Shown: piece by piece, positions 1 through 37,999 of the stretch
Numbering within the stretch: the first letter of the stretch is position 1
Layout of the letters: each line of letters starts with the position of its first letter
Source of the DNA: an uncultured Clostridia bacterium
Lineage (GTDB): Bacteria > Bacillota > Clostridia > TANB77 > CAG-508
Length of the DNA stretch: 37,999 nucleotides
Assembly (NCBI GenBank): GCA_947627935.1
Contig: CANQXY010000012.1
Coordinates: 1 to 37,999, forward strand
Direction: 5' to 3'
Made by a program: the position numbers and the translations under genes
The notes under the pieces: generated by a model
What the model was told of the DNA's origin: nothing
What the model saw: the letters and a program-made list of their open reading frames with translations, nothing else
Database searches by the model: none

Positions 1-233
1 ATGGTTCTATGTATCATAGAAGACCAGGTTCAATGGGACCAACATCTACACCAGGTAGAGTATTTAAAGGTAAAAAACTTCCAGGACATATGGGAAGAAT
101 TACTGTAACAATACAAAACTTAGAAGTTGTTAAAGTTGATATAGATAAGAATGTATTATTAATAAAAGGTAGTGTTCCAGGACCAAAAGGAGCTATCTTA
201 AAAATAAAATCAGCTGTAAAGGCTACTAAATAG
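1..233 (+). CDS. rplC: 50S ribosomal protein L3, C-terminal part
   Basis: This is the last 76 codons of L3, cut by the window edge; the reading frame is open back to base 3 and its true start lies upstream. L3 is an early-assembly 23S rRNA-binding protein near the peptidyl transferase centre. The visible part has the family's HRRPGSMG motif and the [14 protein letters not shown] segment, followed by the VPGPKGA motif of the C-terminal barrel. The rplD Shine-Dalgarno follows directly, which fits the usual S10-operon order rpsJ-rplC-rplD. Identification is secure; only the N-terminal part is missing. Confidence 0.96.
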
Positions 234-253
234 AGGGAAGGAGGAATACGAAA

Positions 254-877
254 ATGCCAAAAGTAGACGTATATGATATTAAAGGTAAAAAAGTTAGTGA
301 TGTAGATTTAAGTGAAGCAGTATTTGGAATTGAACCAAATGAAAATATAGTACATACAGTATTACTTAACTACTTAGCTAATCAAAGACAAGGTACTCAA
401 AGTACAAAGACAAGAAGCGAAGTTAGTGGTGGTGGTAAAAAACCATGGAGACAAAAAGGAACAGGTAGAGCAAGACAAGGAAGTATTCGTGCTCCACAAT
501 GGATTAAAGGTGGTATAGCTTTAGGTCCAAAACCACGTTCATATAAATATAAAGTTAATAAAAAAGAAAGAAGACTTGCTATTAGATCAATATTAAGTTC
601 TAAAGTAATAGAAAAAGAATTAACTGTTGTTGATAAATTAGAATTAAAAGAAATTAAAACAAAAACAATGGTTAAAGCTTTAAAAGATTTAAAAGTAGAA
701 GGAAAAACATTAATAGTATTAGCTGATAAAAACTTAAATGTTGAAAATTCATCTAGAAATATAGAAGGTGTAAAAACAATTTTAATAAACAACATAAATG
801 TATTTGATTTATTAAAATATAACAATTTAGTTTTACCTCTAGATACTGTTAAGAAATTAGAGGAGGTGTACGCATAA
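254..877 (+). CDS. rplD: 50S ribosomal protein L4
   Basis: L4 (207 aa) is a 23S rRNA-binding protein whose long loop lines the exit tunnel. The sequence shows the loop signature TRSEVSGGGKKPWRQKGTGR at about residues 52-71, followed by the SIRAPQWIKGG stretch. Length is normal for bacteria. The ATG at 254 sits about nine bases after GGAGG. The stop overlaps the next start as TAATG at 874-879, so rplW is translationally coupled. In E. coli L4 also represses its own operon; no such leader can be judged here because the 5' end is outside the window. Confidence 0.97.
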   Translation: MPKVDVYDIKGKKVSDVDLSEAVFGIEPNENIVHTVLLNYLANQRQGTQSTKTRSEVSGGGKKPWRQKGTGRARQGSIRAPQWIKGGIALGPKPRSYKYKVNKKERRLAIRSILSSKVIEKELTVVDKLELKEIKTKTMVKALKDLKVEGKTLIVLADKNLNVENSSRNIEGVKTILINNINVFDLLKYNNLVLPLDTVKKLEEVYA

Positions 878-1224
878 TGTTAGCAGAAGAAGTTATAGTA
901 AGACCAATAGTTACTGAAAAAAGTAATGATGGATTACAAGAAGGAAAGTATACTTTCGAAGTAAACAAAAAAGCAACTAAAGTTGAAATAGCAAATGCGG
1001 TAGAAAAACTTTTTGAAGTTAAAGTATTAAAAGTTAATACAATGATGGTAAATGGAAAGAAAAAAAGAGTAGGATATCATCAAGGAAAAACATCTGACTG
1101 GAAAAAAGCTATTGTTACAATAGATACAAACCCATCAGATAAAACATATTTAGCAAAAGGCGGAAAGGAAACTAAAGCAAACAAAAAATTCAAAGATTCA
1201 ATTGATGAATTTATGGGAGCTTAA
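877..1224 (+). CDS. rplW: 50S ribosomal protein L23
   Basis: L23 (115 aa) sits at the exit of the ribosomal tunnel and docks trigger factor and the signal recognition particle. The N-terminal IVRPIVTEKS motif and the later KKRVGYHQGKTSDWKKA stretch are typical. It is somewhat longer than the usual 95-100 residues because of a lysine-rich tail of about 20 residues. The start overlaps the rplD stop. It is followed not by rplB, as expected, but by a small unrecognised gene. Confidence 0.96.
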   Translation: MLAEEVIVRPIVTEKSNDGLQEGKYTFEVNKKATKVEIANAVEKLFEVKVLKVNTMMVNGKKKRVGYHQGKTSDWKKAIVTIDTNPSDKTYLAKGGKETKANKKFKDSIDEFMGA

Positions 1225-1245
1225 GTAGAAAGGATGTGTTTTGAT

Positions 1246-1437
1246 ATGCCAATGTCAGAAAAAGCAAAAAATTTCAGAGAAGATTTTAGAAAATATATTA
1301 ACAGAGATTTAACAAAAGAAAGCATAGACACATATTTTGATGGAAAAAATAGAAGAGTTTATAATGAAGAATATATAGGAAAAACAGGGATGGCTGGACG
1401 AAAATCAAAAAAAGAAGATTATGAACCAGAAATCTAA
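1246..1437 (+). CDS. small unrecognised protein inserted between rplW and rplB
   Basis: This is a 63-residue lysine- and glutamate-rich protein that I do not recognise. Three in-frame ATGs exist at 1234, 1246 and 1252. The AGAAAGGA site at about 1228-1234 overlaps the first and is about 11 bases from the second, so 1246 is preferred. The product has no membrane segment or cysteine. It is predicted mostly helical and soluble, with a basic Gly-rich patch (GKTGMAGRKSKK) near the end that could contact RNA. Codon use looks like the neighbouring ribosomal genes. Its location in the most conserved bacterial operon suggests a ribosome-linked or regulatory role, but that is inference. A 92-base structured gap separates it from rplB. 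Confidence 0.7.
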   Translation: MPMSEKAKNFREDFRKYINRDLTKESIDTYFDGKNRRVYNEEYIGKTGMAGRKSKKEDYEPEI

Positions 1438-1500
1438 TATTATCTGGAAATAACCAGGAAAATAAATAATATCTGCAGTGCGGAGCAGGAAAAAATCCGT
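1437..1500 (+). promoter_or_regulatory. candidate folded RNA (hairpin plus H-type pseudoknot) before rplB
   Basis: The gap before rplB contains two possible folds. First, ATATTAT (1437-1443) can pair with ATAATAT (1466-1472), enclosing CTGG/CCAG (1444-1447 with 1454-1457). Second, TCTGC (1472-1476) can pair with GCAGG (1485-1489). The loop bases GCGGA (1480-1484) can also pair with TCCGT (1496-1500), leaving an AAAAAA connector. This is the geometry of a compact H-type pseudoknot ending about 29 bases before the rplB ATG. The pairing is read from the sequence; function is inferred. No known riboswitch class was recognised. Confidence 0.4.
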
Positions 1501-1529
1501 AAGTGAAAAATAAAGGAGAGAATTAAATC

Positions 1530-2357
1530 ATGGGAATGAAACATTTTAAAGCATATACACCATCTAGAAGAAATATGACAGTTTCTACATTTGAAGAAAT
1601 TACAAAAAAGACTCCTGAAAAATCTTTATTAGAAACAAAAAAGAAAAATGCAGGAAGAAACTCATATGGTAGAATAACTGTACGTCATCAAGGTGGAGGA
1701 AATAGACAAAAATATAGAGTAATAGATTTTAAACGTAAAAAGGATGATATGGAAGCTACAGTAATAGGAATCGAATATGATCCAAATCGTAGCAGTAATA
1801 TTGCATTAATAGAATACAAAGATGGAGAAAGAGCATATATATTAGCTCCACAAGGATTAACAGATGGAGATAAAGTTGTATCAGGAGATAAAGCTGATAT
1901 AAAACCAGGAAATTGTATGCCAATATCAAATATACCAGTAGGTACAATGATACACAACATAGAATTAAATCCAGGTCAAGGTGGAAAATTAGTAAGAAGT
2001 GCTGGTCAAGAAGCACAACTTATGGCTAAAGAAGGAAAATATGCACATGTAAGACTTCCTTCAGGAGAAATGAGATTAATATTATCTAGATGTAGAGCAA
2101 CTATAGGAACTATAGGAAATGCAGATCACGAAAATATTAAAATTGGTAAAGCAGGTAGAAAAAGACATATGGGTATTAGACCAACAGTTAGAGGTTCTGT
2201 AATGAACCCAGTAGATCACCCTCATGGTGGTGGTGAAGGTAGAGCACCTGTAGGACACGCTGGACCAATGACACCTTGGGGTAAACCAGCTCTTGGATAC
2301 AAGACAAGAAATAAAAAGAAATTATCAAATAAATTTATAGTTAAGAGAAGAAAATAA
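1530..2357 (+). CDS. rplB: 50S ribosomal protein L2
   Basis: L2 (275 aa) is a primary 23S rRNA-binding protein needed for subunit joining and peptidyl transfer. It shows the N-terminal [11 protein letters not shown] motif and the conserved C-terminal [17 protein letters not shown], which contains the histidine important for activity. Length is normal. The ATG at 1530 follows AAAGGAGAG at a workable distance. It is separated from rplW by a small extra gene and a folded gap, which is unusual for this operon. Confidence 0.97.
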
Positions 2358-2380
2358 TCTTGGGAGGAGGAAAATAAGAT

Positions 2381-2659
2381 ATGTCAAGATCAAGTAAAAA
2401 AGTACCTTTTGTAGCTCCAGAATTATTAAAAAGAGTTGAAGCTATGAATGAATCAGGTAACAAAGATGTTCTAAAAACATGGTCAAGAGCATCAACAATA
2501 TATCCACAAATGGTTGGTCATACAATAGCTGTTCATGATGGAAGAAAACATGTTCCAATTTATATTACAGAAGAAATGATCGGTCATAAATTAGGCGAAT
2601 TTGCTCCTACAAGAACATTTAAAGGTCATGCAGGAGAAAAAACATCAAAAGTTAATTAG
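2381..2659 (+). CDS. rpsS: 30S ribosomal protein S19
   Basis: S19 (92 aa) lies in the head of the small subunit and forms a pair with S13 near the A site. The N-terminal [10 protein letters not shown] and the central [20 protein letters not shown] are diagnostic, as is the [14 protein letters not shown] segment. A strong GGGAGGAGG precedes the ATG. It lies in the normal position between rplB and rplV. Confidence 0.97.
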
Positions 2660-2688
2660 TAAATAAGTAAATTAAGGAGGGAAAATCC

Positions 2689-3042
2689 GTGGAAGAAACA
2701 ACAGTAATAGAAGCAAAAGCTACTCTTAAATATGCAAGGATATCTTCAAGAAAAGTAAAAATAGTTGCAGATTTAATAAGAGGAAAAAATGTAGATGAAG
2801 CTTTAGCAATAGTTAAATTTACACCAAAGGCTTCTTCTGAAATAATAGAAAAATTATTAAAATCAGCAATTGCTAATGCTGAAAATAATCATGATATGAA
2901 ACATGAAAATTTATATGTTGCTGAAATATATGCAAATCAAGGTCCAACATTAAAAAGAATAAGACCTGCAGCAAAAGGTTCAGCAGTAAGAATTAGAAAA
3001 AGAACAAGTCATATAACAATAGTATTAAGAGATGACAAATAA
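2689..3042 (+). CDS. rplV: 50S ribosomal protein L22
   Basis: L22 (117 aa) binds all domains of 23S rRNA and its hairpin lines the exit tunnel. The start is a GTG at 2689 behind AAGGAGGG. The motif [22 protein letters not shown] near the N-terminus is reported here only by its ends, ISSRKVK and KNVDEAL. The hairpin segment [14 protein letters not shown] precedes the C-terminal [10 protein letters not shown]. Length is normal. Confidence 0.97.
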
Positions 3043-3062
3043 GAAAGGAGGATTTAAGGATA

Positions 3063-3719
3063 ATGGGACAAAAAGTACATCCAACAGGTGTAAGAGTTGG
3101 AATAATAAGAGATTGGAATTCTAAATGGTATGCAAATTCTAAAAATTTTGCAGATTATTTAGTAGAAGACCAAAAAATCCGTAAATTTATTAAGAAAAAA
3201 TTATATGCTGCTGGAATTTCTAAAATAGAAATTGAAAGAACAGCAAAATTTGTTAAAGTAAACGTTTTTGCAGCTAAGCCTGGTATAGTTATAGGAAAAG
3301 GTGGAGCAGGAGCTGAAAGTGTAAAACAAGAATTAGCAAAAATGATACAAAAAGATGTTAATTTAAATATAGTTGAGGTAAAAAATGCTGATGTAGATGC
3401 ACAATTAGTTGCTGAAAACATAGCAGGTCAACTAGAAAGAAGAATTTCATTTAGAAGAGCTATGAAACAATGTATGCAAAAATCTATGAAAGCAGGTGCT
3501 TTAGGAATTAAAACTGCAGTATCTGGAAGATTAGGTGGAGCTGACATGGCTAGAACAGAATTTTATAAAGAAGGTACAATACCACTACAAACTTTAAGAG
3601 CTGATATAGATTATGGATTTGCAGAAGCAGATACAACATATGGAAAAATAGGTGTTAAAGTTTGGATATATAAAGGTGAAGTTCTTCCAACAAAGAAAGT
3701 GGAAGGAGGAGACAAATAA
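3063..3719 (+). CDS. rpsC: 30S ribosomal protein S3
   Basis: S3 (218 aa) forms part of the mRNA entry channel and has helicase-like activity with S4 and S5. It begins [12 protein letters not shown] and carries a KH domain with the [10 protein letters not shown] loop. The C-terminal domain has the GGADMARTE motif. The final codons contain GGAGG, which serves as Shine-Dalgarno for rplP. The stop overlaps the next start (TAATG), so the two genes are coupled. Confidence 0.97.
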
Positions 3720-4165
3720 TGCCATTAATGCCAAAAAGATCTAAATTTAGAAAAATGCAAAAAGGTAGAAATAGAGGTAAAGCATCAAGAGGAAATACAG
3801 TTAGTGAAGGAGAATATGGAATTCAAGCTTTAGAAGCTGGATGGATTACAGGTAATCAAATAGAGGCAGCCCGTATTGCTATGACTCGTTATATAAAAAG
3901 AGGTGGAAAAGTTTGGATAAAAGTTTTCCCAGATAAACCAATAACAGCAAAGCCAATTGGTACTCGTATGGGTAAAGGTAAAGGTGCTCCAGAAGCATGG
4001 GTAGCAGTTGTAAAACCAGGTAGAGTTATGTTTGAAATAGCAGGTGTACCTGAAGAAATAGCAAAAGAAGCCCTAAGACTTGCAAAAAATAAATTATCTG
4101 TAAAAACAAAAATTATTGCAAGAGAAACTTTAAATGAGGTGGGTGATAATGATGAAGATAAATAA
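3719..4165 (+). CDS. rplP: 50S ribosomal protein L16
   Basis: L16 (148 aa) binds 5S and 23S rRNA near the A-site tRNA. It shows the N-terminal [20 protein letters not shown], the [11 protein letters not shown] motif containing the PDKP signature, and [12 protein letters not shown]. It is slightly longer than most L16 proteins because of an acidic tail (EVGDNDEDK). That tail's coding bases supply the Shine-Dalgarno of rpmC, whose start lies inside this gene. Confidence 0.97.
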
Positions 4166-4358
4166 AATAAGAGAAATGTCTTCACCAGAATTAGAAAAAG
4201 AATTAGGTGAACTAAAATCAGAATTATTCAAATTAAAATTTAGTTTAGCTACAAACGGATTAGATAATCCTATGAAAATAAAAGAAGTTAAAAAAGATAT
4301 AGCTAAAATAAATACAGTATTAACAGAAAGAAAAATAGCTGATAGTAAAAAAGCATAA
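4149..4358 (+). CDS. rpmC: 50S ribosomal protein L29
   Basis: L29 (69 aa) is a helical hairpin protein beside L23 at the tunnel exit. I chose the ATG at 4149 because GAGGTGGG (4136-4143) lies the right distance before it. A longer frame opens at 4134 but would start upstream of that site. The [17 protein letters not shown] opening and the [17 protein letters not shown] core are typical. It overlaps the end of rplP by 17 bases, which suggests translational coupling. Confidence 0.95.
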
Positions 4359-4376
4359 TAGAAAGGAGAAATCTAA

Positions 4377-4640
4377 ATGGAAGAAAGAAATCTTCGTAAA
4401 GTTATGATTGGTACTGTTACATCAAATAAAATGGACAAAACAGTAGTAGTTGCTGTTGAAACAAGTGTTAGTCATAAAGTATATGGAAAAACTGTTAAGA
4501 GAACATATAAGTTAAAAGCACATGATGAAGAAAACAGTTGTCAAATAGGAGACAAAGTAAAAGTAATGGAAACAAGACCACTTTCTAAAGATAAAAGATG
4601 GAGAGTAGTTGAAATTGTTGAAAAAGCAGTAATAAAATAA
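4377..4640 (+). CDS. rpsQ: 30S ribosomal protein S17
   Basis: S17 (87 aa) is an OB-fold protein that binds 16S rRNA early in assembly. The [17 protein letters not shown] strand pair, the [14 protein letters not shown] segment and the [19 protein letters not shown] end match the family. GAAAGGAGA precedes the ATG. Order rpmC-rpsQ-rplN is standard. Confidence 0.97.
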
Positions 4641-4675
4641 AACGTAAATAAAACCGATTAAGGAGGAAAATGAGC

Positions 4676-5044
4676 ATGGTACAACAACAAACAATATTAA
4701 AAGTAGCAGATAATACTGGTGCTAAAGAAATTATGTGTATCAGATGTTTAGGTGGTTCTTTCAGAAAAACAGCAAATATTGGTGATGTTATAGTTGCTTC
4801 AGTTAAAACAGCAACACCAGGTGGCGTTGTAAAAAAAGGTGAAGTAGTAAAAGCTGTTATAGTAAGAACAAAAAGAGGATTAAGAAGAGCAGATGGTTCA
4901 TATATAAAATTCGATGAAAATGCAGCTGTAATTATAAAAGAAGATGGTAACCCAAGAGGAACTCGTATCTTTGGACCAGTTGCAAGAGAATTAAGAGATA
5001 AGGAGTATATGAAAATTTTATCATTAGCTCCAGAAGTTCTTTAA
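4676..5044 (+). CDS. rplN: 50S ribosomal protein L14
   Basis: L14 (122 aa) bridges to 16S rRNA at intersubunit bridge B5/B8 and is bound by the silencing factor RsfS. The ATG at 4676 gives [17 protein letters not shown], exactly the family's usual start and length. An in-frame ATG at 4670 is only three bases from AGGAGG (4661-4666), too close. The [17 protein letters not shown] and [10 protein letters not shown] segments are typical. Confidence 0.96.
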
Positions 5045-5091
5045 TTATAATACAAAATTAACCAAAAAAACGAAGAAGGAGGTTAAACTCA

Positions 5092-5400
5092 ATGAAAATA
5101 AAAAAAGGTGATACTGTTGAAGTTTTATCAGGAAATGATAAAGGAAAAACAGGAGAAGTTTTAGAAGTTATGCCAAAAGACGAAAAGGTAGTAGTTAAAG
5201 GCGTAAATATAAGAAAAAAACATGTAAAACCTAGAAAACAAGGAGAAGAAGGCGGAATAATTCCAGTTGAGTGTGCAATACATAGTAGTAAAGTTAATGT
5301 AGTTTGCCCTAAATGTGGAAAAGCTGCTAAAGTAGGATATATTATAGAAAAAGATAAAAAAGTTCGTGTTTGTAAAAAATGCGGATCAAAGTTAAAATAG
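5092..5400 (+). CDS. rplX: 50S ribosomal protein L24
   Basis: L24 (102 aa) initiates large-subunit assembly. An N-terminal KOW motif (KGDTVEVLSGNDKGKTGEV) is followed by the KHVKPRKQGEEGGI segment. A cysteine pair set (CPKCGKAAK and CKKCGSKLK) near the C-terminus may form a zinc ribbon, as in many Firmicutes L24 proteins. A 47-base gap before it holds GAAGGAGG. No separate function is seen in that gap. Confidence 0.96.
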   Translation: MKIKKGDTVEVLSGNDKGKTGEVLEVMPKDEKVVVKGVNIRKKHVKPRKQGEEGGIIPVECAIHSSKVNVVCPKCGKAAKVGYIIEKDKKVRVCKKCGSKLK

Positions 5401-5422
5401 TAGAAAGGAGGATTAACAAACA

Positions 5423-5962
5423 ATGGAAAAACTTAGAGAACAATATGAAAAAGAAGTAATCCCAGCATTAATGAAAAAATTTGAATATAAATCAATTATG
5501 CAAGTTCCAAAACTTGATAAAATAGTTATAAATATTGGTTTAGGAGATACTAAAGAAAATCCTAAAGCATTAGAAAATGCAATGAATGATTTAGCACAAA
5601 TTACAGGTCAAAAACCAGTAATAACAAAAGCTAAAAAATCTATTGCAGCATTTAAATTAAGAGAAGGCGTAAACATTGGATGTAAAGTAACTTTAAGATC
5701 TGATAAAATGTATGATTTTGCATATAAATTATTTAATATAGCTCTTCCTAGAGTTAGAGATTTTAGAGGTGTTTCAAGCAATTCTTTTGATGGTAGAGGA
5801 AATTATTCAATGGGTATAAAAGAACAATTAATATTCCCAGAAATTGAGTATGATAAAATAGATAAATTAAGAGGTATGGATATTATATTTGTAACTACAG
5901 CTAAATCTGATGAGGAAGCTAAAGAATTATTAACTTTATTAGGAATGCCTTTTAAAAAATAA
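5423..5962 (+). CDS. rplE: 50S ribosomal protein L5
   Basis: L5 (179 aa) binds 5S rRNA in the central protuberance and contacts S13 across the subunit interface. The [19 protein letters not shown] opening, the [20 protein letters not shown] segment and the RVRDFRGVS motif are diagnostic. AAAGGAGG precedes the ATG. Length is normal. Confidence 0.97.
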
Positions 5963-5987
5963 TTAGTCAGAATGAAAGGAGAAAACT

Positions 5988-6173
5988 ATGGCTAAGAAGT
6001 CAATGAAAATAAAACAAGCAAGACCACAAAAATTTAAAACTAGAGAATATAATAGATGTAAATTATGTGGTAGACCACACGCATATATAAGAAAATATGG
6101 AATTTGCCGTGTTTGTTTTAGAGAATTAGCACATAAAGGTGAAATTCCAGGAGTAAAAAAAGCAAGTTGGTAA
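5988..6173 (+). CDS. rpsN: 30S ribosomal protein S14, zinc-binding type
   Basis: S14 type Z (61 aa) sits in the head of the 30S subunit. The cysteines C24, C27, C40 and C43 form the CxxC-x12-CxxC zinc site. This short zinc form is the C+ type. Firmicutes often carry a second, zinc-free copy elsewhere under Zur control; none lies in the window. It lies between rplE and rpsH, as expected. Confidence 0.97.
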
Positions 6174-6196
6174 AATTTGTGTAAAGGAGGAAAAAA

Positions 6197-6595
6197 ATGA
6201 ATATAACAGATCCAATTGCAGATATGTTAACAAGAATAAGAAATGCAAATAGTTCTAAACATAAAACTGTAGATGTACCTGCATCAAATATGAAATTAGC
6301 AATAGCTGAAATTTTATTTAAAGAAGGATATATAAAATCTTTTGAAGAAATAAAAAATGATAATCAAGGAATCATAAGAATTACTCTTAAATATGATGAA
6401 AAAGGAAAAAGAGTAATTGATGGATTAAAAAGAATTAGTAAACCAGGATTAAGAGTATATGCTGGAAAAGAAGAATTACCAAAAGTTTTAAATGGTTTAG
6501 GAATTGCAATTATTTCTACATCTAAAGGTTTAAAAACTGATAAAGAAGCTAGAGAAGAAGGAATAGGTGGAGAAGTATTAGCTTATATTTGGTAA
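6197..6595 (+). CDS. rpsH: 30S ribosomal protein S8
   Basis: S8 (132 aa) binds the central domain of 16S rRNA; in E. coli it also represses the spc operon. The [18 protein letters not shown] opening and the C-terminal [11 protein letters not shown] are typical, together with the [17 protein letters not shown] segment. GTAAAGGAGG lies before the ATG. Length is normal. Confidence 0.97.
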
Positions 6596-6623
6596 ACTTT
6601 TAAGTAAAGGAGGAAAACAAAAA

Positions 6624-7160
6624 ATGTCAAGAATAGGAAATAGTCCTATTACAGTACCTGCTGGAGTTGAAGTAAAAGTAGATGGACAAAAAGTTACTGT
6701 AAAAGGGCCAAAAGGTACATTAGAAAGAGAAGTACATAAAGACGTTTCTATAGAAATAAATGAAAATATTGTTAAAGTTTTAAGAAAAGATGATGAACCT
6801 GCAACAAAAAGTTTACATGGTTTAACAAGAACTTTAATTAATAATATGATAATAGGTGTAACAGAACAATTCAGCAAAGAATTACAAATAAATGGTGTTG
6901 GATATAGAGTTCAAAAACAAGGTAATGATTTAAATCTTACACTTGGATATTCTCATCCAGTAATATTTAAAGCACCTGAAGGAATTACTTTTGATGTTCC
7001 AAATCCAAACACAATAATTGTAAAAGGTATGGATAAAGAATTAGTTGGTCAAACAGCAGCAGTTGTAAGAAGTAAAAGACCACCAGAAGTATATAGAGGA
7101 AAAGGTATTAAATATGCTGATGAAGTTATTAGACGTAAAGAAGGAAAAACAGGTAAATAA
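6624..7160 (+). CDS. rplF: 50S ribosomal protein L6
   Basis: L6 (178 aa) has two similar alpha/beta domains and lies near the GTPase centre. The [17 protein letters not shown] opening, [11 protein letters not shown] and the C-terminal [19 protein letters not shown] signature are clear. AGGAGG precedes the ATG with a spacing of about ten bases. Normal length and position. Confidence 0.97.
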
Positions 7161-7207
7161 AGTTTGAAAAAATCATAAATATAAAATTTTATGAAAGGAG
7201 AAATAAA

Positions 7208-7567
7208 ATGGTAAAAAAGACAGATAGAAAAACTGAAAGAACTAGAAGACATATAAGAGTTAGAACTAAAGTATCTGGAACAGCAGAAAGACCAAGATTA
7301 TGTGTATATAGAAGTAATACAAATATATATGCACAAGTTATAGATGATGTAGCTGGAAATACTTTAGTAAGTGCTTCTACATTAGATAAATCAGTTAAAA
7401 CAAAAAAATCTAATAAAGAAGCAGCAAAAGAAGTTGGAGCTTTAATTGCTAAAAAAGCATTAGAAAAAAATATCAAAACAGTAGTATTTGACCGTGGCGG
7501 ATATATTTATCATGGTATAATAAAAGAATTAGCAGAAGCTGCAAGAGAAGGTGGCTTAGAGTTTTAA
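7208..7567 (+). CDS. rplR: 50S ribosomal protein L18
   Basis: L18 (119 aa) binds 5S rRNA with L5. The basic N-terminus ([20 protein letters not shown]) is followed by [17 protein letters not shown] and the C-terminal [28 protein letters not shown] lies before the ATG after a 47-base gap that shows nothing else clear. Confidence 0.97.
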
Positions 7568-7590
7568 AAAAGGAGGGAAAACAAAAACCT

Positions 7591-8082
7591 ATGGAAGAAA
7601 ATAATACATTAGAGTTAAAAGAAAAAGTAGTTGCTATTAACAGAGTAGCTAAAGTTGTTAAAGGTGGTAGAAATTTTAGATTTAGCGCTGTAGTAGTTGT
7701 TGGAGATGAAAATGGACACGTAGGTGTTGGAAATGGTAAAGCAGCTGAAGTTCCAGATGCAATCAAAAAAGCAATACAAGAAGCTAAAAAGAATTTATTA
7801 GAAGTTCCAATTGTAGGAACAACTGTACCACATGAATTTGTAGGAAAATTTGGTAGTGCAAATGTTATGCTTAAACCTGCAACAGTAGGTACTGGAGTTA
7901 TAGCAGGAGGAAGTGTTAGACCAGTATTAGAGCTTGCTGGATATAAAGATATAAGAACAAAAGTTATTGGAACAAACAATCCAAGAAACGTTGTTTATGC
8001 TACAATTGAAGGACTAAAAGCAATGCAAACAGTAGAACAAGTAGCTAAAAAAAGAGGTAAAAAAGTAGAAGAAATTATTTAA
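7591..8082 (+). CDS. rpsE: 30S ribosomal protein S5
   Basis: S5 (163 aa) helps decoding accuracy and forms part of the mRNA entry. It shows [18 protein letters not shown], the [17 protein letters not shown] motif, and [13 protein letters not shown] of the C-terminal domain. The ATG at 7591 lies 13-14 bases after AGGAGGG, a long spacing, but no better start exists. Next in this operon one expects rpmD, which is absent; a folded gap follows instead. Confidence 0.97.
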
Positions 8083-8087
8083 TTGTG

Positions 8088-8197
8088 GTTGGAGGTTTGA
8101 AGTTGGTAATTTATAACTTTAAATACTCTATACCAAAGATATACAAATGGAGTTGAAAGATGAAATAGTAATAAATTACTAATCTCAAGCTTCCAAC
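8088..8197 (+). promoter_or_regulatory. long near-perfect stem between rpsE and rplO, in the rpmD slot
   Basis: Bases 8088-8114 can pair with 8171-8197 over 27 positions. There are 26 pairs (four of them G-U) and one A-C mismatch at 8101/8184. Three more pairs (8116-8118 with 8167-8169) continue inward, and the loop can hold a small hairpin (ACTC 8125-8128 with GAGT 8150-8153). The stem starts six bases after the rpsE stop and ends about 15 bases before the rplO Shine-Dalgarno. No T-run follows, so it is not a classic terminator. It could be an RNase III site, a regulatory leader for rplO-secY, or a palindromic insertion element. Function is unknown. Confidence 0.75.
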
Positions 8198-8231
8198 AGC
8201 CAACATTAAATTAAGGAGGTGCAACGCATAA

Positions 8232-8666
8232 ATGAAAATAGACGAATTAAAACCATCTGTGAAAAAGACTGAAAGAACTAGAAGAGGTAGAGGTATAGGA
8301 TCAGGATTAGGAAAAACTTCTGGAAAAGGACATAAAGGTCAAAAAGCAAGAAGCGGTGGTGGAGTAAGAAGAGGATTTGAAGGTGGTCAAACACCATTAT
8401 ATAGAAGATTACCAAAAAGAGGATTTACAAATATTCATGCTAAAGATTATACAGAAGTAACTTTAACAATGTTAAATAAAAGTAAAAGTACTGATGTTAC
8501 AGCTGAAACTCTTTTAGAAGAAGGAATAATCGGTAAAATAAATGATGGAATAGTTGTTTTAGCTACAGGAAATTTAGAGAAAAAACTAAATGTTAAAGCA
8601 AAAAGATTTACTGCATCAGCTAAAGAAAAAATTGAAGCTTTAGGCGGAAAGGCTGAGGTGATTTAA
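8232..8666 (+). CDS. rplO: 50S ribosomal protein L15
   Basis: L15 (144 aa) is a late-assembly 23S rRNA-binding protein. The glycine-rich N-terminus ([20 protein letters not shown]) and [15 protein letters not shown] are diagnostic. The ATG at 8232 follows AAGGAGG (8213-8219) at about 12 bases. Its final codons carry GAGGTGA, which serves as Shine-Dalgarno for secY; the secY TTG follows the stop directly. Confidence 0.97.
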
Positions 8667-9986
8667 TTGTTTAAAACAATAAAAAATGCAATAAAGACAC
8701 CAGAAGTTAGAAAGAAACTTTTTTATACATTAATATTAATAATAATATTTAGACTTGGATGTTATATAACTGTACCAGGGGTTGATATAATAGAATTAAA
8801 TACAGCGATGTCATCAAGTAATGGAATTAGTGGATTAATAGACTTAATATCAGGAGGAGCTTTTTCTAGGTTTTCTGTATTTGCTATGTCTATTACTCCA
8901 TACATTACAGCTTCAATTGTTATACAACTATTAGGAATGGTTATACCTTCATTAGAAAAATTAACTAAAGAAGGTGGAGAAGAAGGTAGAAAGAAAATTA
9001 ATAAATACACAAAAATGTTAACAATAGTGTTATCATTAGTTGAATCTATAGGAATTTATTTATCTTATAGTTCATCTGGTATATTTGTTAATCCTGGATT
9101 ATTAACAGGAGCTTTAGTAGTAATAGGACTTGTTGCTGGTACTTCAATACTTATGTGGCTTGGAGAACAAATAACAGCAAAAGGAATTGGAAATGGAATA
9201 TCTATTATAATCTTTATAGGTATCATTTCAGGTTTACCATCTTTAGTGCCAACTGTATGGAATCTTATTGTTACAGAAAATGGATTTAGTACAACAGGTC
9301 TATTATTAGGATTAGGATTAATAATAGGTGCTATTATATTAGTTGCAGGTGTTGTGTTTGTACAACAAGCTGAAAGAAAAGTACCTGTACAATATTCTAA
9401 AAAAGTAGTTGGAAGAAAAATGGTAGGAGCACAAAATACACATATACCATTAAAACTTGCTATGGCAGGTGTTATGCCAATAATATTTGCATCATCATTT
9501 ATGACATTTCCAGCTATAATTATACAAATATTTGTTAAAGATATAGCAACACAAACAGGATTCTTAGCAGGACTATATAAATTTTCAATAGCTACATCTT
9601 CATCACAAGTAGGTATTGGATATTCAATAGCAAATGCTATAGTATACTTATTACTAATTATGGCATTTACATATTTCTATACATATGCAACATTTAATCC
9701 AGCAGAAGTATCTAATAATATAAAGAAAAATGGTGGATTCATTCCAGGAATAAGATCTGGAAAACCAACAACAGATTATTTATCATCAATAATATCAAAA
9801 TTAACACTTTTTGGTGGATTCTTCTTAGCAGTAATTGCAATATTACCAATGCTTTTAAGATTTACATCATTAAATGTGGCATTTGGTGGTACATCAATAT
9901 TAATTGTCGTTGGTGTTGCGTTAGAAACAGTACAACAATTAGAATCTCAATTAGTAATGAGACATTACAAGGGATTTTTAGAATAA
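8667..9986 (+). CDS. secY: preprotein translocase subunit SecY
   Basis: SecY (439 aa) is the channel of the Sec translocon in the cytoplasmic membrane. It starts with TTG at 8667, immediately after the rplO stop. Ten hydrophobic segments are apparent, with the conserved GGAFSRFSVFAMSITPYITASI region, given here as its parts SVFAMSITPYI and ASIVIQLL. The QQAERKVPVQYSKK loop and RSGKPTTDYL also match. Length is normal. Co-transcription with ribosomal genes couples secretion capacity to growth. Confidence 0.97.
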   Translation: MFKTIKNAIKTPEVRKKLFYTLILIIIFRLGCYITVPGVDIIELNTAMSSSNGISGLIDLISGGAFSRFSVFAMSITPYITASIVIQLLGMVIPSLEKLTKEGGEEGRKKINKYTKMLTIVLSLVESIGIYLSYSSSGIFVNPGLLTGALVVIGLVAGTSILMWLGEQITAKGIGNGISIIIFIGIISGLPSLVPTVWNLIVTENGFSTTGLLLGLGLIIGAIILVAGVVFVQQAERKVPVQYSKKVVGRKMVGAQNTHIPLKLAMAGVMPIIFASSFMTFPAIIIQIFVKDIATQTGFLAGLYKFSIATSSSQVGIGYSIANAIVYLLLIMAFTYFYTYATFNPAEVSNNIKKNGGFIPGIRSGKPTTDYLSSIISKLTLFGGFFLAVIAILPMLLRFTSLNVAFGGTSILIVVGVALETVQQLESQLVMRHYKGFLE

Positions 9987-9994
9987 AAGAAATT

Positions 9995-10026
9995 GTGTCA
10001 GAGGTTTATCCTCTGTCACATTTTCG
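9995..10026 (+). terminator. hairpin with short T-run after secY (partial terminator or attenuator)
   Basis: GTGTCAGAGG (9995-10004) pairs with CCTCTGTCAC (10010-10019) with one T-T mismatch, and ATTTTC follows. The stem is good but the T-run is short, so partial termination or mRNA end protection between secY and adk is more likely than a full stop. Confidence 0.45.
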
Positions 10027-10118
10027 AGTTTAATATGTTTTTTAATAATTATTATAAAATAGTAGTTATTAAAAAGGTTGTTAAACCAAAAGATAAAATT
10101 AATAAGGAGTGTTGTTTT

Positions 10119-10781
10119 ATGATTATTATTATGCTAGGAGCACCAGGAACAGGAAAGGGTACGGTTGCAGGTATATTATCTGAAAAATTAGGAATACCTC
10201 AAGTTTCAACAGGTGATATATTTAGAAAAAATATAAAAGAAGAAACAGAACTTGGTAAAATAGCAGAAGAATATATATCAAAAGGAAAATTAGTTCCAGA
10301 TAATATTACAATTGAAATAGTAAAAGATAGATTAAATGAAAAAGATGTAGAAAATGGTGTTATTTTAGATGGATTTCCAAGAACTCTAGGGCAAGCAGAA
10401 GAATTAGAAAAAATATTAATAAAAGATAATAAAAAAGTAGATATGGTAATAAATCTTACTACACCAGAAGAAGAAATAATAGAAAGAGTTTCAAATAGAA
10501 GAGTATGTAGTAATCAGGATTGTAAAGCTGTATATAATGTTGTTTTAAATCCACCTAAAGAAGAAGGAATATGTGATAAGTGTGGAAGTCATTTAGTAAA
10601 AAGAGAAGATGATAATCCTGAAACTACTAAAAAAAGAATACAAACATATTTAGATTTAACAGATCCATTAATTGAATATTATACAAACAAAGGAAATTTA
10701 TTTACAGAAGTTGTAAGTAAAAATACTAAATTAGGTAAACAAGTTGCAGAAGATATAGTTTCTAAAATTAAGGGAGAATAA
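10119..10781 (+). CDS. adk: adenylate kinase
   Basis: Adenylate kinase (220 aa) interconverts ATP + AMP and 2 ADP in the cytoplasm. The P-loop GAPGTGKGT lies at residues 7-15, DGFPRT follows in the middle, and the LID carries C130, C135, C152 and C155, the zinc-binding form common in Gram-positives. I chose the ATG at 10119, about eight bases after AAGGAGT; the frame is open further upstream, but that stretch is not conserved-looking and overlaps the hairpin after secY. The gap 9987-10118 holds only that hairpin and weak TATAAA-like sites. Confidence 0.96.
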   Translation: MIIIMLGAPGTGKGTVAGILSEKLGIPQVSTGDIFRKNIKEETELGKIAEEYISKGKLVPDNITIEIVKDRLNEKDVENGVILDGFPRTLGQAEELEKILIKDNKKVDMVINLTTPEEEIIERVSNRRVCSNQDCKAVYNVVLNPPKEEGICDKCGSHLVKREDDNPETTKKRIQTYLDLTDPLIEYYTNKGNLFTEVVSKNTKLGKQVAEDIVSKIKGE

Positions 10782-10787
10782 ATAAAA

Positions 10788-11558
10788 ATGGTAACCATTA
10801 AATCAAAAAAAGAAATTGAATATATGGAAGAAGCATGTAAAGTAGTTGCTCTAACTTATAAAAAATTAGAAGAATGTATAAAACCAGGAATGACTACATT
10901 AGAACTTGACAAAATAGCAGAAGATACTATGAGAAGTTTGGGAGCAATACCTGCTGAAAAAGGATATGATATTGGAATCAAAGGAGTTCCACCATATCCA
11001 GCAACTATATGTGTATCAATAAATGATGAAGTTATACATGGAATTCCATCTAAAAACAAAGTAATAAAAGATGGTGATATTGTAAGTGTAGATACAGTAG
11101 CCTTAAAAAATGGTTTTAATGGTGATGCTGCTAGAACTTTTTTAGTTGGAAATGTATCAAAAGATGCAAAAAGATTAGTTGAAGTTACAAAACAGGCGTT
11201 TTTTGAGGGAATTAAGTATGCTAAAAAAGGGAACAGAATAGGAGATATATCACATGCAATAGGTGAATATGTAGAGTCTCAAGGGTATTCAGTTGTAAGA
11301 GAGTTTCAAGGACATGGAATAGGAAGACAAATGCATGAAGATCCAGGTATACCAAATTATGGTAGGCAAGGAAGAGGAATAAGGTTAGAACCAGGAATGA
11401 CTTTAGCAATAGAACCTATGGTAATACAAGGAAAACCAGGCATTTTAGAATTAGATGATGGATGGACAATTATAACAGAAGATGGAAGTTTGGCAGCACA
11501 TTATGAAAATACAATTTTAATTACAGAAAAAGAGCCAAAAATCTTGACAATGCTTTAA
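10788..11558 (+). CDS. map: type I methionine aminopeptidase
   Basis: MetAP (256 aa) removes the initiator methionine from new proteins. The metal ligands are all present: D102, D113, H176, E209 and E240, with substrate-side H84 in VIHGIPS. It lacks the N-terminal SH3-ligand extension of some MetAPs. It starts six bases after the adk stop behind AGGGAG. Its last codons carry the -35 box and spacer of the infA promoter. Confidence 0.97.
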   Translation: MVTIKSKKEIEYMEEACKVVALTYKKLEECIKPGMTTLELDKIAEDTMRSLGAIPAEKGYDIGIKGVPPYPATICVSINDEVIHGIPSKNKVIKDGDIVSVDTVALKNGFNGDAARTFLVGNVSKDAKRLVEVTKQAFFEGIKYAKKGNRIGDISHAIGEYVESQGYSVVREFQGHGIGRQMHEDPGIPNYGRQGRGIRLEPGMTLAIEPMVIQGKPGILELDDGWTIITEDGSLAAHYENTILITEKEPKILTML

Positions 11559-11572
11559 AAATAGTATATACT
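11544..11572 (+). promoter_or_regulatory. sigma-A promoter for infA and the alpha operon
   Basis: TTGACA (11544-11549), a 17-base spacer and TATACT (11567-11572) form a near-consensus vegetative promoter. The -35 lies in the last codons of map and the -10 just after its stop. Start of transcription would be near 11579, giving an infA leader of about 53 bases. Confidence 0.8.
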
Positions 11573-11631
11573 GTATTAGTCATAATATAAAATGGCAAAA
11601 ATATGCAAAAGCTCTATAAGGAGGCGATATC

Positions 11632-11850
11632 TTGGCTAAAGAAGATATTATAGAAGTAGAAGGAACAGTAGTAGAAACACTACCAAATACTAACTTTAAA
11701 GTTGAACTTGAAAATGGGCATCAAATATTAGCACATATTTCAGGAAAACTAAGAATGAATTATATAAAAATACTACCAGGTGATAAAGTAAAAGTAGAAC
11801 TTTCACCATATGATTTAACAAGAGGGCGCATTACTTGGAGAGCAAAATAA
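11632..11850 (+). CDS. infA: translation initiation factor IF-1
   Basis: IF-1 (72 aa) is an OB-fold protein that blocks the A site during initiation. It starts with TTG at 11632 behind [29 protein letters not shown], the [19 protein letters not shown] segment and the final [11 protein letters not shown] match the family closely. The KOW-domain gene often found between map and infA in Clostridia is absent. Confidence 0.97.
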
Positions 11851-11904
11851 ATTTAAGTAAAAATATTAACCCAGATAAATGTAAATATTTTAGGAGGTGC
11901 AAAA

Positions 11905-12018
11905 ATGAAAGTAAGACCATCAGTAAAGAAAATTTGTGACAAATGTAAAATAATAAAAAGAAAAGGTGTAATAAGAGTTATATGTGAAAATCCTAAACAT
12001 AAACAAAGACAAGGATAA
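11905..12018 (+). CDS. rpmJ: 50S ribosomal protein L36
   Basis: L36 is a 37-residue protein, [11 protein letters not shown] at its start and KHKQRQG at its end. Zinc ligands C11, C14, C27 and H32 are present, so it is the zinc-containing form. The ATG at 11905 follows TAGGAGGTGC. It sits between infA and rpsM, as usual. Confidence 0.97.
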
Positions 12019-12028
12019 TTTTGTTAAT

Positions 12029-12145
12029 AACACAAATTCGGATAGCGGCTGTAAAACGATAAGTTTTTTTATCAGATTTGTGTTTATATATATGTCTAAA
12101 AAAATCTAGAGACTAGTTTATATACTAGTGCATTTCACCTTTAGA
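12029..12145 (+). promoter_or_regulatory. candidate folded leader before rpsM
   Basis: The 182-base gap between rpmJ and rpsM contains three nested or adjacent stems. AACACAAAT (12029-12037) pairs with ATTTGTGTT (12076-12084), with GATAA/TTATC (12058-12062 with 12069-12073) inside its loop. TATGTCTAAA (12091-12100) pairs with TTTAGATGTA (12140-12149) through two G-U wobbles. ACTAGT (12112-12117) pairs with ACTAGT (12124-12129) inside that. There is no clean T-run. A leader bound by a ribosomal protein (for example S4 or S13) is a reasonable inference. No known RNA family was recognised. Confidence 0.5.
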
Positions 12146-12200
12146 TGTAATTAAAGACAAGCAATTTATAAAATAAAAAATTTTGGAGGTGCAAAAAAAT

Positions 12201-12569
12201 ATGGCTCGTATAGCAGGAGTAGATTTACCTAAAGAAAAAAGAGTAGAAATAGGACTTACATACATATATGGTATAGGTGTATCAAGTTCTAGAGTTATTC
12301 TAGAAAAAGCTGGAGTAAATCCAGATACTAGGGTAAAAGACTTAACAGATGATCAAGTTAATAACATTAGAAAAGTTATCGACGAATCATACAAAGTTGA
12401 AGGTGATTTAAGAAGAGAAATCGCTTTAAATATAAAAAGACTTACAGAAATAGGATGTTATAGAGGATTAAGACACAGAAAAGGTCTACCAGTTAGAGGA
12501 CAAAGAACAAAAACTAATGCTCGTACAAGAAAAGGTCCTAGAAAATTAGTAAGTAAAAGTAAAAAATAG
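12201..12569 (+). CDS. rpsM: 30S ribosomal protein S13
   Basis: S13 (122 aa) contacts L5 and the P-site tRNA in the 30S head. The ATG at 12201 gives the standard [19 protein letters not shown] start behind TTTGGAGGTGC; an in-frame TTG at 12183 lies before that site and is rejected. The [20 protein letters not shown] end is diagnostic. Confidence 0.97.
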
Positions 12570-12618
12570 AATATAAAATTTTTGAAACAACAAAATAACG
12601 AGGAGGGAATTTTATAAA

Positions 12619-13017
12619 ATGGCTGATAAAAATGTAACAAGAAAAACTGTAGCTAGAAGAAATAGAAAAAACATTGAAAAAGGTGAAGCACATATTCATT
12701 CTAGTTTTAATAATACAATAGTTACAATTACAGATACTCAAGGTAATGCAATATCATGGGGAAGTGCTGGAGAATTAGGATTTAAAGGTTCAAGAAAAAG
12801 CACACCATTTGCTGCAGGTCAAGTTGCAGAAACAGCTGCTAAAGCTGCTATGGAACATGGATTGAAATCTGTAGAAGTATTTGTTAAAGGACCAGGTTCA
12901 GGACGTGAAGCTGCAATAAGAGCACTTCAAACTGCAGGTCTAGAAATAAGTGCAATTAAAGATGTAACACCAATCCCACATAATGGTTGTAGACCACCAA
13001 AAAGAAGAAGAGTATAA
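12619..13017 (+). CDS. rpsK: 30S ribosomal protein S11
   Basis: S11 (132 aa) lies on the platform and helps select P-site tRNA. The [19 protein letters not shown] core, the [18 protein letters not shown] segment and the [13 protein letters not shown] end are typical. AGGAGGG precedes the ATG after a 49-base gap with nothing else clear. Confidence 0.97.
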
Positions 13018-13048
13018 AAAATAAAAAATTAGAAGAGGTGAAATAAAG

Positions 13049-13675
13049 ATGTCAAGATATAAAGACGAACAATGTCGTGTTTGCCGTAGAGAAGGACAAA
13101 AATTGTTCTTAAAAGGTTCAAGATGTTATTCTGATAAATGTAGTATTTCTAGAAGAAATTATGCACCAGGACAACATGGACAAAAAAGAGCAAAATTATC
13201 TGAATACGGTACTCAATTAAGAGAAAAACAAAAAACAAAATCATATTATGGAGTCGGAGAAAGACAATTTAGAAAGTATTTTGATATGGCTTCAAATAAA
13301 AAAGGTGTAACTGGTGAAAACTTACTTCAAATATTAGAAAGTAGATTAGATAATGTTGTTTATAGATTAGGATTTGGATCTTCAAGAGCACAAGCTAGAC
13401 AATTTGTAAACCATGGACTATTTGCAGTTAATGGAAAAAGAGTTGATATAGCTTCTTATCTAGTAAAAGCTGGAGATGTAATTTCTGTAAGAGAAATTAA
13501 AAAAGATAATCCAACTATAAAAGCTAATGTAGAAGAAAATCAAGCAAGACCAGTTCCAGAATGGTTAGAAAAAAATAGTGAAACTTTGAGTGGTAAAGTT
13601 GTTAGATTAGCATCTAGAGAAGATGTTGATATTCCAATTGAAGAACATTTAATAGTAGAGCTTTACTCAAAATAA
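13049..13675 (+). CDS. rpsD: 30S ribosomal protein S4
   Basis: S4 (208 aa) is a primary 16S rRNA binder and, in Bacillus, represses its own gene. C9, C12, C26 and C31 form a zinc site, so this is the C+ form. The S4 RNA-binding domain is seen in [20 protein letters not shown] and the following [16 protein letters not shown]. Its place inside the alpha operon, between rpsK and rpoA, matches Clostridia rather than Bacillus subtilis, where rpsD stands alone. Confidence 0.97.
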
Positions 13676-13723
13676 TATTTTTATATGTATTTTATATATT
13701 TTTATATATATTAGGAGGGAAAA

Positions 13724-14671
13724 ATGATAGAATTTGAAAAGCCAAATATTGAATGTCTAGAAGTAGATGATACAAATAATTATGCAAAATTTGTATGTGA
13801 ACCATTAGAAAGAGGTTATGGAGTAACAATAGGAAACTCTCTAAGAAGAATACTACTTTCATCACTTCCTGGTTGTAGCATAACAAGTGTAAAAATAGAA
13901 GGTGCATTACATGAATTTACAACAATACCAAATGTAGTAGAAGATGTACCAGAAATTATAGTAAATTTAAAAAGTGTAAGATTAAAATTTGATCAAAATG
14001 AAGAAAAAATCATTAGAATAGATTTTAAAGGAAAAGGTGAAGTTACTGCAGGTGATATTATAACAGATGGAACTGTAGAAATACTAAACCCTGACTTACA
14101 TATAGCAACAGTTGCAGAAGGTGGACATCTTGTTATGGAAATGACAGCAGATATGGGTAGAGGATATAATTCTGCTGAAAAAAATAAAAAACCAGATCAA
14201 GATATATCAGTACTTCCAATTGACTCAATTTATACTCCAGTAAAAAAAGTAAACTATCAAGTTGAAAATACTAGAGTTGGTCAAATGGTAGATTATGATA
14301 AATTAGTTATTGAAGTTTGGACAGATGGAAGCTTAAAAGCATATGAAGCTTTAAGTTTAGCTGCTAAAGTAATGACAGGTCATTTAGAATTATTTATAGA
14401 TTTATCTGAAGCAACAAAAAATACACAAGTAATGGTAGAAAAAGAAGAATCTAAGAAAGAAAAAGTTTTAGAAATGTCTATAGAAGAATTAGAATTATCT
14501 GTAAGATCATTCAATTGTTTAAAAAGAGCAGGTATTGCTACAGTTGAGGATTTAGCAAATAAAACTGAAACAGACATGATGAAAGTAAGAAACTTAGGTA
14601 AAAAATCTTTAGATGAAGTAACAAATAAATTACATTCTCTAGGATTAGATTTTGCCCAAGAAGAAGATTAA
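13724..14671 (+). CDS. rpoA: DNA-directed RNA polymerase subunit alpha
   Basis: RpoA (315 aa) is the assembly subunit of RNA polymerase. The N-terminal domain (about 1-230) includes [20 protein letters not shown], the dimerisation and beta-contact region. The C-terminal domain (about 245-315) carries [16 protein letters not shown] and the [10 protein letters not shown] helix-hairpin-helix that contacts UP elements and activators. AGGAGGG precedes the ATG. The AT-rich gap before it shows only TA runs. Confidence 0.97.
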
Positions 14672-14709
14672 TAGATTGTATGTATTTATTTTAAAGGAAG
14701 GTGAAAAAA

Positions 14710-15234
14710 TTGGCTACAAATAGAAAATTAGGTAGAACTACTGATATAAGAAATTCAATGCTAAAGACATTAACTACTGATTTATTAGTACATGGTAAAG
14801 TTGAAACAACTTTACAAAGAGCTAAAGAAGTTAAATCTATAGCAGATAGTATAATATCATTAGCAATAAAAGAAAAAGATAATTTCGAAATGGTAGATCA
14901 AAAAGTCGTTAAAGCTAAACTTGATTCTAAAGGTAACAAAGTTACAGAATTAGTAAAAAGCAAAAACGGTAAAGAATACTTAAAAGTAGTTAAAGAAGAA
15001 ACTACAGAAAGTAGACAAAAAGATATGCCATCTAGATTAAATGCTAGAAGAAAAATAATGAGAAAAACTAATAAAGTAACAGATAGCGAAGGTAATAAAA
15101 TAGATTTACCAGCAAAATTATTTAATGAAATAGCTCCAAAGTATGAAGGAAGAGTTGGAGGATATACAAGAATAGTTAAAGCTGGACCAAGAAGAGGAGA
15201 CGGAGCTGAAGTTGCTATATTACAACTTATATAA
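14710..15234 (+). CDS. rplQ: 50S ribosomal protein L17, with internal extension
   Basis: L17 (174 aa from TTG 14710) lies near the tunnel exit. GGAAGGTG lies about six bases before the TTG, which yields the family start [22 protein letters not shown] at 14701 abuts that site and is less likely. The C-terminal [20 protein letters not shown] motif is normal. Typical L17 is 113-127 residues. Here about 45-50 extra, lysine-rich residues lie between roughly 55 and 105, plus a small insert near residue 117. Such long L17 forms occur in some Clostridia. It ends the super-operon at a strong terminator. Confidence 0.95.
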
Positions 15235-15240
15235 AAAGAG

Positions 15241-15264
15241 TCGTGCAAAGGCACGATTTTTTTT
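15241..15264 (+). terminator. rho-independent terminator of the ribosomal super-operon
   Basis: TCGTGC (15241-15246) and GCACGA (15251-15256) form a perfect 6-bp stem with an AAAG loop, followed by eight T residues (15257-15264). It starts six bases after the rplQ stop. Confidence 0.95.
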
Positions 15265-15296
15265 ATTTAACATATAATACTCTAGGAGGCAATTAT

Positions 15297-15650
15297 ATGT
15301 TAAACTTTATAATAAACACAATTATTTGGACACTTGCTTTGTATGGATTATTTGAGATAATTAAAAACATAATATATATTTTTACATATACAAATTTAAA
15401 ATCAGATGGAATTTATTTTATAGTAGCTACAAAAAATCAAGAAGAAAAAATAGAAGGATTTCTTCGTTCTATAATATTTAAAATACTTTATGGAAAAGAA
15501 GATTATATAAAAAATATAATAGTTACTGATTTAGACTCAAAAGATAATACAAAAGAAATAATAAAAAAATTATCACAAGACTATAAATGTATAAATATTA
15601 TTACTTGGAAAGAGTGTAAAGAACTAATAGACAATGTTAATGAAAATTAG
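15297..15650 (+). CDS. small membrane protein with a glycosyltransferase-like fragment
   Basis: This 117-residue protein starts at the ATG at 15297 behind TAGGAGGC. Residues about 4-31 form one or two hydrophobic membrane segments. The rest is soluble and reads like the first strands of a GT-A glycosyltransferase: YFIVATKNQEEKIEGFLRS, then IIVTDLDSKDNTKEIIKKL, which resembles the family-2 nucleotide-binding start. It is much too short for a working enzyme and lacks the DxD and acceptor parts. It sits alone between two terminators. Exact function is unknown. Confidence 0.75.
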   Translation: MLNFIINTIIWTLALYGLFEIIKNIIYIFTYTNLKSDGIYFIVATKNQEEKIEGFLRSIIFKILYGKEDYIKNIIVTDLDSKDNTKEIIKKLSQDYKCINIITWKECKELIDNVNEN

Positions 15651-15652
15651 AT

Positions 15653-15692
15653 ATAAAATGAAAGTTAAAACCTTTCATTTTATTTTGTTTTA
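15653..15692 (+). terminator. rho-independent terminator
   Basis: ATAAAATGAAAG (15653-15664) pairs perfectly with CTTTCATTTTAT (15672-15683) around a 7-base loop, followed by TTTTGTTTT. It closes the small membrane-protein gene. Confidence 0.85.
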
Positions 15693-15729
15693 TGTTAGAA
15701 TTAAAAAAAATTAAGAAAAGAGGCTTAAA

Positions 15730-17520
15730 TTGGAACTAAAAGGACAAGTTGTAGATATAATATATCAAAATGAAATAAATAGTTATATGATAGCAACATT
15801 TGAAATGGAAGAAGAAATAACAACTATAGTAGGTTATCTTCCATTTGTTAGTAGTGGAGATATGTTAAAAGTAATAGGTAAATATGTAGAACATAGAGAT
15901 TATGGATTACAGTTTAAAGTAGATACATTTGAAAAAATTATGCCAGAAACAACAGAAGGTTTAGAAAAATATTTAGCAAATGGAAATATAAAAGGAATAG
16001 GACCTGCAACAGCTAGAAAAATAGTTAAACTTTTTGGAGAAGAAACTATACATATATTAAAATTTGAGCCTAATAAATTAGCACAAATAAAAGGAATATC
16101 AAAACAAAAAGCAATAGAAATATCAGAAAGTTTTATAGAAAACTGGGAAGTATGGCAAATAGTAGGATTTTTAGAAAAATTTAAAATAGGAGCAGAAAAC
16201 GCTAAAAAAGTATATGACTTATTTGGTACAAATGCAATAGAAGAAATAGAATCAAATCCATATGTATTAATAGATATAGCAAGAGGAGTTGATTTTAATC
16301 AAATAGATAAAATGGCATTAGATTTAGGGATAGATTATACTAATTCAAAAAGAATAAAAAGTGGGATAAAATATGCATTAATAAGAGCTACATATAACGG
16401 ACATTGTTGTACATTAAAAGAAAATTTAATAGATTTTGTAAAATCACTATTAAATGTAGATGAAGATATAGTAGATGATAATATAGTAAAATTAAAGCTA
16501 GAAGATGAAATTATAATTGAAAAAAGAGATAATGAACAAGAATGGATATATTTATACAACTTTTATAAAGCAGAGGAAGATGTTGCAAATATAATATTAA
16601 GATTAGATAATTATAAAAATGTAAAAAAAATAAAAAATATAAACTTAGAATTAAGTAAGGCTGAGAAAGATATAGATATAATTTTATCAGAAAAACAAAA
16701 AGAAGCAATAAAAGCTATAAATGAAAATAATGTAACAATTATAACAGGAGGACCTGGAACTGGTAAAACAACAATTATAAAAACAATAATAGATATATAT
16801 AAGAAAAATAAATATAAACCAGTACTATGTGCACCAACTGGAAGGGCAGCTAAAAGAATGACAGAAACTACAAAAGAAGAAGCAAGCACTTTACATAGGT
16901 TATTAGAAATAGGAAAGATAAATGAAGATTATATAAAAAAGAAATACAATGATTATGAAGGTATGCCAATAGATGCAGATTTAATTATTGTTGATGAACT
17001 TTCAATGGTTGATATATTTTTAATGAAATATTTACTTAAATGCATATATCCTGGTACAAAACTTATATTAGTTGGAGATAGTGATCAATTAGCATCAGTA
17101 GGTCCAGGAAGTGTTTTAAAAGATATAATATCTTCCCAAAAGATTACTACTATTCATTTAGATAAAATATTTAGACAAGCTGCTAAAAGTAAAATAATAT
17201 TAAATGCACATAGAGTAAATAATGGAATGCCTTTTTTAAAAAAAGATGAAGATGATATAGATACAAATGAAGATTTCTTTTTTATAAAAAAAGAGTCACA
17301 AGAAGCAATTTTATCTGAAGTTATATCACTATGTAATGGAAGATTAAAAAATTATGGAGATTATGATTTCTTTTCTAATATACAAGTTTTAACTCCTACT
17401 AAAAAAGGATTACTTGGAACTAAAGAACTAAATAAATCTTTGCAAGAAATATTAAATCCTCATAAAGATGGAGAAATAGAAAAAAATAGCATGGGAAGTA
17501 TATATAGAATTCGGAGATAG
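15730..17520 (+). CDS. recD2: RecD2-type helicase, main N-terminal reading frame (frameshifted gene)
   Basis: RecD2 is an SF1B 5'-3' DNA helicase linked to replication-fork repair. It starts with TTG at 15730 behind AGAGGC. The order is: N-terminal OB-like domain, helix-hairpin-helix repeats (KGIGPATARKI near residue 90), Walker A GGPGTGKTT at 340-348, Walker B VDELSMVD with D422-E423, and GDSDQLASVGPGSVLKDI (motif III), then the HLDKIFRQAAKS motif. The frame closes early after YRIRR. The missing C-terminal quarter continues in the +1 frame and then in a third frame up to 17951. The combined length (about 740 residues) equals an intact RecD2. Either two sequence errors or recent mutations explain this. 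Confidence 0.9.
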   Translation: MELKGQVVDIIYQNEINSYMIATFEMEEEITTIVGYLPFVSSGDMLKVIGKYVEHRDYGLQFKVDTFEKIMPETTEGLEKYLANGNIKGIGPATARKIVKLFGEETIHILKFEPNKLAQIKGISKQKAIEISESFIENWEVWQIVGFLEKFKIGAENAKKVYDLFGTNAIEEIESNPYVLIDIARGVDFNQIDKMALDLGIDYTNSKRIKSGIKYALIRATYNGHCCTLKENLIDFVKSLLNVDEDIVDDNIVKLKLEDEIIIEKRDNEQEWIYLYNFYKAEEDVANIILRLDNYKNVKKIKNINLELSKAEKDIDIILSEKQKEAIKAINENNVTIITGGPGTGKTTIIKTIIDIYKKNKYKPVLCAPTGRAAKRMTETTKEEASTLHRLLEIGKINEDYIKKKYNDYEGMPIDADLIIVDELSMVDIFLMKYLLKCIYPGTKLILVGDSDQLASVGPGSVLKDIISSQKITTIHLDKIFRQAAKSKIILNAHRVNNGMPFLKKDEDDIDTNEDFFFIKKESQEAILSEVISLCNGRLKNYGDYDFFSNIQVLTPTKKGLLGTKELNKSLQEILNPHKDGEIEKNSMGSIYRIRR

Positions 17521-17951
17521 AGTAATGCAAATAAAAAACAATTATGATATTTCGTGGCAAAGAGGTATAGATCAAATTGGAAGAGGAGTATTTAATGGAG
17601 AGATAGGAACTATTCAAGAAATAGATGATAAAAATAGATGTATGCAAGTAAAATTTGATGATGACAAAATATGTTGGTATGATTTTACTGAATTAGATCA
17701 GATAGAACATAGTTATTCTATTACAATACATAAAGCACAACGGAAGTGAATTCGATGTTGTTATTATGCCAATTGCACCATCATCACCAATACTTCTTAC
17801 AAGAAATCTTTTATATACTGGAATAACTAGAGCTAAAAAATTGCTTATAATAATAAGTAATGAAAATATAATAGATTTTATGATTAAAAATATAGATAGT
17901 AAAAAAAGAAATACAGGCTTAGAATATAAAATGAAAAATATACAAATATAG
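17494..17951 (+). pseudogene. recD2: C-terminal part of recD2 in two shifted frames
   Basis: From the GGG run at 17493-17495 the RecD2 homology moves to the next frame: EFGDRVMQIKNNYDISWQRG through HSYSITIHKAQ, ending at a stop near 17749. Dropping the C at 17741 (the CAACGG context) joins this to GSEFDVVIMPI and the LLYTGITRAKKLLII motif in the third frame, ending at 17951. Together these are helicase motifs V and VI of the UvrD_C2-like domain. One extra G and one extra C would explain both breaks. No independent Shine-Dalgarno precedes either fragment. If real, helicase motifs V and VI are detached and the protein is inactive. Confidence 0.85.
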
Positions 17952-17973
17952 TTTTACATTTGTGTTACAAATA

Positions 17974-18002
17974 TTGAAAAAATAAATAGTTTAATATATA
18001 CT
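17974..18002 (+). promoter_or_regulatory. sigma-A promoter for the prepilin-like pair
   Basis: TTGAAA (17974-17979), 17 bases, then TATACT (17997-18002). It lies 33 bases before the first prepilin-like start and just after the recD2 remnant, so the surface-protein genes have their own transcript. Confidence 0.7.
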
Positions 18003-18034
18003 AATAAGGAAAATAAAAGAGAGAGGGAATTTAT

Positions 18035-18883
18035 ATGAATAAGAAAATAAAATTAGAGAAAGGAATAACATTAATAGCATTAGTAATAACTATAATTGTT
18101 TTATTGATATTAGCAGGTATATCAATAGCATTATTAACTGGAGATAATGGAATTTTAAATAAGGCTTCAGAAGCAGCAGAACAAACAAATGTAGCAAGTG
18201 CAAAGGAACAAGTAGAATTGCTTATAAGTGCATATGTTTCAGATTATTATAATGAATATTACGTAAATGGTAATAAAGAAATAGATAAAAATGTAAAAGA
18301 TTATGTGTTAGAAAAATTAACAGAAGGAGGAAAAACAGAAGATTATACAGTAAACGTAAGTGGTGAGACAGTTACTGTTTTGAAAGATGGAAAAGAAGTC
18401 GCAAAATGTACAATAAAAGATAATGGCGCTGTAGAATGGGAAAAGAATATAGAAGAACAATCAAATATTTCATGGATTTATAATAATGGACAAGTAGGTA
18501 AAGGATTTGAGCTATCAACAGAAAATGATTGGACTTTAAGCCCAGATGTTAATTTTAAAGATAATTATATTGAATTAGTTACAGGTGGTTATGGCGTAGT
18601 TTATACAAAAAATGAAATCGATTTTAGTCAATACAAACAAGTATGTTTTCTTGTAGATAATGCAGATTCATTAGAAAGAATGGGAATGGCAACAAATCCT
18701 GAAAACACTAATTCTGCAACAGGTACGATTAGAACTTTTTCAGAAGCAAAGGTAGAACAGAAAAACGAATTATATTTAGTAACTTTAGATATATCTGATT
18801 TAAATGAAACAGGTAAAGTTTTATGTACTGCATATGGAGGGTCAGGAAATAGAAAAATTTATCAAATTTATCTAGTTAAATAA
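18035..18883 (+). CDS. prepilin-like surface protein, copy 1
   Basis: This 282-residue protein has a class III (type IV pilin-like) signal: basic MNKKIKLEKG, then the hydrophobic stretch ITLIALVITIIVLLILAG. Cleavage by a prepilin peptidase is expected after G10. The usual Glu at +5 is Ala. A helical stalk (to about 75) leads into an unrecognised ectodomain; residues about 145-282 look beta-rich and end in YQIYLVK, with no LPXTG motif. GAGAGGG precedes the ATG. A near-identical gene follows 45 bases after its stop. Many low-GC gut Clostridia encode such families. Whether it builds a pilus or a pseudopilus, or stays membrane-bound, is unknown. Confidence 0.85.
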   Translation: MNKKIKLEKGITLIALVITIIVLLILAGISIALLTGDNGILNKASEAAEQTNVASAKEQVELLISAYVSDYYNEYYVNGNKEIDKNVKDYVLEKLTEGGKTEDYTVNVSGETVTVLKDGKEVAKCTIKDNGAVEWEKNIEEQSNISWIYNNGQVGKGFELSTENDWTLSPDVNFKDNYIELVTGGYGVVYTKNEIDFSQYKQVCFLVDNADSLERMGMATNPENTNSATGTIRTFSEAKVEQKNELYLVTLDISDLNETGKVLCTAYGGSGNRKIYQIYLVK

Positions 18884-18928
18884 AATAAAAATTTATAAAT
18901 TGTGTCAAACGAAAGAAAGGAAATTTAT

Positions 18929-19777
18929 ATGAATAAGAAAACAAAATTAGAGAGAGGAATAACATTAATAGCATTAGTAATAACTATAATTGTTTTATTG
19001 ATATTAGCAGGTATATCAATAGCATTATTAACTGGAGATAATGGAATTTTAAATAAGGCTTCAGAAGCAGCAGAACAAACAAATGTAGCAAGTGCAAAGG
19101 AACAAGTAGAATTGCTTATAAGTGCATATGTTTCAGATTATTATAATGAATATTACGTAAATGGTAATAAAGAAATAGATAAAAACGTAGGAGATTATGT
19201 GTTAGAAAAATTAGCAGATGGAGGAAAAACAGAAGATTATACAGTAAACGTAAGTGGTAAGACAGTTACTGTTTCAAAAGATGGAAAAGAAGTTGCAAAA
19301 TGTACAATACAAGATAATGGTGCTGTAGAATGGGAAAAGAATATAGAAGAACAATCAAATATTTTTTGGATTTATAATAATGGACAAGTAGGTGAAGGAA
19401 TTGAACTATCAACAGAAAATGATTGGACTTCAAGACCAGATGTTAATTTTTACGATAATTATATTGAATTAACTACAGGTGATTATGGCATAGTTTATAC
19501 AAAAAACGAAATTGATTTTAGTCAATATAAACAAGTATGTTTTCTTGTAGATAATGCAGATTCATTAGAAAGAATGGGAATGGCAACAAATCCTGAAAAC
19601 ACTAATTCTGCAACAGGTACGATTAGAACTTTTTCAGAAGCAAAGGTAGAACAGAAAAACGAATTATATTTAGTAACTTTAGATATATCTGATTTAAATG
19701 AAACAGGTAAAGTTTTATTTAATGCATATGAAGGAGCAGGAAATAGAAAAGTTTATCAAATTTATCTAGTTAAATAA
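18929..19777 (+). CDS. prepilin-like surface protein, copy 2
   Basis: This is a tandem duplicate of the previous gene, also 282 residues, starting at the ATG at 18929 behind GAAAGGAA; a frame-open GTG at 18902 is rejected. By eye about 22 of 282 residues differ (about 92 % identity). Residues 10-87 and roughly 189-264 are identical, while changes cluster at 88-128 and 147-188. The signal RGITLIALVITIIV again has Ala at +5. The identical flanks around a variable middle suggest recent duplication with gene conversion or selection on an exposed region. No promoter is seen between the copies, so they probably share a transcript. Confidence 0.85.
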   Translation: MNKKTKLERGITLIALVITIIVLLILAGISIALLTGDNGILNKASEAAEQTNVASAKEQVELLISAYVSDYYNEYYVNGNKEIDKNVGDYVLEKLADGGKTEDYTVNVSGKTVTVSKDGKEVAKCTIQDNGAVEWEKNIEEQSNIFWIYNNGQVGEGIELSTENDWTSRPDVNFYDNYIELTTGDYGIVYTKNEIDFSQYKQVCFLVDNADSLERMGMATNPENTNSATGTIRTFSEAKVEQKNELYLVTLDISDLNETGKVLFNAYEGAGNRKVYQIYLVK

Positions 19778-19809
19778 AATAGAGATATTTATATATTACT
19801 CAAAATTAC

Positions 19810-19848
19810 AAAAGTTGCCAAAAGATTTATAATGCTTTGGCAACTTTT
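19810..19848. terminator. terminator shared by the convergent genes
   Basis: AAAAGTTGCCAAA (19810-19822) pairs perfectly with TTTGGCAACTTTT (19836-19848) over 13 bp. A/T tails on both sides let it serve the prepilin-like genes on + and the membrane gene ending at 19913 on -. Confidence 0.85.
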
Positions 19849-19912
19849 AAATGTCTATATTTTATAACAGTATGATGATTTTGATTATATAATGTAATAT
19901 CAATAATATAGA

Positions 19913-21676
19913 TTATTTAAATTTTATTATTAAATATGGATCATCTCCAGTAATATTTAATACTAATTTATTGTCTTTTATATTTATTTCAATATCATTT
20001 GAGTTTAAAATATGATTTTTAATTTCATTAGCATTATAAGTATGATTAATATTAGAATAATTATATAATAAGATATTATCTAAATAAAATATTTTACTAT
20101 TTGTGTTAAATTTAATTGTAAGATTATCTAAACTATTTATTCCATAGTATAAAGTAATACTTCCTCCTTCTATTGAATGTTTATATTTTTTAAAAGGTGC
20201 TTGTTTTTCATATACATTTTTAGGTAAAATAGTTATCTTTTCAGTCAAAAGCTCATTTTTATTGTATAATGTTATATCACTATTATTGCATTCTTTACTT
20301 AAATTTGAAAAATTTAAATCTATATAATAATTCTTTTTAAGTCTAATAGAATTAACATTATAAAACATTGCCATAGATCCATTATGATTATATGTTAAAG
20401 AATATGATATATCTCCTCCATACATTTTATCGTTTAATTTAGTATTTATTGGTTCTAATAAAATATCAGTTTTACCTTTATTCTTTTCTGATTTAATAAA
20501 TTCATCTCGTATTTTCCATTCCTCATAATGATTAGTTATTAGTAAAGTAGTTTCTTTTATAGAATAAATGCAATTAAAAGAAAAATATATAAGTAAAGAT
20601 AATAAAAGAAAAACTTTTATTGTATTATGATTTTTTATATTATCTAAAAATCCTAAAAAGGCAAGTAAAAACATAATATATGGTGCAAATGTAACTCGTT
20701 GTGCAAATGTAGGAGAATTTATCATACCAATATATACTAAAATTCCTGATATTATAAAAAATATATTTATCATAAATCGCTTATTTTTAAAAATATTTTG
20801 TTTATTTTTTATATTAGAATAAAAAAAGTAAAAAACAATAAAAAACATTAATATAAAAATTATTTTATTAGATATAATTGTATCTATAAATCTATTAAAT
20901 GCTACTGATAAACTATCATATGTAGTAGATAATGATGTTGCAATTTTTCTGATTTTTATTCCAGGAGATATAATTATACTTAAAAATCCTATGAAACTAC
21001 AAAAAGAAGTGGATAAAAATAATTTGTTTTTTTGTTTAGTTAATATAAATTCATATAAAAATAAAAACATTAAAAAAGATGTTAGAATTATTCCAATTGA
21101 TTCATGTAAAGACCCTATTATTAGAGCTGATAATAACAATATAAATTGTTTAGATTTAGATATTTTAGTGTTATTAATAAATATATTAATTATATAAAAC
21201 ATATATAAAAGCATAAAAACAGTTGACCACATATAATTTACTGCTCCACTAAACCATGTGATTGTGCCATTAAATTCTGGAATTGTTACCCAAAGTAGTG
21301 GAAATAATAAAAATAATGTTAAAACATTAACAAATTTATTTTTATTAATATTTGATGAATATTTATAAATTAAGTAAATAAGTAATACAAAAAATAATGA
21401 ATTTAATATATCAGATATTATTTTAGGTAACATTAATAAAATGCACATTATACCACTTGATATTATCCTTCCATTATGCATATTATATAAGTTTTTTAAA
21501 GAAGTAAAAACATCAAATAGGTTTGAACATTTTTGTGTAGTACCATATATATAACTATATACAAATTCATCATGATATTTGTGAGTATGTGTATTTATAA
21601 ATAACATATATAAAAATATAAAAATTAAAAATATTATTGAAATAACAGTATATATATTGATTTTTTTATCTTTCAT
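19913..21676 (-). CDS. multi-pass membrane protein, DUF6056/GT-C-like
   Basis: This 587-residue protein starts at the ATG whose complement is 21674-21676, behind AAAGGAT; 14 more in-frame codons lie upstream without a good site. About ten or eleven hydrophobic segments span residues 8-390. They include the YHDEFVYSYIYG motif soon after the first segment, NGRIISSG, and TITWFSGAVNYMWST. These motifs match my memory of DUF6056 membrane proteins, which resemble GT-C glycosyltransferases in layout. The acidic pair in the first outside loop (DE of HDEF) could be catalytic. The last ~160 residues look like an extracytoplasmic beta-rich domain. A role in surface glycan assembly is possible but inferred. 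Confidence 0.7.
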   Translation of the reverse strand: MKDKKINIYTVISIIFLIFIFLYMLFINTHTHKYHDEFVYSYIYGTTQKCSNLFDVFTSLKNLYNMHNGRIISSGIMCILLMLPKIISDILNSLFFVLLIYLIYKYSSNINKNKFVNVLTLFLLFPLLWVTIPEFNGTITWFSGAVNYMWSTVFMLLYMFYIINIFINNTKISKSKQFILLLSALIIGSLHESIGIILTSFLMFLFLYEFILTKQKNKLFLSTSFCSFIGFLSIIISPGIKIRKIATSLSTTYDSLSVAFNRFIDTIISNKIIFILMFFIVFYFFYSNIKNKQNIFKNKRFMINIFFIISGILVYIGMINSPTFAQRVTFAPYIMFLLAFLGFLDNIKNHNTIKVFLLLSLLIYFSFNCIYSIKETTLLITNHYEEWKIRDEFIKSEKNKGKTDILLEPINTKLNDKMYGGDISYSLTYNHNGSMAMFYNVNSIRLKKNYYIDLNFSNLSKECNNSDITLYNKNELLTEKITILPKNVYEKQAPFKKYKHSIEGGSITLYYGINSLDNLTIKFNTNSKIFYLDNILLYNYSNINHTYNANEIKNHILNSNDIEINIKDNKLVLNITGDDPYLIIKFK

Positions 21677-21766
21677 ATAAATAATCCTTTGTGTTTTTAA
21701 AAAGTATACTAAATACAAAGAAAATATGTTGTTAAAATTTGTCGATTAAATTAAAGTTTTATAGTA

Positions 21767-21795
21767 TTTACAATAATTAGTAGATGTGATATTGT
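21767..21795 (+). promoter_or_regulatory. possible promoter for comFC
   Basis: TTTACA (21767-21772), 17 bases, then TATTGT (21790-21795) preceded by TGA, an extended -10. It leaves a leader of about 120 bases that contains a small TTAGG/CCTAA hairpin near 21840-21857. Nothing else stands out in the 21677-21919 gap. Confidence 0.4.
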
Positions 21796-21919
21796 ATAAA
21801 AAGTTTTAATCAATTTATTTTTATAGTTAATTTTTTATCTTAGGTAAGTCGCCTAAAATTTCAATTATTTTAAATTTATAAAAAATACATAATAAAAATA
21901 ATAATTTAGGAGGAAATAT

Positions 21920-22561
21920 TTGGACAAAATATTAGATTTAATATATCCACCAGTGTGTGGTATATGTGGAAAGTTAGATAAAAATTCTTTATGCAAAGCT
22001 TGTGAAAATATGTTAAAAAAATATTTTGATATTAAAATTGAGGAATATAAAAATGAAAAATATTATGATAAACATATATATTTTTTTATGTATGAAGGAC
22101 TTATTAGAAAACTAATATTAAATTATAAATTTAATGATAAAGCATATTTATATAAAACTTTTGTAAATTTTTTAATAAAACAGAAAAAAGTTTTTGAAAT
22201 TATTAAATCTTATGATATAATACTTCCAGTACCAATTAGTAAAAAAAGATATAATCAAAGAGGATATAATCAATCAGAACTAATTTGTAGACAATTAAGT
22301 AAAAAAGTAAAAATAAAGCTTGCTGAAAAATGTTTATATAAGCAAAAAGATATTGTACCACAAAGTTCTTTAAATAAAGAAAGTAGAATTCAAAATGTTA
22401 AAGATGCATATAAAATTAAGAATATAAGAATAATAAAAAATAAGAAAATTATATTATTTGATGACATATATACAACAGGAAGTACAGCAAATGAATGTAG
22501 TAAAATATTAAAGAAAAATGGTGCAAAAGAAATAATAGTAATAACACTTGCAAAAGATTAA
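21920..22561 (+). CDS. comFC: ComF family phosphoribosyltransferase-like protein
   Basis: This 213-residue protein starts with TTG at 21920 behind TTAGGAGG. ComFC works with the helicase ComFA in DNA uptake in Bacillus. The N-terminal zinc finger uses the cysteines of CGICG and LCKAC (about residues 13-29). The C-terminal PRTase-like fold carries the PRPP loop IILFDDIYTTGSTANE near residue 180 and the family KRYNQRGYNQSE motif. No ComFA gene is next to it. The following NTPase gene starts 20 bases after its stop, so the two share a transcript. Such lone ComF proteins also occur in non-competent bacteria. Confidence 0.9.
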   Translation: MDKILDLIYPPVCGICGKLDKNSLCKACENMLKKYFDIKIEEYKNEKYYDKHIYFFMYEGLIRKLILNYKFNDKAYLYKTFVNFLIKQKKVFEIIKSYDIILPVPISKKRYNQRGYNQSELICRQLSKKVKIKLAEKCLYKQKDIVPQSSLNKESRIQNVKDAYKIKNIRIIKNKKIILFDDIYTTGSTANECSKILKKNGAKEIIVITLAKD

Positions 22562-22581
22562 AATATAACAAAGGAGGAAAC

Positions 22582-24570
22582 ATGGAAGATTTAGTAGAAA
22601 GTATTTTAGATTATGTAAGATCAGATTATACAGATTATGCAATAATGTTAAATGGTGAATGGGGATCAGGTAAAACTCATTTTTGGAATCATAAAATAAA
22701 AAATAAAATAGAGTCAATGCAGTTAAATGGTAAAAAATTTACAACAATTTATATGTCTTTATATGGTATTTCAAACTTAGAAGATATTAGTAAAAAAATA
22801 TTTATAGAGACAACACAATTAATGGATAAAAATTTAAGAAAATATATGAATGCTAATGAAATTGCAAATATACCTGAATATGCAAAAACAGGTATAGATA
22901 TGGCAAATTTCTTTGGAGTCTCACAAAATGGAGAGAGACTAGATTATTCAGAATTTTTTGCTACAGATGACAAAGTATTATGTTTTGATGACTTAGAAAG
23001 AGCAAATGTAGATGTTATAGATATTTTAGGATATATCAATAATTTTGTTGAACATGATCATATAAAAACAATAATAATTTGTAATGAAAAAGAATTATCA
23101 ACAAAATTAAAAAGCAGTAACCTAGAAATGAAAACATTTATAGCTACTTATCTTTTAGATAAACAAGGTGATTTAGATAAAAATGATAAACCAATGGTAG
23201 AAAAAATAAGAGATAAGATAGAATATGTATTTGATAAAGCAAATGATTATGAAAGAATAAAAGAAAAATTAATAGGTGAAACATTTGAGTATGCACCTAA
23301 ATTTGACTATATTATAAATGGAATATTAATGAGATATGAAAGTAATCCAGATTTAATAAGATTTTTAAGAGAAAATACTGGATTAATAATATCAACATTC
23401 CATAAAAGTGGAACAAGAAACTTAAGAATTTTAAAACATGCATTAAATGATTTTAAGAAAATATATGAAATGGTAAATAAATCATACCCAAATACTAATC
23501 ATAGAGTAATGCAAACAATGCTTATTTTTACTATAGCTATTTCTTTTGAAATAAAAGCTGGTAAAATAACAAAAGATAAATTTATAAATATTAAAGATAA
23601 TGAAGAATATAAGTCTATATTAGTTTCATCAAGAGTTTTGATGGATAATAGACAATTTTATATAAGAGAATTTGATAGTAACTACTATTATAATTTTAAA
23701 GCAGAATATAGATTCTTTAAATTTATTGAATATTATGTAAGAACAAGAATATTTGATATGAAAATATTTAAAGATAATATGGAAACAATAAGAAATACAG
23801 TTGATACAGAAAATCTACCTGGATATAAGAGATTATTAACAGAGGAATATTGGAAAATATCAGATGACCAATTTGATGGAGTTATAAATGAAGTTATAGA
23901 AGATGTTAAATCTGGTAAATTAAAACTAATAGATATAGTTAAATTATTTGCATATTTTAGTTATTTCTCAAGAAAAAATCTAATTAATTATGACTTAAAA
24001 ACATTAAAAACTATATTTTTTAATGGAATGAATATATCATCATTATCTTCAGAATATTGTGACAATGTAGAAGAAGAACTTGGAAAAATAGCAATAGAAG
24101 AAGTAGAAGAAGATATGGAAGACATTATAAAACATTTTAATAACTTAAATGATCAATTGTTAGATAAAATGTATAAAGAAAAAGCAGAAGATATATTTAA
24201 ATGTATTCCTATGAAAATGGAACAATTTTATGAAAGATTTGATAAAGAATGTATGGATGTTCCAATATTTAAATATTATGATGCTTATCAAATGTTCCAA
24301 AGAATATCATGTGCAAGCAATGAAGATATAATAATAATTAAAGAAAAATTAGCTAATAGAGCAAATAAATATACAAAAGAAATAGAACCTGAAATGAAAA
24401 ATATAAAATTGTTAAAACAAGTAATAGATGATTATATTAAAGGAAAAGACACAACAATAAAAATTGTTATGTTAAAAGAATTTTCTAAAGAATTAGGATA
24501 TATATTAGATAAATATAAAATGAGTTTCTTACCTAAAAAAGAAACAGAAGAAGTAGAAACACAAGAGTAA
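22582..24570 (+). CDS. KAP-type P-loop NTPase
   Basis: This 662-residue protein has Walker A GEWGSGKT at residues 25-32, the family strand YMSLYGISNLEDISKKIF at about 57-74, and Walker B VLCFDDLERA at 132-141. These match the KAP family of the STAND/AAA-related NTPases, first linked to phage exclusion (PifA) and membrane-associated in many members. No transmembrane segment is evident, unlike classic KAP proteins. The C-terminal 400 residues are helical and contain acidic stretches near 515-530. AAAGGAGG precedes the ATG. It shares a transcript with comFC. A defence or stress role is possible, but nothing in the neighbourhood confirms it. A directly repeated 35-mer starts at its stop codon. 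Confidence 0.75.
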   Translation: MEDLVESILDYVRSDYTDYAIMLNGEWGSGKTHFWNHKIKNKIESMQLNGKKFTTIYMSLYGISNLEDISKKIFIETTQLMDKNLRKYMNANEIANIPEYAKTGIDMANFFGVSQNGERLDYSEFFATDDKVLCFDDLERANVDVIDILGYINNFVEHDHIKTIIICNEKELSTKLKSSNLEMKTFIATYLLDKQGDLDKNDKPMVEKIRDKIEYVFDKANDYERIKEKLIGETFEYAPKFDYIINGILMRYESNPDLIRFLRENTGLIISTFHKSGTRNLRILKHALNDFKKIYEMVNKSYPNTNHRVMQTMLIFTIAISFEIKAGKITKDKFINIKDNEEYKSILVSSRVLMDNRQFYIREFDSNYYYNFKAEYRFFKFIEYYVRTRIFDMKIFKDNMETIRNTVDTENLPGYKRLLTEEYWKISDDQFDGVINEVIEDVKSGKLKLIDIVKLFAYFSYFSRKNLINYDLKTLKTIFFNGMNISSLSSEYCDNVEEELGKIAIEEVEEDMEDIIKHFNNLNDQLLDKMYKEKAEDIFKCIPMKMEQFYERFDKECMDVPIFKYYDAYQMFQRISCASNEDIIIIKEKLANRANKYTKEIEPEMKNIKLLKQVIDDYIKGKDTTIKIVMLKEFSKELGYILDKYKMSFLPKKETEEVETQE

Positions 24571-24603
24571 AAAATGTATAAATTTTTCTTAAATTGAAAT
24601 AAT
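24569..24603 (+). repeat. direct repeat, left copy
   Basis: The 35 bases from 24569 match 26008-26042 at 32 of 35 positions (differences at 24582, 24589 and 24597). It begins within the KAP NTPase stop codon. The two copies bracket a single transcription unit. Both copies contain ATGTATAA and AAATTG; neither encodes an obvious peptide. Confidence 0.7.
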
Positions 24604-24615
24604 AAAATTATAAAC

Positions 24616-24649
24616 AAAAGCGAGAGATAATTGATTGTCTCTTGCTTTT
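24616..24649 (+). terminator. terminator after the KAP NTPase gene
   Basis: AAAAGCGAGAGA (24616-24627) pairs with TCTCTTGCTTTT (24638-24649) with one G-U. The U-run is the 3' arm itself (CTTTTATATT), so efficiency may be moderate. The next promoter overlaps it. Confidence 0.65.
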
Positions 24650-24659
24650 ATATTATAAT
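24631..24659 (+). promoter_or_regulatory. sigma-A promoter overlapping a terminator
   Basis: TTGATT (24631-24636) lies in the loop of the upstream terminator; after 17 bases comes TATAAT (24654-24659). It is 35 bases before the next ATG. Confidence 0.7.
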
Positions 24660-24693
24660 GTAAGAAAATAATTATAAAAGGAGTAAAAGTTTT

Positions 24694-25962
24694 ATGAATG
24701 ATATTATAAAAAAGATAATAATTTTAGCTACTTTCATACTAATTATTTTTTTATGTTGTATAGGAACATATTATTATACTAATGAGAAAATAAGAAAAGA
24801 AAAAGAATTTAAAATATATTCATTAGATAAAACATTTTATTTACAAGATGGGAATTTATTTGTTTTAGATAGTTCTAAAAATTATATACAAGTACCTGGC
24901 AATTTTTCACAAATGAGAATTAGTGATTATCATGATGAAAATTATAAATCAAATATTAATACAACAGGTGGAGTATATTTTTATTACAATATAGATGGGA
25001 AAATTTATTTAGTAAGGTCAATGTCAAACAATTATACAGAATGGCAAACAAAAGAGCTTACTTCTGATGAGGTAGGAATACCATCAAATTCTAAAATTAA
25101 ATATATTAGAATTTCTGGAAGCTATGGTTATATTTTTTATATCGATGAAAATGGAGTTGGTGGTATTTTAAAATCAACAACACAAGGCGATTATTGGAAT
25201 AAAGTAAATATTCCTTTTGAATTAAATGATAAATGTGAATTAAAATTTTTAAATAAATTTGGAATGACAGTAGATGGATTTTTACAAGTTCCAAGTGAAG
25301 ATGGCTCAAAAAGTGATTTATATGCAATAAATGATAGTACAGAAGAAACCTTTAGAAAAATTGATATAACATATTTAAATAATACAGATAAACAACTTGA
25401 TTATTATCATATGCCATCATATTTAGATGATAGTTCAATGGCTATTGTAATGATGGTTGGAGAAAGTAAAGAAGATAGTGATATTGAAAGGTTTGTTTCA
25501 AGAAATTCAGGAAGTGTATGGATAACAGAAAGAGAATATTATAATCAAATTCAAGAAGAAAAAGATAACAATGATGAAATAATTTCTAATTTTAATAAAA
25601 TGGTAGATGCATTAGATGAAAATATATTTTTAAAAAATTTTAATAATTATAATGTAAATAGTAATGAAGTTAAAGTAACAGAGGAAAAAGCTAAAGAAAT
25701 AGCCAATAAAGGTTTTGAAGAATCTGCGAAAAGGATTGCTCAAGAAGGAATTACAGATACAGAAAAGGAATATATAAAAATAGAAGAAGTTTCTCCTAAT
25801 AATTTCTTTACAAGAAAATATAGAGAATATGATAATGTTTACACAAATATTAGAAGAAAGTCATATGTTGTATCAAAAGAAAATGATATGGGAAATGGTG
25901 TGTATATATATGTAGATGCTACGACAGGACTTATTATAGGCGGTGGAGCCTTCGGAGATTAA
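24694..25962 (+). CDS. membrane-anchored extracytoplasmic protein (propeller-like, PepSY-like end)
   Basis: This 422-residue protein has one N-terminal membrane anchor at about residues 7-28. Residues about 40-280 carry repeated short strands with Asp and Gly turns (FYIDENGVGG, YYNIDGKIYLV, STTQGDYWNKV, SRNSGSVWITE) that resemble BNR/sialidase-type propeller blades. The final part (about 330-422) has VTEEKAKEIANKGFEE and ends VYIYVDATTGLIIGGGAFGD, like PepSY or YcdB-type domains. I do not recognise the whole. AAAGGAG precedes the ATG. It is the only gene between two direct repeats and has its own promoter. Confidence 0.7.
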   Translation: MNDIIKKIIILATFILIIFLCCIGTYYYTNEKIRKEKEFKIYSLDKTFYLQDGNLFVLDSSKNYIQVPGNFSQMRISDYHDENYKSNINTTGGVYFYYNIDGKIYLVRSMSNNYTEWQTKELTSDEVGIPSNSKIKYIRISGSYGYIFYIDENGVGGILKSTTQGDYWNKVNIPFELNDKCELKFLNKFGMTVDGFLQVPSEDGSKSDLYAINDSTEETFRKIDITYLNNTDKQLDYYHMPSYLDDSSMAIVMMVGESKEDSDIERFVSRNSGSVWITEREYYNQIQEEKDNNDEIISNFNKMVDALDENIFLKNFNNYNVNSNEVKVTEEKAKEIANKGFEESAKRIAQEGITDTEKEYIKIEEVSPNNFFTRKYREYDNVYTNIRRKSYVVSKENDMGNGVYIYVDATTGLIIGGGAFGD

Positions 25963-25994
25963 TAATTATTAACTATTTTAAAAAAATATGAACT

Positions 25995-26021
25995 TTGACA
26001 ATAAATAAAAAAATGTATAAT
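25995..26021 (+). promoter_or_regulatory. possible promoter for spoVT (short spacer)
   Basis: TTGACA (25995-26000) and TATAAT (26016-26021) are both consensus but only 15 bases apart, which would weaken sigma-A use. spoVT of Bacillus is driven by sigma-G; no clear sigma-G site was recognised. Confidence 0.4.
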
Positions 26022-26042
26022 TTTTTCCTAAATTGCAATAAT
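26008..26042 (+). repeat. direct repeat, right copy
   Basis: This is the second copy of the 35-mer at 24569-24603 (32 of 35 identical). It covers the TATAAT of the possible spoVT promoter, so the repeat may carry promoter function. Confidence 0.7.
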
Positions 26043-26075
26043 AAATTTAAACATAAAAATAAAGGAGGGAAAAAA

Positions 26076-26630
26076 TTGAAAGCAACAGGTGTCGTAAGAA
26101 GAATAGATGATTTAGGTAGAGTTGTTATTCCTAAGGAAATAAGGAAAACTTTAAGAATAAAAGAAGGAGATCCATTGGAGATTTTTACAGATAGAGAAGG
26201 TCAAGTAATATTAAAAAAATATTCTCCTATAGGTGAACTTTCAGAATTTGCATCAGGTTATGCAGAAACATTATCAAAAACAACAGGTCATATTGCATGC
26301 ATAACTGATAAAGATACAGTAATTGCAGTCTCAGGAGGATCTAAAAAAGAATTTTTAGAACAAAGTGTAAGTGATGAATTAGAACAACTTATGGAAGATA
26401 AAGAAATATATACAAGTAAAGAAAATAGTGATGTTGCTATGCCAATTACTAAAAATGATAATAGAGAAAGAAAATATAACTCTCAAGTAGTTTATCCTAT
26501 TATTTCAAATGGTGATACTATAGGAACAGTAATATTAATGGCAAAAGAGTCAGGTACAAAAATGAATGATGTAGAAAAAAAGGTTGCACAATCTGCAGCT
26601 ACATTTTTGGGAAGTCAAATGGAAATATAA
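26076..26630 (+). CDS. spoVT: stage V sporulation protein T
   Basis: SpoVT (184 aa) is a transcription regulator of late forespore genes. It starts with TTG at 26076 behind AAAGGAGGG; 27 upstream in-frame codons are rejected because they precede that site and overlap the repeat. The N-terminal AbrB swapped-hairpin domain reads MKATGVVRRIDDLGRVVIPK, then LRIKEGDPLEIF. A GAF-like sensor domain fills about 55-184. Bacillus SpoVT is 178 residues. Its presence suggests a spore-forming lineage. It ends at a terminator shared with a convergent gene. Confidence 0.92.
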   Translation: MKATGVVRRIDDLGRVVIPKEIRKTLRIKEGDPLEIFTDREGQVILKKYSPIGELSEFASGYAETLSKTTGHIACITDKDTVIAVSGGSKKEFLEQSVSDELEQLMEDKEIYTSKENSDVAMPITKNDNRERKYNSQVVYPIISNGDTIGTVILMAKESGTKMNDVEKKVAQSAATFLGSQMEI

Positions 26631-26634
26631 TAGT

Positions 26635-26669
26635 AAAAGAGTTTCAATAAAAATATTTGAAACTCTTTT
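26635..26669. terminator. bidirectional terminator between spoVT and the HopA1-like gene
   Basis: AAAAGAGTTTCAA (26635-26647) pairs perfectly with TTGAAACTCTTTT (26657-26669). The stop codon of the minus-strand gene lies inside the 3' arm. Confidence 0.85.
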
Positions 26670-27735
26670 ATCTATTATCTATACTATTTTGTTGTTGATC
26701 ATAATTTTGTTCTTTATATGGATTAATATTATTTATTTCAATAGCATTTTGATAGCAAAGATATTGTAATTTTGATTGCATAGAACTTATTAAATAATTA
26801 TGATAGTTAGATTCTAAATATGGAAAATTTTGTACAAACAAAATAGGGTCATTGGCATAATTTGGGTCTAATAAAAATTTAATATTTTCATCTTGTTTAG
26901 CTATTTCTTTAGCAGCAGACATATAACTATCTTCTAAAGCTAATGCAACTAATTTATTATGAGAGCCTGCGTTTTGAGTAGTTCCATCTAATTTAGTAAA
27001 TTGATTTACTTGAGGTTCAAATCCATATGTTAAGAAAGAATTAATTCTATTAGCAAAAGGATTTACTTTATCAGAATCTTTAAATAAATCAGGTCTTTGT
27101 GTAAATAAGTCATTTAAAGAAGCAACTGTATTAGAAAAATGGTTTTTATCTGTATATATAACAATTTTGTCTGAACGAGGATATTTATAGTTTTCAATGG
27201 TTGATGAAAATTTTAAGTAAAAATTATCTTCTTGATTATTTTCAATGATATTATATGCAAGCTCTGCTATGTTATCAGGACTACAGTTTAAATATAGTCT
27301 AATTATATCATTTCTATTAGGCAATGAATAATTTGAACTTTGTACATGATAGAATACAGGACTGCCATCTTTAGAAAGATTTGTTTGTAAAACATAGTCA
27401 TTTCTATTAGTTAAGTTATAAATTAAATTATGTTCATCTGTAATGTTTTTTTCTGATTGGCATTTAGGACCGCCATTAATCCTTAATAGTGCGTTATAAC
27501 TGTCTGGAATAGTATGTGAATTTTCATAATTATTAGCTAATTCTAAATAAGAAGAAAGATATTGTAATATTCCTGATTCTAATTCTTTATTTGTTGATAA
27601 ATTAGTGGATTTATAAGTATTACTTAAAAAATTAGATGTTTTCATATTTGTTTCTGCTTCAGGTAATAAATAAGTTTTTTCTTTTCTAAATATTTTATTA
27701 AATATTTGTTTAATATTATTTATGAAATTTCCCAT
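26668..27735 (-). CDS. HopA1-like protein
   Basis: This 355-residue soluble protein starts at the ATG with complement 27733-27735, behind GGAGAAATA. Its centre resembles the HopA1 family (named for a Pseudomonas type III effector; also found in cyanobacterial and RiPP loci). Support comes from VFYHVQSSNY at about 125-134, IIRLYLNCSPDNIAELAYNI, NFYLKFSSTIENYKYPRSDK, then IVIYTDKNHFSNTVASL and NPFANRINSF. HopA1 shares a fold with OspF-type phosphothreonine lyases and lanthipeptide lyase domains; the YLKF lysine and FYHVQ histidine could be active-site residues, but that is inference. The first 40 residues are basic and low in complexity. No precursor peptide lies nearby. It stands alone on this strand. 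Confidence 0.55.
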   Translation of the reverse strand: MGNFINNIKQIFNKIFRKEKTYLLPEAETNMKTSNFLSNTYKSTNLSTNKELESGILQYLSSYLELANNYENSHTIPDSYNALLRINGGPKCQSEKNITDEHNLIYNLTNRNDYVLQTNLSKDGSPVFYHVQSSNYSLPNRNDIIRLYLNCSPDNIAELAYNIIENNQEDNFYLKFSSTIENYKYPRSDKIVIYTDKNHFSNTVASLNDLFTQRPDLFKDSDKVNPFANRINSFLTYGFEPQVNQFTKLDGTTQNAGSHNKLVALALEDSYMSAAKEIAKQDENIKFLLDPNYANDPILFVQNFPYLESNYHNYLISSMQSKLQYLCYQNAIEINNINPYKEQNYDQQQNSIDNR

Positions 27736-27767
27736 TATTTCTCCATTTTATTTTAAATATTTAATTA

Positions 27768-27797
27768 ATTTTACCATTAGTAATTTTAAAAAATCAA
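27768..27797 (-). promoter_or_regulatory. possible promoter for the HopA1-like gene
   Basis: Read on the minus strand: TTGATT (27797-27792), an 18-base spacer and TAAAAT (27773-27768) with a preceding TGG. It lies 33 bases from the start codon. Confidence 0.45.
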
Positions 27798-27843
27798 TAT
27801 ATATCGTAAATTATTTTAAATATAAAGTTATTATACTTATTAA

Positions 27844-27872
27844 TTGACATAAATTTTAAATGAGAGTATAAT
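27844..27872 (+). promoter_or_regulatory. perfect sigma-A promoter
   Basis: TTGACA (27844-27849), 17 bases, TATAAT (27867-27872): the full consensus. It drives the 128-residue gene at 27953 through an approximately 75-base leader. It points away from the minus-strand promoter at 27768-27797. Confidence 0.88.
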
Positions 27873-27881
27873 ATTTACGTA

Positions 27882-27926
27882 AGTTAGTTGAATAGCTCTC
27901 TTCATATTATATTCTCAACTAATTTA
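27882..27926 (+). promoter_or_regulatory. leader hairpin with a CU-rich loop
   Basis: AAGTTAGTTGA (about 27881-27891) pairs with TCAACTAATTT (about 27915-27925) with one G-U. Its loop shows AGCTCTCTTC (27894-27903), the exact complement of GAAGAGAGCT (28362-28371) just before the terminator of the same gene. Confidence 0.5.
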
Positions 27927-27952
27927 AATAATAAAAAAGGAGATTATTACTA

Positions 27953-28339
27953 GTGGAAAGAGAAGAAGCTTTAAAGTTTCTATTACAACAGTTAGAAATG
28001 TTAAATGAGGAACATGTAGATGACTTGATGAGAAATCTTCGGTCCAAGGAACTGGAGGATTTGTGTAAAGATATAGACATTGATTTTTCAGTTATATCCG
28101 AATTATTTGAATATGGAGCTCTTAATCTAAAAGTAGTAGAAATACCAAAAAATAGAATTTATGAATTAGTGTTCTATATTAAATTATCTGGATATCCAGA
28201 TGGAATGATTTTCGAAGATTGGACAGATTTTAAGGAGATGTTGCTTGAAATAGGTGAAAATGCAGCACTAAGAATTGCTCTAAGTATGAGTAAAGGTGAT
28301 ATTGCAAATTATACAATTGAAGAACTATTAGCTGCATAG
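27953..28339 (+). CDS. unrecognised acidic 128-residue protein
   Basis: It starts with GTG at 27953 behind AAGGAGA. I do not recognise the family. It is acidic, soluble, without cysteine clusters (one Cys) or membrane segments, and mostly helical: an N-terminal coiled or helical part (EREEALKFLLQQLEMLNEE), a middle with FSVISELFEYGALNLKVVEI, and a C-terminal helix ending IANYTIEELLAA. A perfect promoter, a leader hairpin and a strong terminator make it a single, probably highly expressed unit. A small regulatory or adaptor protein is possible; I cannot say more. Confidence 0.75.
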   Translation: MEREEALKFLLQQLEMLNEEHVDDLMRNLRSKELEDLCKDIDIDFSVISELFEYGALNLKVVEIPKNRIYELVFYIKLSGYPDGMIFEDWTDFKEMLLEIGENAALRIALSMSKGDIANYTIEELLAA

Positions 28340-28372
28340 TTTAAAAATGAAGTAAATAAGAAGAAGAGAGCT

Positions 28373-28405
28373 TAAAACCAACAGTGCAATTTACTGTTGG
28401 TTTTT
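28373..28405 (+). terminator. rho-independent terminator
   Basis: AAAACCAACAGT (28373-28384) pairs perfectly with ACTGTTGGTTTT (28392-28403) around a 7-base loop. The U-tract is supplied by the end of the 3' arm. Confidence 0.88.
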
Positions 28406-28425
28406 CTAAATACTTTTTTATTTTC

Positions 28426-28454
28426 TTGATTTTTTATATGTTTTGAAGTATAAT
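28426..28454 (+). promoter_or_regulatory. sigma-A promoter for alaS
   Basis: TTGATT (28426-28431), 17 bases, TATAAT (28449-28454), 34 bases before the alaS ATG. The leader is about 28 bases, too short for a T-box. Confidence 0.75.
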
Positions 28455-28488
28455 TTTGAAAGTAAAAAGTTAAAAAGAGGAGAATAAT

Positions 28489-30249
28489 ATGAAAGCAATT
28501 GAAATTAGAAATAAATACTTAAACTTTTTTGAAAAGCATGGACATAAAATAATACCAAGTGCACCATTAATTCCAGAAAATGATCCATCAGTATTATTTA
28601 CAACAGCAGGAATGCAACCATTAGTACCATATTTACTTGGAGAAAAACATCCAGAAGGTACAAGACTTACAGATTATCAAAAATGTGTAAGAACAGTAGA
28701 TATAGATGAAGTTGGAGATAATAGACATTTAACATATTTTGAAATGCTTGGAAATTGGTCTTTAGGAGATTATTTTAAAGAAGAATCTATTCAAATGAGT
28801 TATGATTTTTTAACAAAAGAACTAAATATACCAGCAGAAAAATTATCAGTAACATGTTTTGCAGGTGATGAAGATGCTCCAAGAGATACTGTTTCTGCAG
28901 AGTGTTGGGAAAAAGCTGGAATATCAAAAGATAGAATATATTTCTTTGGCAAAGATGATAATTGGTGGATAGCAGGAGAAGAAGGACCATGTGGACCAGA
29001 TACAGAAATGTTTTATGATACAGGAAAACCACCATGTTCTGAAAATTGTAACCCATCATGTGATTGTGGTAAATATGTAGAAATATGGAATAATGTATTT
29101 ATGGAATATTTTAAATCAAAAGATGGAAAATATTCAAAGCTAGAACAAAAAAATGTTGATACAGGACTTGGATTAGAAAGAATGGCTATGTTACTTCAAG
29201 GAAAAGAAACACCATTTGATACAGAAATATTTGCACCAGTAATGGAAAAATTAGAACAATTACAAAAAAATGATGATATAAATAGTAGAAGAATAATTGC
29301 AGAACATCTTCGTTCAAGTATGATGATTATATGTGATGGTGGTAGACCAAGTAATATAGATAGAGGATATGTATTAAGAAGATTAATTCGTAGAATGATA
29401 AGACATTTAAACAAATTACAAATATCTTTAGATGAGTTACCAGTATTAATAGAACTAAATATTAATAATTTAAAGGAAATGTATCCTGATTTAGAAAAAA
29501 ATAAAGAAGTAATTAAATCAGTTATAATAGAAGAAAAAGATAAGTTTGTAAAAACTTTAACAAATGGTGAAAAAGAATTTACAAAAGAAATGAATAAAGC
29601 TATTCAAAATGGTGAAAAACAAATAAATGGGCAAGTTGTATTTAAATTATATGATACATATGGATTTCCACCAGAAGTTACAAAAGAATTAGCTGAAGAA
29701 AACGGATTTAAAGTAGATTTAAAAGAATTTGATAATTTATTTAAATTACATCAAGAAAAATCAAGATTAGGATCAGAACAAAAATTTAAAGGTGGTTTAG
29801 CATCTACTGGAGAAATAGAAACAAAATATCATACAGCAACACATCTTTTAAATGCAGCTTTAAAACAAGTTTTAGGAAGTCATGTACATCAAAGAGGAAG
29901 TAATATAACAGAAGAAAGAATGAGATTTGATTTTTCACATGATAGTAAAATGACAGATGAAGAAAAGAAACAAGTAGAGGATTTAGTAAATAAATATATT
30001 CAAATGGCAATACCAGTTGAAAGATTAGAAATGAAAAAAGATGATGCAATAGCAATGGGAGCTGAAGCAATGTTTTTAGATAAATATGGAGATATTGTAA
30101 CAGTTTATAAGATAGGGGATGTTTCAATAGAATTATGTGGAGGACCACATGTTAAAAACACTTCAGAACTTGGAAAATTTGTAATTAAAAAAGAAGAATC
30201 AAGCTCATCTGGAGTAAGAAGAATAAAAGCTATATTAACTGAAAATTAA
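28489..30249 (+). CDS. alaS: alanyl-tRNA synthetase, compact form
   Basis: AlaRS charges tRNA-Ala with alanine. This 586-residue protein has a normal class II catalytic domain (PLIPENDPSVLFTTAGMQP, FEMLGNWSLGDYFKEE, DTGLGLERMAMLLQG) and a tRNA-recognition helical region with IIAEHLRSSMMIICDG. The editing domain follows with H448/H452 in HTATH and C550/H554 in CGGPH. The beta-barrel that normally precedes the editing core is missing; residue 430 runs almost straight into it. The C-terminal coiled-coil and C-Ala domain (about 280 residues) are also missing. Standard AlaRS is about 870 residues. The stop is clean and the HIT gene starts 15 bases later, so this is a natural short form, not a break. 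AGAGGAG precedes the ATG. Confidence 0.92.
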   Translation: MKAIEIRNKYLNFFEKHGHKIIPSAPLIPENDPSVLFTTAGMQPLVPYLLGEKHPEGTRLTDYQKCVRTVDIDEVGDNRHLTYFEMLGNWSLGDYFKEESIQMSYDFLTKELNIPAEKLSVTCFAGDEDAPRDTVSAECWEKAGISKDRIYFFGKDDNWWIAGEEGPCGPDTEMFYDTGKPPCSENCNPSCDCGKYVEIWNNVFMEYFKSKDGKYSKLEQKNVDTGLGLERMAMLLQGKETPFDTEIFAPVMEKLEQLQKNDDINSRRIIAEHLRSSMMIICDGGRPSNIDRGYVLRRLIRRMIRHLNKLQISLDELPVLIELNINNLKEMYPDLEKNKEVIKSVIIEEKDKFVKTLTNGEKEFTKEMNKAIQNGEKQINGQVVFKLYDTYGFPPEVTKELAEENGFKVDLKEFDNLFKLHQEKSRLGSEQKFKGGLASTGEIETKYHTATHLLNAALKQVLGSHVHQRGSNITEERMRFDFSHDSKMTDEEKKQVEDLVNKYIQMAIPVERLEMKKDDAIAMGAEAMFLDKYGDIVTVYKIGDVSIELCGGPHVKNTSELGKFVIKKEESSSSGVRRIKAILTEN

Positions 30250-30264
30250 AAAAAGGGTGATATT

Positions 30265-30612
30265 ATGGAAGATTGTTTATTTTGTAAAATTATAAATGGA
30301 GAAATTCCATGTGAAAAAGTTTATGAAGATGAAGAAATATTAGCATTTAAAGATATTAATCCTGCAGCACCAATACACGTTTTAGTAATACCAAAAAAAC
30401 ATATAACTTCACTTGCAACAATGAAACAAGGTGAAGAAGAGATTATAGCTAAAATTTATAAAACAATAAATAATATTTCTGAAAAGCAAGGATTTAAAGA
30501 AAAAGGATATAGAGTAATAGTGAATTGTGGAGAAGATGGTTGCCAGGAAGTTAAGCATTTACATTTTCATTTATTAGCTGGTAAAAAGTTAGGAGAAAAA
30601 ATTGTTGAATAA
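30265..30612 (+). CDS. HIT family hydrolase (Hint-like)
   Basis: This 115-residue protein belongs to the histidine-triad nucleotide hydrolases, which cleave purine phosphoramidates and aminoacyl-adenylates. The HxHxH triad is H98, H100 and H102 (KHLHFHLLAG). C4 and C7 in CLFCKI suggest a zinc site with later histidines. It follows alaS by 15 bases; Hint proteins hydrolyse aminoacyl-AMP in vitro, so co-expression with a synthetase is meaningful but not proof. AAAAGGGTG precedes the ATG. Confidence 0.95.
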   Translation: MEDCLFCKIINGEIPCEKVYEDEEILAFKDINPAAPIHVLVIPKKHITSLATMKQGEEEIIAKIYKTINNISEKQGFKEKGYRVIVNCGEDGCQEVKHLHFHLLAGKKLGEKIVE

Positions 30613-30633
30613 TTAAATGTACTATGTTATAAT
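30605..30633 (+). promoter_or_regulatory. sigma-A promoter for the sortase gene
   Basis: TTGAAT (30605-30610) overlaps the last codons of the HIT gene; 17 bases later is TATAAT (30628-30633). It is 41 bases before the sortase ATG. Confidence 0.65.
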
Positions 30634-30673
30634 GAAAATAGGTAAATAATATACAAAAGCGGAGGTAAGTAAG

Positions 30674-31345
30674 ATGTTTAATAGTAAATATAATAAATTT
30701 TTAACTGTTTTATTAGTTATAGTAATAATAGCTATTGTAGGACTATTAGGATATTTAGGATATGATTATTATCAAAAATTCTTTATATCAAAAGATACAG
30801 CTGATTTTGTAGATTCATTTGTAAGCGAAACTCAAAATAGTACAGATGAAACACCAGCAGAAGAAAACGGAGTAGTAGATGAAAATGCTTTAGATAATAT
30901 ACAAACTTCAACTACAAATACATCTACAGGAAATAAGAAAAGAACTACATATAAAGGATTTAATGTTGTAGGAACTATAGAGATTCCAAAAACAAATTTA
31001 AAATATCCAATACTTGAAAAAGTTACAAAAGCATCAATAGAAGTAGCTGTTGCAGTTATGTATGGACCAGGTCCTAACCAAGTAGGAAATACTACAATAA
31101 TGGGACATAACTACAGAAATGGATTATTTTTCTCAAATAATAAAAAATTATCAAATGGTGACAAAATATATATAACTGATTTAGATGGAAACAAAGTAAC
31201 ATATACAATATATAATAAATATGAAACAACTCCAGAAGATGCAGAATATATGACAAGAAATACAAATGGAGCAAGAGAAATATCATTATCTACTTGTACA
31301 GATGATAGTAGTGCAAGATTAGTAATTTGGGCAAAAGCTGATTAA
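30674..31345 (+). CDS. sortase (class D-like)
   Basis: Sortases are membrane-anchored transpeptidases that attach surface proteins to the wall or polymerise pili. This 223-residue protein has a TM anchor at about 10-30, a Ser/Thr/Asn-rich linker (to about 90) and a catalytic domain. H145 lies in MGHNYRNG, C208 in LSTCTDD and R215 in SARLVI, the complete triad. GTIEIPKTNLKYPILE starts the barrel. The size and TM position suggest class D, though class cannot be settled by eye. No LPXTG substrate lies in the window. A terminator follows. Confidence 0.9.
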   Translation: MFNSKYNKFLTVLLVIVIIAIVGLLGYLGYDYYQKFFISKDTADFVDSFVSETQNSTDETPAEENGVVDENALDNIQTSTTNTSTGNKKRTTYKGFNVVGTIEIPKTNLKYPILEKVTKASIEVAVAVMYGPGPNQVGNTTIMGHNYRNGLFFSNNKKLSNGDKIYITDLDGNKVTYTIYNKYETTPEDAEYMTRNTNGAREISLSTCTDDSSARLVIWAKAD

Positions 31346-31369
31346 TAAAAATTAATATAAATAAAAATG

Positions 31370-31400
31370 AAGGAATTTAAAAAATTCCTTTATTTTTTAT
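31370..31400 (+). terminator. rho-independent terminator after the sortase gene
   Basis: AAGGAATTT (31370-31378) pairs perfectly with AAATTCCTT (31382-31390), followed by TATTTTTTAT. Confidence 0.85.
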
Positions 31401-31434
31401 GCATAATTGTATATAATAATACAAATAGTTTTAA

Positions 31435-33450
<2,016 letters not shown>

Positions 33451-33458
33451 GAGGAAGT

Positions 33459-33710
33459 ATGGAAAATAATTATACATTTGAAAAGATGTGGGTTGACTTA
33501 AGTAATGGTTATCAGATATATTATACTTATGTAAGAAATAGATATGTATTATTTAAAACAGCAAAAAATTGTTATACACAAAAATTATTAACTCAAAATC
33601 CTAAAAATCCACAACCTAAAATGTCAATGCTTACATTAAAAAGAGTTAAAGAGATATTTCCTTATATGGAAGATATTGAATATAAAATTGGAGTAGATGA
33701 AATTATATAA
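33459..33710 (+). CDS. small unrecognised protein after ligA
   Basis: This 83-residue protein starts eight bases after the ligA stop behind TAGGAGG and is surely co-transcribed with it. It is basic and aromatic (many Tyr), with SNGYQIYYTYVRNRYVLFK near the start and LTLKRVKEIFPYMEDIEYKI near the end. No membrane segment or known motif was seen. In many Clostridia gatC follows ligA; this is not GatC. It continues to folD with 19 bases between. Confidence 0.75.
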   Translation: MENNYTFEKMWVDLSNGYQIYYTYVRNRYVLFKTAKNCYTQKLLTQNPKNPQPKMSMLTLKRVKEIFPYMEDIEYKIGVDEII

Positions 33711-33729
33711 TTGAAAGGAAGAAATAAAT

Positions 33730-34578
33730 ATGGCAGTAATAATAGATGGAAAAGAATTAGCACGAAAAATAAGAAGTAATTTAAAAATAGATTGTGAAGA
33801 AATAAAGTCTAAAGGAGTAAATCCAAAACTTGCAGTAATATTAGTTGGAGATGATAAAGCATCAAAAGTATATGTTAAAAATAAAAATAAAGCATGTGAA
33901 GATGTTGGTATTGAATTTGAAGAACATATTCTTGAATCAGAAATTACACAAAAACAATTAATAGATTTAATAGAACAATTAAATGAAAGAAAAGATATTC
34001 ATGGAATATTATTACAAAGTCCAATACCTAATCATTTAGATATAAATGAGGCATTTAGAAAAATATCTCCAGATAAAGATGTTGATGGATTTAATCCAAT
34101 AAGTGTTGGGAAACTTTCATTAAATCAAGATACTTTTGTATCTTGTACACCATATGGTATAATGAAAATGTTTGAAGAATACAATATAGATTTAGAAGGA
34201 AAGGATTTAGTTATAATAGGAAGAAGTAATATTGTAGGTAAACCTCTAATTCAATGTTGCTTAAACAAAAATGCTACAGTTACAGTATGTCATTCTAGAA
34301 CAAAAAATTTAAAAGAACATACTAAAAGAGCAGATATTGTTATAGCTGCTATTGGTAAATCTAAATTTGTTACAGAAGATATGGTAAAAGATGGAGTAGT
34401 TATAATAGATGTAGGAATAAATAGAGGAGACGATGGAAAATTAACAGGTGATGTTGATTTCGAAAATGTACAAAAGAAAGCAAGTTATATTACACCGGTT
34501 CCTGGGGGAGTTGGACCGATGACAGTAGCAATGCTTATGAATAATGTTATAAAAGCTACAAAAAATCAAATGAAATAA
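33730..34578 (+). CDS. folD: methylenetetrahydrofolate dehydrogenase/cyclohydrolase
   Basis: FolD (282 aa) interconverts 5,10-methylene-THF, methenyl-THF and 10-formyl-THF. The catalytic YVKNKNKACEDVGI segment contains the Tyr and Lys pair. The ILLQSPIPNHLD and DVDGFNP motifs follow, then the Rossmann part GRSNIVGKPL. The C-terminal TPVPGGVGPMTVAML signature is complete. Length is normal. GAAAGGAAG lies before the ATG. It ends the ligA operon at a terminator. Confidence 0.97.
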   Translation: MAVIIDGKELARKIRSNLKIDCEEIKSKGVNPKLAVILVGDDKASKVYVKNKNKACEDVGIEFEEHILESEITQKQLIDLIEQLNERKDIHGILLQSPIPNHLDINEAFRKISPDKDVDGFNPISVGKLSLNQDTFVSCTPYGIMKMFEEYNIDLEGKDLVIIGRSNIVGKPLIQCCLNKNATVTVCHSRTKNLKEHTKRADIVIAAIGKSKFVTEDMVKDGVVIIDVGINRGDDGKLTGDVDFENVQKKASYITPVPGGVGPMTVAMLMNNVIKATKNQMK

Positions 34579-34580
34579 AG

Positions 34581-34607
34581 GGGCATTTATATAAATGCTC
34601 TTTTTTT
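34581..34607 (+). terminator. rho-independent terminator after folD
   Basis: GGGCATT (34581-34587) pairs with AATGCTC (34594-34600), one G-U, followed by seven T residues. The dprA start lies only 14 bases after the T-run, so some read-through probably feeds dprA. Confidence 0.85.
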
Positions 34608-34620
34608 ATTTAAAGAAAGG

Positions 34621-35481
34621 ATGATTATTATAGAAGATAAAAGATATTGGGTTTGGTTGTCTTTATTAAATATAAGTTGCAAAACAAAACTTAAAATTTT
34701 AGATAAATATAAAAATCCAGAAAAAATATATAAATTAACAAAAAAAGAATTATTAGATTTAAAGTTAAGTAAAAAAACTATTGATAAAATATTAGATATA
34801 GATATAAAAAAACAAGTAGATAAACATTTAAAATATATGAATAAATATAATATACAGATTGTAAATATAACAGATAATGAATATCCTAAAAGTTTAAAAA
34901 ATATATATGATCCGCCAATTAGTTTATATGTAAAAGGAAATAAATATATTTTAAATGAAAAAAGTATAGGAATTATAGGGTGTAGGAATTGTACTAAATA
35001 TGGAGAAAAACAAGCAAAAATATTTGCATATAATCTTGCAAAAAATAAAATAAACATAGTAAGTGGATTAGCAAAAGGAATTGATAGTTTTGCACATATT
35101 GGTTCATTATATGCTAAAGGTAAAACAATAGCTGTATTAGGTAATGGATTAGACACAATATATCCTAAAGAAAATGTAAATTTAGCTAAAGAAATAATAA
35201 AAAATGACGGTTGTATAATATCAGAATATCCATTGGGAACAAAACCTTTAAAATATAATTTTCCAGCTAGAAATAGGATAATAAGTGGAATAAGCAATGA
35301 TATTTTAGTAATAGAAGCAAAAGAAAAAAGTGGTACACTAATTACAGTAGATTTTGCTTTAGAACAAGGAAAAGAAATATACGTATTACCAGGAAATGTT
35401 GATTCAGAAAATTCCATAGGTACAAATAAACTAATACAAGAAGGTGCCAAATTAATACTTTCATATGAGGAAATTTTATAA
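34621..35481 (+). CDS. dprA: DNA processing protein DprA
   Basis: DprA (286 aa) loads RecA on incoming single-stranded DNA during transformation. An N-terminal helical domain is followed by the Rossmann-like fold: GIIGCRNCTKYGEKQAKIFA, VSGLAKGIDSFAHIGSL, GNGLDTIYPKEN, the FPARNRIISG motif and EKSGTLITVDFALEQG. Length is close to the pneumococcal protein (282), which also lacks the C-terminal winged helix. The ATG at 34621 directly abuts AAAGG, an odd spacing; an ATA or ATT start a few codons inside cannot be excluded. In many Firmicutes topA follows; here it does not. Confidence 0.95.
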   Translation: MIIIEDKRYWVWLSLLNISCKTKLKILDKYKNPEKIYKLTKKELLDLKLSKKTIDKILDIDIKKQVDKHLKYMNKYNIQIVNITDNEYPKSLKNIYDPPISLYVKGNKYILNEKSIGIIGCRNCTKYGEKQAKIFAYNLAKNKINIVSGLAKGIDSFAHIGSLYAKGKTIAVLGNGLDTIYPKENVNLAKEIIKNDGCIISEYPLGTKPLKYNFPARNRIISGISNDILVIEAKEKSGTLITVDFALEQGKEIYVLPGNVDSENSIGTNKLIQEGAKLILSYEEIL

Positions 35482-35512
35482 TAAAATTATGATTTAAGTT
35501 ACGAAATATTAG

Positions 35513-35541
35513 TTGATAAAGATATGTTAATATGGTATTAT
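35513..35541 (+). promoter_or_regulatory. extended -10 promoter for the HTH-membrane gene
   Basis: TTGATA (35513-35518), 17 bases, TATTAT (35536-35541) with TGG just before it. A TATAAT at 35539-35544 overlaps. It is 32 bases before the TTG start. Confidence 0.55.
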
Positions 35542-35573
35542 AATTTTATTAAAATGAAAAAAGGAGAAATATA

Positions 35574-36032
35574 TTGAAAAAAATAAAAGATAAAAAAGGA
35601 CAAGAATTAGAAAAGAAAAATGAAGATATTTTGATTGAAGAGTTATTAACAAATTTACGAACAAAAAAAAATTGGACTTATTTAGATGTTGTTGATCAAT
35701 TAAGCAAATTAGGTGTTATGGTAGAAGAAAAAACTATAAGAAAATGGGAAGTTGGATTAGAATATCCGGATTTAGATATTATATATAAATTATCAGAACT
35801 ATACTATATTCCAGCTGAAAATTTTATTCTAGCAAAAAGTAATAGTTATAGCGAGCAGTATAATTCTATACATAAAACATTTATTAAATGGTTTTGCTAT
35901 TTAACTGGATTATCTTTTAAAGTTGCTTATGTTATCTTATATATTGCTCTTTTTTTAACTCTTATAGGTTCTTTTATGTTTTTTATAAATTGTTGTAATG
36001 ATTTTATAAAAGTAAGACAATTATCATTATAA
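35574..36032 (+). CDS. HTH (XRE-like) protein with C-terminal membrane segment
   Basis: This 152-residue protein starts with TTG at 35574 behind AAAGGAG. Residues about 22-80 form a Cro/XRE-type helix-turn-helix: LLTNLRTKKNWTYLDVVDQL, then VEEKTIRKWEVGLEYPDLDI and IYKLSELYYIPAENF. Residues about 114-140 form one strong transmembrane helix (VAYVILYIALFLTLIGSFMFF). The layout suggests a membrane-tethered regulator. Its target is unknown; the short genes downstream are candidates because they follow on the same strand. Confidence 0.8.
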   Translation: MKKIKDKKGQELEKKNEDILIEELLTNLRTKKNWTYLDVVDQLSKLGVMVEEKTIRKWEVGLEYPDLDIIYKLSELYYIPAENFILAKSNSYSEQYNSIHKTFIKWFCYLTGLSFKVAYVILYIALFLTLIGSFMFFINCCNDFIKVRQLSL

Positions 36033-36089
36033 TGTTAATTTATAGAGGAAAATATAAAAGCAAATTATTGTAAAAGGAGAAACTACTAA

Positions 36090-36425
36090 ATGGTAGGAAT
36101 ATTTTTTGTTGTAAATAATCAAGTGTTATTACATACTTGTAAACTAGCAGAAGCAGAGAAATATGGGGATTTTTTAAATTATCCTAAAAGCCATATGGAA
36201 ATATGGGATATGTATTATTATAAAAAATATGGAGTAGATTTTGATTATTATCCAAGAGGTAGAATTATTTATAATCTAAAAGAGGAAACATATTATATTT
36301 ATTATGATGAATGTTTAAAAAATGATATTAATAATTTAGGTATAATACCACAAAATTCAAATGTAAAATTATTAAAAGATTTTCACTATAAATGCCATAA
36401 ATGTAATAAAAATTATGTTGTATAA
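36090..36425 (+). CDS. conserved hypothetical protein with a C-terminal CxxC
   Basis: This 111-residue soluble protein begins VGIFFVVNNQVLLHTCKLAE, followed by EKYGDFLNYPKSHMEIW and YYPRGRIIYNLKEETYYIYYD. I recall this pattern from small uncharacterised proteins in many Clostridia and Bacteroides, but I know no function. CHKC near the end may bind metal. AAAGGAG precedes the ATG. No promoter is evident in the 57-base gap before it. Confidence 0.75.
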   Translation: MVGIFFVVNNQVLLHTCKLAEAEKYGDFLNYPKSHMEIWDMYYYKKYGVDFDYYPRGRIIYNLKEETYYIYYDECLKNDINNLGIIPQNSNVKLLKDFHYKCHKCNKNYVV

Positions 36426-36475
36426 ATTTGTTAATTATATAATTATAAAAAACAGTAATTTGTAGGAGGTAGTTT

Positions 36476-37108
36476 ATGAAAAAAGGTGTAAAAATTTTTC
36501 TAGTAATTTTAATAATTTTGATAATTACTATACTAGTTGATACAGCTCAATCAAAGTTTTTTGACAATAGACCATTTATAAAAATTACCGAAGATTATAA
36601 TGATGGAAATGTTTATCAAAAAGATAAAGGAATTTTTGTTTATACTTATAATTTTTCTGATGGAGAAAAAGTAACAGTATTTAGATGGGAAAAATATGCC
36701 CCACCAGCTAAAGAAAAGAAATTAGTTGACTTACAAAAAGAAGAAAATAATATAGAAAGTGAGAATAAGATGAACTTTAATATAAATGTAGTTATAGATG
36801 AAAAAACATATAATGCAATATTAGAAGAAAATAAGACAGTTCAAAGTTTTATAAATATGTTGCCTCAGGAATATAATATGAGTGAATTAAATGGAAATGA
36901 AAAGTATATTTATTTAGACCAAACATTACCTACTAATTCTTATAATCCAAAGCATATTGAAAAAGGAGATATAATGCTTTATGGAGATAATTGTTTAGTA
37001 GTATTTTATAAATCATTTGATACTTCATATAGTTATACAAAAATAGGTCATATTGAAAATTTGCCAGATTTAGAGGATAAAAATATAACTATAAAATTTG
37101 AAAAATAA
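36476..37108 (+). CDS. membrane-anchored cyclophilin-like protein
   Basis: This 210-residue protein has a TM anchor at about 5-21 and no lipobox cysteine. Residues about 35-75 form a small extracytoplasmic region. Residues about 100-208 match the cyclophilin-like fold: NVVIDEKTYNAILEENKTVQ, then FINMLPQEYNMSELNGNEKY, HIEKGDIMLYGDNCLVVFYK and YTKIGHIENLPDL. Bacterial proteins of this fold are usually soluble or exported and of unknown role. TAGGAGG precedes the ATG. Confidence 0.75.
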   Translation: MKKGVKIFLVILIILIITILVDTAQSKFFDNRPFIKITEDYNDGNVYQKDKGIFVYTYNFSDGEKVTVFRWEKYAPPAKEKKLVDLQKEENNIESENKMNFNINVVIDEKTYNAILEENKTVQSFINMLPQEYNMSELNGNEKYIYLDQTLPTNSYNPKHIEKGDIMLYGDNCLVVFYKSFDTSYSYTKIGHIENLPDLEDKNITIKFEK

Positions 37109-37141
37109 TTAAACAAATAATAATTTGTAGAGGAAGTAAAG

Positions 37142-37606
37142 ATGTTATTAATAGAGATTTGGATTTGGGGTACTTTATTTTTACCATATATAATAGGTGC
37201 GATATTATCTGCTGTAATAATATTGTTAATAAGAAAAAAGCTAATTAACAAAGATAAAGAATTTAAAACTTTAATATATGCAATTATTATAATATTTTGT
37301 GTATTGTTATCCAGAAATATAGGGTATTCAGCTATGGGTTATCTAAGTGAAAAACCTGATAAAGTCTACACAGAAATGAAAGAAATTAATGATAGTAAAA
37401 GACTCATAGGATTATCAAAAGAACAAGTTATTCAATTATTAGGAAAACCAAGAGGCGAAGAAGACAAAGACATATATTACTATGATGCAGGAACAACAAC
37501 TAATTACTTTTTTTTCGGAGAAAAAGAGTTTTATGACTTATTCGTAAGTTTTGATGAAAATGATAGAGTAAAATCTACCAAAATAGACTTTAAACCTGGA
37601 GGATAA
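37142..37606 (+). CDS. small membrane protein with a BamE/SmpA-like tail
   Basis: This 154-residue protein has two hydrophobic segments (about 5-30 and 43-62). The outside part carries LIGLSKEQVIQLLGKPRGEE at about 88-107, the helix-turn typical of BamE/SmpA-like and related folds, then IYYYDAGTTTNYFFFGEKEF and strands DLFVSFDENDRVKST. Gram-positives use this fold in various exported proteins, so an outer-membrane role is not implied. AGAGGAAG precedes the ATG at 37142. Confidence 0.7.
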   Translation: MLLIEIWIWGTLFLPYIIGAILSAVIILLIRKKLINKDKEFKTLIYAIIIIFCVLLSRNIGYSAMGYLSEKPDKVYTEMKEINDSKRLIGLSKEQVIQLLGKPRGEEDKDIYYYDAGTTTNYFFFGEKEFYDLFVSFDENDRVKSTKIDFKPGG

Positions 37607-37636
37607 ACACAAATTACAATTTAGGAGTGTGATTAT

Positions 37637-37936
37637 ATGGCTACATCAAAAGATTATAAAGACTTTATATTAGAGCAATTAAGTTTGTTAGATAATATAA
37701 CTTGTAAAGCAATGATGGGAGAGTATTTACTTTATTATAATGGAATATTATTTGGTGGAATATACGATAATAGGTTACTTGTGAAGATAGTAAATAGTAA
37801 TAAAAAATATAATATGCAAGAACAAATACCTTATGAGAGTGCAAAACCTATGTATTTAGTTGATGATATAGATAATAAAGAAGTATTGAAAGAAATTGTT
37901 ATTGAAACTTGTAAAAGCTTACTAATAAAAAAGTAA
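37637..37936 (+). CDS. TfoX/Sxy N-terminal domain protein
   Basis: This 99-residue protein matches the TfoX N-terminal domain: SKDYKDFILEQLSLLDNITC, KAMMGEYLLYYNGILFGGIY, DNRLLVKIVNSNKK and the closing Pro-rich YESAKPMYLVDDI segment. In gamma-proteobacteria TfoX/Sxy activates competence with CRP; in Firmicutes the single-domain form is widespread and unstudied, so a competence role is not assumed. TTAGGAGTG precedes the ATG. Confidence 0.85.
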   Translation: MATSKDYKDFILEQLSLLDNITCKAMMGEYLLYYNGILFGGIYDNRLLVKIVNSNKKYNMQEQIPYESAKPMYLVDDIDNKEVLKEIVIETCKSLLIKK

Positions 37937-37951
37937 AGAGGTTTAAATTAT

Positions 37952-37999
37952 ATGAATAAAGAAATATTATTATCAAATATTGATAAAATTCATACTACT
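37952..37999 (+). CDS. start of a probable DUF3781 protein (partial)
   Basis: The window ends 16 codons into this frame. The peptide MNKEILLSNIDKIHTT resembles the N-terminus of DUF3781 proteins as I remember them (a KxxLLxNIxxLHTTELG start). AAAGAGG precedes the ATG. It follows the TfoX-like gene by 15 bases. Confidence 0.5.
   Translation, partial: MNKEILLSNIDKIHTT

Follow-up and report, generated by a model that had tools for sequence, protein, structure and literature searches.

In the window, by which we mean the whole 37,999-nt stretch of an uncultured Clostridia genome that was analysed, the genes for ribosomal proteins S5 (rpsE) and L15 (rplO) are separated by a 149-nt spacer that is filled by a hairpin, whose stem starts 5 nt past the rpsE stop codon (Table 1). 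The sequence-only reading had described a stem of 8088-8114 with 8171-8197 in which 26 of 27 positions pair, four of them as G-U, and these coordinates and counts are confirmed: 22 pairs are Watson-Crick, four are G-U, and the one mismatch is A-C. Further, the outer stem extends four positions inward with one more mismatch, resulting in 31 positions and two mismatches in total. The interval 8080-8231, folded as mRNA, reached -39.6 kcal/mol (z -5.05), with 0 of 200 shuffles equally stable, and the hairpin is more stable on the mRNA strand than on the antisense strand (-37.9 versus -24.8 kcal/mol). This strand difference, and the lack of any terminator-like site in 8083-8231, where the GC-rich stem followed by a T-run of an intrinsic terminator does not occur, uphold the earlier preference for an RNA element over a terminator. 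A stable hairpin without a U-tract, flanked by co-directional genes as here, is the configuration of the malE-malF type. An Rfam scan of 7500-8800 returned no match above the gathering score.

To rank the stem, we used an ungapped score (+1 per pair, -2 per mismatch) over 436 kb of the same genome, made up of the window and 20 stretches. The window stem, at 25, was the top ungapped stem, followed by a runner-up at 22, and 21 stems scored at least 19; the best stem per dinucleotide-shuffled window scored 16-20 (12 shuffled windows).

The usual place of the L30 gene (rpmD) is between those of S5 and L15. A search for PF00327 (L30) gave no match in this genome, reflecting either loss or an assembly gap, and the same search was positive in 13 of 14 controls. 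By eye, no frame in the gap resembles L30, and none of the 42 rpsE-rplO gaps of at least 30 nt in the loci compared below holds an ORF of at least 40 aa. That the spacer is a scar left by the loss of rpmD is therefore a guess. A second rpsE, 61% identical, occurs in the same genome bin (G000:C44:1841-2302), possibly on a contaminating contig, given the stated contamination of 3.34%.

Table 1. Features of the rpsE-rplO region of the window, and three example copies of the R1 hairpin (47-copy alignment A2)
Feature	Position	Strand	Remarks
rpsE (ribosomal protein S5)	7591..8082	+	ORF; stop codon TAA at 8080-8082; gene by which relatives were located
5' arm	8088..8114	+	heptads GTTGGAG, GTTTGAA, GTTGGTA, ATTTAT
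Loop region	8115..8170	+	weak inner hairpin; outer stem runs four positions in
3' arm	8171..8197	+	reverse complement GTTGGAA, GCTTGAG, ATTAGTA, ATTTAT
Extra heptad	8198..8204	+	outside the stem; reverse complement GTTGGCT
rplO Shine-Dalgarno	8213..8221	+	AAGGAGGTG; mean pairing probability 0.43; not part of the stem
rplO (ribosomal protein L15)	8232..8666	+	ORF; aligned to relatives
R1 copy	L026:952-1074	+	
R1 copy	L273:2496-2619	+	
R1 copy	L257:4633-4757	-	

Heptad repeats in the arms and in other genomes

The two arms are, as read here, degenerate tandem seven-base repeats set as an inverted pair. When shifted by seven positions, the left arm matched itself at 16 of 24 positions, which none of 5000 dinucleotide shuffles equalled, and the right arm did so at 17 of 31, which five of 5000 equalled. 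The pairing of the window arms with each other scored 25, versus a mean of 13.0 when the 3' side was taken from one of 38 other heptad arms, none of which (0 of 38) paired as well. Across all 39 heptad arms, own pairing averaged 14.6 and swapped pairing 13.6, such that most arms are not specific to their partners. A 20-mer heptad pattern had a single match in the whole genome, the window hairpin itself, while a looser pattern found two sites in the 436 kb, the window included. The other site (C2:10846) lies 2 nt past a stop codon and upstream of a gene that we take to be FtsK-like.

A counterpart came from a distant congener (G203, rpsE 83% identical), whose rpsE-rplO gap also carries a hairpin built of heptads, beginning from the rpsE stop; in that genome, a related 19-mer pattern occurred at 17 places versus one for the reversed control. 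The 20-mer pattern was expanded in six of 210 genus genomes, with counts on both strands against the reversed control of 174 and 70 (G019), 29 and 2 (G087), 25 and 4 (G098), 22 and 7 (G203), 21 and 6 (G066), and 19 and 0 (G129); the raised control in some of these, such as G019, is expected because the motif is periodic. In a draw of 398 genomes from the phylum, 151 had at least one match and one genome (G566) had 274 versus 22 in the control, but another (G533) had 17 versus 23, so that not every match in this draw is a heptad element.

The heptad stretches that we examined were mostly selected around pattern matches. Among the first set of these, 33 of 34 heptad clusters were located outside ORFs of at least 60 aa. 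Several appear to lie in ribosomal operons or next to translation genes: from the ends of flanking proteins, we take the sites to be upstream of rpsN in a ribosomal operon (G016), between rpsH and rplF (G098 and G203), and between rpsG and fusA (G198).

For placement, each purine-rich arm was assigned to the gene edge that it faced, among 41 arms of which two inside ORFs were excluded and with the window's own arm entered at 5 nt. Of the 25 arms that faced a stop within the genus, 20 began no more than 15 nt from the codon, versus one of the 14 that faced a start (Fisher p 2e-5), a test that assumes independent arms, which related copies are not, with four places contributing both arms, and a comparison that is somewhat unfair because a Shine-Dalgarno sequence needs room before the start codon. 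Outside the genus, the same held for 0 of 12 stop-facing arms in G566 and 0 of 1 in G514. Mismatch types in the heptad stems were 54 G-U versus 22 A-C for stop-facing stems (10 stems) and 16 versus 14 for the others (six stems; Fisher p 0.11), a contrast that hints at selection on the mRNA but is not clear-cut and is confounded by the motif filter, which itself favours G-U; the window stem alone has four versus one.

A link to Y1 (RAYT) transposases was considered and rejected. PF01797 had 0 matches in the genome of the window and was uneven among congeners, being found in seven of 12 genomes searched and in four of the six heptad-expanded ones, and no heptads were found around the Y1 genes of the seven loci scanned (of eight, all but L222).

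The spacer in relatives and searches for copies

We compared the rpsE-rplO gap in 52 loci: that of the window, 50 from congeners, and one from a genome in a different family. Its length ranged from 13 to 283 nt (median 66.5 nt), and its content was unlike that of the window in all 51 related loci. From the rplF-rplR, rplR-rpsE, and rpsE-rplO boundaries of these loci, we obtained 117 gaps of at least 30 nt. The window gap matched one of the other 116 by blastn (E 1e-4), over the last 25 nt in the Shine-Dalgarno region only, and the heptad motif was absent from all 116. Stems scoring at least 16 were contained in 17 of the 117 gaps, such that the rarity of long stems inside ribosomal operons, as assumed by the sequence-only reading, does not apply to this genus.

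Copies of the hairpin were sought more widely. The sequence-only reading had suggested looking for further copies in the same genome, where blastn with the gap found the element itself and no second full copy. A permissive blastn search of 194 genus genomes, in which few candidates were scored per genome, had hits in 179 of them; no listed hit spanned the full hairpin, and we read these as AT-rich chance matches. With 8060-8240 as the query (E <=1e-5) against 210 genus genomes, seven other genomes matched, five at the start region of rplO only, G203 at both gap ends, and G186 over one short stretch, with no full second hairpin copy among the matches listed. An orthologous copy was thus not found in the relatives searched. 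An exact-pattern scan matched three stretches from unrelated organisms in a genome contig collection and nothing in a viral contig collection, and blastn against plasmids and phages gave no match.

The gaps of the congeners contain repeats of their own. In the rpsE-rplO gaps of L011, L013, L014, L019, L021, and L025 (genomes G007, G004, G027, G001, G025, and G008, respectively), we observed a repeat family that begins TCACAAGGGGAGGG and ends GTGTCCCCTGAC, sometimes in two copies per gap, with related stretches in rplR-rpsE gaps. The rplR-rpsE gaps of four congeners (L005, L086, L087, and L090) share a long stem of at least 26-27 positions, whose arms are themselves palindromic (ACAAAATTCATAAAGTGAATTTTGT). 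The rpsE-rplO gap of G024 (L024) holds another hairpin unit, beginning GGCAGAAGGAGAAAATTAAGGATTACAAAATGC, in three tandem copies.

The R1 hairpin family

A second hairpin family, which we call R1, is a rod-like hairpin of 123 nt located in the rplF-rplR gap of many congeners and unrelated to the window hairpin. In a first alignment of 15 copies, 22 of 41 pairs had changes on both sides. The covariance model matched in 26 of 55 genomes searched, four of the 26 being from another family, with up to 14 matches per genome, a maximum that partly reflects one palindrome read on both strands. The genome of the window had no covariance-model match, and the window itself is without R1.

A larger alignment (A2) holds 47 copies, drawn from 10 loci of best matches and 20 stretches hand-picked from the match listing. 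Of its cells, 93.4% were paired, versus 74.0% in shuffled sequences and 33-44% with slid partners, and both sides had changed in 30 of the 41 pairs, which indicates strong covariation. The copies sit closely behind genes: 41 of 47 start no more than 10 nt from the end of the upstream ORF, versus 214 of 4700 random positions (4.6%) in the same loci. The upstream genes were rplF (nine copies), rpsL (eight), rpsG (seven), fusA (five), rpsN (four), rplK (two), and rplW, rplN, infB, pyrH, pta, and pgk (one each), with six copies lacking an assigned gene; Pfam confirms S12, S7, EF-G, L11, L14, IF-2, an amino-acid-kinase-family protein, and Pta among their products. Translation genes precede 38 of the 47 copies, a share that pertains to a chosen sample.

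The mismatches in R1, counted on the mRNA strand over the 47 copies, comprise 70 A-C and 16 G-U, and this excess of A-C over G-U speaks against selection on R1 at the level of mRNA. R1 could thus reflect a process acting on DNA, or an antisense RNA. Identity among copies was 0.716 for the same gap in different genomes, 0.694 for different gaps in the same genome, and 0.668 where both differed, and thus shows weak structure by gap or genome. An Rfam scan of six congener loci returned nothing above the gathering score and nothing that matched R1; one match below that score, to CRISPR-DR7 at L005:3016-3064, falls outside R1. Literature searched by wording and by the repeat letters yielded neither a GTTRGAR-type heptad hairpin nor R1, and other wordings or papers may differ. 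Given the lack of an Rfam match in the loci scanned and of any report in the literature searched, R1 may be new.

Possible roles and origins of the hairpin

By our reading of these gaps, the spacer is one of a class defined by position in this genus, in which hairpins of unrelated families recur just past stop codons, frequently within translation operons. R1 and the window hairpin both lie in spacers and begin at a stop codon, R1 mostly in translation operons, while the two are unrelated in sequence and shape, and R1 is the one that covaries strongly. For the window hairpin, the role that we favour, by analogy and tentatively, is that of a 3'-protective mRNA structure like the REP element of malE-malF, which would stabilise the upstream rpsE message. 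Specifically, the rpsE-rplO spacer is predicted to be cut by an endonuclease, after which the stem would halt 3'-to-5' exonucleases, and the blocked decay would leave the upstream ribosomal-protein message stabilised. The stem lies right behind the rpsE stop and leaves the rplO Shine-Dalgarno sequence outside, as would suit a function in the upstream message. Stable hairpins without a U-tract are described in E. coli as marking the 3' termini of operon segments that are stabilised, with malE-malF being well studied (PMC5927463), and in the cip-cel operon of Ruminiclostridium cellulolyticum intergenic stem-loops are reported to set mRNA cleavage and stability (PMC10311766). It is the position, together with these precedents, that leads us to favour a 3'-protective hairpin, with a neutral palindrome as the main rival. 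As to the origin of the arms, they may have arisen by the spread or the inverted duplication of a heptad repeat. The sequence itself shows the stem, its heptad arms, their place behind the stop, the lack of a full copy in the relatives searched, and the recurrence of this repeat type behind other stop codons of the genus, whereas cutting, protection, and the origin of the arms are inferences from it.

A neutral palindrome at the level of DNA would be such a repeat, tolerated after its spread or copying into the spacer because the stop of rpsE and the ribosome-binding site of rplO are both left unharmed, the ground behind a stop codon being the safest landing place. This is a real possibility, consistent with the complete turnover of gap content among relatives, the expansion of heptads in few genomes, the lack of arm-specific pairing in most heptad arms, and R1 mismatches that do not favour pairing in mRNA. 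Against it, the window arms match far better than chance or swapped arms, the docking within a few nucleotides of the stop is tighter than tolerance in the gap requires, and the fold of the mRNA strand surpasses that of the antisense strand. The stem might also be a site at which RNase III or another endonuclease separates the rpsE mRNA from that of rplO-secY, which we consider improbable. RNase III accepts stems of about 27 positions, and the near-perfect stem has a suitable length. The cip-cel stem-loops, further, are described as cleavage signals (PMC10311766). Cleavage is compatible with a protective hairpin, and the two are hard to separate from sequence alone.

The sequence-only reading had also proposed a regulator of rplO-secY, which would act in cis through ribosomal-protein feedback or as a switch. 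The hairpin does stand directly before rplO, whose Shine-Dalgarno sequence is partly paired in the fold (Table 1), but that sequence is left outside the stem, and Rfam gave no match above the gathering score. A site-specific regulator is unsupported because the gap content differs in the 51 related loci, where ribosomal-protein autoregulatory RNAs would be conserved at the same gene boundary, and we regard it as highly improbable. The further suggestion of the sequence-only reading, a palindromic, MITE-like insertion, named the correct kind of element, since the arms are inverted and of a heptad type that is dispersed through some congeners. A strict MITE, or a REPIN mobilised by a transposase, is scarcely credible: it is unsupported because a second full copy is absent from the genome and from the congener matches listed, and the missing Y1 match in the genome of the window and the lack of heptads at the seven Y1 loci scanned weigh against it as well.

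Ribosomal-protein genes share one transcript, and how the message of each cistron is tuned is an old question. A broader and more doubtful extension of the 3'-protective reading is that stop-docked hairpins, drawn from several unrelated families, serve this genus as caps for the cistrons in translation operons, the position being kept while the sequence is swapped freely. Heptad palindromes, the covarying R1 rod, and others might then be interchangeable mRNA end-caps by which the amount of each ribosomal protein supplied would be set. Should cistrons indeed be capped by such hairpins of differing origin, then it is position and not sequence that is conserved, which would explain how such elements escape family searches. 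The idea is directly testable by the mapping of RNA ends, and R1, being covarying, dispersed, and without an Rfam match in the loci scanned, gives this question much more statistical leverage than the lone hairpin of the window.

Among known systems, REP/REPIN elements, of which the malE-malF REP would be the functional analogue, resemble the window hairpin as extragenic palindromes without a U-tract that lie in operon spacers behind stop codons (PMC5927463, PMC3733652, PMC3116915, PMC8266576). The window hairpin differs from them in that it is not present in high copy and its genome has no Y1 match; further, REP/REPIN sequences are described as having a tag, GTAG or CGTC, at one terminus (PMC3733652), and by eye neither occurs in 8083-8204 on either strand. 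The cip-cel stem-loops likewise lie in operon spacers, but they have been mapped experimentally, whereas the window hairpin is known from its sequence, and the available description of them includes no heptads (PMC10311766).

Of the published elements, those most like the window hairpin are heptameric repeats from Xanthomonas and Nostoc (GGGAATC and GGGGA(T/C)T), which are reported to be mostly intergenic and near the upstream ORF; those downstream of an ORF are mostly no more than 50 bp from the stop, on the coding strand, with some overlapping the stop itself (PMC4692102). The window hairpin shares with them tandem units of seven bases, an intergenic location near a stop on the coding strand, and inverted pairing, but its unit is GTYDGAR-like, its two arms correspond heptad for heptad, the organisms are different, and its genome holds few copies where the published repeats are many (PMC4692102). 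It also differs in G-quadruplex potential, which the window heptads lack because there is no GGG tract, with neither GGG nor CCC seen by eye in 8083-8204. In Xanthomonas, many of the heptamers form inverted pairs, 70 in Xcc and 75 in Xac, that could fold as stem-loops (PMC4692102).
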